From Bacteroidota bacterium (GTDB lineage Bacteria; Bacteroidota; Ignavibacteria; Palsa-1295), in the NCBI GenBank assembly GCA_021324735.1, contig JAJPIO010000009.1, positions 124,001 to 188,000 on the forward strand: a stretch of 64,000 bases of DNA, in the 5' to 3' direction. Shown piece by piece: positions 1 to 64,000 of the stretch (position 1 is the stretch's first letter; every line of letters starts with the position of its first letter). Under the pieces are notes generated by a model that was not told the origin of the DNA, ran no database searches, and worked only from the letters and a program-made list of their open reading frames with translations. The position numbers and the translations under genes are program-made.

Positions 1-2712
1 GACGCCACCATAAGCAGTGCTGTAGGTATGCCCGAGAGCTTGTTGATGTGCAAGGTTACGAGCGGCTAACTCGGAAGCATACGCCGGATGGCCGAGAATA
101 AATTCTACCCAGGCGCCCCACGAAAGTATGCAAACGAGCGGGTCCTGAACGTAGCCGGTTACCGTGCATCCATGTTTTTCCTTAACGTATAACTTTAGCA
201 CGGTCTGCAGGTACTCTGCCGCTTTACGAAAATCTCCTTTCGTAACTACATTCTCGATAAGAAGTGTGAACGCGGCTTCTACAAACTGACCATCATCGTT
301 GCGTTCTTTAGCAACTCGCCATAGTTCTTCAGCCAGTGCGATCGATTCTTTATGGTCGGCCCGGACGAGGTAGTATGCCCATAGACTCCAGAGAATAAGT
401 GGGAGCATAGGTGCATCCGGTACGCCGGCGCACAGCTCGCGAGCGCGAGAAAGTGGGCCTGCAACCTCTGGTGCGGAGTACCCGCGCGTCATTAAGAGCG
501 CAATACCGAGTGAAAGCTGTAATGGTAATTCGTATGCTCGAGCGGGAGAATCCGGAGGTAATTGCGCAAGCAATTGAAGGCCTCGCTCATAATCCGCGAT
601 CGCTTCCTGCGAAGCCGATCGGCCACCCGCCTGCTGTCCGGCTCTCAACCATTCAGCGATGGCTTCCGGAAGCATGCCTGCTTCGGTATAATGGATCGCT
701 AACGTTTCCGGCTGGCTTCCTGCAACCTCCGGAAAATCGCGGAGCAACACCGCGTTGATCTCTTTATGAATTTCCTGCCGCCGGCTTTTTAGTTGGGACT
801 CATAGGCTGCGTCCTGAACGAGTGCATGCTTAAAGATATACGTTGCATTTGGTGGCAAGCCCCGTTGATAGATCAACCCCGCCGAAACGAGTTGACTAAG
901 TTCACGCTGGACGACTTGATCGTCCAGCGTAACGACAGCAGAAAGAAGGGGATAGCTAAACTCCCGTCCGATCGTAGCAGCGACCTGCGCTACTAACTTA
1001 CTTGTTGAGAGACGATCGAGGCGTGCCATTAGCGAATCTTTCAGCGTTGCCGGGATTTCGACCTCGTCGATCTTTCCTTCGATCTCATAATGATCGTCAC
1101 CGACGAGAACAAGGTTGCCGCCTTCCAATACGGTTTTCGTTAACTCTTCGATAAAGAGGGGTACACCATCCGTTTTCCGAAGAATTTGTTCTGCGATCGC
1201 TTCTGGTATCTTCTTATGTTCGACCAAGTGATCCACCATCTCGCGTGTCTGTGCTTGCGCGAGACGACTGAGGTTCATAAGCTGGACGTTCGGAAGTCCG
1301 AGCCACGGTGGCTTGAATTCCGGTCGAAACGTAAAGTAGACCATGAGTCGAGCGCTCGGAGCCTGCTGAGCGATAAGCCCTGCAAGTTCGAGTGATGAAG
1401 GATCTGCCCAGTGCAGATCTTCAAAGATAAATAGGGTTGGCTGTTGAGTCGCCCGGTGCATCAGAAGATTGAGCAAAAGCGCCAGCGTCTTTTGGCGCGT
1501 GCTCATCGCAAGCGGATCGAGCGGTTGGTACCGTGGATTTGACGGTAAGGAAAGGATCGGCGCGAGGAGCGGTACATTCTCGGTTAGATCCAATCCGTTC
1601 TGCACCAAAAATCCTTCGAGCTTTGCATATCGTGCATTGGCATCGTCTTCGGGATCGAAAGCGAGCACCGTTTTTTGCAAAAGCTGAGCGACCGGATAGA
1701 ATGCAGTATTCTGATGATACGGAGAACACTCCGTCTCCGTTAGCCAGGCGTCGTGCTCCTTTGTAATATGCAGCTTGATAGCATCAGTGATACGCGATTT
1801 TCCGATACCAGCTTCACCGGAAACGAGTACGGTCTGTCCTTCGCCTTCCACCACGCCATTCCAAAGATCGCGCAGGCGAGCCATTTCGGCATCGCGGCCA
1901 ATCAGTGGCGTTAGTCCGCTTTGGGCGCGCGCCTGCAACCGGGTGCGCGCACCGCTTTCATGCAGGATTCGATAGATGCCGATGGGTTGGGATAATCCTT
2001 TGATCGTTTGTAACCCCAGGTCCTGCTCTTCAAAAAAACCAGAGATAAGGCGATACGTATTGGCGCTGACAATGAGTGTATTCGGCTCGGCCAACGTCAT
2101 GAGGCGGGCGGCAACATTCGGTGTTTCGCCGATGATATCCATTTTTCGTTCGGCATCTGCACCGATCTCGTCGATGACGACAAGACCTGTGTGCACACCG
2201 ATACGAATATCGATCGGGACCATATTGCCTCGCGACGATCGAAAATTTGCAAAGCGGATCGCTTCCAGCATTCCCAGTCCTGCGCGAATGGCCCGCTGTG
2301 CGTCGTCTTCATGTGCGACCGGATACCCAAAATGAACGAGCAGGCCATCGCCAAGATATTTCGCAATGTATCCATCAAAACGCTTGATCACTTTCGAACA
2401 CGCTTCCTGATAGAGCCGCATAAAATCCCTCAACTCCTCCGGGTCGAGCTCTTCGGCAAGTCCTGTCGAGTTTACGACGTCGCAAAACATTACGGTGAGC
2501 TGTCGCCGCTCGCCGGGCGCATGGGAAGAAGCGGAAGATTTCGGAGTGCCTTTTACGCTCGCAAGGGGCTTCCCGCATTCCGAACAGAATTTTGAGCGAG
2601 CACTATTTTCCGAGCCGCATTCGGAACAACGAAGTGAGAGTGAATTGCCACATTCCGGACAGAATTTTGCCGCTTCAGAAACAGACGCGCTACAATGAGG
2701 ACACGTCACCAT
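1..2712 (-). CDS. Adenylate/guanylate cyclase with N-terminal zinc ribbons, AAA ATPase domain and TPR-like C-terminus (truncated by window edge)
   Basis: Absent from the ORF track because it runs off the left edge. Reverse-strand reading gives MVTCPHCSASVSEAAKFCPECGNSLSLRCSECG...ERRQLTVMFCDVVNSTGLAEELDPEELRD...YLGDGLLVHFGYPVAHEDDAQRA...DIIGETPNVAARL...VLVSGEAGIGKSRI (cyclase core plus Walker A). Confidence 0.88.
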   Translation of the reverse strand, partial: MVTCPHCSASVSEAAKFCPECGNSLSLRCSECGSENSARSKFCSECGKPLASVKGTPKSSASSHAPGERRQLTVMFCDVVNSTGLAEELDPEELRDFMRLYQEACSKVIKRFDGYIAKYLGDGLLVHFGYPVAHEDDAQRAIRAGLGMLEAIRFANFRSSRGNMVPIDIRIGVHTGLVVIDEIGADAERKMDIIGETPNVAARLMTLAEPNTLIVSANTYRLISGFFEEQDLGLQTIKGLSQPIGIYRILHESGARTRLQARAQSGLTPLIGRDAEMARLRDLWNGVVEGEGQTVLVSGEAGIGKSRITDAIKLHITKEHDAWLTETECSPYHQNTAFYPVAQLLQKTVLAFDPEDDANARYAKLEGFLVQNGLDLTENVPLLAPILSLPSNPRYQPLDPLAMSTRQKTLALLLNLLMHRATQQPTLFIFEDLHWADPSSLELAGLIAQQAPSARLMVYFTFRPEFKPPWLGLPNVQLMNLSRLAQAQTREMVDHLVEHKKIPEAIAEQILRKTDGVPLFIEELTKTVLEGGNLVLVGDDHYEIEGKIDEVEIPATLKDSLMARLDRLSTSKLVAQVAATIGREFSYPLLSAVVTLDDQVVQRELSQLVSAGLIYQRGLPPNATYIFKHALVQDAAYESQLKSRRQEIHKEINAVLLRDFPEVAGSQPETLAIHYTEAGMLPEAIAEWLRAGQQAGGRSASQEAIADYERGLQLLAQLPPDSPARAYELPLQLSLGIALLMTRGYSAPEVAGPLSRARELCAGVPDAPMLPLILWSLWAYYLVRADHKESIALAEELWRVAKERNDDGQFVEAAFTLLIENVVTKGDFRKAAEYLQTVLKLYVKEKHGCTVTGYVQDPLVCILSWGAWVEFILGHPAYASELAARNLAHQQALGHTYSTAYGGV

Positions 2713-2871
2713 AATGAGTAAAGGGAAATATTAAGGAAAAAAGCGAAGAGGCTACAGCAACAAGCATAATCAATACCTTGACCTTTGAAAAAGTTCGGTT
2801 ATGCTATTATAGCTCGCGAATCGAAGGAAGAACGCTTCTTAAAGCAATTTTATCGCAGTGTTACCGACCCG

Positions 2872-3636
2872 TTACGTACGCAATGCGAGCAGTTTTTGCA
2901 GGTTTACTCGTTCCAGAACGCCCCACTTACTTCTGGCGAATTCCGTATAAAATCGGTGCGGCTCGACAAAAGCGATATTGAAATTTATCCACTCGCCATC
3001 GGTATACTCTTTCCCTAATATTTCCCGATGTTCGTTACGAAGCCGACCGCTCCAATGTGGGAATTGATCGGTGCCAAGATATAAAAGGTCGGCGTCGCAT
3101 AAGGCTTCTGCTATCAGATGAGGTGGCCGTTGGGGTATTTCTGTTGCCATGATCGCACCTTCAATGAGGTGAAGATCGTTTTCATCCAGGTCATTTCGTA
3201 AAAACGCTCGCGCGAGGTTGCAGCTTTCCTGTTCGTGTCCTGAATACGTCACGCAAAATCCAATATCATGCAGCCAGGCACTTATAAGAAGGAGCGTTCG
3301 ATCCCAGTCCTCCATTGTGATACCCACTGCGATACGTGAAGCATTGTGCACCACTTGTTGCGTATGTTCCAAACAATGGTACGAATAGCCAACGGGGAGA
3401 GAATTGATCGTTTCGGTTGCAAAGGCTTCCACCTTGCGGAGCAATTCTTCTGCTCGAGCGGTATCTATAGGTAATGATTTCGCCTTTTCCTGGTACGACG
3501 GACCCTGGGCCGAGTCGTTCAAACGCTCGGTTCGCCCAAGCGCTGAACTCGCTGTTACGCCTGATGGGCCTGAGGCGAGGCGAGCGTCAGATGGTGGCAT
3601 TACTCTGGACTCATTCGTTTTTTTTGGGTCTCTCAT
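2872..3636 (-). CDS. HD-domain phosphohydrolase-like protein
   Basis: YHCLEHTQQVVHNASRIAVG...LLISAWLHDIGFCVTYSGHEQESCNLAR...LCDADLLYLG fits the HD metal-site pattern. The N-terminus overlaps the divergent 3474 ORF, so the start is probably further downstream. Confidence 0.75.
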   Translation of the reverse strand: MRDPKKTNESRVMPPSDARLASGPSGVTASSALGRTERLNDSAQGPSYQEKAKSLPIDTARAEELLRKVEAFATETINSLPVGYSYHCLEHTQQVVHNASRIAVGITMEDWDRTLLLISAWLHDIGFCVTYSGHEQESCNLARAFLRNDLDENDLHLIEGAIMATEIPQRPPHLIAEALCDADLLYLGTDQFPHWSGRLRNEHREILGKEYTDGEWINFNIAFVEPHRFYTEFARSKWGVLERVNLQKLLALRT

Positions 3637-6600
3637 GTGCCTATTTTGTTTCTGCTTCTCTTCCTCTTTTTCTCTCTGCGTATACTATCGATGATCTGCC
3701 ATTAGCATTTATCGCTGCTGCGCTGGTACAATTGGTTATTGGTTATGTGATGGACCGGCTAGAACATTCGATCGGTCTATATCGACTATTAGCTGGAGCA
3801 CTCACACTTGTTATTCTCGCGTCGGGATTATTTCGTATTATTTTATTTAACCATCTGCTATGGCCCATCTTCGGCCTATTTGTTTGGACACAGGCAGTAC
3901 TCTTTATTGCGGATAACGCCTTTTGGGGACTTTCTTCCCAGTTCTTCGATGTCCGACAAGGCAAGCGATTATTTAGCCTGATCGATTCAGGCGCTTTCTT
4001 TGCAAAGATACTTGGATACTTCTCCGTTCCACTATTATTACCGATACTTTCGGTACCCGATCTTATTTGGCTCTCGATCGTTGCAATGGCGATCGCTATC
4101 TATATGCTATATAGGATTCGCAGGGCTTTCCCGAATCCCCATTTACAAAGCGAACATCAGCCATTCCATCGCAAAAGAACGAAGGGCCCTTCCACCCATT
4201 TATCACACGCTCATCATCACGAATTTCCGAAGATCTCCATACAAGAGATCGTTCGTCATAAGTATATTATTAGTGTAGCAGCGACTGCATTTCTCGCGCT
4301 GATCGCTATTACCTCCATTAACTATGGATTTCTACGCGAGATCGATCAGAAGTTTGCGCAGACCACGCAAGTCGCATATTTTATCGGTATTTTCTTTGGC
4401 GTCGCCAAATTAATAAGCTTGATAGTGAAGGTGGGCGTTGCTGGGAAATTGTTCGATCGATTTGGCCTGGCTCGAATTAGTATTCTCTTGCCTATCGCAC
4501 TCTTTGCTATTACCGTGATAGGCCTCATACTAAATACGGTATCGCAGACAGCCGCCGTAATGATCTGGGCCTTTAGTGCTAATATGCTCCTGGTTGAAAT
4601 GTGGTCGGAGACGATACACATGCCGGTGATGACGATAGCACTTCAGCCACTTCCATACCGTGAACGAACGATCGGTCATCGAGTCATCGATAATATTGTT
4701 GAACCGGTTGCATTGGGAATGGCGGGCGCTTTATTGTATCTGCTTGCCGTCTTTATTGGATTTTCCCTGTATGAGATAAGCCTTATCATGCTGGGAATAT
4801 TGGTATTGTGGTCCGTTGCGATTTTAGCGTTTGGGCGTGAATACCTTCAGGCGCTTTCCAGCGCACTCAAGCACCGCCGCTTGCAATCCTCCGATCTCAT
4901 ATGGGACCATGCAACGCGATCGCTCATTCAGTCTAAGCTCGAGAGTGGTCATAGAATGGAAATGGAACACGCATTGCGCGTTATTCCTAAAACCGAAAAT
5001 GCATTATTCGCTCAAGTCCTGCCGTTGATCTTATTTTCTATCGATGAAAAAAAGAGAGCAATTCTTGCTCCTATCGCCCTGGAGCGGATCGAGGAATTTA
5101 GGTTCTCGAAAGAAGAAAAGAGGCAGGTGGTCTCTTTACTCGAGCGCCTCCTGGATGATCGCACGACTTCCACTAATATTCTAAGTCGGGCCCTCCGTGC
5201 ATTGATCTATCTCAACGATGAAGCGAAGATAGAACATTTTGAGCGATGGTTCGAAGATGAGGGCCCTGAAGTACGGGAAGGACTGTTAAGCGGTTTAATA
5301 CGGTATCGCGGGGTTGAAGGGGCGCTTATTGCTGATAAATACCTTCAGCCCATGGCGCACAGTGCCGATAGTCACCAACGCATTCAAGCGGCGAGGATAA
5401 TTGGTCATGCCGGTGTCTCGGATTACTATCTTCCGCTGTTACTACTATTGAGGGATGACCAGGCAGAGGTTCGTATCGCGGCGGCTCAGGCGGCAGTACA
5501 AGTTGCTCATCCTGCTCTCATTGAGCCACTTTTGCAGCAATATCTTCTTACATCTCAATCACAAGAGCTGTTTGCAGCCATTGAAAATGCGCTTCGGCAT
5601 ATTGGCGCACCAGTGTTCCCGCATATCATTCACCATATTGAGAGCGGCGCCTTCGACCATTCGAGATTAAATCGGCTTACGCGATTATTGGGCGCCTGGT
5701 GTATTTCAAAGGATACTGATCTACGGGAGCAGGCGACCCGGTTGCTTCTTGATTTCTTATCCTGGCCGAATAAACATCGCCGCGTGTTGTCAAATCTTCG
5801 GCTTGCCGCATTACACGCGTTATTCGAGAGCAATATTCATATTCCGGAGTCGGCTGAGATACATAAAACGATCGATGACGAGCTGAATCGTGCGCAATTA
5901 CTCATAGGGTTAGCGACCCTGCTCGAACGGTCTTCTGTGGTACGAGATAACTCGGAAATTGGGACGATCGCTTTTGTTTTAATTCGGAGCACGATTGCGT
6001 ATGAGATAAATCAGAGTGTCCATCGGGTCCTGCTATTATTGTCGCTTGTGTATGACCGTCAAACGATCGTTCGCGTGCGTGATAGTTTTATATCAGGAAG
6101 TGAGGTCCATTGGGCAAACGCGATAGAAGCCTTGGATCACCTGCTTCCCACTGCCCACTCAAAACCTGTGGTTCTGCTCATCGAAGCAAGCCTCGTACTT
6201 TCTGGTAAGCGGGTTGAATCCGGTGGCATTGATGAACTCGTTGTGAATGCCTGGACAGAAGAAGCGCCGATTCAACAAGTATTATCATCGATCATTAGTG
6301 ATGAGAACAAATTTTACGAACCCTGGTCACTTGCAACAATTATTAATTATGCCGGATTAAACTACTGGAGCGAATGCTCTCGAGCCATCGCGGATTCCGC
6401 ACAGCGGGATGATCTTGTTGGGGAAGTATCAACGGTGTTTCTCGCTGTTCGTGGACAAGCCTTGCTTCAACGTTCCGAAGGCGCTCCCATAGAACAGCTT
6501 AATAAGGGAGCCAACGTCCCGGCTTCGCTATTCATAAAATTTTACGAAATTGAAAATCATCCTATGTTTATCATTTTTGAACGGGTCTTTTTACTCAAGA

Positions 6601-7016
6601 CCGTAGACCTGTTTCGAGATACACCCGATCCTGTGCTCGCTCATGTTGCTCAAGCGATGGAGGAAGTGCACGTGGCTCCAGGGACGCGCATTATGGAAAA
6701 GGGAGAGCTTGGAAATTGCCTCTATATTATCGTACAAGGACGCGTAAGTGTAAAGGATGGAGACCATGTCCTTGCGGAGCTTGGTGCAAGGGAAGTAGTT
6801 GGCGAGCTAGCGCTCCTCGATCCAGAGCCGCGTTCTGCTTCGGTGTATGCTCTTGAAGAGACGACGCTGCTTAAACTAAATTGGGAGACATTCTACGATC
6901 TTATGATCGATAACGTCGATCTGGCTCGTGGTGCTATCACCATGTTGTGTCGAAGACTTAGAAATCAGAATGGGGAGATGATCAAGCTGCAAGCAATGCT
7001 TGCAGTAGGGCGTTAA
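3474..7016 (+). CDS. Multi-pass transporter (MFS / nucleotide-translocase-like) fused to HEAT-like repeats and a C-terminal cyclic-nucleotide-binding domain
   Basis: N-terminal hydrophobic segments (VALLWTHSFFLGLSCAYFVSASLPLFL...); repeat-rich middle (AARIIGHAGVSDYYLPLLLLLRDDQAEVRIAAAQAAVQVAHPALIEPLL); C-terminal cNMP motif (GTRIMEKGELGNCLYIIVQGRVSVKDGDHVLAELGAREVVGELALLDPEPRSASVYALEETTLLKL). Start uncertain. Confidence 0.82.
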   Translation: MISPFPGTTDPGPSRSNARFAQALNSLLRLMGLRRGERQMVALLWTHSFFLGLSCAYFVSASLPLFLSAYTIDDLPLAFIAAALVQLVIGYVMDRLEHSIGLYRLLAGALTLVILASGLFRIILFNHLLWPIFGLFVWTQAVLFIADNAFWGLSSQFFDVRQGKRLFSLIDSGAFFAKILGYFSVPLLLPILSVPDLIWLSIVAMAIAIYMLYRIRRAFPNPHLQSEHQPFHRKRTKGPSTHLSHAHHHEFPKISIQEIVRHKYIISVAATAFLALIAITSINYGFLREIDQKFAQTTQVAYFIGIFFGVAKLISLIVKVGVAGKLFDRFGLARISILLPIALFAITVIGLILNTVSQTAAVMIWAFSANMLLVEMWSETIHMPVMTIALQPLPYRERTIGHRVIDNIVEPVALGMAGALLYLLAVFIGFSLYEISLIMLGILVLWSVAILAFGREYLQALSSALKHRRLQSSDLIWDHATRSLIQSKLESGHRMEMEHALRVIPKTENALFAQVLPLILFSIDEKKRAILAPIALERIEEFRFSKEEKRQVVSLLERLLDDRTTSTNILSRALRALIYLNDEAKIEHFERWFEDEGPEVREGLLSGLIRYRGVEGALIADKYLQPMAHSADSHQRIQAARIIGHAGVSDYYLPLLLLLRDDQAEVRIAAAQAAVQVAHPALIEPLLQQYLLTSQSQELFAAIENALRHIGAPVFPHIIHHIESGAFDHSRLNRLTRLLGAWCISKDTDLREQATRLLLDFLSWPNKHRRVLSNLRLAALHALFESNIHIPESAEIHKTIDDELNRAQLLIGLATLLERSSVVRDNSEIGTIAFVLIRSTIAYEINQSVHRVLLLLSLVYDRQTIVRVRDSFISGSEVHWANAIEALDHLLPTAHSKPVVLLIEASLVLSGKRVESGGIDELVVNAWTEEAPIQQVLSSIISDENKFYEPWSLATIINYAGLNYWSECSRAIADSAQRDDLVGEVSTVFLAVRGQALLQRSEGAPIEQLNKGANVPASLFIKFYEIENHPMFIIFERVFLLKTVDLFRDTPDPVLAHVAQAMEEVHVAPGTRIMEKGELGNCLYIIVQGRVSVKDGDHVLAELGAREVVGELALLDPEPRSASVYALEETTLLKLNWETFYDLMIDNVDLARGAITMLCRRLRNQNGEMIKLQAMLAVGR

Positions 7017-7207
7017 GGCTTTTGGTAGTCGGAATAATATTGTTAATGTTGAGGGAAGAAAACCCACTGTGAAATTAGTAGATATGCTTATGCTAAGCCG
7101 TGTCACATGCATGATTTGACCAGTCCGAACTTATAAGAAAGATGACGTTGGTTGAAGTGTGTTGAGTTCTCGCGAGTGTGCAAATGCACGAAAGGAATTT
7201 TTTCGCT

Positions 7208-10200
7208 CTATTTCTCAATCACAATACGCTTCGTTACATAGTATTTGCCTTGTGACAGCCGGAGATAATAAAGGCTACTCGGTAGACTGTGAACATCCAA
7301 CGGAATCCCTCGAACATCCTCCACCCTTACCGATATATCACCAAGCACATCAAATAACTCTCCTTGAACTGGATCAGGTGTCTGCGAAAGTCGAACAATG
7401 ATCTCGTTTTTTGCAGGGTTCGGTGTTATACTCAGCACCTCAAAGGGTCGCTTACCAATTACGTGCGAAATTAATGGATCAGCGCAAGCTGGCAGGTATG
7501 TAAAGGGAATATGTGCGGCGTTCGAGTCGAGTCCGAAGCACTGAGACGAGGAAGCATTGCAGGCAACATTCGACAGCGAAATGTTGGTCGCCATCGTATC
7601 GGTGAGGTACGTTCGGCCGGTTACAAGAACCAGTTGCGTTTCGGAAGTGGGTGCAAAACTGGGTGGTACACTTACGGTGATGTTCGCGCCCTTTCGGTCA
7701 ACGCTTATGATCGAAGCCACCGCGCCAGCGATGCTCGTACTAACGGACTCGGGCGTACAGAGATCGGTATTCAGGTTCAATCGGAATGTAAAGGACTGAA
7801 GCCCGATCGATTGAATGCTACTGGTTGAACCAACTCCTGATACATACACCGGGATTGTGGCGGCCTGCTGATCCCTCTCGCTTAGTGCGCCCGGTTTCAG
7901 ATAGAGCGATAATCGTGGAGGCGCGGAGGCCGTAGCAGAAAGCGTAACCGTCGTATCGTGCTGGACGCCATCCTCATCATGATAATAGAAGTGGACTATG
8001 CTGGTATTGGTACCGGCTGTCTGCGGAGTATAGAGGATCGTGGCGATTGCGGAGGTGCCGGTCGAAACGCTATCCCCACCAACCGGACCGCGAACGGTAA
8101 ACGGCGCGGTAATACCCGTGATGGAATCAACTACGATCGACTTGCACGAGCCATTCGTGAGCGAGATGCTGGCCGAGTCCTGCGTACACGAAGCGATTGC
8201 GTTGGGAGTGATTGTAGTGCTAGAGAGCGTAACCGAAACGCGGTCGGCCACACCGGTGCCGGAGATCGGCACCTTCACCATGCCGGCGTTCGTCAGGATC
8301 ACGAGCGTATCCGAGAAGGAGCCAAGCGATCGAGGTGTAAAGGAGACTTCCACCGTATCACCCTGACCGGCCTGTATCGCGACATCCGGTTGCTTAGTGA
8401 TCGCAAAGACGCCGTTAGAGACCAGGCCGCAATTCACGCTACGCAACGAGTCGCAGCCGGTGTTAAGGATGGCAACGGGTAACGTCACTCCGGCACAGGT
8501 CGATACAGGGCCGAACGCCAACGAAGGAGGTACCGAAACCGCTGGAATACCATGATCTACATTCACCGGAATGGAGATGATCGTGTCAAATGGGGTCGAC
8601 TGCCCACGCTCGACGATATGCAGGTGAGCTATCACACGCAACGTGTCATTACCAGGTAACTGCGGTGTGAAATAAACGGTGATAGAATCTCGCGAACTTT
8701 GAACGAATGTTCGAGGAAGAGGCGACTGAATCGTTAGGCCGGATGGCAATGTTAGAGAATCCAGAGAGAGAATACTGCAGGTAGTGTTATCAAGATATAC
8801 ATTCGCCTGGGACGAATCACACATGCGAGTCGAGATCGATTGTGATAGGACTACAAATGAGCGTGTATTGGCATCGCCACGACCCACAATTGATACAGAA
8901 TCGCGGTGCTGTTTTCCATCGATCGTTGAATAAATATAAATGGTGGCTCGTTCGAACCCCACTATAGAGGGTTTAAAAGATATAGGTTGATGTGTTGAAT
9001 CACCATTCTTTAAAAATAGACTTTGAATTGACGAAAATGTAAAATCGGTATCTGAACCATTCCAGATGGAAAGAACCGTACTATCGAGCATAATGCTACC
9101 GCAGCCAGAGTAACTAAGCTTAATCGAATCTCTAATACTGACTGGATGACATAGTGACTGCGAGCCGAAGTCAAGCGTTCTTTTCTGAAGATTCACTGTG
9201 CCAGCCTCGGTTGGTACTGAAATGTGATAAGTTATTATAGTATCCCATAAGTGGCCTCGAAAGAGAAACTGATATTTGAACTGGCAGCTATCCTGGCCAA
9301 GATGCGATGCAAAGAAACGAAGGGGAATTTGTACAAAATCTCCCTGCTCAATGGTTTTAGGCAGAGTAAAGTCTGATAAAATCGCAATTAAAGAATCCGA
9401 GGAAGTTACACCTAGAAGAGTAACCGAATCACATTCTGGGGCGAGCACAAGAGAAATTGTATCCAGGTCAGCGCATGAGGAATTGAAAACAATATTATCG
9501 CCAAAAACTTTGGGCTGCAAATTGCGAATTAGACACCACAATTGTGACATCATTCCTGAGGAGTCATAGCCCGTTACATATATGTAATTTTCTTTGACAA
9601 AGAACTTGGAATCCAGACTGCCCGCCGGACCCCCGAGATCAGTCCATGAATGTCCCAGGTTAGAACTGACACGAACACCGTAGCCCGAATATTCCTGACC
9701 TTGTTCGTAGATTAAGTTGCAATCCCCTATACCCAGCGTACCAGTTGATCCGCCGGAGTTTGGATATGCTAACCATGTTATTCCGCCGTCATCAGAACGA
9801 TATATGGAATCTCGTAAATCGCCGTTCGCTAAAATGGTGGTTGAGTGCGGAATAATGATTGGCGACCAGGAATGTCCGGCAAATTTAGTTAAGGCCCATG
9901 TCTTTCCGCCATCACTGCTTCGTTGCCAGGAAGCATTGGCAGTACTATTTCCATTATCGGTTATAAGAATGCCAATGAGGCCATCAAACGTGGCGCCAGT
10001 ATTTGCCGAATACTGCGGACCTTGGGATGACCACGTTAACCCGCCATCTGTTGAATGCAGCAAGTCGGGAGCCGTCAAAAACCACGAGGTAACGAATAGA
10101 TCGCCAGTAATTGGGTTTCTTGCAATCTGATTAAATCGGAAGCCGGTAGAAGGATAGGTTTGTGGATTAAGAGCAGTCCAACTCCAGTTTAAGCCACCAT

Positions 10201-10519
10201 CTGACGTGACCATAACGCCATCACTGGCTAATGCCCATCCATGCAACGAATCTGCGAATGCAAAATCATAAGGAAAGCTTGGTTCATTCGTGCTGGACCA
10301 TGTTAAACCACCGTCCGTAGTACGATATCCTCCCGATACAAAACCGATACGAGGTGGTCCAGGTAAATCGATGAAATATGGATTGACTACAGGTTGATTA
10401 AAACTTGAAAGAAGTTTCCATTCACCCACCTGTGAATGAAGAGGGAGGAAGGGAGCACAGGTAATAATGGCAAAGCAGAGGCGTGGAAGAATAAACTCAA
10501 TAACTATGTTGCTTTGCAT
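7208..10519 (-). CDS. Secreted BNR/choice-of-anchor-D-type repeat protein with T9SS-like C-terminal sorting tail
   Basis: Part of ORF 7208..10564; MQSNIVIEFILPRLCFAIITCAPF at 10519 is the likely start. BNR-like W...TSDGGLNW repeats, several Ig-like repeats (LAFGPVSTCAGVTLPVAILNTGC...), tail ITPNPAKNEIIVRLS...SSLYYLRLSQGKYYVTKRIVIEK. Confidence 0.75.
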   Translation of the reverse strand: MQSNIVIEFILPRLCFAIITCAPFLPLHSQVGEWKLLSSFNQPVVNPYFIDLPGPPRIGFVSGGYRTTDGGLTWSSTNEPSFPYDFAFADSLHGWALASDGVMVTSDGGLNWSWTALNPQTYPSTGFRFNQIARNPITGDLFVTSWFLTAPDLLHSTDGGLTWSSQGPQYSANTGATFDGLIGILITDNGNSTANASWQRSSDGGKTWALTKFAGHSWSPIIIPHSTTILANGDLRDSIYRSDDGGITWLAYPNSGGSTGTLGIGDCNLIYEQGQEYSGYGVRVSSNLGHSWTDLGGPAGSLDSKFFVKENYIYVTGYDSSGMMSQLWCLIRNLQPKVFGDNIVFNSSCADLDTISLVLAPECDSVTLLGVTSSDSLIAILSDFTLPKTIEQGDFVQIPLRFFASHLGQDSCQFKYQFLFRGHLWDTIITYHISVPTEAGTVNLQKRTLDFGSQSLCHPVSIRDSIKLSYSGCGSIMLDSTVLSIWNGSDTDFTFSSIQSLFLKNGDSTHQPISFKPSIVGFERATIYIYSTIDGKQHRDSVSIVGRGDANTRSFVVLSQSISTRMCDSSQANVYLDNTTCSILSLDSLTLPSGLTIQSPLPRTFVQSSRDSITVYFTPQLPGNDTLRVIAHLHIVERGQSTPFDTIISIPVNVDHGIPAVSVPPSLAFGPVSTCAGVTLPVAILNTGCDSLRSVNCGLVSNGVFAITKQPDVAIQAGQGDTVEVSFTPRSLGSFSDTLVILTNAGMVKVPISGTGVADRVSVTLSSTTITPNAIASCTQDSASISLTNGSCKSIVVDSITGITAPFTVRGPVGGDSVSTGTSAIATILYTPQTAGTNTSIVHFYYHDEDGVQHDTTVTLSATASAPPRLSLYLKPGALSERDQQAATIPVYVSGVGSTSSIQSIGLQSFTFRLNLNTDLCTPESVSTSIAGAVASIISVDRKGANITVSVPPSFAPTSETQLVLVTGRTYLTDTMATNISLSNVACNASSSQCFGLDSNAAHIPFTYLPACADPLISHVIGKRPFEVLSITPNPAKNEIIVRLSQTPDPVQGELFDVLGDISVRVEDVRGIPLDVHSLPSSLYYLRLSQGKYYVTKRIVIEK

Positions 10520-10527
10520 CACCGAGA

Positions 10528-10560
10528 ACAAGGGCCCTTCTCCAAGAGAAGAGCCCTTTA
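10528..10560 (-). terminator. Rho-independent terminator-like hairpin between the two secreted-protein genes
   Basis: aagggcccttctc-caaga-gagaagagccctt: 13-nt arms with one mismatch, just downstream of the 10568 stop on the minus strand. Confidence 0.55.
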
Positions 10561-10567
10561 TCAATTA

Positions 10568-13500
10568 TTATTTCACAACAAAAGGAACAGTTCTTGATTC
10601 GTTTCCGGCGCTGACATTTATTATATAAGATCCCGCTATGGGCGGAGCCTTAAACGTTAATTCCTGCCAATTGCCGGTTGAAATTACAGGGTCTATAGTA
10701 ATTATAGCTTTTCCTAGTAGGTCAGTTACTCTCGCGCGAATCTCTTGGCCTGGAGCATACGCAACAGAAAGATGCGTATAACTTTGTTGCACGAGATCCA
10801 ACGGATTCGGGAAAGGCGCTGAAATGGAAAGACTTCCCGTCAATGGAGCCTGATTAGGAATATTCTGTTTTAACACGTGTCCCGTGGAATCCTCTACTGA
10901 CGTAAAGCAGGAATCCGCTTGTTCAATATAGAATTCAACCAAAGAGTCGTCATCACTTACTCCATTGACTGTTCCGGTAACACGAAGATAAACGTCACGC
11001 GAAAAGTCATTCAGATTGATAAGATGAACGGTTCTCGGATTGACCAGGCTGCCCTTGCCAGGCGCAAATTGCACGTCTTCTTCAGCGATAACACTATCGT
11101 TGCTAGCAAGCACGACCTGTATTGCATAAGAAAAAGAAACCGTCGTATCCATGAAATCTCCGCCACTTGTAATGGCAGACGGATCTGACACAGATACTTG
11201 ACGGAAGTATCGTAACGCAGAACCAGCAGGCCAGTCAAAGACCTCGGTCCTGAATATTGAGTCTCTTTCTTCTTCATGGCTGGAAAATCCGGAGGGATTA
11301 GCGCCTGCATGCATCATGACCTGTCGCATCGGAAGCATCGACGCGGTATCATCGACATAAACATCACCCCATTCGAACACAGCCGATGATGAATCTTTCC
11401 AGCGGCGTTCTCCACTATAAAGAGCCACTCCAAGAGGAGAATCAAATGTCCCCTTTAGCGCCGGATAGTAACCGATAACAGGCATCTTCATTGTGTTCGA
11501 TACATCATCCGTGTTACCAAAGAAGTAGCTTCGATAAATTGGATTCACTGGGTTATTGATGTCGGCCCATTTCGGTCCTGGATTGTACAGTCCAAATGAT
11601 GCTTGGGACCAAGCGCCATTACCCACGAATTGTGCAGCAAGCATACTCTTCACCCAGTTGCCTGTGCCAGGTTGCTGGTTGGGTACCTCACGATACATAT
11701 TGGCGCGCAACTGATGTACAGCCGGCGACGTAAGAGTTTTCTCCCACATTTCCAGTTCGACCGCTCCAGGATCACCGGTGGGCGCCCCAATCACGATTGT
11801 ACCAGCTGGATCACGGTCGAGATTGTTTTTGGGAAACCCTGCAATGCTCGGGTTGATCAGCCAAGAGCCGGTCGGAACATTTGTTTGCTTGATGTATACA
11901 ACAAGAGGGGTTTTGGTACCCCAACTGCTGACCGGACCAGTGAGATTGTAGAGCGAATTATCGACCATAATCTCGCTAAATAATCCACCGGTTGAACGTT
12001 GATCAATGCGCTCCCATGCCACGAATTGTTGTCCGCTGCTATTCATAGTAATGCAGGGGTTGCGATCCCAAAGCCGTACTGGGAAAGATTTCTTCGTTGA
12101 ATTGGTCGCAAGTATCGCAACCGGAGTAGTTGGAGGAGTAGAATTTGCTGCATCCCGAGATCCGATCGTCCCTGAGGTCAAATAAGATTCGGTCAAGAAC
12201 CAAATTCCAGCATAATTACCGTCTCCTGAGTAAGCAATTTGTTGGACATAACGAGGTAGCGGAACAGCGTCTGTATGCTTGTTCTCTGAACTTACAACAG
12301 TTGGGAACATTCGATATCCACTACCATACTGCCATTGCGGATCCTCAGTTGTGCAGCCGCCAGTCTCTCGTAATATATTCCATTCAGGGATGGAACCGGT
12401 TACCGGCCGCATGAGAGCGGAAGTTGGGTTTGAATATTGGCCCCACGAGCTGTTATTATCAAGCACTGTTCCTCCATTGGCTCGAAGCCATGTCCTTGAA
12501 TATACTCCAGACGGCCATGGATTAACACAGGTCATCCATTGCGTCGACATTTCGATTGTTGAGATCATGGGCGAAGCTGGTAACGCATACGCTGGATTTA
12601 ATCGTGGGCATGTCCACGTGATCGTCCAACCGAGTAACGTCGCAGATGCCATGCCTGGACCTGGCATTCCCGGACGCTCGAGGGGAGCTACAACCGGCGT
12701 CGTACCATCATCCTGATCTTCAATGCCGGTGTTGAAGTTCGGCGGGAAGAGTGGCGTTATGGGGAAGGTGTGCTTGTGAATCAAGTACGTTTGACTCCAA
12801 TTCGACCAATTGCCAGTGCACATATCGAACTCTCGGGTTTTGAAATAGACATTCGCTTGATCGGTATTACCCGATACGTTTGTTATTTCAACCCATACTA
12901 CACCGATGGCCGATGTTCCTGAACAACCCTGACCGTTCCCGGCGGAATACACTGCAATACTTGGACGAATCATCGTTGCCCCTGAGTTTACCGGTCCGAG
13001 TGCCATGGGTTCTTGCCAGTCGAGCGCAAGATTGGCCGTGTTATAACCTGCGTTCGCGGCGCCCACTTCTCCTTTTGTGGTTGCATAATAGACTTTTCCA
13101 CCACGTTCAAAGATCCCATGGACCACGTCACCAGTTGTTACAATCTTGCGTTGGTCGCTGTAATTTAACAATCCAAAATTAGTTACCGGCAGATTCGGGT
13201 TACTATAAACGGCATAATATATTCCAGAAGTAAGCGCTGCAGCGCTGGCGTCCCCTACTCCATAAATGTTACTTGACGAGCCTCCTTTCGGTGTATTGAC
13301 AAAGAAAGAATGGCTCGTACCGCCTCCTCCGGTGGTTGTTGGCAATTGATACGCTGTACTGTTCGATAATCCCGAGGTTGTACCTGGTGTAAGCGAAGTA
13401 GACGTTACGTTTAGGCCAGTGGAATAAGGGATAGTGTTATTGTTGCTGTTTCCATTTCGCTGGCTGCCCATGAAATCCCAAAAACAATATTGCGACCAGT

Positions 13501-15535
13501 CCCCTTGGGTGGAACCGTCGTGAGCATGATCTTCCTGATCTTGGAAAATATTTGTGGTCGCGAATCCATTTGCATCGTTGTTGGGGAAACCATCATAATA
13601 CGGGATGGCATATACGCAGCCACCAGTATTGGCCTGCAATTTCTCACCGGTAAAATTAGGATCAACTGTATTATCGGCCATTCTATGCCAGATCATGTGG
13701 AGGTTCAGTTTGCCGAATGAACCGTTAAGGTCCAGTTGGCTACCTAAGTGCATGGAAAAAACAGCAAAAGCTCCTGATCCGACCGAGTCGCCAGGATGTT
13801 CGTTATTTATCGTACGATTAACATTCGAAATATGGAATGTCTGATTGTCAAAGCTGACAACAGCACGTGGCTCCAATTCGAAAAAGTGCATCGGCCAGTT
13901 ATCACCACTGAAATAGATGTCATATTTCTCCTGCTCTGAGTGAAAATAGCCCAATGCAAAGAAGGAACGGGGTACCGTGTTAACTCGAGCATCTCGTGTC
14001 TTTTTAGTCAAGTAATCGAACGATGGGTCAACATTCGTATAGCGAAGAGTTGGCATCCAACGCTGATTATATAACGTAATCGTATTATTGTAGGCATCCT
14101 GATAACTCGGATTGTCAATCTCCACACGCTCCTGAACTAAGGAATCGTGAGCCCTTCTTAGATTATTGAACCATGTACTTTGATTCTCTACGGTTGAATT
14201 CTCTCTGGCGTGCACAGTTGCCGCGAAGAACTGGAGTATGCTATGACCTTGTGGCACTTGATGAACTATGATATTTGGCGTATAGGTACCATCTAAGTCA
14301 TAATTAGTTGGGGAATTCAAATCAGTCACGAACGCGACTCCGACCTGATAGTCTGGTCTACAGCCATAGGGGTTCAAAACCGCGACTTGTACTGAAGGTC
14401 CATGGGAGAGATCCCAAACCGTATGACCATGGGAGAAATTATCGTCCCAATAACTCCGACCGAGAAAGAGTCCCCGGTTAGGACTATACTGCGCTGCTAA
14501 ACGGTAGTTGGTGCCGGAAAGTATTGTTACCGGATTTCCAAAACCATTGAACGTAACGGTGCCAGAACCACCGCTCGGAGTGCTAATACATGTTCCACTG
14601 GTCAGCGACCAGGCGACCTGGGGTGATACAGGCGTTCCATCTACGTTAGCAACGGTACTCCAATCTAAATTATAATATGCTACCCAAACGCTGGAGTCAG
14701 GAGCAATAGCAACGGTTGGCCGCATGGGGCGCCCATTTCCACTGCTTGTTATAATGTATGGAGTGCTTCTGCCGTCCGGATAGATGCTTCCTGGCGAAGA
14801 AATATATCCATCGCCCACTCCGGCGAATGCCTTAATACCAATTGCACTGCTTGTAATTTGGTAAAAATTGGTGTTATCGTAGGAATATACTCGTTTTTCC
14901 CAGGAGATATATCCCTTCGTATCGTGGCCTGGCCGGTATGTCACACGTGGGTATTCCAGTGATGTTATTGTTCCACTCACTTCTCCGTCTTCCTGAACGG
15001 AAGTTGGAGTACTCCACGTCGCTCCTTGATTCGTTGAGACATAAAAGAATATTCCGGTTTTATAGTGCAAGCCGTGTGGTTGCTCTTGATATGGCGGGCT
15101 CAGTATCGCATTTGTACCTGATCCGTCAGCAAAACATCGGACAGCACATACAAGATAATTGCCTCCGATTGCTGCTAATTGAGGCTCGTCCTCATTCGAA
15201 TACCCGGAAGGCAAAGGAAGAACGGAGCCGGTAATTTGACTCCAGGTAACCCCCTGGTCGGTGGACTTTGAAAAACGAATCTTACGAAGTGGTGGTGAAA
15301 TAGATTGATCAGAAGATACCCATGCGGCAATCAGCAATTCTGACCCGCTCGCATTAACGGTGGCCAACGACGGTGAAAATCCCGGCCAAGTATCACCGCT
15401 GGCCGGTGGGCTGCTGATATAGGAGCTTCGCACAGTTTTCCCGACTTGTGCTTGCAACACGGTGTTGTAAAAGACAAGGGACAATAGTAGAATGATCTGC
15501 ACCCTTGAGAGTGCTTTTATGGTTGCTTTTAGCAT
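10568..15535 (-). CDS. Very large secreted protein with BNR-like N-terminus and T9SS-like C-terminal tail
   Basis: ORF 10568..15724; signal-peptide-like MLKATIKALSRVQIILLLSLVFYNTVLQAQ starts at 15535. C-terminal ISAPFPNPLDLVQQSYTHLSVAYAPGQEIRARVTDLLGKAI...AGSYIINVSAGNESRTVPFVVK. Confidence 0.72.
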   Translation of the reverse strand: MLKATIKALSRVQIILLLSLVFYNTVLQAQVGKTVRSSYISSPPASGDTWPGFSPSLATVNASGSELLIAAWVSSDQSISPPLRKIRFSKSTDQGVTWSQITGSVLPLPSGYSNEDEPQLAAIGGNYLVCAVRCFADGSGTNAILSPPYQEQPHGLHYKTGIFFYVSTNQGATWSTPTSVQEDGEVSGTITSLEYPRVTYRPGHDTKGYISWEKRVYSYDNTNFYQITSSAIGIKAFAGVGDGYISSPGSIYPDGRSTPYIITSSGNGRPMRPTVAIAPDSSVWVAYYNLDWSTVANVDGTPVSPQVAWSLTSGTCISTPSGGSGTVTFNGFGNPVTILSGTNYRLAAQYSPNRGLFLGRSYWDDNFSHGHTVWDLSHGPSVQVAVLNPYGCRPDYQVGVAFVTDLNSPTNYDLDGTYTPNIIVHQVPQGHSILQFFAATVHARENSTVENQSTWFNNLRRAHDSLVQERVEIDNPSYQDAYNNTITLYNQRWMPTLRYTNVDPSFDYLTKKTRDARVNTVPRSFFALGYFHSEQEKYDIYFSGDNWPMHFFELEPRAVVSFDNQTFHISNVNRTINNEHPGDSVGSGAFAVFSMHLGSQLDLNGSFGKLNLHMIWHRMADNTVDPNFTGEKLQANTGGCVYAIPYYDGFPNNDANGFATTNIFQDQEDHAHDGSTQGDWSQYCFWDFMGSQRNGNSNNNTIPYSTGLNVTSTSLTPGTTSGLSNSTAYQLPTTTGGGGTSHSFFVNTPKGGSSSNIYGVGDASAAALTSGIYYAVYSNPNLPVTNFGLLNYSDQRKIVTTGDVVHGIFERGGKVYYATTKGEVGAANAGYNTANLALDWQEPMALGPVNSGATMIRPSIAVYSAGNGQGCSGTSAIGVVWVEITNVSGNTDQANVYFKTREFDMCTGNWSNWSQTYLIHKHTFPITPLFPPNFNTGIEDQDDGTTPVVAPLERPGMPGPGMASATLLGWTITWTCPRLNPAYALPASPMISTIEMSTQWMTCVNPWPSGVYSRTWLRANGGTVLDNNSSWGQYSNPTSALMRPVTGSIPEWNILRETGGCTTEDPQWQYGSGYRMFPTVVSSENKHTDAVPLPRYVQQIAYSGDGNYAGIWFLTESYLTSGTIGSRDAANSTPPTTPVAILATNSTKKSFPVRLWDRNPCITMNSSGQQFVAWERIDQRSTGGLFSEIMVDNSLYNLTGPVSSWGTKTPLVVYIKQTNVPTGSWLINPSIAGFPKNNLDRDPAGTIVIGAPTGDPGAVELEMWEKTLTSPAVHQLRANMYREVPNQQPGTGNWVKSMLAAQFVGNGAWSQASFGLYNPGPKWADINNPVNPIYRSYFFGNTDDVSNTMKMPVIGYYPALKGTFDSPLGVALYSGERRWKDSSSAVFEWGDVYVDDTASMLPMRQVMMHAGANPSGFSSHEEERDSIFRTEVFDWPAGSALRYFRQVSVSDPSAITSGGDFMDTTVSFSYAIQVVLASNDSVIAEEDVQFAPGKGSLVNPRTVHLINLNDFSRDVYLRVTGTVNGVSDDDSLVEFYIEQADSCFTSVEDSTGHVLKQNIPNQAPLTGSLSISAPFPNPLDLVQQSYTHLSVAYAPGQEIRARVTDLLGKAIITIDPVISTGNWQELTFKAPPIAGSYIINVSAGNESRTVPFVVK

Positions 15536-15834
15536 AATAATCCTTTCGTACCGAGAATACGGCGATTGCTGTATTTCCAGTGTCGAATGAATGGCATAAC
15601 CATTCACAGTGAAACTAACCCGATGCACCAGAACTTTAAGAAAAGTGGACTGCAGGCTAACCTCTGTTCCACAACAAAAGCCGATGCTTCGGTACTTATT
15701 ATCAACTAGCGCACGATTACTCATGCGTTATGCATGGCATACCGATACAAAGGCATCCTCTTCATTCGCTGCTGACGCTTTCTCGTCGCAGAGAACACGA
15801 GGTATCGGGCCTGCCATGCGGTGGGCCCGTCCTT

Positions 15835-15865
15835 TTTTAGCAAGCGACAAAATCACTTGCTAAAA
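15835..15865. terminator. Perfect 10-bp stem hairpin with flanking T/A runs
   Basis: ttttagcaag-cgacaaaatca-cttgctaaaa. Confidence 0.4.
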
Positions 15866-16167
15866 TTTGTAGCTGCTCTCAAGGCGGCAGCCTATAGAGA
15901 TTTATCTCGCCTCCGGATATTTCACCCGGCAATCGCAACCAAGGATTATCGAGCGTGGACGATGTAGTCTTTTAAGCAAGACTAGTTACACGCTACTATT
16001 TGATGAAGGGCTAATAGGGTGTATCAGACCGAGTCAAGTTTGGGCAGTTCATACATTTTACCAACGTATTCAGTAACTGAGCTATGAGCATTTGAAACAC
16101 TTGGCAAACTTAAGTGTTAAATTGCAAAAGCCATTACGTAATTGACTACTTATTTTGTGTTGCCACG

Positions 16168-17844
16168 ATGGAACCGTCCATTGCCGCTCTTAAAGCTCGT
16201 CTTGCTCGCTCAAAAAGCACGACAAAACGAATTGCTATATATAAACAACTTATAAAATCTGCTGCTGGGGAAGATCTCGCCGAAGCAGAACTGCTTGCAT
16301 TGTCTATGTTGGATGAGTGCCTTACTGTTTCCGATATGAGCGGAATGTATTTCTCCCGGATCAGGCTTGGGGAAATACTTTACAAAAGGGGACGATTTAG
16401 CGATGCATTGCTGCTTTTTGAATCAGCTATAGGATATTTTTCTAGCATTGGGGATTGTAGATACGAAGCTCAGGCATCGCATGGCGCTGCGGTTATAAAA
16501 CGAGCCCAAGGAGACTTGAACCAAGCAATAACTCTTTCTCTTCACGCTCTTTCTATTCAAGAATCAATCGGGGATTGGGAAGGATATATCCAGAGCGCAA
16601 ATTTAGCAGCAGATATATGGTTATGGCTCTCCGATTTTAATTCGGCTGCCAAATACATTCATCAAGGGCTACTAAAGGCTCGCGAAAATCAGTTAAAACG
16701 TCTGGAATCAAAGTCACTTTCTACTCTTGCAACGATCGAACAAGAATTAGATAACTTCGAATCTGCATATATACACCAGCTTGCGGCTTTACAAATAAGA
16801 AGACAAACCGGTCCGTTAAATGGAATAGCATGTAACCTGCTTAATTTGGGACAACTTTGCCTGGATATGCGGCGATGGGATGAGGCTAAAGATTCTCTAT
16901 TGGAAGCACAAAAATATTTTGCCCAGCTTGGTGCGACAACAGGTATTATTGAATGTCATCAAAATCTGGCGACCCTCTATTGTGAAATTGGAGAATATGA
17001 ATTGGCTACAACGAATGTAATGGCGTCTCTTACCCTATCGAAAGAATGTGGATTACTTGCAGTACACCGCCTTGCTCTTGCTGTCCTCGCCAGAATTATG
17101 CAGCGAACTGGCAAAAGAAATGAAGCCAAGGATCTCTATATAGAATCTCATAACCTGTTCTGTGGCTTCGAGGACTACTCGAACAACCATGGGATATTAG
17201 AAGAGTTAGTTTCCGAGTGCCGTCAGACGGGTGATTTTGAGAATGCTCTTTATTACGAAAAAAAACTTATTGCAATTAGCGAATTCGGACGACAACAAAG
17301 ACGTCATAGAGAGTTGGAACGAGAAGAGCTGCGGATTGCTCAACTGGAACAGGATCGCCAGAGACAGTTAAGAATGGCTCAACAAGCTACCAGTGCTTTA
17401 GCATCTCAAATGCAGGAAGTTAATCAGATAACTAAAGAACTTGAGCATCGAAGAGAGTTTTTGTTAGCGCTTCGAAATGAAATCACACAAATGGAAAAGC
17501 ACGACTCGTCAAATTTAGATTTGAAGCGAGTTCGTGCTAAAATCGATCGACAACTGGCTATGGATGACAACAAGAACAAGGTTGATCTTGTCCTTGCTCA
17601 GTTGCATCCATTGTTCGCAGAACAATTGTCGGCTTTACATCCTGAATTATCAAAAGCTGAAATCCGAATATGCATGTTCCTGTGCCTTAACCTGCAGACG
17701 AGTGAGATCGCAACAATTATTCGATCTTCCCCTCGCACCATTGAAGTGCATCGTGCAAAAATTCGAAAGAAATTAAAACTCTCTCGCGACGTATCTCTCA
17801 AAGACTATTTTCAGCAATTTGAGGAATCGCTTCAGGCAGTTTAA
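16168..17844 (+). CDS. TPR-repeat protein with coiled coil and C-terminal LuxR-type HTH
   Basis: ORF 16114..17844; likely start MEPSIAALKARLARSK at 16168. TPR-like helices followed by HPELSKAEIRICMFLCLNLQTSEIATIIRSSPRTIEVHRAKIRKKLKLS. Confidence 0.8.
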   Translation: MEPSIAALKARLARSKSTTKRIAIYKQLIKSAAGEDLAEAELLALSMLDECLTVSDMSGMYFSRIRLGEILYKRGRFSDALLLFESAIGYFSSIGDCRYEAQASHGAAVIKRAQGDLNQAITLSLHALSIQESIGDWEGYIQSANLAADIWLWLSDFNSAAKYIHQGLLKARENQLKRLESKSLSTLATIEQELDNFESAYIHQLAALQIRRQTGPLNGIACNLLNLGQLCLDMRRWDEAKDSLLEAQKYFAQLGATTGIIECHQNLATLYCEIGEYELATTNVMASLTLSKECGLLAVHRLALAVLARIMQRTGKRNEAKDLYIESHNLFCGFEDYSNNHGILEELVSECRQTGDFENALYYEKKLIAISEFGRQQRRHRELEREELRIAQLEQDRQRQLRMAQQATSALASQMQEVNQITKELEHRREFLLALRNEITQMEKHDSSNLDLKRVRAKIDRQLAMDDNKNKVDLVLAQLHPLFAEQLSALHPELSKAEIRICMFLCLNLQTSEIATIIRSSPRTIEVHRAKIRKKLKLSRDVSLKDYFQQFEESLQAV

Positions 17845-17872
17845 AGTAAATTGGAATGACGCGCTCGAAATT

Positions 17873-17908
17873 GCACAATTTACGCTAAGTCTGTTGCATA
17901 TTTGTTAC
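17873..17908. repeat. 36-nt direct repeat, left copy
   Basis: gcacaatttacgctaagtctgttgcatatttgttac; 34/36 identical to 48580-48615. Confidence 0.9.
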
Positions 17909-17922
17909 ATTCCCGTAACGGG

Positions 17923-17954
17923 CAAAAAAAATAACCCCTTGATAATCAAGGGTT
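17923..17954 (-). terminator. Rho-independent terminator, apparently the original terminator of the tRNA-Arg gene
   Basis: Minus strand reads AACCCTTGATTATCAAGGGGTTATTTTTTTT, 12 nt downstream of the 3' tRNA fragment. Confidence 0.65.
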
Positions 17955-17965
17955 ACAGCGTTTTG

Positions 17966-17993
17966 GCGCACCCGTAGGGACTCGAACCCCAAA
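17966..17993. repeat. Left attachment-site core (att), a 3' fragment of tRNA-Arg
   Basis: gcgcacccgtagggactcgaaccccaaa, exact 28-nt match to 48652-48679, which forms the 3' end of the intact tRNA-Arg. Confidence 0.9.
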
Positions 17994-18239
17994 AATCTGA
18001 GAGCAAAAATAAGCAATGATAACTAAAGAAGTATAGAACGCTCTATCGTAGCTATCGGAGTTTGTATCAAATACTTGCTCTTGTTTGCTCTTGCTCTCCG
18101 AATTCCTGTCACATAATTGCGTCACAACTTGTCGCACGTCTCCTATCGTTGGCTATATTCGAGTAACGATTTCAAGCACAACTGGCGCGGGTCTCCGCAT
18201 GGTCGTGCAGTTTACTAACTCGAATCTATCTCTAAACAA

Positions 18240-19268
18240 ATGGCAGTACGATTAGCACAACGACGGCTACCGAGTGGGAAAATTGGCTTGTACCTTGTGA
18301 CGACGATCAATGGTCGCCGCAATTTCGAATCGCTTCGCATGACGCTTCCGCCCGACCGAACCGGCAAGCGAGAAATGCTGGAACTCGCGCACGAGATTAA
18401 GGCGAGACGCGAGATCGAAATTCAAAGCGCTCAGTATGGGATCATTCCGAAGTTCAAGCAGGAACAGGATTTCCTATCCTACTTTGAAGAGCTATCTAAG
18501 ACCCGTCATAAGACCTGGAACACCGTCTTACTCCATCTTAAAGACTTTGCGCCCCGTGAATTACCCTTTAAGCAGATCACGCAACATTGGCTGAACGACT
18601 TTCAGGAGTTCATCTTGAAGCGGGTAGGGGCGAACTCCGCCAACGTGTACCTCCACAAGATTAATGCTGCCTTGAACCGAGCGGTGAAGGACGGCATTAT
18701 TCTCGCCAATCCCTGCGAGCGGATCGATATTGTAAAGACGAAGCCGACGGAACGGACCTTCCTGACGCTCGAGGAAGTGCAGCGGCTTGCGAATACCCCG
18801 ACCAAGCACACGGAGATCAAACGGGCATTCCTTTTTTCGTGCTTTACCGGTCTTCGATTATCTGATGTGAAACGCCTCACGCGCCGTGAGATCGTAGGCG
18901 ATCAGCTTCAATTCCGGCAGAAGAAGACTGGTGGCTTTGAATACCTGCCCCTAACGACAAGCGCCTTGCAACTGATCGAACCGTTGCCCGCAAGTGATGA
19001 GGAAACGCTGTTCAAGCTGCCGAAAAGCGAGGGCGGCCTTTGGACGCATCTTCAGGTGTGGGTCACCCGGGCGGGGATCACGAAACACGTTTCCTTCCAT
19101 GTCGCCCGTCATACGTTCGCCACGCTGGCCCTTACCCACATGAAGGACCTTTACATGGTGAGCAAACTCTTAGGCCACAAGGACATCAAGCATACCCAGA
19201 TTTACGCGAAGATCGTGGACGACCGAAAACGGGAAGCGGTGTCCCTCTTACCGCAGATAACACTCTGA
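18240..19268 (+). CDS. Tyrosine recombinase / phage-type integrase
   Basis: SAM-like N-domain and catalytic motifs LFSCFTGLRLSDVKRL, HVSFHVARHTFATLAL, KLLGHKDIKHTQIYAKI. Confidence 0.95.
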   Translation: MAVRLAQRRLPSGKIGLYLVTTINGRRNFESLRMTLPPDRTGKREMLELAHEIKARREIEIQSAQYGIIPKFKQEQDFLSYFEELSKTRHKTWNTVLLHLKDFAPRELPFKQITQHWLNDFQEFILKRVGANSANVYLHKINAALNRAVKDGIILANPCERIDIVKTKPTERTFLTLEEVQRLANTPTKHTEIKRAFLFSCFTGLRLSDVKRLTRREIVGDQLQFRQKKTGGFEYLPLTTSALQLIEPLPASDEETLFKLPKSEGGLWTHLQVWVTRAGITKHVSFHVARHTFATLALTHMKDLYMVSKLLGHKDIKHTQIYAKIVDDRKREAVSLLPQITL

Positions 19269-19306
19269 ACAGGGCGGAGATGTCTCTTAACGGAACGCAG
19301 GCATAG

Positions 19307-19325
19307 GTGCCTATCGGTTAGGCAC
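19307..19325. terminator. Hairpin downstream of the integrase
   Basis: gtgccta-tcggt-taggcac: perfect 7-bp stem. Confidence 0.35.
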
Positions 19326-19331
19326 ACTTTA

Positions 19332-20174
19332 GTGCTCTCTTCTATGCTGACTGCTGAACAACAGAAACGACTAGACCAAGACTATCTCGAGTATATTGAC
19401 ATTCGGTGCGAAGGCCGTGAAAACGCTGGCGAGTGCTTTGCTGAACTTCAAATGCTTGCACACGAGAATTATACCGATTACTGTTTGGAAATGATTACAG
19501 CGGAAGGAAAGATCTCAGGACGGAACAAAATCTTTCTCCTTCTTCAGAGCCACATGCGTTCTGAGCGTCTATATCCTTCTTTCAATTTTATCGTGCCAAT
19601 CATACAGCAATTCGTCGATAGCCTCCCTTCGTTTGATGAGAAGGTCACTTATCTTATGAATTTGCGAACGATCGCTGAAAGCGTAAATAAATATGAAGCG
19701 AATCATTGCTCTCAATGGATTAAGCGACGCATACATGGTCTTCGGTTAGAGGCAAAAACGTTCTCGGGAAAGACCGCAAGATCGGAGGTTAATCCTGCGA
19801 AGCGATCCGTTTACAAGTTGCCTAATGAGCAAACAGCCGAACCGCTTGCACGAGTGATGCACGCTGAAAGTGAAATTAAATGTTCGCTGCCTCCCATCCA
19901 ATGGATTGGGCCCAAGAACCTCCTTCTAGATGTATTCAACTTGCTCGGTCGCTTCAATCTGATCTCACCATTGTGTCTAGAAAATCGATTGGATTTAATT
20001 GTCGGTCATTTTGTGGATCGAGAGGGACAACCCTTTATTCGGAAGAATCTGCTGGAACTTGAGCGGATTACGAAAGACAATAAGCGACCGGAACATGCCG
20101 GACGCCCAAAGATGGGGCCAGCACTTGAAGCAGAACTGGTAAGGCTAATGAATGGACAATCGACCGAAGATTAA
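19332..20174 (+). CDS. Hypothetical protein of the integrase/replication module
   Basis: 280-aa ORF between integrase and Xis-like genes; C-terminal IQWIGPKNLLLDVFNLLGRFNLISPL...FIRKNLLELERI is only faintly reminiscent of RteC-type element regulators. Confidence 0.6.
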   Translation: MLSSMLTAEQQKRLDQDYLEYIDIRCEGRENAGECFAELQMLAHENYTDYCLEMITAEGKISGRNKIFLLLQSHMRSERLYPSFNFIVPIIQQFVDSLPSFDEKVTYLMNLRTIAESVNKYEANHCSQWIKRRIHGLRLEAKTFSGKTARSEVNPAKRSVYKLPNEQTAEPLARVMHAESEIKCSLPPIQWIGPKNLLLDVFNLLGRFNLISPLCLENRLDLIVGHFVDREGQPFIRKNLLELERITKDNKRPEHAGRPKMGPALEAELVRLMNGQSTED

Positions 20175-20272
20175 AAGTTTATTGGAATTGCTTGCGTGCT
20201 CTTGTTCCAATAGGATTCCAAGGTTTTGTTATCCCATTTTTGCAGTGCCATTGCAAACAACGGTACACAAAA

Positions 20273-20590
20273 ATGAAGAAGGACCAAGAGATAATCGAAA
20301 AGATAGACCAGCTACAAAAGACGGTTGAGGGTACTAAAGACAAAATACTGAACTTCACTGAAGCAGCGACGTACCTTCGGCTCTCGAAGTCCTACCTATA
20401 CAAACTCACATCGAGGAAGGAAATCCCGCATCTTAAGCCTGGCGGTAAGTTGGTCTACTTCCGCCAGTCTGATCTCGACAAGTGGTTGCTTCAGCGACCG
20501 GTTGCCTCACGCTCGCAGATCGAGCAACAAGTTTGGAAGTCGAAAAACGGTCGCCCTCAATACAGCGGAATGATAGGAGTGAGCCGATGA
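20273..20590 (+). CDS. Excisionase/MerR-like helix-turn-helix protein
   Basis: MKKDQEIIEKIDQ...LNFTEAATYLRLSKSYLYKLTSRKEIPHLKPGGKLVYFRQSDLDKWLLQ; ORF extends upstream to 20192. Confidence 0.8.
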   Translation: MKKDQEIIEKIDQLQKTVEGTKDKILNFTEAATYLRLSKSYLYKLTSRKEIPHLKPGGKLVYFRQSDLDKWLLQRPVASRSQIEQQVWKSKNGRPQYSGMIGVSR

Positions 20591-21627
20591 GCGAGCCGTT
20601 AGGATCATCCTTGCTACTACCGAGATCGGAATTCAGACTCACATGGAGTGATCTGAATGACATCGACGTGCAAGAATCGCCGATGTTGTGGGAAGGCTTC
20701 CTCCCGAATAGGGAGATTGCGCTGCTGGCTGGTGTCGGCGGCTACGGTAAATCGACGTTGGTCCGTCAGCTTTCAATGGCGATCACCGCAGGAGAATCAA
20801 CCTTCCTTGGGCGGCGGCTCAATCCTGTTCACCGTCGGGTAATTTATGTCTCGTGTGAAGATGGCGCCAAGAAGACCGCTCGAATTGTCCAAAAGCAAAG
20901 AACGAAGGGAAGTCCAGGATTGGTCTTTGTATTTGCATCCCAGCTTTCGCTCGGTGAGGCGATTGAAGAGATTAATCAAGAGATGTATCTGGATAGTGGC
21001 ACGGATATGATCGTTATCGATTCGCTGGGTAACTTATTCGAGGGCGACCAAAACAGTAACAGCGATGCCCAGAAATTCTACAGCAAGTTCAGTTGGTTCG
21101 CCGAACATTCGCTGGTACTCTTTCTTCATCATGTGAGAAAAAGTAATCACGCAAGCACTCCTGATCAGGTGAATATTCAGGGTGCCGGCGCCTTCGTACA
21201 ACGAGCTCGGGCGGTTCTCATGCTCACCGGTGACAGACACGATACCGATCGTTATCTTCATATGGAGAAGGAGAACGACGTTTCGGACGAATTTAAGTAC
21301 GATGCGCTGGTCCTGGACTTCAACCTGAAGCAAAAGCTTTACTCTTCCGACGGTGAGACAAAGCCCATATCCGAGATTAACCGTCCAGTGCAGCCTCTGA
21401 CCGACTTAGGTTCGTTATTTCGCGAGGGTGAAACGGAGTTGTCGGCGGGCGATCTTGTGACTCGAATCATGATCAAATTCAGTATTAAGAAGCGAGCAGC
21501 GAAGGAACGGCTCAAGGCGAGCGGACTGACTAAAGTGCGTCATGGGTGGTACGCTAGACCGTCCGCAGAAAGCACCAAAGTGCAGAAAGTGCAAAGTGCA
21601 CGAAGTGCAGAAAGTGCAGTCGATTAA
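20587..21627 (+). CDS. AAA family (RepA/AAA_25-like) P-loop ATPase
   Basis: LLAGVGGYGKSTLVRQLSMAITAG (Walker A), DMIVIDSL (Walker B), VLFLHHVRKSNHASTPDQVNIQGAGAFVQRARAVLML. Start MSEPLGSSLLLPRSEF overlaps the upstream stop. Confidence 0.8.
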   Translation: MSEPLGSSLLLPRSEFRLTWSDLNDIDVQESPMLWEGFLPNREIALLAGVGGYGKSTLVRQLSMAITAGESTFLGRRLNPVHRRVIYVSCEDGAKKTARIVQKQRTKGSPGLVFVFASQLSLGEAIEEINQEMYLDSGTDMIVIDSLGNLFEGDQNSNSDAQKFYSKFSWFAEHSLVLFLHHVRKSNHASTPDQVNIQGAGAFVQRARAVLMLTGDRHDTDRYLHMEKENDVSDEFKYDALVLDFNLKQKLYSSDGETKPISEINRPVQPLTDLGSLFREGETELSAGDLVTRIMIKFSIKKRAAKERLKASGLTKVRHGWYARPSAESTKVQKVQSARSAESAVD

Positions 21628-21801
21628 CCCTAAATCGTCCGAAAGTGCAGCGAGAAACGATACAAAGTGATACGAAATCGACTACTGAATTTGCTCCGAA
21701 TCTTCAAATACTGTGCGAAATAGCCACTTGGGGGAATCGGCGACATCGGAAAGTGTAGTGGACAGTATCAGTTCGCCGCACTGCCTGCACTTTTGCACTT
21801 T
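21577..21801. repeat. Iteron-like array of AAAGTGCA octamers
   Basis: AAAGTGCA at 21577, 21586, 21593, 21611 and 21642, GAAGTGCA at 21602, and two inverted TGCACTTT at 21786 and 21794. Confidence 0.6.
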
Positions 21802-21856
21802 GATCCCTGCTTTGATACCTATTCAGCCGAAATATGTGTTTACTAGTGTCTGAATC

Positions 21857-23140
21857 ATGATGACCAGCAGAATACAAGAGGTAAGTTTTCGAAGTCTCAC
21901 CAAGGCCCAGAACTTCTCGCGCGACACGCGACACGGACTTCACTCGTATCCAGCGCGTTTGCTTCCCAATATTCCCTCATACTTTTTCAATTCGGGTATT
22001 CTTGATCGACCTGGGATAATACTAGATCCCTTCGCGGGGTCTGGCACTGTCCTTTTAGAATCCGCACTGGCCGGACATGAGGTTCTCGGTGCTGAAATTA
22101 ATCCATTGGCAACCTTAATTACCGAGGTGAAGCTTTCAAAATTGAACGCGGCAGAGCTTCGCGAGGCGAATTCATTCTTAAAGCGAATAATCCGAGACGA
22201 ACCTAGTGGCGAGTTACCTGAACTCCCAAACATTGATCATTGGTACTATAAGCACGTGCAAAGGCAGCTCCAGTGTATTTTCGAGGCAATACGCAAGATC
22301 TCTGTGCGAAGGGTCCGCAGGTTCTTCCTCCTATCATTCTCCACTCTGGTCCGAAATGTTAGTTTAGCAGATCCGCGCTTGTCCGTTCCGGTTCGCTTAA
22401 AAGAAGAGCAGTATTCCGAAGGGCACGTTTTTCGGGCAAGTACTGCGAAGCGTTTGAGGAGATTGAAGAGAATAAACGTGCGGAGGGTTTTTGAGGAGAT
22501 CGTTGAAGGCAATATTGCAAGAATTGAAGCTTCAAAATTATTGAAAGCGAACTTCCATGGAATAGCGAACTCTGTAGATTCGATTGTCACGTTTTGTGAC
22601 AAAAAGAATTTACTTGGGAAAGTAGATGCTGTCATTACTTCGCCCCCATATTGCGGCGCGCAGAAATACATTCGCGCAACTTCCCTGCAGTTATACTGGC
22701 TTGAGCTGGTGAATCAAAAAAAGATTACAAGGCTTCATTCTGCTAGTCTTGGCAGGGAACACTTTCCGGTGAGAGAATACGAGACTCTTCATAAGACAGG
22801 AATAGATGAAGCGGATCAGCTTTTGGAGTCAATTCATCAAGAGTATCCACTCAGGGCACATATAGCCGCAAAATTTCTTACAGAGATGTCACAGGCACTT
22901 TTCAACATTTCCCAATGCCTAAAAGCTGATGGCCATCTCGTTCTCGTCATTGGGAATAACACTATCCGTGGCCGCGAATTTCCGACTAGCGAGTATGTGG
23001 CTGCACTTGCAGGAATGCAGGGGTTCAAAGTGGAATCTCACTTCATCGATGACATACGTTCGCGTGGACTTATGACGGCAAGGAACAAGACAGCGAGCAT
23101 CATAAACGCTGAACACGTGTTCGTCTTCCGTAGAAAATAG
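21857..23140 (+). CDS. Amino-MTase (N4/N6-type) DNA methyltransferase-like protein
   Basis: DPFAGSGTVLLESALAGHEVLGAEINPLA (SAM-binding motif) and DAVITSPPYCGAQKYIRATSLQLYWLEL (SPPY catalytic motif). Confidence 0.82.
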   Translation: MMTSRIQEVSFRSLTKAQNFSRDTRHGLHSYPARLLPNIPSYFFNSGILDRPGIILDPFAGSGTVLLESALAGHEVLGAEINPLATLITEVKLSKLNAAELREANSFLKRIIRDEPSGELPELPNIDHWYYKHVQRQLQCIFEAIRKISVRRVRRFFLLSFSTLVRNVSLADPRLSVPVRLKEEQYSEGHVFRASTAKRLRRLKRINVRRVFEEIVEGNIARIEASKLLKANFHGIANSVDSIVTFCDKKNLLGKVDAVITSPPYCGAQKYIRATSLQLYWLELVNQKKITRLHSASLGREHFPVREYETLHKTGIDEADQLLESIHQEYPLRAHIAAKFLTEMSQALFNISQCLKADGHLVLVIGNNTIRGREFPTSEYVAALAGMQGFKVESHFIDDIRSRGLMTARNKTASIINAEHVFVFRRK

Positions 23141-23145
23141 CCGCA

Positions 23146-24090
23146 ATGGGTGCTACGTTAGAAGAACAGATTAAGACCCTCAGTGCACTAGCTTGGGAGG
23201 AGAAGGCAAGTGAACCTCATCTTTCCGAGTGGTTATCTAATTTTGACGATTCTCGGATTGCGACAATCGACCTTCAGAGGCAGCACGCTCTCTTCCTTCT
23301 TTCGAAGTTCATGTTTTTTGGCGATCGTGAGATTAGAGAACTTCTCAAGAGCTTATATCGGGATCTGTTCAAGTACTCGATTGTGGCGAATATCCGAGCC
23401 TCGAATGGCAACACTACCGATGAAGCATTCTTGAAAGCAAGATTCAAGATTGAGCAAGAGAATACTCGGTTTCTCGGTGTGGGCAATCCATCCGAAAGCG
23501 GGCCCCATTTGCTTTACTACTTTCGGCAAGAGAATCGATTGCCAAAGAGCTTGTTCATCCATTCACACCGGATAATATCGCGAAGCGGAACGAGGTCAAA
23601 CCCCAGCGCACATTTAACTGAGCCCTCTGTCACCCGCTATATCTTAATTGACGATTTGTGTGGGAGTGGCCAACAAATCGAGGAATACGCGAAGGATCTT
23701 GTTGGTGAGATTCGAAGCATAGATCCAACAATCGAGATCCACTATTTTGTGCTCTTTGGGAGAAAGGAATCACTTGAACAGGCAACGGCAACAGTCGGCT
23801 TTAACTCTGCAAAGGCTGTCATGGAATTGACTTCCAGTTTTCAAGCTTTTTCAACCGATTCACGTATTTTCCAGACTGGCTCAGTGGTCGATTCGAGCTT
23901 AGTCAAAAGGTTTGCGGAGCATTACGGCCAAATCCTCTGGCCGAGCAATCCATTGGGATATAGAGATGGTCAGTATTTATTAGGGTTCCATCATAATACG
24001 CCGGATAATACTCTGCCGATCTTTTGGTACGACGAGGACGGTTCAACCTGGAACCCGATTTTTAGAAGGTATCCGAAGCTCTACGATTAG
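23146..24090 (+). CDS. Phosphoribosyltransferase-like protein of PRTase-CE (conflict-system) type
   Basis: PRPP-loop-like YILIDDLCGSGQQIEEYAKDLVGEI and C-terminal GQYLLGFHHNTPDNTLPIFWYDEDG; first gene downstream of the MTase, 5-nt gap. Confidence 0.68.
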   Translation: MGATLEEQIKTLSALAWEEKASEPHLSEWLSNFDDSRIATIDLQRQHALFLLSKFMFFGDREIRELLKSLYRDLFKYSIVANIRASNGNTTDEAFLKARFKIEQENTRFLGVGNPSESGPHLLYYFRQENRLPKSLFIHSHRIISRSGTRSNPSAHLTEPSVTRYILIDDLCGSGQQIEEYAKDLVGEIRSIDPTIEIHYFVLFGRKESLEQATATVGFNSAKAVMELTSSFQAFSTDSRIFQTGSVVDSSLVKRFAEHYGQILWPSNPLGYRDGQYLLGFHHNTPDNTLPIFWYDEDGSTWNPIFRRYPKLYD

Positions 24091-24091
24091 A

Positions 24092-26068
24092 ATGCAAACG
24101 CTAAATCCCTTTTCCTATCTTGCTGCGAGCGACCTTAGTGATGCGCAGATTTTTGATTATTGGGTAGATGTGCCTGCGTGGGAAGGCTTGCTAAAGCAAA
24201 AACTCAATCCGTTAAGCGCTCGGCCCGTAATTCTGTTCGGTGGGAAGGGAAGTGGTAAGACGCATTTACTTCGTCATCGTTCGTTCGGAATTCAGAAGCG
24301 ACGTTATTCAAACTTGCTAGCTGGGCTTTCCGCTGATGGCTATCTCGGGATCTATCTGCGGTTTGGAAGCCTGAACGCAACACGGTTTAAGGGCAAAGGT
24401 GAGAGCGAGGAAGTGTGGCAACAGGTGTTCGCTTACTATCTTGAGCTTCTCTTCGGTGAACAACTCATTGAGATCGTACGCGAGATAGTCGATCAAGAGA
24501 ACGTAAATGACCAGCAAGTGAGGCAGTTCATTGCGGAAGTCTTAAGTCTTTTTGATTCTGAACGGCATTCACCTCCGAACACCTTGGTCGGGATTATCGA
24601 GTACTTTAGGAATTTGAGGAGGGCAATCGACAGGGAAGTAAATAATCGAATCTTCAACAGGAGTCTGAATATTGCAGTTGACGTGTCGTCTGGTAGTATT
24701 ATTTTTGGGGTTCCAGAGATTATTGCGAGGGCATTGCCCATACTCGACAAGGTCAGATTTGTCTACATGCTTGATGAGTTTGAAGAGCTAGATCCACAAC
24801 AACAGCAGCATGTAAACGCATTAATTCGGGGCCGTTCAACTCGGACCACATTTCACATTGGATCTCGTCTTCATGGGATAGCGACGTATGGCGTTCCAAG
24901 CTCAGGCGAAGAAAACCGAGCGGGAAGCGAGTTCGACACGGTATTTCTCGACAACATACTTAGGGGACAGAAGAAGGAGTATTCGCGGTTCGCTAAGAAG
25001 TTGACGGAAAAAAGGCTTCAGATCGCTGGTTACACAGCAACCGATCCAGCGCTTTGGTTTGAAGTCCAAACTGAAGAGCAAGTACTGAATCAAATTCTTT
25101 CAAAAGAGAGAGAGACCCTTCCCAAGAGCCTCATGCGCGTGAGATCCGCAGTTGCTCGGGCATTCGATGAAGAAATAGCAACGAAAGTAGTACACTCGCT
25201 CAGCGTCCCCCTACGACCGGATCTTGAAATAGCTAATACAGTATTATTCTATCGAAGGCTCGCGACATATAGGGGTACTTTTGACCCCGTTGCTGAAGCC
25301 GATCAGATTTGTCAGTCGCTTACAGAATTCTTGCAGGGACAGAAGAAGGGGAACGAGCATGAAAAGTTCTTAGATAAGTTCAAAGATGATGTTTGGGCCC
25401 AATTACTTCGAGACTACGATTTGCCGCAATTGTATCAAGGGTTTGCAGATTTTGTAACGATGTCCGAAGGACTTCCCAGAACCCTTCTTGGCATGTTAAA
25501 AAACATATTCGATTGGGCTACGTTTTATGGTGAGATGCCGTTTCAATCGACTAAGCGAATATCCTTACGAGCCCAACTGAAAGGAGTCCTGGAGACAGCA
25601 GAGTGGTTCAAGAAGGATGATAGAATGCTCGGCAAGAACGCCGAAATTATACTTGCGGCTATTGAGAATTTAGGAAATCTCTTTCGCGAGAATCGGTTCG
25701 CCGATCGGCCTTCCGAATGCTCCTTGATCACATTTGGGGTGGAGTATCCGCTTCTTCCCGCGCACGCACGACAGATGCTGAGAGAGGCAGAGCGGCTTTC
25801 TCTTCTGATACAAATTCCTCGCGGTCATAAGGATAAGAATTCTAAGAAGGTGCAGTATAAATACCAGTTGAATCGAACGCTTAGTCCTTTGTGGGGTCTT
25901 CCCGTTGGAAGAAGGGGGACATTAACTATACCTGTGGATGTGTTGGCTTCGCTGTTCAGCAATGATCGGGCGATCTTCAATAACTATATGCGAGACAAGC
26001 TTGCACGCTGGAATTTTCCTTTCCGGTCGACCTTTCGAAAGAAGGAGAACCAGCTCACCCTCGCTTAG
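24092..26068 (+). CDS. ORC/CDC6-like AAA ATPase
   Basis: PVILFGGKGSGKTHLLRHRSF (Walker A), VRFVYMLDEFEELDPQQQQHVNALIRGRSTRTTFHIGSRLHGIATYG (Walker B/sensor). 1-nt gap from the upstream gene. Confidence 0.72.
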   Translation: MQTLNPFSYLAASDLSDAQIFDYWVDVPAWEGLLKQKLNPLSARPVILFGGKGSGKTHLLRHRSFGIQKRRYSNLLAGLSADGYLGIYLRFGSLNATRFKGKGESEEVWQQVFAYYLELLFGEQLIEIVREIVDQENVNDQQVRQFIAEVLSLFDSERHSPPNTLVGIIEYFRNLRRAIDREVNNRIFNRSLNIAVDVSSGSIIFGVPEIIARALPILDKVRFVYMLDEFEELDPQQQQHVNALIRGRSTRTTFHIGSRLHGIATYGVPSSGEENRAGSEFDTVFLDNILRGQKKEYSRFAKKLTEKRLQIAGYTATDPALWFEVQTEEQVLNQILSKERETLPKSLMRVRSAVARAFDEEIATKVVHSLSVPLRPDLEIANTVLFYRRLATYRGTFDPVAEADQICQSLTEFLQGQKKGNEHEKFLDKFKDDVWAQLLRDYDLPQLYQGFADFVTMSEGLPRTLLGMLKNIFDWATFYGEMPFQSTKRISLRAQLKGVLETAEWFKKDDRMLGKNAEIILAAIENLGNLFRENRFADRPSECSLITFGVEYPLLPAHARQMLREAERLSLLIQIPRGHKDKNSKKVQYKYQLNRTLSPLWGLPVGRRGTLTIPVDVLASLFSNDRAIFNNYMRDKLARWNFPFRSTFRKKENQLTLA

Positions 26069-26070
26069 AT

Positions 26071-26997
26071 ATGGACTTTACCAAGTTCTTCAAAGAAGCG
26101 ATAGGCCCATCAGATCTAGGCGAACGGACTTATGATCTCTTCTTGTCAGGCTATACAAAAGCCAGCCGTGTTCGCGAGGTCTATGATCAGATCAATGCTA
26201 ATCGTAAGATTTGGGTCGTTGCCCCAGAATATAAGTTTACGAACTTAGATCTTCCCGCTGAGGAGAAGTTCATAGACGTCGAGCGGACTGAAAGCGCATT
26301 CATTCTAAGATTGTTTGAAGGTCTGTCCATCGACTTTAGTAATGTGAAGATATGTATTGACATTACTGGCATCTTGAGGCCACATCTGCTATTCATGCTC
26401 GCATTCTTCAAGAATAAGGGGTTGAAATCATTTGAGTGCGTCTATTCCGAACCTGAACACTATAGTGAGGCTGAAAACACAATTTTTTCAATGTCTGCAG
26501 CAACCGAGAATCGAGCAGTTCATGGCTTCGAAGGTAGTCATTTGCTCGCTGAGAAGAAGGATATGCTCGTTGTGTCCGTGGGATTTGAAGATGACCTAAT
26601 TGCTCGCATTGCCGATCACAAACCCGATAGTGACAAGTACTTCATTTTTGGTCTTCCATCCCATCGACCTGACATGTACCAGCAGAGCCTACTTCGCGCT
26701 AGTAACGTCAGAACTCAGGCTGACGATTATCGCCGTCGGCTGTTTGCACCTTCTAATGATCCGTTCGTCACAGCTAGTGTCCTTTCGGATTTGCTTGCGC
26801 CTCAGCTCCCCGATAGGAATGTTTATCTATCACCTGTTGGGACGAAGGCGCAAGCATTGGGTTTTGGTTTATTTTACGTTTGGAATTGCGAGCGAATGCC
26901 AGTTAGCATAGTTTATCCATTTTCGGATCAATATGCTCAAATAGACTCGACGGGAATGAGTCGAATTTGGCGATTCACAATCGAGCTTCCTAATTAG
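26071..26997 (+). CDS. Unknown protein, candidate sensor/effector of the four-gene operon
   Basis: 308-aa ORF starting 2 nt after the ATPase stop; Rossmann-like strand signatures VKICIDITGILRPHLLFMLAFF and NVYLSPVGTKAQALGFGLFYVW. Confidence 0.7.
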   Translation: MDFTKFFKEAIGPSDLGERTYDLFLSGYTKASRVREVYDQINANRKIWVVAPEYKFTNLDLPAEEKFIDVERTESAFILRLFEGLSIDFSNVKICIDITGILRPHLLFMLAFFKNKGLKSFECVYSEPEHYSEAENTIFSMSAATENRAVHGFEGSHLLAEKKDMLVVSVGFEDDLIARIADHKPDSDKYFIFGLPSHRPDMYQQSLLRASNVRTQADDYRRRLFAPSNDPFVTASVLSDLLAPQLPDRNVYLSPVGTKAQALGFGLFYVWNCERMPVSIVYPFSDQYAQIDSTGMSRIWRFTIELPN

Positions 26998-27114
26998 TTT
27001 GCTTTCCAAGTCATTAGTAATATCGACCAACGGACGATCTTCCATGCAGGTTCAAGCCGGCAGATGTCGGGAGCGAATCTTCGAAATTTCGACTATCACA
27101 TGCAAGATTGACCA

Positions 27115-27336
27115 TTGTCTATGCCCGCTGAAAGCGTTCTGACGCAATTGAAGAGAGTAGGAGTCGTGACCGGACATGTGTTCACCTATCACTCCGTGAG
27201 CGCGGCACGAAACGTCTGTTACGGCCATTCTACCAAACCGATGCGGATCATTCTTGGCGATTATCCTGAGTATTGGGTTGTAGGCCCTGCCGACGCCGAA
27301 CGCTTGTTGAGAGCGGGATACGAGCCAGTGAGTTGA
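27115..27336 (+). CDS. Small hypothetical protein
   Basis: 73-aa ORF ending IILGDYPEYWVVGPADAERLLRAGYEPVS; plausible composition but no homology call. Confidence 0.4.
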   Translation: MSMPAESVLTQLKRVGVVTGHVFTYHSVSAARNVCYGHSTKPMRIILGDYPEYWVVGPADAERLLRAGYEPVS

Positions 27337-27520
27337 GGTCCATGATTGACAGTCTCTGATTCCTCTTCAGCAGTCGTCCTGACTTCTTTTTCTTTCCCTT
27401 CTTTTACCGCAAGCTGATTTCCGAACGTCGCTGAAATATCGCGGTTACGCCGTGTGATCGCGAGTCCGTTCTCGCTCTGTGCTCGCTCCCGCAGACAAGA
27501 GTACATCGATCACACCTACA

Positions 27521-28177
27521 ATGAAACGCACACTCAAATCTCTTCGCGATCTCAAGGCGGCCAAACAGAACCCGCGTGAGATCACCGTTCAAAACCTCAA
27601 TCACTTGAAGTCGTCGATCGATGAGTTTGGCGACATCTCCGGTATCGTCTTCAACCGGCGCACCGGCGAGCTCATCACAGGGCATCAACGTGTGCTCGCA
27701 TTGAAGGAGCAATACGGTAACCTCAAGATCGAGAACGATCGGATCGTGCTCCCAAGCGGCGAGTCCTTCCCGATCCGCGTGGTGGATTGGGACGAAGCCA
27801 AACAGCAGGCCGCAATGGTGGCACCGAACAGCCCCACAACTCAGGGGACATTTACTAGTGGGATCGGCTCCTTACTGAAAGACCTCCAGTCTCAGATCCC
27901 CAACGTCTATGATGCTTTAGGATTCGGTTCGCTGAAGCCTCGTGAGATCGCAGGACCGGAAGGCTGGAGCGTAGGCCATGACTCAGAATCCGCTCCTTGG
28001 GATGATTCGGAGAACGCACGAGAAGGGAAGCCACTCTCGGAATCGATCGCGGACGATGTGAAACCAGAAGCGCGGTTCGATCTTCGAGTCCCGGAGAAGC
28101 TTGTGACGAAAGCAAGCAAGGTCCTTATGGACCTTGTAAAGCAACTTCCGGGTGCGACCCTTAAACGTCTTGACTAA
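27521..28177 (+). CDS. ParB-like N-terminal domain protein
   Basis: MKRTLKSLRDLKAAKQNPREITVQNLNHLKSSIDEFGDISGIVFNRRTGELITGHQRVLALKEQYG. Confidence 0.8.
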   Translation: MKRTLKSLRDLKAAKQNPREITVQNLNHLKSSIDEFGDISGIVFNRRTGELITGHQRVLALKEQYGNLKIENDRIVLPSGESFPIRVVDWDEAKQQAAMVAPNSPTTQGTFTSGIGSLLKDLQSQIPNVYDALGFGSLKPREIAGPEGWSVGHDSESAPWDDSENAREGKPLSESIADDVKPEARFDLRVPEKLVTKASKVLMDLVKQLPGATLKRLD

Positions 28178-28187
28178 GGAGGCCTCC

Positions 28188-29162
28188 ATGCGTCAGGCAT
28201 CAATGAGTCAAGCGCCCACGGTCCTTTCCACCTTTAGCGGTTGCGGCGGATCATCGCTCGGATATAAGCTCGCGGGATTCGATGTACGACTTGCCGTGGA
28301 GTTCGATCCCCATGCGGCCGCCACCTACCGAGCGAACTTCTCAACGCCGGTAATTGAGGGTGACATCCATGCAGTGACGGGCAAGGAAGTCCTAAGGACC
28401 ACCGGTCTTGCAAAAGGCGAGCTCGACGTTCTGGACGGTTCACCTCCATGCCAGGGATTCTCGGTTGCTGGACTTCGGCGAATGCAGGACGATCGGAATA
28501 ACCTCTTCACCGAGTATGTCCGACTCGCCCGCGAGCTAAAGCCTAAGGTCCTGGTAATGGAGAACGTCCCCGGTCTTGTGACCGGAAAGATGAAGCTCAT
28601 ATTCGTTCAAATGCTAAAGGAGCTGAAGGCGGCCGGTTACCGGGTAGAAGCCCGAGTCCTGAACGCAATGTATTTCGGCGTCCCCCAAAAACGGTGGCGA
28701 GTGATCTTCATCGGGACGAGGAAGGACCTGAAGATCGCCCCGACGCATCCGATCGGGAAGGACCGAGTGGTCCCGTTCTCAGAAGCCATTCGAGGCCTGG
28801 CCGTCGAAACCGAGTCCAATATTCGCGGACTCGCCCTTGAGATCTGGAAGCGGACGCGTCCGGGACGGCCGTTCTCGGACCACCATCCGAAAGGCCACTG
28901 GTTCAACTCGATCAAAGTGCATCCGGGCAAGCCGTCACCGACGATCACGAAGACGATCTTCTTTGGACAGGCCGGCATCTACCATTACCGGTATCCGCGG
29001 CTCCTGACGATCCCGGAATTGAAACGGGTCTCGTCCTTTCCCGACGAGTTTCGGATCGACGGGAAGTTTGAGGAGCAATGGGCGCGGATCGGTAATGCCG
29101 TCCCACCGCTCTTCATGGAGAAGATCGCCCGACACGTCCGTGAGACTATCCTTCAAGCCTGA
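28188..29162 (+). CDS. DNA (cytosine-5-)-methyltransferase
   Basis: VLSTFSGCGGSSLGYKLAGFDVRLAVEFD, DGSPPCQGFSVAGLRR, ENVPGL, QKRWRVIFIG; strong SD (aggaggcctccATG). Confidence 0.93.
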   Translation: MRQASMSQAPTVLSTFSGCGGSSLGYKLAGFDVRLAVEFDPHAAATYRANFSTPVIEGDIHAVTGKEVLRTTGLAKGELDVLDGSPPCQGFSVAGLRRMQDDRNNLFTEYVRLARELKPKVLVMENVPGLVTGKMKLIFVQMLKELKAAGYRVEARVLNAMYFGVPQKRWRVIFIGTRKDLKIAPTHPIGKDRVVPFSEAIRGLAVETESNIRGLALEIWKRTRPGRPFSDHHPKGHWFNSIKVHPGKPSPTITKTIFFGQAGIYHYRYPRLLTIPELKRVSSFPDEFRIDGKFEEQWARIGNAVPPLFMEKIARHVRETILQA

Positions 29163-29385
29163 GGTATGGGACTTCAAGCCTGAGGGTAATAGACTTCAAA
29201 ACGAAGTGCAAGAGGGATCATTGACAACAGAGAACGGCCTCCATATTTGCCCCAGGTTGAGCGATCGGCACCTGGGACGATCGGAATACCAGGCCAAGGC
29301 GTATTAAACAAAAGTAAACGAGAGTAAACACGTTCTGGCGAGACCGGGCCAAAGGAGCAAGACGGGATTTTCAGCCTCCAAGACC

Positions 29386-29760
29386 ATGAATAGACATCGG
29401 AAGCCTTATACCAGCAAAAAAGGGAAGTCGAAATCTCGTGAGACCCGAACCGATTGGGAAGCCAATCACGCCAGGATCAGGGATGCCATGCTAACGCTCA
29501 TCGATCGCAACCGGGGACGTATTCCATCCCAGGAAGAGATCGCTTCGGAGTGCGGCCTCTCACGGGCCACGGTGCAGCGTCACCTGAAGGACATGGACCT
29601 GTCCGGGATCGCAAAGCCGTTTCGCGCACTCGCCGACACGGTGCTTTTGGGACTCGTCAACAAAGCCGTGAAGGGTGACGCGAACGCCGCTAAACTGTAC
29701 TTCAAGCTCACGTTCGGGAATCAGGCGACCGAAAGCGATCTTCCGGGAGAAGCAATCTAA
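29386..29760 (+). CDS. HTH protein resembling phage small terminase subunits
   Basis: LIDRNRGRIPSQEEIASECGLSRATVQRHLKDMDL followed by LGLVNKAVKGDANAAKLYFKLTFGNQ, a tail typical of small terminase-like proteins. Confidence 0.6.
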   Translation: MNRHRKPYTSKKGKSKSRETRTDWEANHARIRDAMLTLIDRNRGRIPSQEEIASECGLSRATVQRHLKDMDLSGIAKPFRALADTVLLGLVNKAVKGDANAAKLYFKLTFGNQATESDLPGEAI

Positions 29761-29972
29761 TAGTGAGCGGCTTTCAAGCCAACACCGAGAGGCAAAACGG
29801 GTAGTGAAAGCTACCGTTTACTACCCATCGCGTCACATTAACGGTAGATTAAGTTAGATTACGGGTAATTGTTTTATTGGAAATAAAGGAGTTGTGGGCG
29901 AACGTCACAACTTGGAAGGAAAGTACTCTGTAATAAGCAATATCTGGACTATGGTGATCAAACCGATAGTCA

Positions 29973-30467
29973 TCATGGTAGAAGATCTAGCCTGGCAAGT
30001 AGATCGAGTTCTTTTTCGCCAGTTTCGAACAGCGCAGTAATATCATACTCATTACTGCGAGTTCCTTTTATAAACTTCTCACTACGAAATTGTTCGCTAA
30101 GTGCCCGAAATTGTGGAGTATGAATTGATGCCTCTAAAATCAATTCGATCGCAATTAGTATTTCTTCAAGCGACGAAGGTGTTCCTTTAGCCATGATATG
30201 GCCCGATAGAATTGAGTCGGTTACTTCCAAGTGCCCATCGAGGATCCTGACAACGCTTGCAGAGTCCATTACACCTTCTCCATCGGTGTGTTCATCTACA
30301 GGCAAAATTGCAAACTGACCTTCTACAAAACCCACATTTATTACTTCATCGTCAAGTTGGAGGCGCGCCTTTTTTTCTCCTACAAGAGCTTTTAAACGCG
30401 AGAATGAACTGGGCTCAAATGTTTCGAGCGCTTCAATTAGTGCAGTTATGTATTCGGCGAATGACAC
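29973..30467 (-). CDS. Hypothetical protein (last gene of the isoprenoid-type operon)
   Basis: 164-aa ORF abutting the CrtC/AttH-like gene. Confidence 0.6.
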   Translation of the reverse strand: MSFAEYITALIEALETFEPSSFSRLKALVGEKKARLQLDDEVINVGFVEGQFAILPVDEHTDGEGVMDSASVVRILDGHLEVTDSILSGHIMAKGTPSSLEEILIAIELILEASIHTPQFRALSEQFRSEKFIKGTRSNEYDITALFETGEKELDLLARLDLLP

Positions 30468-31460
30468 TTAATTTACATATTCAAGAATAGCACATCCCTC
30501 CTCGGAAATATCTTGGTTGCCAATTATGCCATCAACAATGACATTCCCAGAAGTTTCGTGAATAAAGCTACAGCCACCTCCGGCTGGATCAGCGGCGATG
30601 AATTGCAGTGCATCCGAAGCAGTAAAAGAAAATCGGAGATCAAAACTACTTCCTTTCCCACAAACTGTTACAGATTGGGGAGTCAGAGGATTTGCTCTAT
30701 CCTGACGAAGTGCGGCCATCGCGCCTGGAACGCGTCTCAATGTTTTCGGTGCCAAATTAATTTTGCAATCAATCTCGCCAGGTGAAACGATAAGATCAGG
30801 ACCCTCACGGTGAATACTAAACCAAGTTGCTCCAATTATCGAGTGTGCGCGGTTCGTTGTCCGAGCAAACACTGCGGATAATGATTTACATTGGAAGTAT
30901 CCCCACTCCCACCCGATGTCATCTCCCCAGAACCACCTTCCCCAATTATGATCATGATAGGCGGTGAATCGATTGTCTAATCGTATTTTTTTCCCGTCTA
31001 ACTCCAGAATACCAAAAGGTTGAAGCTTTGGAATCAATCGCCATGAAATCCATCCTTTGCCAAAAGGCATAGGAAGATCAATGCTAAGATAAGACGATAC
31101 AGCCTTCGCAATGAAGTCAGCATTAAGTCGATTATCCATTTGCCGAACACCTACATGTATTGAAGGTGTAGTAGAAGATATTAGGAAGCCCATGTGTTGA
31201 AGACCGATAAAATTGGGTCGCATGTTAGCTTCTAATTGAGAAACAACCTCTACATTCCCAATCCAACCTAAACCTTGGCTAATGAAAGCTGACCCCGCAG
31301 CCATTGAACGCTGATCCAAGGGATCACCATGCAGAGACGTATTAAAGATTCCCAAAGCTTTAGTCTCAAAATCAATGAGGTTGAGATGAAACCAATCTTT
31401 ATACGAGGACCGTGTCGGATCAAAGATAATGGGACTTTGAAGCGTATCGTGAAGAGACAT
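30468..31460 (-). CDS. CrtC/AttH-like (carotenoid 1,2-hydratase-type, lipocalin-like) protein
   Basis: KIRLDNRFTAYHDHNWGRWFWGDDIGWEWGYFQCKSLSAVFAR: the YHDHNWG...W signature of that superfamily. Confidence 0.65.
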   Translation of the reverse strand: MSLHDTLQSPIIFDPTRSSYKDWFHLNLIDFETKALGIFNTSLHGDPLDQRSMAAGSAFISQGLGWIGNVEVVSQLEANMRPNFIGLQHMGFLISSTTPSIHVGVRQMDNRLNADFIAKAVSSYLSIDLPMPFGKGWISWRLIPKLQPFGILELDGKKIRLDNRFTAYHDHNWGRWFWGDDIGWEWGYFQCKSLSAVFARTTNRAHSIIGATWFSIHREGPDLIVSPGEIDCKINLAPKTLRRVPGAMAALRQDRANPLTPQSVTVCGKGSSFDLRFSFTASDALQFIAADPAGGGCSFIHETSGNVIVDGIIGNQDISEEGCAILEYVN

Positions 31461-31477
31461 TATTAGTAGTAACTTGC

Positions 31478-32035
31478 TTAAATGAGAATCTTTTTTATAG
31501 TGTCCATTTTGAATGTGTTTGTTTCTATAGATGTGCTAGCGAGATCTTCAATTATCCGAATGAAATATCGGGAATAGGCCCACAGGCCAATTGTCACATC
31601 CAAATAATCAATCTCTATCTTACCCATATCATCGGTCAGGCAAGTTGTAGGTCTGTCGTAGACCGTAAAAGCTTGAAGTTCAGAATGTAGATCGTTTGAA
31701 AGGACAAGGGCTACGTCATTTTGGAGTTGATCAAGAACTGGCGAAGGGATGGTATTTCCCAGCCAATCTGAAATTCGGAGTTTTTGCCAAAGAGCACGCC
31801 CATTAGATGTATGATGCTTGCTCTCTAAGGCATTTCGTAAACGTAAACCCTCGGTTGTTTGACTTACTTCCTTTCCCAGTTTTGCCATACCTGCGATAAT
31901 TGATCCAAGTGCCTCACCTCCAGAAATGTAACGTAGAATTGTTAACCGAGAGTGGAGGGACGCGAGCAGGTTCTTAGTAGAACGGGGACATGCAGAATCT
32001 TTATCTGCAAGATTAATCTTTGAAGATTGCTTCAT
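31478..32035 (-). CDS. Hypothetical protein
   Basis: 185-aa ORF overlapping the upstream gene by 4 nt. Confidence 0.6.
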   Translation of the reverse strand: MKQSSKINLADKDSACPRSTKNLLASLHSRLTILRYISGGEALGSIIAGMAKLGKEVSQTTEGLRLRNALESKHHTSNGRALWQKLRISDWLGNTIPSPVLDQLQNDVALVLSNDLHSELQAFTVYDRPTTCLTDDMGKIEIDYLDVTIGLWAYSRYFIRIIEDLASTSIETNTFKMDTIKKILI

Positions 32036-32631
32036 GGCTTTTTGCGGCGTTTACTTAAAGGTTTTGGTGCTGGTTTCTTTGCAAGCTGTTTCACATTCTT
32101 TTGCTTTTGAATAGTTACAGCGACAGGCAAAGCCCCTTTTAAGAAGCCTTCCAACGTAAGACTGCCATGATATACGTCGGATGGAAGATCAGAGGGAACA
32201 TCGAGAATTACTCGGAGCGATTTTGAGGAATTCGGAGGGATTAGAAGATTCGCTGGTAAATAATCTGCGATTGCATACCACGTAACGCCTGAGGGCGAAA
32301 TTAAGGGAGTAAGCATCGGTAGAATATAGGAGTAGGACTTTTGAATGTTTTCAATTTCTAAATTTATCTCGATAGGCTTTCCAAATGATCCCGAACCGCT
32401 AAGTAAGGTACCCTTCTTTGGGATTACAACTGTTCCAGGAGTTGCTGGCGCAGCAATGCCTTGTAATCTTCGTAAGTATCTTAGGCTCTCATCCGAGACC
32501 CTCATCTGGTACTCGCTTTGCAAATTCAACATTTCCTTAAATAAGGAAGACAATTGATTGCTTTGCTTTCCTTGTTCCTTAATCTGAACGTTTGAAATTT
32601 TCATGGTAGTGTAATTATTTGGTTCTATCAA
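32032..32631 (-). CDS. Hypothetical protein with beta-rich domain and Lys/Arg/Pro-rich tail
   Basis: 199-aa ORF overlapping the polyprenyl synthase gene; PPNSSKSLRVILDVPSDLPSDVYHGSLTLEGF...KKPAPKPLSKRRKKP. Confidence 0.6.
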   Translation of the reverse strand: MIEPNNYTTMKISNVQIKEQGKQSNQLSSLFKEMLNLQSEYQMRVSDESLRYLRRLQGIAAPATPGTVVIPKKGTLLSGSGSFGKPIEINLEIENIQKSYSYILPMLTPLISPSGVTWYAIADYLPANLLIPPNSSKSLRVILDVPSDLPSDVYHGSLTLEGFLKGALPVAVTIQKQKNVKQLAKKPAPKPLSKRRKKP

Positions 32632-33673
32632 TTACGTAATTGAGCATCTCCTGCAGAAAGCGCCGATCATCATTGTTTTCCCAAATGCTCAATCGATTTC
32701 CTTCACAATTCAAAGCCTTCTCAGAATACTCAATAGCTAGAGAACGAGCATAGTGCAATGAGCCGGCTTTTCTTATTGCACCAAGAAGCCACGATATGTC
32801 ACTCTCTGTTTTATCGTTCCTAACTTTTCTTAAAATTTTGATGGCCCGAGATCGGTCTCTTTTTGCTGCAACCCTTAAAAAATGAAGCAGAATGACTGTT
32901 CTTTTCCCTTCCCATAAGTCTCCCGCATTTTCTTTCCCATATTCTTGAGAATCTCCTTCTAGATTAAGTAAATCGTCATGGATCTGAAACGCGATTCCAG
33001 AATAAAAGCCAAGTTCGGTAAGAGGTAGTAACTCGGATGACAAGAGAGCTTTATTACCAGGTGCTAGGCCACAAATTACACCAATCCTTAACGGTGCAAT
33101 TACAGTATATGCACATGTTTTTTTATAGGCCATTCGAACGTAGTCACGATCCGTTAGAGAAAATTTATTTTCTGCAATCCACTCTAATTCAATGGCCTGT
33201 CCTTCAGCAGACTCTCGGGCCATTCGCTCTATTTCGATCAAAACCATCAAGGCTTTACGGACGCCAAGCCTTTGTGTGTTCTCAATCAACGGACCCATTG
33301 CAAGGACATTCGTAGCATCTCCGACATTGATTGCCACTGGTGCTCCTTTCGCGCGCAGCATTGTTTGAGAACCACGTCGAAATTCACTACCGTCTTCCAC
33401 GTCATCATGGAGTAAAAAAGCGTTATGAAATAATTCCAAAGCAGCGCATGAGAGAATGGCCTGTTCAGTAATCCCTCCTACCGCACGACACGCGGCTAAG
33501 CATATTGCCGGTCTTAGCCCCTTTCCCTCCCGGAGAGGGTAATCCTCGAGCAGAGTATATAAAGGACCGTATCCCGTGCGCCGCCGTTCTTTAAATATGC
33601 GATTGAGTTCAGCGCTTACTATATTCTTAGCTTCATTCAGAACTTTGTTAACAAGCGAGACATTATGTGACAT
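32615..33673 (-). CDS. Polyprenyl (isoprenyl) diphosphate synthase
   Basis: EGKGLRPAICLAACRAVGG, FLLHDDVEDGSEFRRG (first Asp-rich motif), FQIHDDLLNLEGD (second motif). Confidence 0.9.
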   Translation of the reverse strand: MSHNVSLVNKVLNEAKNIVSAELNRIFKERRRTGYGPLYTLLEDYPLREGKGLRPAICLAACRAVGGITEQAILSCAALELFHNAFLLHDDVEDGSEFRRGSQTMLRAKGAPVAINVGDATNVLAMGPLIENTQRLGVRKALMVLIEIERMARESAEGQAIELEWIAENKFSLTDRDYVRMAYKKTCAYTVIAPLRIGVICGLAPGNKALLSSELLPLTELGFYSGIAFQIHDDLLNLEGDSQEYGKENAGDLWEGKRTVILLHFLRVAAKRDRSRAIKILRKVRNDKTESDISWLLGAIRKAGSLHYARSLAIEYSEKALNCEGNRLSIWENNDDRRFLQEMLNYVIDRTK

Positions 33674-33727
33674 TGCCTCAATTCAATCTGTTGTGTTTCA
33701 GCTCTCGTTATAATATTACAAGTAGCT

Positions 33728-35092
33728 ATGAAACGAATCCTAATATCATCTGCATGGCTCAATCCGCAACGCAGCTATGACGTTGCGACCTGGAAAAAAA
33801 GGAGTAACCCATTTACAGTCAACGCGCCCATAACGGAGCACTTCGGGCTAAGGTTTCTGAAGGCCAATCATCCTGAAATAACGATATTGGAATATCCAAC
33901 AGGAGATCAGTTTATTAATGAGGCATCAAAGGGCTGGGATGCAATTGGGATTTCGTTTTATATCAATGAAACCAATGATGCAGTCCAAATGGCGGAAATC
34001 GCCCGCAAATATGGAGTACCGGAAATTTGGGCTGGTAATTACGGGGCAATGACTCCTGCAATTCAGAACCGATTTGATAAAGTGTTTATTGGATGGGGAG
34101 AACTTCCCTTGGCGGAAGAACTAGGAAAGTCGCCTGCCGAACTGATTCATCCTCCTATGTTTATGAGGATATTTTTCCATGGACTCCAAGTTCAGACCTG
34201 GGGTGTATTGTTCACTTCACGGGGATGTAACAAGTCTTGCACCTTCTGTCAAACACCGCGCTTTTATCGCAAACCATATACTCTCGATCTCTCTACCATT
34301 GATGCTGTCCTGAAACAGTACCGCGCGGCAGGTGTAAGTCAAATCATAATACTCGATGAAAATTTCGGCTACTTTGAAGATTATACACGAGAGATAATCG
34401 AACTATTGGACCGCTATAGGCTGAAGTGGAACCCTATGACTCGGGTAGAAACCTTATACAAAAATTATGATCTTTGGAAAATGTATGGAATGAGGGGCGC
34501 CTCTATAGGCCTCGAAAGTTTGAATCAGGATTCTCTTGACAGTGCGCGGAAGGGCAATGACCTTACGCAGAGTAGGGAAATTTTGCGATGGATGAAACGA
34601 GACCATCTTTTTATTCAAACATTTTATATAATTGGCTTCGAACAAGATTCAGAGAGTTCGATCCGTGAGAATATTGAGGAACTTCGGCATTATCATATAG
34701 ACTCTCCACAAATTCAGATCCTTACTCCAGAGCCGGGTACGAAGCTCTTTACCCACATTGAACAAACATACGGTATGACAACGTATGACTATTCCCTATA
34801 TGATACGACACATTTAGTTTGGAATCACCCGAGTATTCAGGCCAGGCAAATGCAAAAATTGCAATTATGGGCAAACGATCGATTATTCACACCAATGAAT
34901 TCGATTCGAACGTCGTTAAAGATTGTCTCGCAATCTTTTTATGCCTTTGATAAGGGCTTGAAATCGGTTGTTTCAACACCATTGTGGACCGGAAATATCA
35001 ATTCTTTTCAGGTGCCACATCGCGAATTAATTAAGTATGGCTCGCGACGAGGAGACCATGCGCGACTCGACTTAAGCGATAATGCCTCTTGA
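33728..35092 (+). CDS. B12-binding-type radical SAM protein
   Basis: FTSRGCNKSCTFCQTPRFYRKPY (CxxxCxxC) preceded by an N-terminal B12-type domain (WDAIGISFYINETNDAVQMAEIARKYGVPEIWAGNYGA). Confidence 0.85.
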   Translation: MKRILISSAWLNPQRSYDVATWKKRSNPFTVNAPITEHFGLRFLKANHPEITILEYPTGDQFINEASKGWDAIGISFYINETNDAVQMAEIARKYGVPEIWAGNYGAMTPAIQNRFDKVFIGWGELPLAEELGKSPAELIHPPMFMRIFFHGLQVQTWGVLFTSRGCNKSCTFCQTPRFYRKPYTLDLSTIDAVLKQYRAAGVSQIIILDENFGYFEDYTREIIELLDRYRLKWNPMTRVETLYKNYDLWKMYGMRGASIGLESLNQDSLDSARKGNDLTQSREILRWMKRDHLFIQTFYIIGFEQDSESSIRENIEELRHYHIDSPQIQILTPEPGTKLFTHIEQTYGMTTYDYSLYDTTHLVWNHPSIQARQMQKLQLWANDRLFTPMNSIRTSLKIVSQSFYAFDKGLKSVVSTPLWTGNINSFQVPHRELIKYGSRRGDHARLDLSDNAS

Positions 35093-35132
35093 TAATGTAT
35101 GTCCTTTGATTTTTATTGTCCTTTAGGGACCG

Positions 35133-35771
35133 TTAGTATTGAGCCTCCCGGTCCTCCGTAATCCGTTTCTGCCAGCTTTCTTTGGAAGCCATCCAGCGCT
35201 GAAAATTCCGCAAATGATGCTTCTTTTTAATCGGTAATGTTATCGTAGCAGATTGCGGTGCTGTCGATTCCACCTCAGCCTCGATAGCGAAGGAATGTGT
35301 CTCTGCCTCGACTTCGGCATCGCTTACTTTGCTGCTATTCATGTAGTATGGTTGCAAGGTAGCAATTTTAATGGTCGCCACCTCTTCAGGAAGTTCTTCT
35401 TCCTCGTTAGTACGGAAATTAGCACTCACTTTGGGGATTAAATGAGTTTCGAAAGGCGCTTCCTTAAAAGCTCTCTCTGCCATAACTGAAAGTGGTTTGT
35501 CTAATGGGTGAATTGCTACTATAGGAGCAGTTTCGTCGGAGGCAGTAATCTGGCGAATAATTGCCGTTACTTTCCGAGCCAGCCTCTGAGCCGGTTCAAC
35601 CGCTTGAATGGTAGCGCAAAAAGCCTGATAAATCGCAGCGAATGCCCCCAAAACGGTGATACCGGTCATAACTCTTCGTAGTAGGGTAAGTCCCAGAAAT
35701 TCGTGGGTCAAAGTGGCTGTAGTCAATTGAGTTTTCATAAGACCTCCAACAGAACAGGTGATCACACTCAA
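35133..35771 (-). CDS. Hypothetical protein with one N-terminal TM segment
   Basis: 212-aa ORF; LLRRVMTGITVLGAFAAIYQAFCATIQAV hydrophobic segment. Confidence 0.5.
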   Translation of the reverse strand: MSVITCSVGGLMKTQLTTATLTHEFLGLTLLRRVMTGITVLGAFAAIYQAFCATIQAVEPAQRLARKVTAIIRQITASDETAPIVAIHPLDKPLSVMAERAFKEAPFETHLIPKVSANFRTNEEEELPEEVATIKIATLQPYYMNSSKVSDAEVEAETHSFAIEAEVESTAPQSATITLPIKKKHHLRNFQRWMASKESWQKRITEDREAQY

Positions 35772-36075
35772 TGTATTATTTTTAACACACTATAATAAAA
35801 GAGCCGAATAACATGCCAATTGTTCTTTGGTCAAATGATCGGCACTTATAACTAAACTGGGCATCGATGCACGATCAGCTTCATTATTCAGAAGTAGTAA
35901 AGCTTACGGCAAATATTGTATATTTGTGGTAAGGAGCTGTGTAAAAGTGATCTTCTGATTAGATGCTTTAACATCGATACAAGTTTGCCACGCCGGCAGT
36001 GGTTTTAAGGCTGGATGAAGGTAAAAGACTGTCTGTTGCTCTGCTTGTTGCAATCCTCAATGACATTTTTCGAAC

Positions 36076-39000
36076 ATGGGTCAATATCGGGTTCTATGGG
36101 TAAAGGATAAAACGACATCCGAAGAGTCTATTCGGATCGAGCCAAAACTCACACATCGAGACGAAGTTTTTTTGCTCTTACATGCGGCTGTCGAAGTAGA
36201 GCACTCACTGATGCTGCAATACCTATATGCTGCATATAGCGTGCAGGATAGTGGACGATCTCCCAAAGAGACAGAATTTCTTCAAAACGCCAAAAGTACG
36301 CTCGTTGAAATTGCTAGGGAAGAGATGGGTCATTTCCTGACGGTCCTCAATCTTCTTTCCTTTCTTGGTGGTCCCGTAAATATTGGAAGAGAAGAATTAC
36401 CCTTTAATGGTAACTTGTATCCTTTTCCGTTTACGTTGGAACCGCTGTCTAAACTCTCCCTTGCCAAATATGTACTTGGAGAGATGCCCGCAAATCCTAA
36501 AGTAAATGTAGATAGAGTGAAAGAGCTGTTCGATAAAGAGTCCATGCCCATTGCATTTCATAGAGTGGGAAGACTCTATGCTCGGTTAAGTGATTTATTA
36601 CAAAGCTTGAAGTTATCTCTTGACGAGCCGATTAGAAGAGACGCCCAGACCGGGAATACAGACTGGGGTGCACCCAGGGATATTTTTGCTCTTAGGATAA
36701 CTTCCGTGGAAGAAGCTTTTCGTGCCGTGGAGGAAATTGATCGTCAAGGGGAAGGCATGCAGGACACCACTGGTGCTCCCTCACACTTCGAGCGATTTTA
36801 TAATTTATTTCAACAGTGGGAAGATATGGAAGCGACTGAAGGGTGGGCTAATTGGAGTCCGGCAAAACTCGTTCCTATCGACCCTTTTATCGATCGAGGA
36901 GATGTGAAAATATCGGGACAGGATAATGCCAATGCGATCACACATCCCGATTCTATTATCATTGCTGATTTATTAAACTTACGCTATCGAAAACTATTAG
37001 CACTCCTCCGGCACGTTACGTTTATTGGCAGTTCAGGTATTGTTTCCACGATTGAGCAGCGACACCGAGAAGAGCTTATTCAGTGGGCCCTGGATGACAT
37101 GCGCATAATAGCAGGTCTATCGTCTCTTCTTACAGAACTGCCGCGTAAAGATATAGAAAATAAGGACGAAGAGAGTGTGCTACGTGCAGCGCCCATCTTC
37201 GAGCTTCCATATTCTATCGAAGTACCTCAGAGCGCTGTCGGTCGATGGAGCTATCACCTTGAGATTGTCAAGACCATCAGGGATAAAATGTCTGAGGCCC
37301 AGGGGACCAATAATCCAATGGTTGTTCCGTTAATGTTGCAATCGTCTCCTTCTATTCTCGCGATAATTCAGACCCTGGAGCAGCGAATACAGGAAGCAGA
37401 AGACCGGAAGACACTCCCGGTAATTATCGTGGGTGCAGGTCCGGCTGGCCTTTCGGCCGCGGCGACTTTAATTCGCCGTGGAGTAAAAGTACATGTAATC
37501 GAACGTGCGAAAGAAACCGGGGGAAAGGTCAGCAGTGCCATGGAAGGTAGTCTCAGCACAGAACACGGGGTACACGGCTGGTGGATGAATTATAAAAACT
37601 TCGATAGGCTGCTAGAATGGTCCGGAATTGACCCTAATGATGTCTTGAAAGAAGCTGATGGCTCTGCGTTAGCGATAAGTACGGGGAAAATTGTCAAACT
37701 TCGTTTATTTCGGTGGAGTATTCCAAGTCCACTATTTCTAGCGCTACAAATTCTTCGGTCACCGTTATTTGGTTGGAAAGAGTTATTGAGGCTTATTCCC
37801 TTTACGCTTCATCTTTTGGCTTTTAAACATGAGACAAATTATGCAGAATATGACGGATTCTCCTTCCAGACCTTAATGGATCATTGTGGAGTACCGAAAA
37901 ATATTCAGCAATTAATGCTAAAGCCGTTTATTCTGTCTTTCGACTTCACGATTCCCGAGCGGGTTTCTGCTGCTTGCGGATTAAGCGGGCTACAGTTTTA
38001 TTTACTTCCGGACCAAAAATCGATATTAGCTCGCTGGGCTCGCGCTCTACCAGATACGGTTATTTATTCACCGATCATTTCCTCCATTATTCGCAAAGGA
38101 GGTACTGTATCGCTTTCAAAAACGGTTACAAATGTCTGTTCCGAGTTTGGCGCTGTCACCGGCGTTAACGCTCTTAGTGTAATTCAGTCTGACGCTCAAG
38201 TCGCAGAGACAGTTATCGGAAGCATTTCGATTTCCAGTATTCCAACTGATTCTTATCAAAAGTTTCAATTATCAAATCTAACTGTATATGTAGGCAAATT
38301 CAATGGCAATATCGTTGCCCTCAGTGCCCGATGTTCTCATGCCGGTTGTACTGTCGACTGGTCGCAAGAACAAAATTCATTCTTATGCCCATGTCACGGT
38401 GGGAAGTATGATGTGAATGGTAACGTCATTCAGCCACCTCCTCCCTCTTCGCTTACTGCTCTAACGAGCCGTCCAAATGGACAAATGATAGACATTCTTG
38501 GCCCGGTGACTAATGAATTTCTACCGGCACGAGATGTTATTCTTGCATGTGATTTAGAAGGGACGAGGTCGATTCTTGCAGCTACGAACAATGCTGATCA
38601 ATTAGTAAAACAAATTTGCTCTCTCGATACTAATCCGGTCATTGTGGTAAGGATTTGGTATAAAAAGGACCTTCATGCGATTGATTTGGAGAGCGCTGTT
38701 GCCTCTGGCTTTCGTTTTATTGATAATCTATTTCACGTTAATGACTTTGACATTCCGATCAGTACTGAAGGGTATGTAATTGAAGTACAATCGTATCGAG
38801 TCGATACTTATTTGAATCTTGATGATAAGGCAACCTTACAGTTGGCGATTTCAGATCTCAGTATTATCGATAAAGCATTTGGAGATGAAGATTCCATATT
38901 ACATTTTCGGATCAATCGACACCGTAATCTTTTTACCCGATATGGTCCCAATCAGGACCAACTTCGACCATCCGCTAAGACCGAATTGGACGGGCTTCTT

Positions 39001-39318
39001 CTTGCAGGAGATTGGACTCGCGCCGATTTTAGTGTTTGGATGCAGGAACGGGCTGTCGTATCGGGAATTCGCGCTGCCAACATTATTCTTTCTAGTCGCG
39101 GTTTAGCTAAGGAGCCTATTATTCGACTTCCTGAGGAAGGGCTGTTGCTTCGATTCTCACGAGTTGTTGCTCGAGCCCTTAAGAAGATACATCTAATTTC
39201 ATTACCGCAACAAAAGACATTAATAGAAAAGAAATCTAAGATCAAGTGGTTGAACTTTAGTGAGTTAAGTCCGACGATTCTAATACATAAACGAGATCGT
39301 CTTAAACGTCATAGTTAG
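36076..39318 (+). CDS. Ferritin-like domain + FAD-dependent amine oxidase/phytoene-desaturase-like oxidoreductase with an internal Rieske [2Fe-2S] domain
   Basis: Ferritin-like LLHAAVEVEHSLMLQYLYAAYS...EIAREEMGHFLTVLNLLSFLGG; FAD site PVIIVGAGPAGLSAAATLIRRGVKVHVIERAKETGGKVSS; Rieske CSHAGCTVDWSQEQNSFLCPCHGGKYD; C-terminal FAD motif GLLLAGDWTRADFSVWMQERAVVSGIRAANIIL. Confidence 0.87.
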   Translation: MGQYRVLWVKDKTTSEESIRIEPKLTHRDEVFLLLHAAVEVEHSLMLQYLYAAYSVQDSGRSPKETEFLQNAKSTLVEIAREEMGHFLTVLNLLSFLGGPVNIGREELPFNGNLYPFPFTLEPLSKLSLAKYVLGEMPANPKVNVDRVKELFDKESMPIAFHRVGRLYARLSDLLQSLKLSLDEPIRRDAQTGNTDWGAPRDIFALRITSVEEAFRAVEEIDRQGEGMQDTTGAPSHFERFYNLFQQWEDMEATEGWANWSPAKLVPIDPFIDRGDVKISGQDNANAITHPDSIIIADLLNLRYRKLLALLRHVTFIGSSGIVSTIEQRHREELIQWALDDMRIIAGLSSLLTELPRKDIENKDEESVLRAAPIFELPYSIEVPQSAVGRWSYHLEIVKTIRDKMSEAQGTNNPMVVPLMLQSSPSILAIIQTLEQRIQEAEDRKTLPVIIVGAGPAGLSAAATLIRRGVKVHVIERAKETGGKVSSAMEGSLSTEHGVHGWWMNYKNFDRLLEWSGIDPNDVLKEADGSALAISTGKIVKLRLFRWSIPSPLFLALQILRSPLFGWKELLRLIPFTLHLLAFKHETNYAEYDGFSFQTLMDHCGVPKNIQQLMLKPFILSFDFTIPERVSAACGLSGLQFYLLPDQKSILARWARALPDTVIYSPIISSIIRKGGTVSLSKTVTNVCSEFGAVTGVNALSVIQSDAQVAETVIGSISISSIPTDSYQKFQLSNLTVYVGKFNGNIVALSARCSHAGCTVDWSQEQNSFLCPCHGGKYDVNGNVIQPPPPSSLTALTSRPNGQMIDILGPVTNEFLPARDVILACDLEGTRSILAATNNADQLVKQICSLDTNPVIVVRIWYKKDLHAIDLESAVASGFRFIDNLFHVNDFDIPISTEGYVIEVQSYRVDTYLNLDDKATLQLAISDLSIIDKAFGDEDSILHFRINRHRNLFTRYGPNQDQLRPSAKTELDGLLLAGDWTRADFSVWMQERAVVSGIRAANIILSSRGLAKEPIIRLPEEGLLLRFSRVVARALKKIHLISLPQQKTLIEKKSKIKWLNFSELSPTILIHKRDRLKRHS

Positions 39319-39505
39319 CAGAATTCAAAGCTCTCCAGCCTTTTCTCTTTAATTGATTTCTTACAGCAACTACTCTATTTTTGCGAACAATATTTTTGAA
39401 GGAGGTTAGAATTATCATATATTCGTATGACTAAGTAAGTCAAACATCCTTCGTTAAAGTGGGTGGATATACACTTAAAGGTCCTCAAAGTAACTCACGC
39501 CAATG

Positions 39506-39718
39506 CTAACTGTTCTCTTCAAAGAGAAGCGGAAGTTTGACCTTAAGAGCTTTACCGATCGCGGCAAGCGTCTTGATCGATACATTCTCACGTCCGCGCT
39601 CCAACTCGCCCAGATAGGCTGGACTCACATCCGAATGTTCGGCGAGCTTCTCAATGCTCCACTTTTTTATGGTGCGGTACTTGCGAATATTTTGACCGAC
39701 GAGAAGAAGAACGTCCAA
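39506..39718 (-). CDS. XRE-family HTH regulator
   Basis: LLVGQNIRKYRTIKKWSIEKLAEHSDVSPAYLGELERGRENVSIKTLAAIGKALKVKLPLLF. Confidence 0.88.
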   Translation of the reverse strand: MDVLLLVGQNIRKYRTIKKWSIEKLAEHSDVSPAYLGELERGRENVSIKTLAAIGKALKVKLPLLFEENS

Positions 39719-39790
39719 AAAATAAACAAGATAGCGGAATGTAATAGTCTACGCCAGTCTCTATACCGACTACTCGACGATTTTTTGTAT

Positions 39791-39824
39791 TATCTTTGTG
39801 CCACAAGGTCACAAATGGGTGACC
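39791..39824 (+). promoter_or_regulatory. Bacteroidota-type -7 motif followed by a palindromic operator candidate
   Basis: TATCTTTG at 39791-39798 (TAnnTTTG) and ggtcac-aaatgg-gtgacc at 39807-39824, between the XRE gene and the 39891 gene. Confidence 0.45.
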
Positions 39825-39890
39825 ACCGGTAACCATTTGCGAGTTGGATGGTCTATTCTCGCAGAGCTTTTGTAAACTAATGGAGGTCAA

Positions 39891-42800
39891 ATGAAGAAGT
39901 ACCTGTGTCTCGTCCTGCTCTTATTGAACGCATCTCGAATTGCTCACAGCCAAGGCAGCTATCTGGAAAGTGTAAAGCATACCAGACCACGTTTTGGCGA
40001 CCAAACAGGTTTTGTTCTTATTGCAGGCGGAGGCGATCGGTGGCCGTTCAGTTGGCCTACTTGGGACAGCACGCGAAGTCAGGGGTGGCCGCCGACGACC
40101 CCAACGAGCTTACAGTACAGCGATCACTACCGTTTCAACGATCCGTTGGTCCACGATACCGTGGGAATGAATGGTATTAATGATGGTGGCCTTTGGGTAA
40201 CACTTCGCGACACTGGTTCATGGATCAATTCACTTATAGGAAATGATAAGGCATCTTGGTTTGATGCAACGCCTGATACCCTCGTAAAGGACCCACGAGA
40301 ACCGCTCAGTTCTTATATTAAAGTCTCTATGACAGGCGAAGATGCAGTAATGTTAAATGCTCTATGTATTCGATTTGAGTGCGAGCGCCATCACAGAGCG
40401 ACATCTACTTCTTGGGACGATTCGGATTTTGCTGAATATGCCGGATTTGTTACTGATTCAACCACAACTCTTATTGGTCATGATACTTTGGACAGTAGAG
40501 GCCAAGCCACATTCCCTCTTTGGTTGCGGGGGACGTTGAGAGCGGCAGATACCCTTCATACTTTAGTTCGGATGTACAAAGGAACCGATGCGGCAGGACT
40601 ATTTGAAAATCGTCTTTCAATGCCAACGTTTTTATCGAGTAGTCCTTATTGGCATCCCGACCTATCGAATAGGAAGCTAGTTATTTCTGCCCGAATTAGA
40701 TTGGATAGTATGAATGCTGCTGACACTCTTTCAAAACTTCTTGCCCTTAGTTCTCCAAAGAATGCTTTTTCAATCAAAGTATTGGAACGAAATGGGAGCA
40801 GCTTCCAGCCACTACTAAGCGATACCTTTACAATTACGACAGCAAACTTTCCTCATGCGGGAAATAATTTCGATACGCTTTTTACGTTTCCGTTTTTGGC
40901 GAATTTAACAAATGACTCTATAAAGATTCAGATGTACTGGTTTGGTAACGCCTCGCTTAGTGCCGATTATATCGATATTATGACTGATTCCTGCGGTGTA
41001 GATGACACTACAAAAGATGCGGCTGGATTGCTTGCTATTCAAGATAAGCCAGCAAGTGATTTCGTTCGCTATAATGGTGGCCGCTTTGTCGGATATAATT
41101 ATCTTGTGAATCATGGTGGAATCGATACCGTCATTAATCGACTCTTTAAACCTTATGACAGCCTCGCAAATTTTACATGGACGGACGAAGATCCGCCGGG
41201 ATGGGGAAGTGTCGATTTTCAGAAGCGCTTTGCAAAGCGTTTGCGTGATCTGACGAACATTGAGTATATCCATTACATTGATAGTGCAGGGCTGGGAATG
41301 ACAGGCGATCCACATGCGCGTTGGTGGTGGTACCCTGGGGTCGCCAGCATTCCAACGGCATATTTAGAAGGGGTAAGTAGAGGATGGTTTGACTCTTCCA
41401 AATATGCTGACCCACGATACTTCGCCTTAGAAGAATACAGATGGAACTTCACTACGCCGTTGCCACGGCGGATTACCGCGATGGATACGGTATCACTGCA
41501 TAATTGGGTGAACAACCATGCTCGCCAATGGGCAGTCTGGGCTTGGGGAGCAAATGGTGCGCCTGGAGTTGAGATTACTCCTTACAAATATTACAATAGA
41601 GATTTTTATACTAAGTGCTCACAAGATTCAACACTCGCCGGTCTCATTGATGATCTTCGTTGGGCAAAACGAGTAACGGAGAGAACTAAAAAACCTGGTT
41701 TCCATCAACGATTTTTCGTCGCACTCCAATCGGGTGCAACTGCCAATATTTATGATTCAACAAATGCGGCCCAACACGCCGGATTTCCAGGCTTACGAGA
41801 TATGACCGGCGCCGAGTGGAAAGCAAGCGCCCATTTAACTGTGGCACTCGGCGCATCGGGAATTATCCCGTATGAAGGTGTTCTTGGAGCGCCTGCTGGG
41901 CAATCCACCATCGCGGCGGTTGATGGTGGATTATGCAGTCCATGGGGGTATCATGATTCCGAATTTGTGCATGTATCAAATTTAGATGATGAAGCCTATA
42001 CAGGAACCCATGATGAAGATGTATGGATGGGCTGGAATGAGCGGTTCGATACTGCGGCTAAAGTATTCCCTTTACTTAGATTGTATGGGGACACTTTGTT
42101 GAAGTGCAATTGGCTGGGAGATTATCGAGCCTATGAAACTTCTCCCGGCAGTTCTATCCCATTCTACGATACCATTCGGGCCGCTGACGACAGTAATAGG
42201 TTAGACCGGTATAGCAAGATCAAGGATACGAACCGGACCTACGCTTTTGTGTCCGTGTGGCAAGACACGCTAACTAAGGACACGTTGCTCTACATCGTTA
42301 ACATGCGGACCGACGACTCGTGGGATACCACCGGCAACTGTTCGATGCAAGATCGCCGCTACATCTCGATGCGGCTCAAAGCAAACCACATGGTCACCGA
42401 TGTTGCCGATATTGGTCTTATCGGTTCTTACAAGGTCGTGAATAATTACGTGGATGTTAGCAGTCCTTCCACAGACTCCTTAAAAGTATGGCTCCTTCCT
42501 GGAGACGGTGTGCTAGTGAGGCTATCACCGGCCAAGCTTATGCCGGTCGCGATCGATTTTCCGAAGACTGATACTGCAACGCATGATTACTACAATCACG
42601 GCTACATTCAGTTCGACCGTCCGCTTGATGGCGTGGAGTCAAAGAGCAGTCCGACTACATGGCGTGTGCCGTCAGCAACGAAGCATTATGCTGTCGGTGT
42701 GCCGGACACCAGCACCGTCACATTTCGGCAAGATTCATTGCTCTATCGCCGGTTCGATACAATTCGGCCTGAGCGATGGAGACATCAGAACTGGTCGGAT

Positions 42801-45563
42801 GTCAATGGCCAGCATTACGGATTCCAACGGCATCTTACTCCGATTCTCTCTGGAAGTAGCCGCCCCGGACAAACTGGGCTTGACTCGATCGCACACTGGT
42901 TCTCGGTCAGCACCGATCTCGAAGGACTTGGGGGCGGCGGCAATTTCAAATTCAACGATCCGTTTTTTGTGGACGCCTCTTACAACAATCAGTCCGGTTT
43001 TACGGTGAAGTCGAATCCCTTTATTCTCGACAGCACCATTCTATCTGATCCTGGAGTGCCGGGTAGCCCACTGGCATCACATACGCAGCATTATGGTGGC
43101 GTGTTCAGAAAGCAACATCTTCTGTCATTCGACACCTCTCCTGGCTATTCGCTCCACGCTTACCAGAAGTTTACCTGGTTCTGGCTAACGGGATTAGATA
43201 CACTTCCGACATGGCAAGACTGGTCGTTTCTGGGATGGTGGCGAAACGATAGCCTGCTGGGTACGACAGCAGATAGTAATAAGTGGTTGCCATTCTGCCT
43301 CTCATCGGAGACTCCGATCACGATCCTGAAGGACAGTGCATCATACGTCGCTCACTATAAGGCCCACAATGAGGCATATCTCACATCTGGTTCAAAGGAC
43401 ACGGGCTATGGTTTTAACAACCAGCGTAAGATGGTCTATATCGGTCGTGATTCTACCAACCGGGGATGGTATCGAAACGTCTTTACCTCAGCCGGTCGAA
43501 TATATACGGCGAGTGGTCGCGATGGGGATTATGTGCCACCGTATGCCGACTTCTGGACCAATTGGCGACCGGAAGAACTGGTGAGCGATTGGAATAATAC
43601 TCATGCGTCGTTCCCGGCTCTTGCCATGCACAAGTTCGGTGGCGATACGATCTTTTCGATCGTGTACCAGCAGATGGTCGATACCGCTAGGCATTATATG
43701 GGTATCATGCACGCCTATAAGGATTCGAACGGTCATTGGTGGAGCGAGCGCGTGGATAGTGATTCGAGTGGCAATGTTTCCACCGAAGCGACACCGGTTA
43801 TCGCTCGTGTCGATGCACCCGGTTCTCCAGGAGCTAGAGGCGACGTGATCGCCTGGACTCAAAGTGATGGTATTCACCTGCGGGCGATCGCAACCAACAA
43901 GGGGAAAATGGTAAACCAATCGAGCGAGCGAATCTATTTGGATACGACAGCAAAATATCCAACGGTCTGGGCTGGCGATAGCTCGAGCACTCACGATACC
44001 AGTTTTGTGATTTTCGTCTGGGGCACTGATACAATGCGTCTTCCGGGCCGTGACACATGGACGCCGTTCTGGATTGCATGGCAGCAGCGTCATGCGTGCC
44101 CGCCACCGCCTGCACAGCGTCCTCCGGGAGCCACAACCGTGTGGGACATCTTAGTCCAAAAACTCCAACTCCACCAGATCGAAATTGCTGGTATTACCTA
44201 CTGGGAGTATATCGATACACTTCCCGGCGAGCCGGTCGATACGGTTAGTTACACTGTATGGCCACAAAGTTATAACAACTTCCGTCCGTGCCTTTCGGGA
44301 TTGAATTCCGCAGATACCTGTACGGTAATGGTGGCGTATGAATCGGACGAGTACCTTCCCACCGCAGGGCCATTTCAGGGAGTCACGGTGGCGAAGACCC
44401 GATCGCCTGGACTTCCATGGACGAAATCGGTCCATATCACTGCTCCCCCAGGGCATTACTACGGACAGCCGTCCCTTCAGGTAACGAAGTATAAGCAGGA
44501 TACCGTGCAGACGTATTATTTTTATTCCGTTGCATTCGAAGACAATAGCAACTCCGTCTGGAACTGCGCTTTGGATAGCAATACGTTCCGTGTGACCATC
44601 GAAAACTTTAGTGCTGTACATAGTCCACAGCTATCGGTCGAAGCGGACGGACAGGATTCGAACGTTCGACGGACCTCATTGGACTTCAGCACTCCAGCCA
44701 ACCTGGAGAATGGGCGCATGGGATTATTCAAAATGAACGTCAACCATGGCACACTCCAAGAGTACCGTCAGGTCTCCGAACAGGATGATAGTGACAGCTA
44801 TTGGGTGACTCACGGCATGGGAGAACTCATAGTTGATAATGGCTCGGTGGTAACACCGCTCGATCTCATCTACCGGCCCGACACGCTCGGCATCGATTCA
44901 GCCCATCCGGCATCCTGGTTTATGAGGACGGAAACCTTCACCCTACCGGCCACAGGGAGCTTCTACTATACACCGTGGATCGCGACTTCAAACGATACTC
45001 AGTATTTTAGTTTGCATCACGACCCGGTGGTCTATTATCTCGGCTTCTACGATACCACGGGTAGTCTGCTTACGGTCCTGGACTCGATCGGAATCAGCGA
45101 TTCAGTTCGTTCCATCGCTCCGGCCATGAGGACGATCACTCTTGATTATCCGAAGGACTGGCCGGGATTTGTGGCACTCTCCCGCAACCGAGGCAAACTC
45201 CGCGATAGTGGCGCAAAGGTGCAGGACATTATTACTCCACGGAGATTCTCGGCTGAGAAACAGCGCGCAAAAGGACTAACGGCTGTAAACCCGGAAGATG
45301 TGGTGATAGCGACCGATCCCAATCCATTCCGCGATTATACGACCGTAGATTTTGTACTGCCTCAGGAAGCCGTGGTGACGATCGAGGTTCAGGACGCGCT
45401 CGGCAAAGAGATCGGCAAACTGATGGATTGTCAGGTGCTACATGCCGGTGAGCATACCATTAACTGGCATCCATCGAAATTGGGGCTTCCGAGCGGGGTT
45501 TATACCGTGGTACTCCATTACGGTAACTCGGCCTATACTTCCCGTGTTATTTATATGAAGTAA
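39891..45563 (+). CDS. Giant secreted protein with T9SS-like C-terminal sorting tail
   Basis: Signal peptide MKKYLCLVLLLLNASRIAHSQG; tail IATDPNPFRDYTTVDFVLPQEAVVTIEVQDALGKEIG...GLPSGVYTVVLHYGNSAYTSRVIYMK. Confidence 0.78.
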   Translation: MKKYLCLVLLLLNASRIAHSQGSYLESVKHTRPRFGDQTGFVLIAGGGDRWPFSWPTWDSTRSQGWPPTTPTSLQYSDHYRFNDPLVHDTVGMNGINDGGLWVTLRDTGSWINSLIGNDKASWFDATPDTLVKDPREPLSSYIKVSMTGEDAVMLNALCIRFECERHHRATSTSWDDSDFAEYAGFVTDSTTTLIGHDTLDSRGQATFPLWLRGTLRAADTLHTLVRMYKGTDAAGLFENRLSMPTFLSSSPYWHPDLSNRKLVISARIRLDSMNAADTLSKLLALSSPKNAFSIKVLERNGSSFQPLLSDTFTITTANFPHAGNNFDTLFTFPFLANLTNDSIKIQMYWFGNASLSADYIDIMTDSCGVDDTTKDAAGLLAIQDKPASDFVRYNGGRFVGYNYLVNHGGIDTVINRLFKPYDSLANFTWTDEDPPGWGSVDFQKRFAKRLRDLTNIEYIHYIDSAGLGMTGDPHARWWWYPGVASIPTAYLEGVSRGWFDSSKYADPRYFALEEYRWNFTTPLPRRITAMDTVSLHNWVNNHARQWAVWAWGANGAPGVEITPYKYYNRDFYTKCSQDSTLAGLIDDLRWAKRVTERTKKPGFHQRFFVALQSGATANIYDSTNAAQHAGFPGLRDMTGAEWKASAHLTVALGASGIIPYEGVLGAPAGQSTIAAVDGGLCSPWGYHDSEFVHVSNLDDEAYTGTHDEDVWMGWNERFDTAAKVFPLLRLYGDTLLKCNWLGDYRAYETSPGSSIPFYDTIRAADDSNRLDRYSKIKDTNRTYAFVSVWQDTLTKDTLLYIVNMRTDDSWDTTGNCSMQDRRYISMRLKANHMVTDVADIGLIGSYKVVNNYVDVSSPSTDSLKVWLLPGDGVLVRLSPAKLMPVAIDFPKTDTATHDYYNHGYIQFDRPLDGVESKSSPTTWRVPSATKHYAVGVPDTSTVTFRQDSLLYRRFDTIRPERWRHQNWSDVNGQHYGFQRHLTPILSGSSRPGQTGLDSIAHWFSVSTDLEGLGGGGNFKFNDPFFVDASYNNQSGFTVKSNPFILDSTILSDPGVPGSPLASHTQHYGGVFRKQHLLSFDTSPGYSLHAYQKFTWFWLTGLDTLPTWQDWSFLGWWRNDSLLGTTADSNKWLPFCLSSETPITILKDSASYVAHYKAHNEAYLTSGSKDTGYGFNNQRKMVYIGRDSTNRGWYRNVFTSAGRIYTASGRDGDYVPPYADFWTNWRPEELVSDWNNTHASFPALAMHKFGGDTIFSIVYQQMVDTARHYMGIMHAYKDSNGHWWSERVDSDSSGNVSTEATPVIARVDAPGSPGARGDVIAWTQSDGIHLRAIATNKGKMVNQSSERIYLDTTAKYPTVWAGDSSSTHDTSFVIFVWGTDTMRLPGRDTWTPFWIAWQQRHACPPPPAQRPPGATTVWDILVQKLQLHQIEIAGITYWEYIDTLPGEPVDTVSYTVWPQSYNNFRPCLSGLNSADTCTVMVAYESDEYLPTAGPFQGVTVAKTRSPGLPWTKSVHITAPPGHYYGQPSLQVTKYKQDTVQTYYFYSVAFEDNSNSVWNCALDSNTFRVTIENFSAVHSPQLSVEADGQDSNVRRTSLDFSTPANLENGRMGLFKMNVNHGTLQEYRQVSEQDDSDSYWVTHGMGELIVDNGSVVTPLDLIYRPDTLGIDSAHPASWFMRTETFTLPATGSFYYTPWIATSNDTQYFSLHHDPVVYYLGFYDTTGSLLTVLDSIGISDSVRSIAPAMRTITLDYPKDWPGFVALSRNRGKLRDSGAKVQDIITPRRFSAEKQRAKGLTAVNPEDVVIATDPNPFRDYTTVDFVLPQEAVVTIEVQDALGKEIGKLMDCQVLHAGEHTINWHPSKLGLPSGVYTVVLHYGNSAYTSRVIYMK

Positions 45564-46912
45564 TGAGAGCAATTGCTATCTTCATATTATTCGTACTGTG
45601 TACAGGAGGTTTATCCTCCTGTACACACTCCACGGGTCCTAATAACGAATGCGATACGTGTGTGCATTCTACACCGCATGCTGATACTATTACAGTGATA
45701 CCAGCATTCGGACAAGTTGCTGTTGATTCAATTACGCTTTTTAAGATCCTGCCGAAAAACTTTACTTTACCACAACGATATATTGTAAAGTGGTTATTTG
45801 ATTCAATTGCCAGAAGTGTACAGAACAAAGATGTAATTTCTTACTCGTTCGCTACCGCCGGAGTTCATACGATTAATGCAACTTTGATTGACTCCGCGGG
45901 CGGAGTTCTCGCAAAAGCCGGGGCAACGCAGGTTGATACGATAATCAAAGCTTCACCTGGGCCAGACACTACATCGCATAGCTTCACTTGGCAAGAGTTT
46001 ACCAATGTCGGTAATGAGAACAATATGACAGGGTGTTGGGTCTTTGGACCTAACTGTATATACGCTAATAACGGCTATGTTCACAAATGGGATGGGTCAT
46101 CCTGGCAGACGCTTCATCTTTATTGCCCAGATCCCAATGTACAGAATCTAATCAACGGAGCATTGAGTGGGCGTACCATTTTTGGCTTTGATACCAATGA
46201 TTACTGGCTCATTGGTGGCCGAGTGTTATTTCACTATGTCGGTAATGGAATAGCCGAGGATTATCCCACTAATCAGTTTACCTATACACTCCACTCCGGC
46301 TGGGGTGTATCTTCCAACGATCTATTTGTGGTAGGTGACAATGGCACCATCCTTCATTTCGATGGCACGAACTGGATGCGAATGAGTACGCCGACGACGA
46401 AGAATCTCTACGGCATTTGGGGAACGTCATCGTCCGATGTTTGGGCAACAGGATATAATACGTCTACAGGTGACGATGAAGTGTTGCATTATGATGGTGC
46501 TTCTTGGTCTGTTGACGGTTTATCAAGTTCTGGTGTCGCTAAAAACTGGGGAATCGATCGCGTTTTTGCGTACGATAGCGCTGGTCATCATGGGGTAGCC
46601 GCTATTGGATGGACCGTCTGGCGGCGAACTGACCAAGGGCAGTGGCGAAGCGATAGCGCCACCCTCCCTAATAACGTCGCGGGAAGAATCTATATGGGAC
46701 AAATTTGTGGAAACGCTGCAAACGATCTTTTATGCAGTGGCGATTATGGGCTCATAGTTCATTGGAACGGTGCAAATTGGAAACGCTACGATCAATATCT
46801 TGATCTCAATAGCTCCTTTATTTTAGGGCAGACCTCAATGAAAGCGAATACTGCTTGTGTCGTAGGGTATAAGAATGGAACGAGTTGGGTATTAATTGGT
46901 CAACGGCAATGA
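45563..46912 (+). CDS. Putative lipoprotein with beta-propeller-like repeats
   Basis: MRAIAIFILFVLCTGGLSSCTHS lipobox; repeats such as GWGVSSNDLFVVGDNGTILHFDGTNW and GIWGTSSSDVWATGYNTSTGDDEVLHYDGASW. Confidence 0.72.
   Translation: MRAIAIFILFVLCTGGLSSCTHSTGPNNECDTCVHSTPHADTITVIPAFGQVAVDSITLFKILPKNFTLPQRYIVKWLFDSIARSVQNKDVISYSFATAGVHTINATLIDSAGGVLAKAGATQVDTIIKASPGPDTTSHSFTWQEFTNVGNENNMTGCWVFGPNCIYANNGYVHKWDGSSWQTLHLYCPDPNVQNLINGALSGRTIFGFDTNDYWLIGGRVLFHYVGNGIAEDYPTNQFTYTLHSGWGVSSNDLFVVGDNGTILHFDGTNWMRMSTPTTKNLYGIWGTSSSDVWATGYNTSTGDDEVLHYDGASWSVDGLSSSGVAKNWGIDRVFAYDSAGHHGVAAIGWTVWRRTDQGQWRSDSATLPNNVAGRIYMGQICGNAANDLLCSGDYGLIVHWNGANWKRYDQYLDLNSSFILGQTSMKANTACVVGYKNGTSWVLIGQRQ
45598..45626. repeat. 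Perfect 12-bp stem hairpin in the signal-peptide coding region
   Basis: gtgtacaggagg-tttat-cctcctgtacac. Confidence 0.85.
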
Positions 46913-48204
46913 GAAAGAGCATTAGAATTATTATTGTTTGCTTCTGCGGCCTATTCTACTTTTCCGGTGTGGTTTTGGGGCAACGCACAGTGCTTCTTAA
47001 CTTAACAAGCGTGAGTGTGGTGAATGATACTACCGTTGTAATTGTGGGAGAGCATGGGACGCTTCTTAGAAGCACCGACGCTGGGCGTTCGTGGGTTGTC
47101 CATCATTTAAGTGACAGTAATTTTAGTTCGGTTTCTTTTTTAAAAGAAACAGGTGCTATTAACGTTACAAATGGCCACATGTGGTTTGAAACTACTAATG
47201 GTGGCGACTCGTGGCAGTTACATAATAATTCGAACTATGATTTTATTTTTCCAGTCGGCGAAAGCATTCTTATGGCTGAGGCAAGTTCACGTGAAAGACT
47301 CACCCGATTTCATGCACTCGACGATAATTTAGATTCTTTTCCTCACTGGTCTTATACCGACCCGCACTCTTATCCTATTCAAAAATACGGTCTGGCTACC
47401 TCGATTAGCAAAGAGGGATTAGCAGTTATTGCTGGTAATGGAATGGTAAGTATTCAAGGGCACGACTTTCCGGCCTCCTATATACTTGTTTCAACCGACT
47501 CGGGGCTAACATGGAGTACACAGTTACGCCAGAGTGGTTTTTCGGGTATATTTTGGATCTACCAGATGGATTTAACGCCGTCCGGGCGGATTGTAGCGAG
47601 TGGCATAGATCCTTGGTCTGCAACAGCCAATACAATGGTTATATCTAATGGGATTGCCACCGCGCCGCAAAACTGGACAACCAGGTCAATAGCAGTAGGT
47701 TTGGCTTTTGCCTGCGTTAATGATTCAATATTCCTTGCCGCTGGTGACTCCGGTAAGGTCTATAGATCCATTGATACATGTGGTCACTGGGATAGTGTTT
47801 ATCTACCAACAAAAGCTACCTTTCGCGCTATTGCATCGCGAGGGAATTTAGCTGTTACTGTTGGGGACAGTGGGTATATCTTTTGCTCCCATGATTACGG
47901 TTTGCATTGGACAGAATCCGATATGTCCGAAGGAGTTTGTCTGCCAAATACTGTAGGGGATCTAACAATTCAATCGATAGAGGCTAAAGAAGGCCATTTA
48001 GATATAAAGTATGTTGCTTCGAATAGTACCGATCACATATCGGTTCGCCTTCTCGATTTGCTTGGAAGAGTAGAGAGCAGCCAAGAAGAATACTCAGCAT
48101 TTGACGCTAATAGTATCTCTCTTCCGTATAGCCATCCGGGATTTTACATTCTACAGCTAAGCGAAGGCTCACAAACGATCGCACAGAAGGTAGCCGTTAA
48201 TTAG
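46909..48204 (+). CDS. Secreted BNR/YCF48-like repeat protein with T9SS-like tail
   Basis: ATGA overlap with the upstream stop; MRKSIRIIIVCFCGLFYFSGVVLGQ signal; repeats GTLLRSTDAGRSWVVHH, GKVYRSIDTCGHWDSVYLPTKATFRAIA; tail LDLLGRVESS...SHPGFYILQLSEGSQTIAQKVAVN. Confidence 0.75.
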   Translation: MRKSIRIIIVCFCGLFYFSGVVLGQRTVLLNLTSVSVVNDTTVVIVGEHGTLLRSTDAGRSWVVHHLSDSNFSSVSFLKETGAINVTNGHMWFETTNGGDSWQLHNNSNYDFIFPVGESILMAEASSRERLTRFHALDDNLDSFPHWSYTDPHSYPIQKYGLATSISKEGLAVIAGNGMVSIQGHDFPASYILVSTDSGLTWSTQLRQSGFSGIFWIYQMDLTPSGRIVASGIDPWSATANTMVISNGIATAPQNWTTRSIAVGLAFACVNDSIFLAAGDSGKVYRSIDTCGHWDSVYLPTKATFRAIASRGNLAVTVGDSGYIFCSHDYGLHWTESDMSEGVCLPNTVGDLTIQSIEAKEGHLDIKYVASNSTDHISVRLLDLLGRVESSQEEYSAFDANSISLPYSHPGFYILQLSEGSQTIAQKVAVN

Positions 48205-48353
48205 AGTTGAAGGTTCGGAGCAGATTTGATAAAATTGCAACTCATAAAGTAACGTCGTCTTCAAAGCGGCGTGGGGCTAATTCTTTGGTTGCTCATTGCT
48301 CCCGCCGCTTAACTTTATTTGGGAAGCCTTCAGACCGGCTTCTTAGGTGAACA

Positions 48354-48398
48354 AAAGCGCAGCTAGGTGAGGGAAATTTCCTTCACTCGCTGCGCTTT
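48354..48398 (+). terminator. Strong hairpin downstream of 46909..48204
   Basis: aaagcgcagc...gctgcgcttt with an extended complementary interior (ggtgagggaaatttccttcac). Confidence 0.55.
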
Positions 48399-48440
48399 AT
48401 TAAAATGCTCCTTACCCTTGACCTACACTCTTAGAGAAAT

Positions 48441-48459
48441 AAAAAGCCCTCAAGAGGGC
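48441..48459 (-). terminator. Rho-independent terminator for minus-strand transcription from the reconstituted tRNA-Arg
   Basis: Minus strand: GCCCTCTTGAGGGCTTTTTATTT. Confidence 0.5.
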
Positions 48460-48579
48460 AAGAGCGTACTCGAACGCATAGGCGAAACATTAATATTTAG
48501 TAGTAAATTTACATCAAGTTGCAAGTCATAGTAATGTCGTCAAAGAGAAGCGGGTAGGTGCTCGATCACTAGAAATTTA

Positions 48580-48615
48580 GCACAATTTGCGCTTAGTCTG
48601 TTGCATATTTGTTAC
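48580..48615. repeat. 36-nt direct repeat, right copy
   Basis: gcacaatttgcgcttagtctgttgcatatttgttac; 34/36 identical to 17873-17908. Confidence 0.9.
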
Positions 48616-48651
48616 GCGCGGCAACCCAATCGTATGGGAAATAAGGACTTA

Positions 48652-48679
48652 GCGCACCCGTAGGGACTCGAACCCCAAA
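48652..48679. repeat. Right attachment-site core (att), within the intact tRNA-Arg 3' end
   Basis: Exact 28-nt match to 17966-17993. Confidence 0.9.
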
Positions 48680-48726
48680 CCTTCTGATCCGTAGTCAGAT
48701 GCTCTATCCAATTGAGCTACGGGTGC
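48653..48726 (-). tRNA. tRNA-Arg (anticodon ACG)
   Basis: GCACCCGTAGCTCAATTGGATAGAGCATCTGACTACGGATCAGAAGGTTTGGGGTTCGAGTCCCTACGGGTGC G: full cloverleaf; 3' CCA not encoded (next bases CTA). Confidence 0.93.
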
Positions 48727-48754
48727 AATCAAAGAGAAAAAACAAGCTAAAAAC

Positions 48755-50551
48755 TCACTTTTCTGCTTCGTGGACAGCGCTTAACGGCGCTACCTCGCTG
48801 GAAGTTCTCGTTTCAGCAAAATTGCCCGGCTCCATGCCTTTTTGAGTTACCCCCTGAGCAAGATGGACCACATGATGCTCCTGGAAATCCAGAGCAATTG
48901 GCGCGATGAGTTGCTTTAAGGTTTGGGTAAACGTAAGGCCGTATTTATTTAAGTAATACACGAGCGATAACTCACGCTCCTGAAGCTCGCCCGATGGCAA
49001 GATCGCTGCAAGCAGTTTATCGAGTTGTGCTTTAGCGGTCGAATGACGTTTGCGTTCGGCGGCGAGCGTTTTATCTTTAAAGTCGCGCAGTGAAGTCAGC
49101 AGCTTTCCTTTTAAGCTCGTAAGGGCGCCATCGAGTGTAGCATCTGCCTTCTTCACCGTATCACGAAGATCTTCAAGCGTCGTATCGATCTCCGTAATTG
49201 CAGCTTCGAATTTAGGAATAAGCTCGGTATCGATCAACGCATCGAATAATGCAGTATTGCGTCCGTGTGCTTCGGATAGCACATCTTCTGCTGTGACATG
49301 GAATTTGGTGAACACCCGTTCGAGCCGTTCTTCAATGATGGTAGCACTGAAGCGTGGATGAATGAGTGGCATGGGAAGCGATTCTGTCCACTCGTACGCC
49401 GCGCGGAATTGTGCGAAGTAGGCGATCTCACCGGGACCAGCAACATACGCGGCTGTTGGCAAGAGTGAATCCTGGAAGAGCGGTCGCATTACCACATTCG
49501 GACTGAACCGTTCTGGATGTTCGTCAACGGTCGCTAAAAGCTCGGCAAGCGTGAATGTCTTTCTTGTCCCGCGGAGAAAGAATATCCGCTCGGTTGCATC
49601 TGCAGTCTTTTCGCGTTCGACGATCGCAAGCCGTTCACCATCATCATTAATGTAAAACAGATTGAGTGCTCGCGGTTTTACCTGGGCGTGGTATGCTTCC
49701 TCCAGTTGTACCGATTGAAGAACGATCTTCTCGGAGAGAAGTGGTGATGTTTCGATCTCTTTATGAAACAGCTCCTTCCCAAGCGCTTTTAATTCGTTCG
49801 AATTCGCATCGACAAGGAGCAAGCCATCATCACCGAAATACTGCAACAGCATCGCGGCGAAAGCTTCGCTGAAGGAGCGGCCGGGCGAATAAAGCTGCCG
49901 TAGCAGATCTTGTACGCGATCGGAGAATTCTGTTTTGGGAAGCTTCGCCTGAAGACCTTCAAAGAACTCGTTTAGGGCCGTCTCTTCCAGTTTGGTCGGG
50001 CCGGCTTGTTTTCGCCACACGGGGGAAGGGTCGTTGCGTAGCTCACTGGGCACATACTTTACGCTTTCAACCTGTCCTTCCGCGCCGAGTACATGTACCG
50101 ATGAGATCTCTTCGAGATCATGGTCTTCTGTTTCGATCCAAAAGACAGGCACAAATGCAAAGCCTTCGTACTTCGCGGAGAGTGATTTCGCTAACTGTAT
50201 CGCACTATACGTTTTGTAGAACGTATAAAGAGGCCCGCCGAGTATTCCGGTCTGCTGACCGGTGACCACAGCCATTGTCTGTGGCTTTCGAAGTAATTCG
50301 AGATTGTGCTCGGCGGCATCGGTCAGCCCATTCAGTGAAGCGTGTAAATTTCGAATCGAATCGACGACCGTGTTTCGATGCTCGGCAGGAAGAGAGCGCT
50401 CGCGAAGGAGACGCCGGTCGATGATCTTTCGAAATTGCTCGTGCGGTGCCCGAGGGCTGAGGTCGAAAAAATTATGGATCGCGGACGAGTCGAACCGGGA
50501 AATATAGTCCTTAACAAGCGGCGTAAAGTAGGGGAGCGAAGAAATATCCAT
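48755..50551 (-). CDS. bshC: Bacillithiol biosynthesis cysteine-adding enzyme
   Basis: AVVTGQQTGILGGPLYTFYKTYSAIQLAKSL...FVPVFWIETEDHDLEEISSVHVL...MRPLFQDSLLPTAAYVAGPGEIAYFAQ. Confidence 0.92.
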   Translation of the reverse strand: MDISSLPYFTPLVKDYISRFDSSAIHNFFDLSPRAPHEQFRKIIDRRLLRERSLPAEHRNTVVDSIRNLHASLNGLTDAAEHNLELLRKPQTMAVVTGQQTGILGGPLYTFYKTYSAIQLAKSLSAKYEGFAFVPVFWIETEDHDLEEISSVHVLGAEGQVESVKYVPSELRNDPSPVWRKQAGPTKLEETALNEFFEGLQAKLPKTEFSDRVQDLLRQLYSPGRSFSEAFAAMLLQYFGDDGLLLVDANSNELKALGKELFHKEIETSPLLSEKIVLQSVQLEEAYHAQVKPRALNLFYINDDGERLAIVEREKTADATERIFFLRGTRKTFTLAELLATVDEHPERFSPNVVMRPLFQDSLLPTAAYVAGPGEIAYFAQFRAAYEWTESLPMPLIHPRFSATIIEERLERVFTKFHVTAEDVLSEAHGRNTALFDALIDTELIPKFEAAITEIDTTLEDLRDTVKKADATLDGALTSLKGKLLTSLRDFKDKTLAAERKRHSTAKAQLDKLLAAILPSGELQERELSLVYYLNKYGLTFTQTLKQLIAPIALDFQEHHVVHLAQGVTQKGMEPGNFAETRTSSEVAPLSAVHEAEK

Positions 50552-50661
50552 TCCGAAAACTGGTGAGATGTCTCAGAATTTGAACAGATTTTGCTATTGA
50601 AAGACTTCTTACGCAGAACAAAGGTAGGACTAAATCCGGCTGCCTATTGTTTTCTAACACT

Positions 50662-50844
50662 ATGCTTGCAACCTATACCTGTGCCGTTTGTGGCGAGGAA
50701 ATAGAAACGGTCGTCGATGAATCGCAGGGCCTCGATCAGGAATATATAGAGGACTGCGCCGTTTGCTGCAGACCGAATGTGCTGCGTGTGCACATCGATC
50801 CGGAAACGGAGACCGCAGAAATTGTAAGCGAATTTGAAGAGTGA
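50662..50844 (+). CDS. CPXCG-motif cysteine-rich small protein
   Basis: MLATYTCAVCGEEIETVVDESQGLDQEYIEDCAVCCRPNVLRVHID. Confidence 0.82.
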   Translation: MLATYTCAVCGEEIETVVDESQGLDQEYIEDCAVCCRPNVLRVHIDPETETAEIVSEFEE

Positions 50845-50851
50845 GGAATGT

Positions 50852-51172
50852 ATGGCTGAAGACATGTCGAAAATGCTCGAGCGGCTCCAACAATTGCAGG
50901 AGCAAATGGCACGAGTTCAACAGGACCTATCCGGGCAAACCGTAACGTCGGAATCGGGTGGCGGAATGGTAAAAGTTACCGTTAATGGTAAACAGCAGAT
51001 CGTGAAGATAGAGATCGATAAAGAGGTGATCGATCCGAAGGACTCCGAGATGCTCGAGGACCTGATCGTCGCCGCCGTCAATCGTGCCTTGGAGCGCTCG
51101 AAAGAGCTTGCCGACACTACGATGGCCGATGCTGCAAAATCGTTTTTACCACCAGGCTTTCCAATGTCATAA
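50852..51172 (+). CDS. ybaB: YbaB/EbfC nucleoid-associated protein
   Basis: MSKMLERLQQLQEQMARVQQDLSGQTVTSESGGGMVKVTVNGKQQIVKIEIDKEVIDP...LEDLIVAAVNRALE. Confidence 0.92.
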   Translation: MAEDMSKMLERLQQLQEQMARVQQDLSGQTVTSESGGGMVKVTVNGKQQIVKIEIDKEVIDPKDSEMLEDLIVAAVNRALERSKELADTTMADAAKSFLPPGFPMS

Positions 51173-51183
51173 TGCGGACATAA

Positions 51184-51215
51184 CCAGGATTACGCGGATT
51201 GGATGGATTTTCTGG
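51184..51215. repeat. Left arm of 32-nt inverted repeat around the GxxExxY gene
   Basis: ccaggattacgcggattggatggattttctgg; complementary to 51712-51743 with 3 mismatches. Confidence 0.9.
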
Positions 51216-51228
51216 ATCTAAATTTAAT

Positions 51229-51645
51229 ATGTCAAAACTTAGCGGATTAACTCTCGAGGATGGTGACCTTACCGGTCTCGTCATCGGTTGCGCAATGCGA
51301 GTACATACGACGATGGGATATGGCTTTCAGGAGTCGATCTACCAAAACGCTTTGGAAATCGAGCTGGCGAAAACAGAACTCGAATTTATTCGTGAGTACG
51401 AGATTCCGATTCATTATGATGGCAAAGTCGTCGGAGCCAGGCGTGTTGATTTTCTTATTGCGAACCGCATTCCAGTCGAACTCAAAGCTGTTGCTGTGCT
51501 TGAAGATGTGCATTTAGCTCAGGCTAAAAATTATTTGGAAGCGTACAACCTCCGGGTTGGCCTGTTGTTAAATTTTGGCTCCAAGAGCCTTGAAATAAAA
51601 CGCCTCATAAATTCGAGAGCTATTTTATCTCCGTCTAAAAATTAA
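51229..51645 (+). CDS. GxxExxY protein (PD-(D/E)XK-like)
   Basis: AMRVHTTMGYGFQESIYQNALEIEL...VGARRVDFLIANRIPVELKAV. Confidence 0.85.
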   Translation: MSKLSGLTLEDGDLTGLVIGCAMRVHTTMGYGFQESIYQNALEIELAKTELEFIREYEIPIHYDGKVVGARRVDFLIANRIPVELKAVAVLEDVHLAQAKNYLEAYNLRVGLLLNFGSKSLEIKRLINSRAILSPSKN

Positions 51646-51711
51646 TAATGGAGATAGCAGCTATTGCAGCGGTAGCGGCTTTGAGAGAGCCGCTTGTATT
51701 AAAAAGAATAT

Positions 51712-51743
51712 CCGAAAAATCCATCCAATCCGCGTAATCCCGG
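51712..51743. repeat. Right arm of 32-nt inverted repeat around the GxxExxY gene
   Basis: ccgaaaaatccatccaatccgcgtaatcccgg; reverse complement matches 51184-51215 with 3 mismatches. Confidence 0.9.
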
Positions 51744-51752
51744 TTCTATTCC

Positions 51753-52382
51753 ATGCTCTATACATCGCCTGCACTTGAAACTCTGATCGAGCGTCTTTCG
51801 CGTCTACCGACGATCGGTCGAAAGACGGCTCAGCGTCTCGCACTGTATCTGTTAAAGCAGCCGCGCGAAGATGTCGTTGCTCTTGCGGAGGCTATTGGTA
51901 CGCTTCAACAGCGCGTACATACCTGCAGCATTTGCGCGAATATTACTGAGGAGGACCCGTGCCCCATTTGTCGGGATCCACGACGCGATCATTCGGTCAT
52001 TTGTGTCGTCGAAGAACCGAATGATGTCCTTGTTATCGAGCGGACCAATGAGTTTAAGGGATTGTACCATGTGCTTGGCGGCTCGCTTTCGCCGCTCGAA
52101 GGTGTAGGGCCAGAGGAGCTTAAGGTGCGAGAGCTGCTGGACCGGTTGCGACAGGACGGTCCGGGAACTGACGGACGCGAACGCCCGGAAGTGCGAGAGA
52201 TCATCCTTGCTATGGACCCGAATGTGGAAGGCGAAGCGACCACACTTTACTTGGCGAAGTTACTTTCGCCATTGGTGGACCGTGTGTCGCGTATCGCTCG
52301 AGGCATTCCCATCGGAAGCGACCTCGAATATGCAGATGAGGCAACGCTGGCCCGAGCGCTGGAAGGAAGAACCGCCGTTTGA
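51753..52382 (+). CDS. recR: Recombination protein RecR
   Basis: LETLIERLSRLPTIGRKTAQRLALYLL...CSICANITEEDPCPICRDPRRDHSVICVVEEPNDVLVIERT...GGSLSPLEGVGPEEL. Confidence 0.95.
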   Translation: MLYTSPALETLIERLSRLPTIGRKTAQRLALYLLKQPREDVVALAEAIGTLQQRVHTCSICANITEEDPCPICRDPRRDHSVICVVEEPNDVLVIERTNEFKGLYHVLGGSLSPLEGVGPEELKVRELLDRLRQDGPGTDGRERPEVREIILAMDPNVEGEATTLYLAKLLSPLVDRVSRIARGIPIGSDLEYADEATLARALEGRTAV

Positions 52383-52406
52383 CAGGCTAAAAGCCTGTCC
52401 TACCTT

Positions 52407-53141
52407 ATGACCTGGTATAAAGACTGGTTTCGCGATGCGAATTATAGTGTCGTCTACGAGCATCGCGACGAGAGCGAAGCAGAGCAGTTGATCGAACTGA
52501 TCGAGCGCACGATCGGGCACGATCCGACGCGCCGTGTGCTCGATCTGGCGTGCGGTTCAGGCCGCCACGCTATCTCCTTTGCTAAACGCGGCTATAAGGA
52601 TGTAACCGGCATCGACCTTTCCCCAACGCTGCTTGCGGAAGCTCAGGCAGCCGCTAAAGAACACGGCGTTCATATCCGATTTTTGGAGCGTGATATTCGA
52701 GAAATTCCCCCGGAAGAGTTCGATCTTGTCACAAATCTATTTACGAGCTTCGGGTACTTCGATCAAGATGAAGAAAATGAGGAAGTGATCCGAACGGTCG
52801 CCGAACATCTTTCGCCAAACGGCTATTTCGTTATCGATTTCTTCAATAGTGCCTGGGTACAAAGAACGATCGTGCCGCATGATGAACGCTTGCTTCCGAA
52901 TGGGACACGGATCGTGCAAATGCGCTGGATCGAAGATGGCCGTATTGAAAAACGATTGCTTCTCCGTAATGCCACCGAGGCGCGAGAATATATCGAGTCG
53001 GTGCGCCTTTTCGATCTAAGTGATTTTGAGCGAATGTTTTCGAAAGCCGGGCTTAAACTGATCCGGGTGTTCGGCTCCTATTCGGGCAGCAATTATGACC
53101 GGGATTCCTCTCCACGGCTTATCATGTTCGCTCAGCGATGA
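52407..53141 (+). CDS. Class I SAM-dependent methyltransferase
   Basis: RRVLDLACGSGRHAISFAKRGYKDVTGIDLSPTLLAEA. Confidence 0.87.
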   Translation: MTWYKDWFRDANYSVVYEHRDESEAEQLIELIERTIGHDPTRRVLDLACGSGRHAISFAKRGYKDVTGIDLSPTLLAEAQAAAKEHGVHIRFLERDIREIPPEEFDLVTNLFTSFGYFDQDEENEEVIRTVAEHLSPNGYFVIDFFNSAWVQRTIVPHDERLLPNGTRIVQMRWIEDGRIEKRLLLRNATEAREYIESVRLFDLSDFERMFSKAGLKLIRVFGSYSGSNYDRDSSPRLIMFAQR

Positions 53142-53761
53142 CCCGAGCGTTCTTACTGGTTGCAGTATTCCTTATCACCCTCTCGGGCTGTGACCTCTTT
53201 TCCACTCGCACGCCTGAGCCGCCGAATACCACCAATACCTTCATCTGGACTCCGGCGACCACACCTACTTATCTGCTCCAAAATTTTACCGGTACACTGC
53301 AATCGCTCGATGCGCCGGATTACATTAGAGCATTCATTGGCACCACCGACTCGACATCTTCTGGCACGAAGAGCTTTTCCTTTGTGCCTGCCCCCGGGCT
53401 CGACCAAACATCCAGAAGTATCTTCACGAACTGGACGGTTGAATCGGAACGTGCATGGCTTTCGAGATTAAGTTCGCTGTTACCGGCAAAGAGTCAGCTT
53501 ACGGTGCTGCTTTCGAATGAAGTGACGGACGAGACCGGAAGCACGACCGCATCGATCTCGGCAGATTACACGATCTCCATTCCTACATCGAGTTCAACGG
53601 TACTGCCGAGTGTGGTGCAAGGCTCTTTTCAAATGCAACTGGCATTGGTAACGACGGAGCAAGGGACCAAAGAATGGCGCATCGTGTCGTGGTCCGATTT
53701 CCTGCCTAAGAGCGGTACCGGTCCGACGTGGACCGATCTTAAAGTCAAGCTATCATCCTAA
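53138..53761 (+). CDS. Putative lipoprotein
   Basis: MTRAFLLVAVFLITLSGCDLF lipobox. Confidence 0.7.
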   Translation: MTRAFLLVAVFLITLSGCDLFSTRTPEPPNTTNTFIWTPATTPTYLLQNFTGTLQSLDAPDYIRAFIGTTDSTSSGTKSFSFVPAPGLDQTSRSIFTNWTVESERAWLSRLSSLLPAKSQLTVLLSNEVTDETGSTTASISADYTISIPTSSSTVLPSVVQGSFQMQLALVTTEQGTKEWRIVSWSDFLPKSGTGPTWTDLKVKLSS

Positions 53762-54262
53762 ATGCAGATGAAGCTATTATTTGGCGTTCTTGCCGTCGCA
53801 TTTATTGCGGGGTGCAATCCCTTCGCGCCGAAGTTAGACGAGACGACGTCGAGTGCTCAGTTTGGCGATCCGCATACGATCGACGGATACTTTCAGGCAT
53901 TCAAATATGCCTATGAGTTTAAGGATACCACCCTGTACGGTACGCTCATCGCGCCCGATTTTATCTTCAGCTTCCGGGATTATAATCTGGGAGTCGATAT
54001 TCAGTGGGGACGTGACGACGAAATGCGAGCGACCGCCGGGCTTTTCGAGAACGCCGATGCGCTTACCTTATTATGGGGAGATATTCTTGACTCCTCCGGC
54101 ACTGCAACATCCTATAACATCACGCGTATCTTTTCGCTCGATGTGACCCTGAACGCGGGCGACATCGAGCACGTCGATGGCCGTGCCGTGTTTCATCTCG
54201 AGCGTCCGACGCCGGCCGATCCGTGGAAAGCCGCAAGCTGGCAGGACGAATCTAATTTGTGA
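53762..54262 (+). CDS. Putative lipoprotein
   Basis: MKLLFGVLAVAFIAGCNPF lipobox; abuts the previous gene. Confidence 0.7.
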   Translation: MQMKLLFGVLAVAFIAGCNPFAPKLDETTSSAQFGDPHTIDGYFQAFKYAYEFKDTTLYGTLIAPDFIFSFRDYNLGVDIQWGRDDEMRATAGLFENADALTLLWGDILDSSGTATSYNITRIFSLDVTLNAGDIEHVDGRAVFHLERPTPADPWKAASWQDESNL

Positions 54263-54274
54263 CGACAGAATACT

Positions 54275-56080
54275 TTGCCTTCTCTCGCTACCGTTATTAA
54301 TCCGCTAAAGCGTCTCGGACCGTTCGGGACACTCGATTTCATTCGCCGTAAGCTGATTAAGCGCCGCCGCTACGAGCGCATGCTGGAAGCAGTGCCACGC
54401 TCCAAAGCCACCGCATTACTCAAGCAGTTCGGACGCGGGGAGATAGTGCCGCTCCAGCCAGATCTTAAAGTGGTCCTGGAGCGAGCGGAAGCGATGCTAC
54501 GGGATGAGAATCTCTTTTTTACATTTCCGTACCAAACGCGCCTCGAGCGACCGTGGGAATACGATCCCTTCGAGCAAAAGCATTGGCCCCGCCGGCATTA
54601 CACCGAGCAAAAACTTCATGGGCCGGATACGCCTCGAGATGTAAAGATAGTCTGGGAGATCAACCGCTTTAAGGACCTGACAACGCTCAGCCAAGCCGCT
54701 CTCCTCACCGGTGATGAAAAATATGCACGAGAAGCCGAGCGCCGAATTCTTTCGTGGATAGAAGAGAATCCCTTTGCGGGAAGTATCAACTGGGCGAGCG
54801 CGCTCGAGATCTCGATCCGGTTGCTATCGTGGACGGCCACGCTCGTCTTATTGCGAGATTCGGGTTTCGAGGTTCATTCCAGGGCAAGCATTGCGCGGTC
54901 TGTTTACGAACAAGCCGCATACCTTGCTGCCGATCTCTCGATGGATAAAGTGGTGCCGACGAACCACCTTATCGGCGAAGCAGCAGGATTATTCGTTCTT
55001 TGTAATGTATGGGATTTCCCCGATCGTGATACGTACTCGCAAACAGCCCGAGAGATCCTCGAGCGAGAGATCCTTCGCCAAACATTTGCGGATGGTGCGA
55101 CGCGCGAAGCGACCAGTTGGTACCATCAATTTGTCACGCACTTTTTCGATCTCGCCGATCGTGTTTCCACGCGTGAGTTGCAACCGATGAGCGCTGAATT
55201 CCAAGAACGTCTTTCTAAAATGAAGACGTATCTCTCGGCGCTAACAGTGAATGGCGAAGTCATTCGTTACGGCGATGCCGATGATGGCTGGGCGATCTAT
55301 TTCGAGGGCGATGCCGACGCGTGGAAGACGTATCTCTTTGGTCCGGCTACAACGACTCCGGCCTTCGAGCATGGATACTTCCCTGAAGCGGAACAAGCGG
55401 CCATTCATATGGAGAATTCGTTTGCATTTGTCCGCGGAGGCGAGTTCGGTATGGGTGGCGCAGGCTATAGCTCCCACGCGCACGATGATTACCTCAGCCC
55501 GGTCATCTATCTGGGGGGGCTTCCGGTAGTGACCGATCCCGGTACGTATGTTTATAACGGTGATAAAGAATCGCGGGCGAGGTTTCGCGGGGAGACAGCC
55601 CATAATGGGCTGAAGGTCGGACGGGGAAGCGAGGCCGTTCAGCGTATGAATTTTGGATGGCATCGCGTGCGGCCGAACGCGCGACTCTCGAGCGTCGAGT
55701 TCAGTAATGACTATGCGATCGTGCTCGGCAAGTGTGCCGAATGGAATGGTGTATCGCGGAAAGTAATGGTAGGCGGCGCTATCGCCATCGTTCACGATGC
55801 GTTCGAGCACGAGCAAACATCTGCCGAATGGCGCTTTCACCTCGATCCGCAATGGAAGCACGAGTTTACGACCGAACAAGGCTCGCTGGGGTTCTCCAAT
55901 AAGCGTGGCGACCATGTCATGTTCGTCTTTAAAGGCCAATTCGATACAAAGCAGATCGAAACGTATGACTTTTCGCCCTCGTATCGTGTTGAGCAAAAAG
56001 CGCTCGTGATACATCTTACGGCGCAAAAACCGCTGGGGGCCTTCGAGGTCCGTATCGCTCTGGGACCGACCACTGAATGA
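54275..56080 (+). CDS. Heparinase II/III-like / alginate-lyase-type protein
   Basis: KIVWEINRFKDLTTLSQAALLTGDEKYA...NHLIGEAAGLFVL...HAHDDYLSPVIYLGGLPVVTDPGTYVYNGD. TTG start. Confidence 0.85.
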   Translation: MPSLATVINPLKRLGPFGTLDFIRRKLIKRRRYERMLEAVPRSKATALLKQFGRGEIVPLQPDLKVVLERAEAMLRDENLFFTFPYQTRLERPWEYDPFEQKHWPRRHYTEQKLHGPDTPRDVKIVWEINRFKDLTTLSQAALLTGDEKYAREAERRILSWIEENPFAGSINWASALEISIRLLSWTATLVLLRDSGFEVHSRASIARSVYEQAAYLAADLSMDKVVPTNHLIGEAAGLFVLCNVWDFPDRDTYSQTAREILEREILRQTFADGATREATSWYHQFVTHFFDLADRVSTRELQPMSAEFQERLSKMKTYLSALTVNGEVIRYGDADDGWAIYFEGDADAWKTYLFGPATTTPAFEHGYFPEAEQAAIHMENSFAFVRGGEFGMGGAGYSSHAHDDYLSPVIYLGGLPVVTDPGTYVYNGDKESRARFRGETAHNGLKVGRGSEAVQRMNFGWHRVRPNARLSSVEFSNDYAIVLGKCAEWNGVSRKVMVGGAIAIVHDAFEHEQTSAEWRFHLDPQWKHEFTTEQGSLGFSNKRGDHVMFVFKGQFDTKQIETYDFSPSYRVEQKALVIHLTAQKPLGAFEVRIALGPTTE

Positions 56081-57405
56081 AGCTTTCCGAACATCTCGAT
56101 AAAGGCATCTGGACCGTTGCCGATAAAACATTGCTCCTGCTCTACGGCTTTGGAGTCATTGTTCTCGTCGTTAACGTCATCCCGGCAGAGGAGTGGGGCG
56201 CATTCTTTCTCTTCCAGTCGATCTTTCTCGTTCTGTGCGTACTCGCCGACTCGATCTTCCTCCAACCGATGGTGAAGTTCGCGACCGAACACGAAGCCGA
56301 GGTGCAACATGTGTTAGCCGGAGGATTCAATCTCTATACGCTTACGATGCTGGGCTCGGGCGTCATCGTTGCACTGTTTTCGTCGGACCTGGCGAAAGTT
56401 TTCACTAGCCCGGAGCTGGGAGCAATGCTTCCGCTCCTGCCACTGCTTATTGCGCTCAGTATCTTTCGGAATGTCGGTATTCGGTATTTGCAGATCGACC
56501 TTCAAATTAACGCGATCTTTTGGGTTGACCTTGCTTTCTTCGGATCAATTCTGATCCTTACGGTACTTGCGAATGCACTCGGGATGTTCCACACGGCGAT
56601 GGACTTCCTCTATCTCAATATCATTGGCGCGACGCTTTCGAGCGTTGTAGCATGTGTCTTTTGTGCGAAAGCTTTTTTCACCATGCCGCTCTTTCGTGTG
56701 CCACGCCATGAGTACACGCGCATGCTATCGTTTGCGAGGTTTCAGGCCGGGACCAGCGCGCTGCTTACGCTTCAGCAGTGGTCGGATGGACTGATCGTCG
56801 GATTTTACTATACACCCAAAGAGGTCGCGATCTACGGTGCGGCAAAGAACATCTATCGCTTTCTCGATGCCGTGCGCGAAGGGGCAACGCTGCTTGTAGT
56901 GCCGATGACCTCGCGCCTGTACACGCAACGCGATCTCACTGGTCTCGGGACGCTCATCGAGAAATTATTATTTCTTGGATTTGCTGTGCTGGTGCCGGTC
57001 TCGTTCATTCTTGCTATTGGCGCGCCGATCATTTTCCGAATTCTCTACCAGGGGCATTACGATGCCGGTGCGGTCGTCTTCCAAATTCTCATTCTCTCCG
57101 GCTTTACGCTGCCGCTCTCGCTTATTGGCACGAACGCGCTTATCGGTATGGGCAAGGCAAAGGGACTCTTCCTCGCTACGCTTGGTGCTGTAGCCTCGTT
57201 CTTTGCGGCAAGCTATATTCTCGTACCACTGATGGCCTCGCGCGGTCAGGCGCTTGCCGTGCTTATCTCGATGACGGTCCTTGCCTTCCTGCAATTCTTC
57301 ACTATGCGGACAGAAGTCGCACTCTCAGCTAAAGGCATCATTCGCCGCGCACGCGATGCAAGAAGGTTTGTAAGGGAGCGAAGAAGTAAAACGAATGAGG
57401 TGTAA
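56077..57405 (+). CDS. Polysaccharide flippase (Wzx/MATE-like) membrane protein
   Basis: Multiple TM segments; ATGA overlap with the heparinase-like gene; FQAGTSALLTLQQWSDGLIVGFYYTPKEVAIYGAAKNIYRFLDAV. Confidence 0.8.
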   Translation: MKLSEHLDKGIWTVADKTLLLLYGFGVIVLVVNVIPAEEWGAFFLFQSIFLVLCVLADSIFLQPMVKFATEHEAEVQHVLAGGFNLYTLTMLGSGVIVALFSSDLAKVFTSPELGAMLPLLPLLIALSIFRNVGIRYLQIDLQINAIFWVDLAFFGSILILTVLANALGMFHTAMDFLYLNIIGATLSSVVACVFCAKAFFTMPLFRVPRHEYTRMLSFARFQAGTSALLTLQQWSDGLIVGFYYTPKEVAIYGAAKNIYRFLDAVREGATLLVVPMTSRLYTQRDLTGLGTLIEKLLFLGFAVLVPVSFILAIGAPIIFRILYQGHYDAGAVVFQILILSGFTLPLSLIGTNALIGMGKAKGLFLATLGAVASFFAASYILVPLMASRGQALAVLISMTVLAFLQFFTMRTEVALSAKGIIRRARDARRFVRERRSKTNEV

Positions 57406-57425
57406 GCTTCGAACAAGAGCATAAT

Positions 57426-58499
57426 ATGCGTTGTGTATGTGCCATAATCCTTCTCTTATCTTTTGCTTCTGAGGTAGCTTCAGCCCAGCAATTACCGGAT
57501 AGTGTTGGAGGCGAGCCTCAGGTCATCTTTATGAGAAACCATCATGTGAGTTATTGGAAGCATTACGAAGTTATTTACGACTCTGCTCGCACCGATACTG
57601 TGGTAGAACGTGAATTTCGTTTTTACTTACTGCCGGATAGTAGTATTCGGGAGGTTACCTATTATTCGGGCTCTCCAGAATCATATCTCCTCTATGATAA
57701 GTATAACCGGTTTTTAAAGGATTCTTCCTCTTCAGAGCTTTGGACATCAAAAATACTTTTTGATTCAACCCGGCGAACCTGGTTCACGATAGATACCACG
57801 ATTTACTGGCGCTCCGGCCTCGCTCCCGATACTACAGTGAATAAGAAAGCGAGCTATAGGCTCAAACAGGATAGTACTGTTGCATATCTTGGAGGCGACT
57901 CTATTGTAATAATGTATGATTCTGTTAAAAGGGTGAAAATTGAATCCCACTTCCGCTATGGCGGACCGCAAAGACCGATGGATATCTTTCAGCGTGATTA
58001 TTCTGATAGTCCTCGTGTGCTTACCGATAAGATCGTAGAACGATTCGACCAATATGGTCGGCTGGTATCGAAGGAATTGAGTACGCTGCCTCGGCAAATG
58101 TTCGGTGATCCCCCTTCCAAAAGAGAGTATTATTATACTTTACACGATTATTCGGTCCCGCATCACGAAAGAATCGTGGATTTTAAACTTGCTGAAAATG
58201 GAGACACTCTTCCTGGTAATCAAAGGGATTATGATTCGCTGACTCGTTGTGCTAAAAGTGACTCGTGGAACAGGTTTAAACCGGATCCACGAGATAGTGG
58301 ATGGAATATTAACAGCCCATCCACCACTTGTTTTGATACATCAGGCCGCGTGATCTCGTCGGAGTCGAACGGTATTTATACTACGTATGAATACATCGAA
58401 TCAGCCGATCATACCTTATCCGAGGTTTGGGAATACGAAAACGGTAAACTTAGAAGGTTGGAAGTCGATAAATACGAGTACAACCTTTATAAGCGGTAG
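57426..58499 (+). CDS. Secreted hypothetical protein
   Basis: Signal peptide MRCVCAIILLLSFASEVASAQ; no family recognised. Confidence 0.6.
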   Translation: MRCVCAIILLLSFASEVASAQQLPDSVGGEPQVIFMRNHHVSYWKHYEVIYDSARTDTVVEREFRFYLLPDSSIREVTYYSGSPESYLLYDKYNRFLKDSSSSELWTSKILFDSTRRTWFTIDTTIYWRSGLAPDTTVNKKASYRLKQDSTVAYLGGDSIVIMYDSVKRVKIESHFRYGGPQRPMDIFQRDYSDSPRVLTDKIVERFDQYGRLVSKELSTLPRQMFGDPPSKREYYYTLHDYSVPHHERIVDFKLAENGDTLPGNQRDYDSLTRCAKSDSWNRFKPDPRDSGWNINSPSTTCFDTSGRVISSESNGIYTTYEYIESADHTLSEVWEYENGKLRRLEVDKYEYNLYKR

Positions 58500-58537
58500 C
58501 TTATCCTCCATTGACCCGAGAAGCTTTTAGTCGCGAG

Positions 58538-59140
58538 TTACCGACCGCGCTCTGCTCCTCCATACTTGTATTCCCGCGCTTCGCGTGGCATATTCGGCGC
58601 GATCTGTGACATCGGCACTTCGCGGGTGCCTACACGCGCCCATGCCGGACGGTTGCCCGCCTGATCTCTCGCATGCTCGCGCTCTTCGAAGATCACGTGA
58701 CCGTCATTTTCATTATAGGCCCGCGGTACGACGGTGTGCCCATAGGGTACGTTAGTAATAAGACGCTGGTCGCGAGCGATCTGATCGTAATGCTGTTCGG
58801 CCCACGCCGGATAATTGCGTTGGTAATAGGCGTGGTTTTCCCATGGTTCACGTGAATTACGGTCGAGCATGACCACATAGGAATTGTCGAGGTCGACACC
58901 GTAAGGCACTGTCGCGCTGGAGACCCATGCACCATTGTTCTGGTAGTAATACTGACCGCTTCGGGCGTCGTAATACATTCCGTAATCGGGGAAGTAGTAA
59001 TACGGCACGGAAGCCGCATCCGAATAGACCGGCGCCCAGTACGGCGTTGATGCCGTTTGCTGGGATGAACCGCAGGCACTGAGCATCATGACAAAAAATC
59101 CGGTGATGAGAAGAGCGGAGGCTTTAAGTGAATACTTCAT
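58538..59140 (-). CDS. Putative lipoprotein, Tyr-rich
   Basis: MKYSLKASALLITGFFVMMLSACGSSQQ lipobox; YYYFPDYGMYYDARSGQYYYQNNGAWV. Confidence 0.65.
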   Translation of the reverse strand: MKYSLKASALLITGFFVMMLSACGSSQQTASTPYWAPVYSDAASVPYYYFPDYGMYYDARSGQYYYQNNGAWVSSATVPYGVDLDNSYVVMLDRNSREPWENHAYYQRNYPAWAEQHYDQIARDQRLITNVPYGHTVVPRAYNENDGHVIFEEREHARDQAGNRPAWARVGTREVPMSQIAPNMPREAREYKYGGAERGR

Positions 59141-59194
59141 GGTAATACCTTTCTTCAATTAGAAGAGGTATGTCCAAACTCGGTGCCAAATAAT

Positions 59195-59342
59195 GAGTGG
59201 TGAATGCTGAACGGTGAATGGCTAGTGGAGAACGGAGAGTTGAGAATGGAGAATGAAATTCCCCAAAGGGGGAATCAGGAAGTTACAGCTCTTCTTCACT
59301 TCCATTCAGCGTTCATCACTCACCGTTCAGCACTCACCACTC
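59195..59342. repeat. Imperfect inverted repeat with a nested hairpin
   Basis: gagtggtgaatgctgaacggtgaatg (59195-59220) pairs with cactcaccgttcagcactcaccactc (59317-59342), 2 mismatches; inner attcccc...ggggaat at 59258-59275. Confidence 0.85.
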
Positions 59343-59589
59343 GCGATTCATCCCTCGATTTTTCGGTGCCAATCCCGGCACCAATGGTCGCGGCGGATTT
59401 GTTCGTATATTGTTCTTGTGGATGATGGGCACCTATTCGTAAGGACGATTGATGAGAAATAGGAATCATGGTCCAAATCGGCTTTTCGCAATAAAAATCG
59501 AGAAAGCCAACGCGATTAATGAATCGCAAACAAAACACAAAATCAAATTTTTTTGACTTTAGCTTAAACGCTCGCAACACGGAGAAACT

Positions 59590-60672
59590 ATGTCACTCGA
59601 CCAGGCAACTAAAGAAGCTCGTAAACGTGCACTTTCCATCGCGATGGACGCGATCGAAAAGAACCATGGTAAGGGATCGGTCATGCGTCTTGGCGATCAG
59701 CCGCACGTCAAGGTCGATGTGATCCCGACGGGTTCGCTGTCGGTGGATGCCGCGATCGGTATTGGCGGTGTGCCGCGCGGACGTATCATCGAGATCTTCG
59801 GACCGGAATCCTCTGGTAAAACGACCCTCTGTCTCCACATTATCGCCGAGGCCCAGAAGCGCGGTGGTAATGCGGCGTTTATCGATGCCGAGCATGCGCT
59901 GGATGTCAACTATGCGCGCCGGCTCGGCGTCAATGCGGACGAGCTTATTCTTTCCCAGCCGGAGTTCGGCGAGCAAGCGCTCGATATCTTAGAGCAGCTC
60001 GTTCGTTCGGCTGCGCTCGATGTCATCATTGTTGATTCCGTTGCCGCGCTTACGCCACGAGCAGAAATTGAAGGTGAGATGGGCGATGCCCAAATGGGCG
60101 CGCAGGCGCGCCTGATGTCCCAGGCGATGCGTAAGATCACGGCGGTCATCGGTAAGTCCGGCACGACGGTCATCTTCACGAACCAGCTTCGCTCGAAGAT
60201 CGGCGTGCTCTATGGTAATCCGGAGACGACGACGGGCGGTAATGCACTGAAGTTCTATGCCTCGGTCCGCCTCGATATTCGCCGCCGCGATGTGATCAAA
60301 GAGGGAACGGATATTATCGGTAACCGTGTGCGCGTTAAGGTCGTGAAGAACAAGCTGGCGCCGCCCTTCCGCGAAGTGGAGTTCGACGTGCTCTACAACG
60401 AGGGCATTTCGAAGATGGGTGACATGATCGACGTAGCGATCGAGAATAATATCATTCAGAAGTCAGGCTCGTGGTTCTCGTTCGAAGGTGAGCGTATCGG
60501 TCAGGGCCGCGATTCAGTGAAGGTGTTCCTTAAAGAGAATGCGGATTCGTTCTCGAAAGTCGAAGGTGCCGTCCGAGAGAAGCTTGGAATTTCGATCACG
60601 CCATCGAATGGTGTAATGGCTAATGGTAATGTCGCTGTCGGCGGAGTGATCGAGGAGAAGAAGAAAAAGTAA
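59590..60672 (+). CDS. recA: Recombinase RecA
   Basis: [42 protein letters not shown]...[41 protein letters not shown]. Confidence 0.98.
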
Positions 60673-60729
60673 TGGCAGCGCCGCAGTGGAACAGAAGATA
60701 AATGCTGAGCCACTGACTTTTACAACGGT

Positions 60730-61398
60730 ATGGAAGGCAAGATCACCTCTATCGTTCGTCAGAAAAAGGATAAGAGCCGAGCCTCTATCTTTTTAGATGG
60801 TGAGTTTGCCTTCGGCGTTTGCGATCAGACTATTGCCGAGTTTCGCCTTCGTAAAGGCGATTACATCGACCGTGAGCTCTTTGAAAAGATATCGGACTTC
60901 GATCTTTTTGTCGAGTCCAAACGGATCGCTCTTGGCTTCCTGAACTATCGCGCTCGAAGTGAGAAGGAGATACGAGATCGACTTCGAAAGGATGACATCC
61001 CCGATGGTATTATTGGAAAGGTCATCGAATTTCTTCTGGAGCATAAGCTGATCGATGATGAGGCGTGGTCCCGAGCGTTCGTTCATGATAAGCTCGCCCG
61101 AAAGCCGATCTCTTCGAAGCAATTGGCGTTCGGAATGTCGCAGAAGGGAATTGATAAGGAAACGATCGAGCAGGCGATCGCTGAATTGAATGGCGAGGAA
61201 AGCGATGAGGACCGAGCGTTAAAAGCTGCCGAGAAGCGTTGGCCTCGTATCCTAAAAAGCGAGGGTGATAATAGAAAGCGCAAGCAGAAATTGTACACGT
61301 TTTTGGCGGGACGTGGGTTCTCATTCGAAGTAAACGATCGGGTCTGGCGAAAATTATCGTCGATGGATGCAGACGTTGAGGGCATCGATTCGATATAA
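60730..61398 (+). CDS. recX: Regulatory protein RecX
   Basis: ALGFLNYRARSEKEIRDRLRKDDIPDGIIGKVIEFLLEHKLIDDEAWSRAFVHDKL; directly downstream of recA. Confidence 0.88.
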   Translation: MEGKITSIVRQKKDKSRASIFLDGEFAFGVCDQTIAEFRLRKGDYIDRELFEKISDFDLFVESKRIALGFLNYRARSEKEIRDRLRKDDIPDGIIGKVIEFLLEHKLIDDEAWSRAFVHDKLARKPISSKQLAFGMSQKGIDKETIEQAIAELNGEESDEDRALKAAEKRWPRILKSEGDNRKRKQKLYTFLAGRGFSFEVNDRVWRKLSSMDADVEGIDSI

Positions 61399-61434
61399 TT
61401 TCCAATACTCGATACTTGGTATTTAGTACGCAAC

Positions 61435-62412
61435 TTGAGTCTCGCTCGCTCCATTCTGATCTTTTTCGGCGCCTTTGTTTTTTCGGCGCTCTTGTGGGCC
61501 TATGTCCGTCTTTCAGCGGCATACGAAGCGGACGTCGATCTGCCTATAAAGCTCAGTGCCCCGAAGGGATTTGCACTCACTTCAGGTCTTCCCGAGCGTC
61601 TTCATGCTCGGGTGCGTGGTGCCGGGTGGCAGATCATACTGATGAGTTTTACGAAGAATGCGGATTTCCGATTCGATCTTACGGATCGGTCGGTTCAGCC
61701 AGCGACTCCACTCGTTTTACATAGCGATGAGATCGCGAATGCTGCGATGCTGCCGAGCGAATTGCGCGTCATGAAGGTCGATCCCGATTCACTCCAGCTA
61801 CAGTTTGGCAAAGCGATCGAAAAGCGGCTGACCGTTGTGCCGCAATTGGACGTAGTGCCAGCGAAGGGCTACACTGTAGTTGGTGAGCCGCAAATTGCTC
61901 CCAGAACGGTTATGGTTACGGGCTCGCAAACGATTCTCGATTCTTTAAATACGATCCCGACCCAGGTGCTCGTTGCGAGCGATGTAAAGGAAGATGTTGA
62001 AAGCTCCCTTCCACTTAGTGATTCGCTCGATAATTTTCTTACAATTCCAAGCTCGAAAATTGCTATCCATGTAGCCGTGCAAGCGCTGGGCGAGCGGAGG
62101 ATGACGAATATTCCTGTTACGGTCGAAGCGTTGCCTCCACAGTTTGATGTAGTATTAATACCTGGCGCGATCAATGTGATGGTACGAGGTGGTGTACAAG
62201 ACCTGGCGAAGCTTTCTTCCGATGCGATTCATGCTCACGTTTCGTATACTCCATTTGTTTTCGATACGGCCCACGCCGTCGAGCCGATCGTCGATCTTCC
62301 GAAGGGTCTGACATTCTTATCGTCGGAGCCGAGCAGCCTTCGTTTTATTCTTCGTCGCAAACCAGAGCAGCCGGTATTATTAAAGCGTCCGAAGCACAAT
62401 GTTAGTCCGTGA
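61435..62412 (+). CDS. YbbR-like domain protein
   Basis: N-terminal TM segment and repeated YbbR-like units (VVPQLDVVPAKGYTVVGEPQIAPRTVMVTGSQTILDSLNTIPT). TTG start. Confidence 0.7.
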   Translation: MSLARSILIFFGAFVFSALLWAYVRLSAAYEADVDLPIKLSAPKGFALTSGLPERLHARVRGAGWQIILMSFTKNADFRFDLTDRSVQPATPLVLHSDEIANAAMLPSELRVMKVDPDSLQLQFGKAIEKRLTVVPQLDVVPAKGYTVVGEPQIAPRTVMVTGSQTILDSLNTIPTQVLVASDVKEDVESSLPLSDSLDNFLTIPSSKIAIHVAVQALGERRMTNIPVTVEALPPQFDVVLIPGAINVMVRGGVQDLAKLSSDAIHAHVSYTPFVFDTAHAVEPIVDLPKGLTFLSSEPSSLRFILRRKPEQPVLLKRPKHNVSP

Positions 62413-64000
62413 TACCTCGTTTGTTGTTGTCGACGTTGAAACGACGGGGCTCAGTTCGACGCGCCACCGCATCACCGAGATCGGTCTAGTACGAGTAGAA
62501 GGTGGCAAGATCGTAGAGTCGTATCAGCAACTCTTAAATCCGGAGCAGTTCATTCCAGCATTTATAACGCATCATACGGGTATCTCGAATGCGATGGTAT
62601 ACGGCCAACCTCGATTCGAAGATGCATTGCCTGGGATCCAGCAGTTTCTATCGAAGCAAGATGCGTTTGTTCTCACCGGGCACAATGTGAAGTTCGACTA
62701 CGGATTTCTCGTCGAGTCATTTACTCGCGCCAACCAGGAGCTTACGCTTTCTGATGCGGCAGGAGCCCAGCACTTACTGTGTACCTGTCGACTTGCCCGC
62801 CGATTGCTTCCGCAACTTCGAAGCAAATCGCTCGAAAGCGTGCAAGCCTATTTCGGAATTCGTAATGCGAAGCAACATCGAGCGCTGGAAGATGCCGAAG
62901 CGACGGCCAAAGTTCTTTCTCGCTTTATCGACCTGGCCGCTGAATTGGATATCCATTCGCTCCAGGATTTTCTGCGGCTTCAATTTGTGCGGCCGAATTA
63001 TGGCCGAAGGCAGACGAAGCGCCACTTGTCCCTTCGGGAGAAAGTACGAGCATTCCCGGAGCGGCCCGGCGTCTACACGATGATGAACGCATCGGGTGAG
63101 GTGCTGTATGTCGGCAAGGCGAAGAATTTACGAGATCGGGTCTCTTCTTATTTTTCTCGAGCTAATACGGAAGGGACAAAGCTTACGCAACTCATGCGTC
63201 TTGCAAAGGATATTACGTTCGAGGAGACCGGCAGTGAGCTTTCGGCACTTTTACTCGAGAGTAAGAAGATCAAGGAATTCCGTCCGCGCTTTAACTCGAT
63301 GGAGCGGTGGTATAAGCCGCAGAGCTTTGTTCGCCTTAGTTTGAATGAAGCCTTTCCAACGCTATCGTTCGCTCGAGAGCCAGCAGAAGATGGCGGTGAA
63401 TATTACGGTCCGTTTAAATCGAGGGAGGCTACCGAGGCGCTTATTGAAATTTTGAATCGAGCGTTTAAGCTTCGAGAGTGCGGTGATAAATTCAGGATCG
63501 GTGCTGATGTTAAGCCCTGTATCTATTACGAGATCAAGCGTTGTGATGCTCCATGCGCCTTGCTGCAAAGTGAGGGAGACTATCGCCTTGAAGTAAAGCG
63601 CCTGCAGGAGTTCCTTGCTGCCGGCCATGAAGGAATTCTTGCGATGGTCGAAAAAATGATGATGGCCGCAGCGGAACGTCTCGACTTTGAAGAGGCACAG
63701 TTTCTAAAGTTTAGATTGATCGAGTTACAGCGAGTGCTCGGTTCCGGAGAGCGGCCATCAGCGAGTGTTAGCGCCAGCGACTATGTCATTTTGAATCCGA
63801 CCGCGAACGGTGAATGTGAAGTGCTTTTTGTGCGCTATGGCCGCCTTATAAAGCAAAAGATATTGGGTGTCTTGAATTTAGATATTGCTCGATCGTGGTT
63901 GGAGAGGCAACTAAGAATGTACTTCGGGCCTACGGCGGCCATTCCACCCGAGTGTGGTAAGCCGGAGATCGATGAAATGCGTATACTTTCGCGGTGGGTC
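62399..64000 (+). CDS. DnaQ-type DEDDh exonuclease fused to a GIY-YIG/UvrC-like protein (truncated by window edge)
   Basis: Absent from the ORF track because it runs off the edge. MLVRDTSFVVVDVETTGLSSTRHRITEIGLVRVEGGKIV...HNVKFDYGFL...HRALEDAEAT, then RAFPERPGVYTMMNASGEVLYVGKAKNLRDRVSSYF...YYGPFKSREATEALIEIL. Confidence 0.88.
   Translation, partial: MLVRDTSFVVVDVETTGLSSTRHRITEIGLVRVEGGKIVESYQQLLNPEQFIPAFITHHTGISNAMVYGQPRFEDALPGIQQFLSKQDAFVLTGHNVKFDYGFLVESFTRANQELTLSDAAGAQHLLCTCRLARRLLPQLRSKSLESVQAYFGIRNAKQHRALEDAEATAKVLSRFIDLAAELDIHSLQDFLRLQFVRPNYGRRQTKRHLSLREKVRAFPERPGVYTMMNASGEVLYVGKAKNLRDRVSSYFSRANTEGTKLTQLMRLAKDITFEETGSELSALLLESKKIKEFRPRFNSMERWYKPQSFVRLSLNEAFPTLSFAREPAEDGGEYYGPFKSREATEALIEILNRAFKLRECGDKFRIGADVKPCIYYEIKRCDAPCALLQSEGDYRLEVKRLQEFLAAGHEGILAMVEKMMMAAAERLDFEEAQFLKFRLIELQRVLGSGERPSASVSASDYVILNPTANGECEVLFVRYGRLIKQKILGVLNLDIARSWLERQLRMYFGPTAAIPPECGKPEIDEMRILSRWV

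Follow-up and report, generated by a model that had tools for sequence, protein, structure and literature searches.

Opposed GTGCA iterons at the 3' end of a RepA-type ATPase gene, a likely replication origin of a tRNA-Arg island in a Bacteroidota bacterium

The stretch of DNA analysed herein, called the window throughout, comprises 64,000 nucleotides of contig JAJPIO010000009.1 of a Bacteroidota bacterium (assembly GCA_021324735.1), and its features are collected in Table 1. A 28-bp sequence of the tRNA-Arg(ACG) 3' end is exactly repeated on the left and on the right, and judging by the sequence the two copies probably bound an integrative island of about 30.7 kb in this tRNA gene. In fact the tyrosine integrase gene lies near such a direct repeat of the tRNA 3' end, the arrangement by which tRNA islands are recognised. 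A search for 16-nt direct repeats over 17.8-34 kb gave no att site, because the right copy lies at 48.65 kb, and a search for the empty site in the genus gave no clear case, the queried stretch returning only one short match. A third near-copy of the att sequence was seen 31.9 kb further left (G000:C15:110026-110050), and both att copies have on their left a similar sequence of about 50 bp (17866-17920 and 48571-48625), which together suggest tandem islands at one tRNA. Directly after the repeats described below, a methylase-like gene, a PRTase-CE gene, a gene for an ORC-CDC6-like ATPase and a CARF6-like gene stand in a row (21857-26997), which is probably a conflict or defence cassette; the cargo near the repeats, which also includes a C5 methyltransferase, suggests a defence load.

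Table 1. Features of the island and of the repeat cluster, in window coordinates
Feature	Position	Strand	Remark
Probable att site, copy of tRNA-Arg 3' end, left end of island	17966..17993	.	28-bp exact repeat with 48652-48679
Tyrosine integrase gene of island	18240..19268	+	Phage_integrase 2.6e-19
Hypothetical protein gene, 280 aa, between integrase and HTH_17 genes	19332..20174	+	no Pfam match; L001 has a hypothetical gene at the same place by gene order
HTH_17 small protein gene (Xis/HTH-like), directly upstream of AAA gene	20273..20590	+	Pfam HTH_17 8e-14; PHROG excisionase/HTH matches
AAA_25/RepA-type (RSF1010 RepA-like) ATPase gene, 346 aa, predicted initiator helicase	20587..21627	+	Pfam AAA_25 1.3e-27; ATG at 20587, stop ends 21627
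AAAGTGCA copies	21577, 21586, 21593, 21611, 21642	+	
GAAGTGCA copy	21602	+	
TGCACTTT copies	21786, 21794	inverted	
Direct arm, five GTGCA iterons, (A/G)AAGTGCA, spacing 9,7,9,9	21577..21618	+	inside AAA gene 3' end; 0/2000 shuffles
Sixth direct AAAGTGCA	21642..21649	+	directly past stop codon
GATACAAAGTGATAC, two GATAC at 10-nt spacing (GATAC-N5-GATAC)	21659..21673	+	15 nt, identical at L001 counterpart position
Inverted GTATC, inner partner of GATAC pair	21765..21769	-	same order in L001
Inverted arm, three GTGCR iterons, spacing 9,8, including two TGCACTTT	21777..21801	-	non-coding
Probable att site in tRNA-Arg(ACG) 3' end, right end of island	48652..48679	.	

The AAA gene was labelled RepA-like in an earlier note made from the letters of the window, and the label is borne out by the family profile, whose best match in the PDB is RSF1010 RepA (1g8y, 1.8e-18); by this comparison the ATPase core is kin to RSF1010 RepA. 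Pfam matches nothing in the C-terminal region of the window protein. An AF2 model gives this region (residues about 271-323) a winged-helix-like arrangement, with three helices and two strands, at low confidence; as the model was built from a two-row alignment and reached a pLDDT of 38, it was left out of fold searching. In some relatives a C-terminal HTH is found by Pfam, namely HTH_38 in locus L004, with weaker matches below the curated cut-off in L041 (HTH_24) and L065 (RepL). Considering the Pfam result for the window protein and the low confidence of the model, we only infer that its C-terminal HTH or winged helix reads the repeats at the end of its own gene. The HTH_17 protein encoded directly upstream could possibly act as a co-factor of the AAA protein.

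The repeats straddle the stop codon of the AAA gene, half of the cluster being within the gene and half directly 3' of it. The five AAAGTGCA and one GAAGTGCA in direct orientation and the two inverted TGCACTTT, which the earlier note placed at 21577-21801, are all present at those positions and in those orientations, while the unit is better written as GTGCA with a period of 7-9 nt, in five direct and three inverted copies, the third inverted one being GTGCG (21777-21781). In the whole window AAAGTGCA occurs 10 times, 7 of them within these 225 nt, where 100 shuffles of the window give a mean of 2.2 and a maximum of 5. Moreover, the 300 nt at 21526-21825 contain 57 direct and 36 inverted exact 7-mer pairs, which make 93 where 5.3 are expected; this number was reached by none of 2000 shuffles, and the area is the top-ranking 300-nt stretch in the window. 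The pattern GTGCA-N4-GTGCA-N2-GTGCA has its single occurrence in the 3.55-Mb genome here. The exact 17-mer AAAGTGCAGAAAGTGCA was also searched in IMG/VR, where 28 contigs matched, all of them apparently chance or unrelated coding matches that form no clusters.

Another Kapaibacterium MAG carries the sole close relative found, locus L001, with 66% amino acid identity over the best segment. The searches in genus and family gave one relative at 65% and one at 42%, the rest being at most 34%, and no close relative was found among viral contigs. The gene order of L001 is that of the window, namely integrase, hypothetical gene, small HTH gene and AAA gene, while the cargo differs (C5 methyltransferase). 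At the equivalent place L001 has an array of five direct GTGCR (spacing 9,8,9,9) followed by GATACAAAGTGATAC; beyond a spacer come GTATC and the inverted arm, whose five copies are spaced 9,9,8,9. The earlier note had proposed a search for its octamer at this position in related elements. AAGTGCA has no copy in L001, but the GTGCA core, the number of copies, the 8-9 nt spacing, the inversion of the second arm and the GATAC pair all recur there, and GATACAAAGTGATAC is identical in the two elements despite a nucleotide identity of 66% over the AAA gene. The two arms of L001 match one another over 46 nt with four mismatches, with an alignment score of 76, against 24-54 when they are aligned with the window arms. 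The L001 arms are thus more alike mutually than they are to those of the window, which indicates that the arms change together within an element.

To see how far the arrangement recurs, RepA-type AAA loci were gathered by protein homology only, from the class and the phylum as well as from plasmids and phages; the additional loci of plasmids and phages were chosen by hand from the match lists so as to cover diverse taxa, before their 3' ends had been looked at. In 40 loci the excess of repeats peaks at the stop codon, where 48% of the loci beat all of 60 shuffles, compared with about 5% at most other offsets. In the enlarged set significant 3'-end repeats are found in 27 of 50 RepA-type loci, against 3 of 50 gene interiors and 1 of 22 RadA controls, counts that include some loci related to one another. 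The other 23 RepA-type loci, three sampled mycobacteriophages among them, have no significant 3'-end repeats. The sole positive control, L081, carries inverted GTCATTGCGAGG repeats after its radA stop, probably a dispersed intergenic repeat. The 3'-end repeats also occur on stand-alone replicons, for example on plasmids of Methylobacterium, Caenibius, Tsukamurella, Ca. Promineifilum and Caldicellulosiruptor, and in the phages Nike and Diane.

The sequence of the repeat differs between elements while its position at the 3' end of the AAA gene recurs. The unit is CGAACG in L004, GATTAACC in L041, AGTAGAAT in L051, AGTTTCC in L059, TGGCACAG in L075 and TGTTCAC in L078; on the plasmids it is GCGCAACAA in Methylobacterium (L085), TTGCGGAAG in Caenibius (L104), CTGTACAG in Ca. 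Promineifilum (L105) and of the GTGATGAAA type in Tsukamurella (L107), and in phage Nike (L086) it is TGTCACACC. The maximum-count 8-mer test served only to list such motifs, being weaker than the pair-count test, chiefly in AT-rich loci, and the family profile was too diverse for a pattern scan of viruses. Two further observations belong here. The Anabaena plasmid pANACY.03 (L106) has a strong array inside its AAA gene, about 500 nt before the stop, with 116 pairs where 9.8 are expected. Besides, a CCTATAG/CTATAGG core is seen near the repeats in L051, L064, L065, L068, L069 and L085, and in L064, L065, L069 and L085 it sits between the direct and the inverted iterons. A CTATAG-like centre is enriched near the stops (11 near and 12 far, about sixfold by length), partly owing to one clade, and it is absent from the window; such a core could possibly be a melting centre.

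Repeats that lie partly in a gene may also be a coding artefact, that is, a low-complexity protein tail whose DNA repeats incidentally. The direct arm does encode KVQKVQSARSAESA, and relatives have tails such as VTPVTP, SPEV or QVMQVMQ. However, frame 0 is used by the first two direct copies (KVQ KVQ) and frame +1 by the three after them (SA..), the sixth is past the stop, and the inverted arm is non-coding; since two frames are used and the repeats continue beyond the stop, they are a feature of the DNA and not a protein tail. The earlier note had reckoned with repeats that only encode a KVQ/SA tail and lack conservation as DNA, and neither is the case, for the frames run 0,0,1,1,1, copies follow the stop and the arrangement is conserved as DNA in L001. 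Moreover, the arrays of L041, L051, L075, L104 and L107 lie entirely, or nearly so, beyond the stop. A change found in the Squashvirus phage Fizzles is in accordance with this, where the unit TGTCACACC has become TGTCACAAG in both arms and, through a change of reading frame, the encoded tail has turned from VTPVTP into SQVSQV, so that the inverted DNA repeat is preserved and the protein is not. The frames in the window and the comparison with Fizzles refute the coding artefact, the probability of which is hardly appreciable.

The tails of the VTPVTP type in primase/helicase proteins of Nike, Hyperion, Fizzles, RubyRalph and others (L086, L137-L142) are themselves a translated inverted iteron array, and this array is likely the phage origin. 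Another natural experiment is offered by L065, whose ATPase core is nearest to that of L064 (76% vs 67%), whereas its C-terminal HTH is nearest to those of L068 and L069 (75% vs 42%). L065 bears the repeat of L068/L069, AGTCCAGA, and not that of L064, AAGTTATGC. As the repeats adjoin the DNA that encodes the HTH, linkage alone could explain this match of HTH and repeat.

A DNA element at this place might serve purposes other than replication. It might be an operator or autoregulatory site, to which the HTH_17 or the AAA protein binds and thereby controls the AAA gene or the cargo operon from 21857 on. In both the window and L001 the first cargo gene is separated from the AAA gene by the repeats, and a further binding protein is suggested by the GATAC pair, which is distinct from them. 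Nevertheless, a consensus scan of 21627-21857, which addresses promoters of the consensus type, found no promoter-like site; L064-L069, L079 and phage Nike carry their repeats within coding sequence, and another gene starts at the stop; and the genes that follow on the sampled plasmids are for the most part hypothetical and differ from one another. We therefore hold a regulatory site to be unlikely as the explanation of the repeats.

The arms could also form a hairpin in single-stranded DNA, as a long inverted repeat for lagging-strand priming, nicking or transfer in the manner of ssi or oriT sites. Folded as single strands, the repeat regions are far more stable than their shuffles (z -4.1 in the window and z -9.9 in L001), and several relatives (Nike, L079, L107) have inverted arms with a short loop; yet long inverted repeats would fold regardless, the arms in the window are imperfect and about 160 nt apart, the many-copy arrays of mixed order in L041 and L104 differ from simple hairpins, and there is no relaxase or nicking protein among the annotated neighbours. 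On balance a hairpin function seems quite improbable. The operon-like run shared by the integrase gene and the Xis-like HTH_17 gene brings to mind arm-type sites for integrase and excisionase, by which recombination would be controlled. Such sites are a very improbable explanation, considering that the nearest att copy (17966) is 3.6 kb away, that the repeats recur at neither att site, and that the same arrangement is present in phages and plasmids which have no annotated integrase in the stretch seen.

The conservation in L001, the nature of the repeats as DNA and their recurrence in about half of the RepA-type loci make a replication origin, which the earlier note had supposed next to a control locus, the best reading. 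More specifically, we consider it probable that the repeats are element-specific iterons which form the oriV of the integrative island and are read by the adjacent AAA_25/RepA-type initiator helicase. The window has a compact array of short direct repeats adjoining a rep gene, as iteron origins have. No DnaA box (TTATNCACA, with at most 1 mismatch) was found in 19326-22951, and an AT-rich unwinding region is not clear, the spacer between the arms being 53% AT compared with 49-54% around it, with 59% in its best 80-nt stretch. DnaA boxes are present in many, but not all, iteron-type origins. As neither such a box nor an AT-rich core was found, the locus is better said to work like an iteron origin than filed as a proven member of that class.

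As for the mechanism, the C-terminal HTH or winged-helix domain of the AAA_25/RepA-type protein would bind the GTGCA iterons in both opposed arms and so place hexamers of the protein there, two of them facing each other. Its RecA-type motor might then unwind the DNA, and the unwinding would let the excised circle of the island be copied.

The layout in kind, with iterons just past the gene of an initiator helicase, is already known. The Rep protein of SaPI, as far as it is described in PMC7581432, binds iterons just downstream of its gene through a C-terminal domain (Ubeda 2007 as cited in PMC7581432), and the island in the window resembles SaPI, by that description, in being mobile and in having an initiator helicase, a C-terminal DNA-binding domain (a low-confidence prediction in the window) and iterons directly downstream; binding as two hexamers, which we propose for the window, belongs to the likeness as well (PMC7581432). 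In contrast, and with SaPI Rep known here by description, the window has a RecA-type motor of the RSF1010-RepA/AAA_25 kind, part of its array overlaps the gene, and an AT-rich core is not apparent. In SCCmec, short AAGTG iterons lie past the helicase operon on its downstream side and are bound by the C-terminal domain of Cch2 (PMC7581432). AAGTG also lies within the octamer of the window, probably by chance, whereas Cch2, set apart by description, is likened by its authors to hexameric helicases of the MCM/DnaB type and unwinds 3'-5' (PMC7581432). The layout of SaPI and Cch2, recurrent repeats at or just past the 3' end of the helicase gene, is what the 27 of 50 loci display. In SGI1, replication requires the oriV, which lies directly downstream of rep (PMC7433901). 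Like the island in the window, SGI1 is an integrative island with int, xis and rep and with iterons at that place, but its initiator is of the RepA_C type, its iterons measure 17 bp, and it has AT-rich regions as well as a putative DnaA box (PMC7433901).

Among the IncQ plasmids, RSF1010 provides in its RepA the closest solved structure to the ATPase core of the window protein. Its iteron-binding initiator RepC, however, is encoded by a separate gene, whereas the helicase of the window appears to be fused to a C-terminal HTH, and the 3' end of the IncQ repA gene is free of repeats, unlike that of the AAA gene here. The O protein of phage lambda is not a helicase, and the lambda iterons lie mid-gene. 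As in the window, they are inside the coding sequence of their own binding protein (PMC11447400). A description of iterons at the 3' ends of AAA_25/RepA-type genes, or of the breadth of such an arrangement, was not found in the open-access literature searched, and within that literature the apparent novelty is this layout in the RepA-type/AAA_25 family and its breadth.

Taking the loci together, we put forward a broader proposal, in which our confidence falls somewhat below even, that islands, plasmids and phages of several phyla share a widespread kind of self-contained initiator that has yet to be named, the RepA-type helicase of the RecA fold with a C-terminal HTH. Each such initiator would have its own origin, of short iterons in two opposed arms, in or just past the 3' end of its gene, and the HTH and its sites would move between elements as one swappable specificity module. 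If this is true, there would be a simple rule for finding the origin and the specificity of poorly known mobile elements, which is to examine the RepA-type gene at its 3' end. Moreover, odd C-terminal tails of primase/helicase proteins such as KVQKVQ, VTPVTP and SPEVQNSP would be origin DNA rather than a protein function, and elements could switch their incompatibility through the swap of one short cassette of HTH and iterons.
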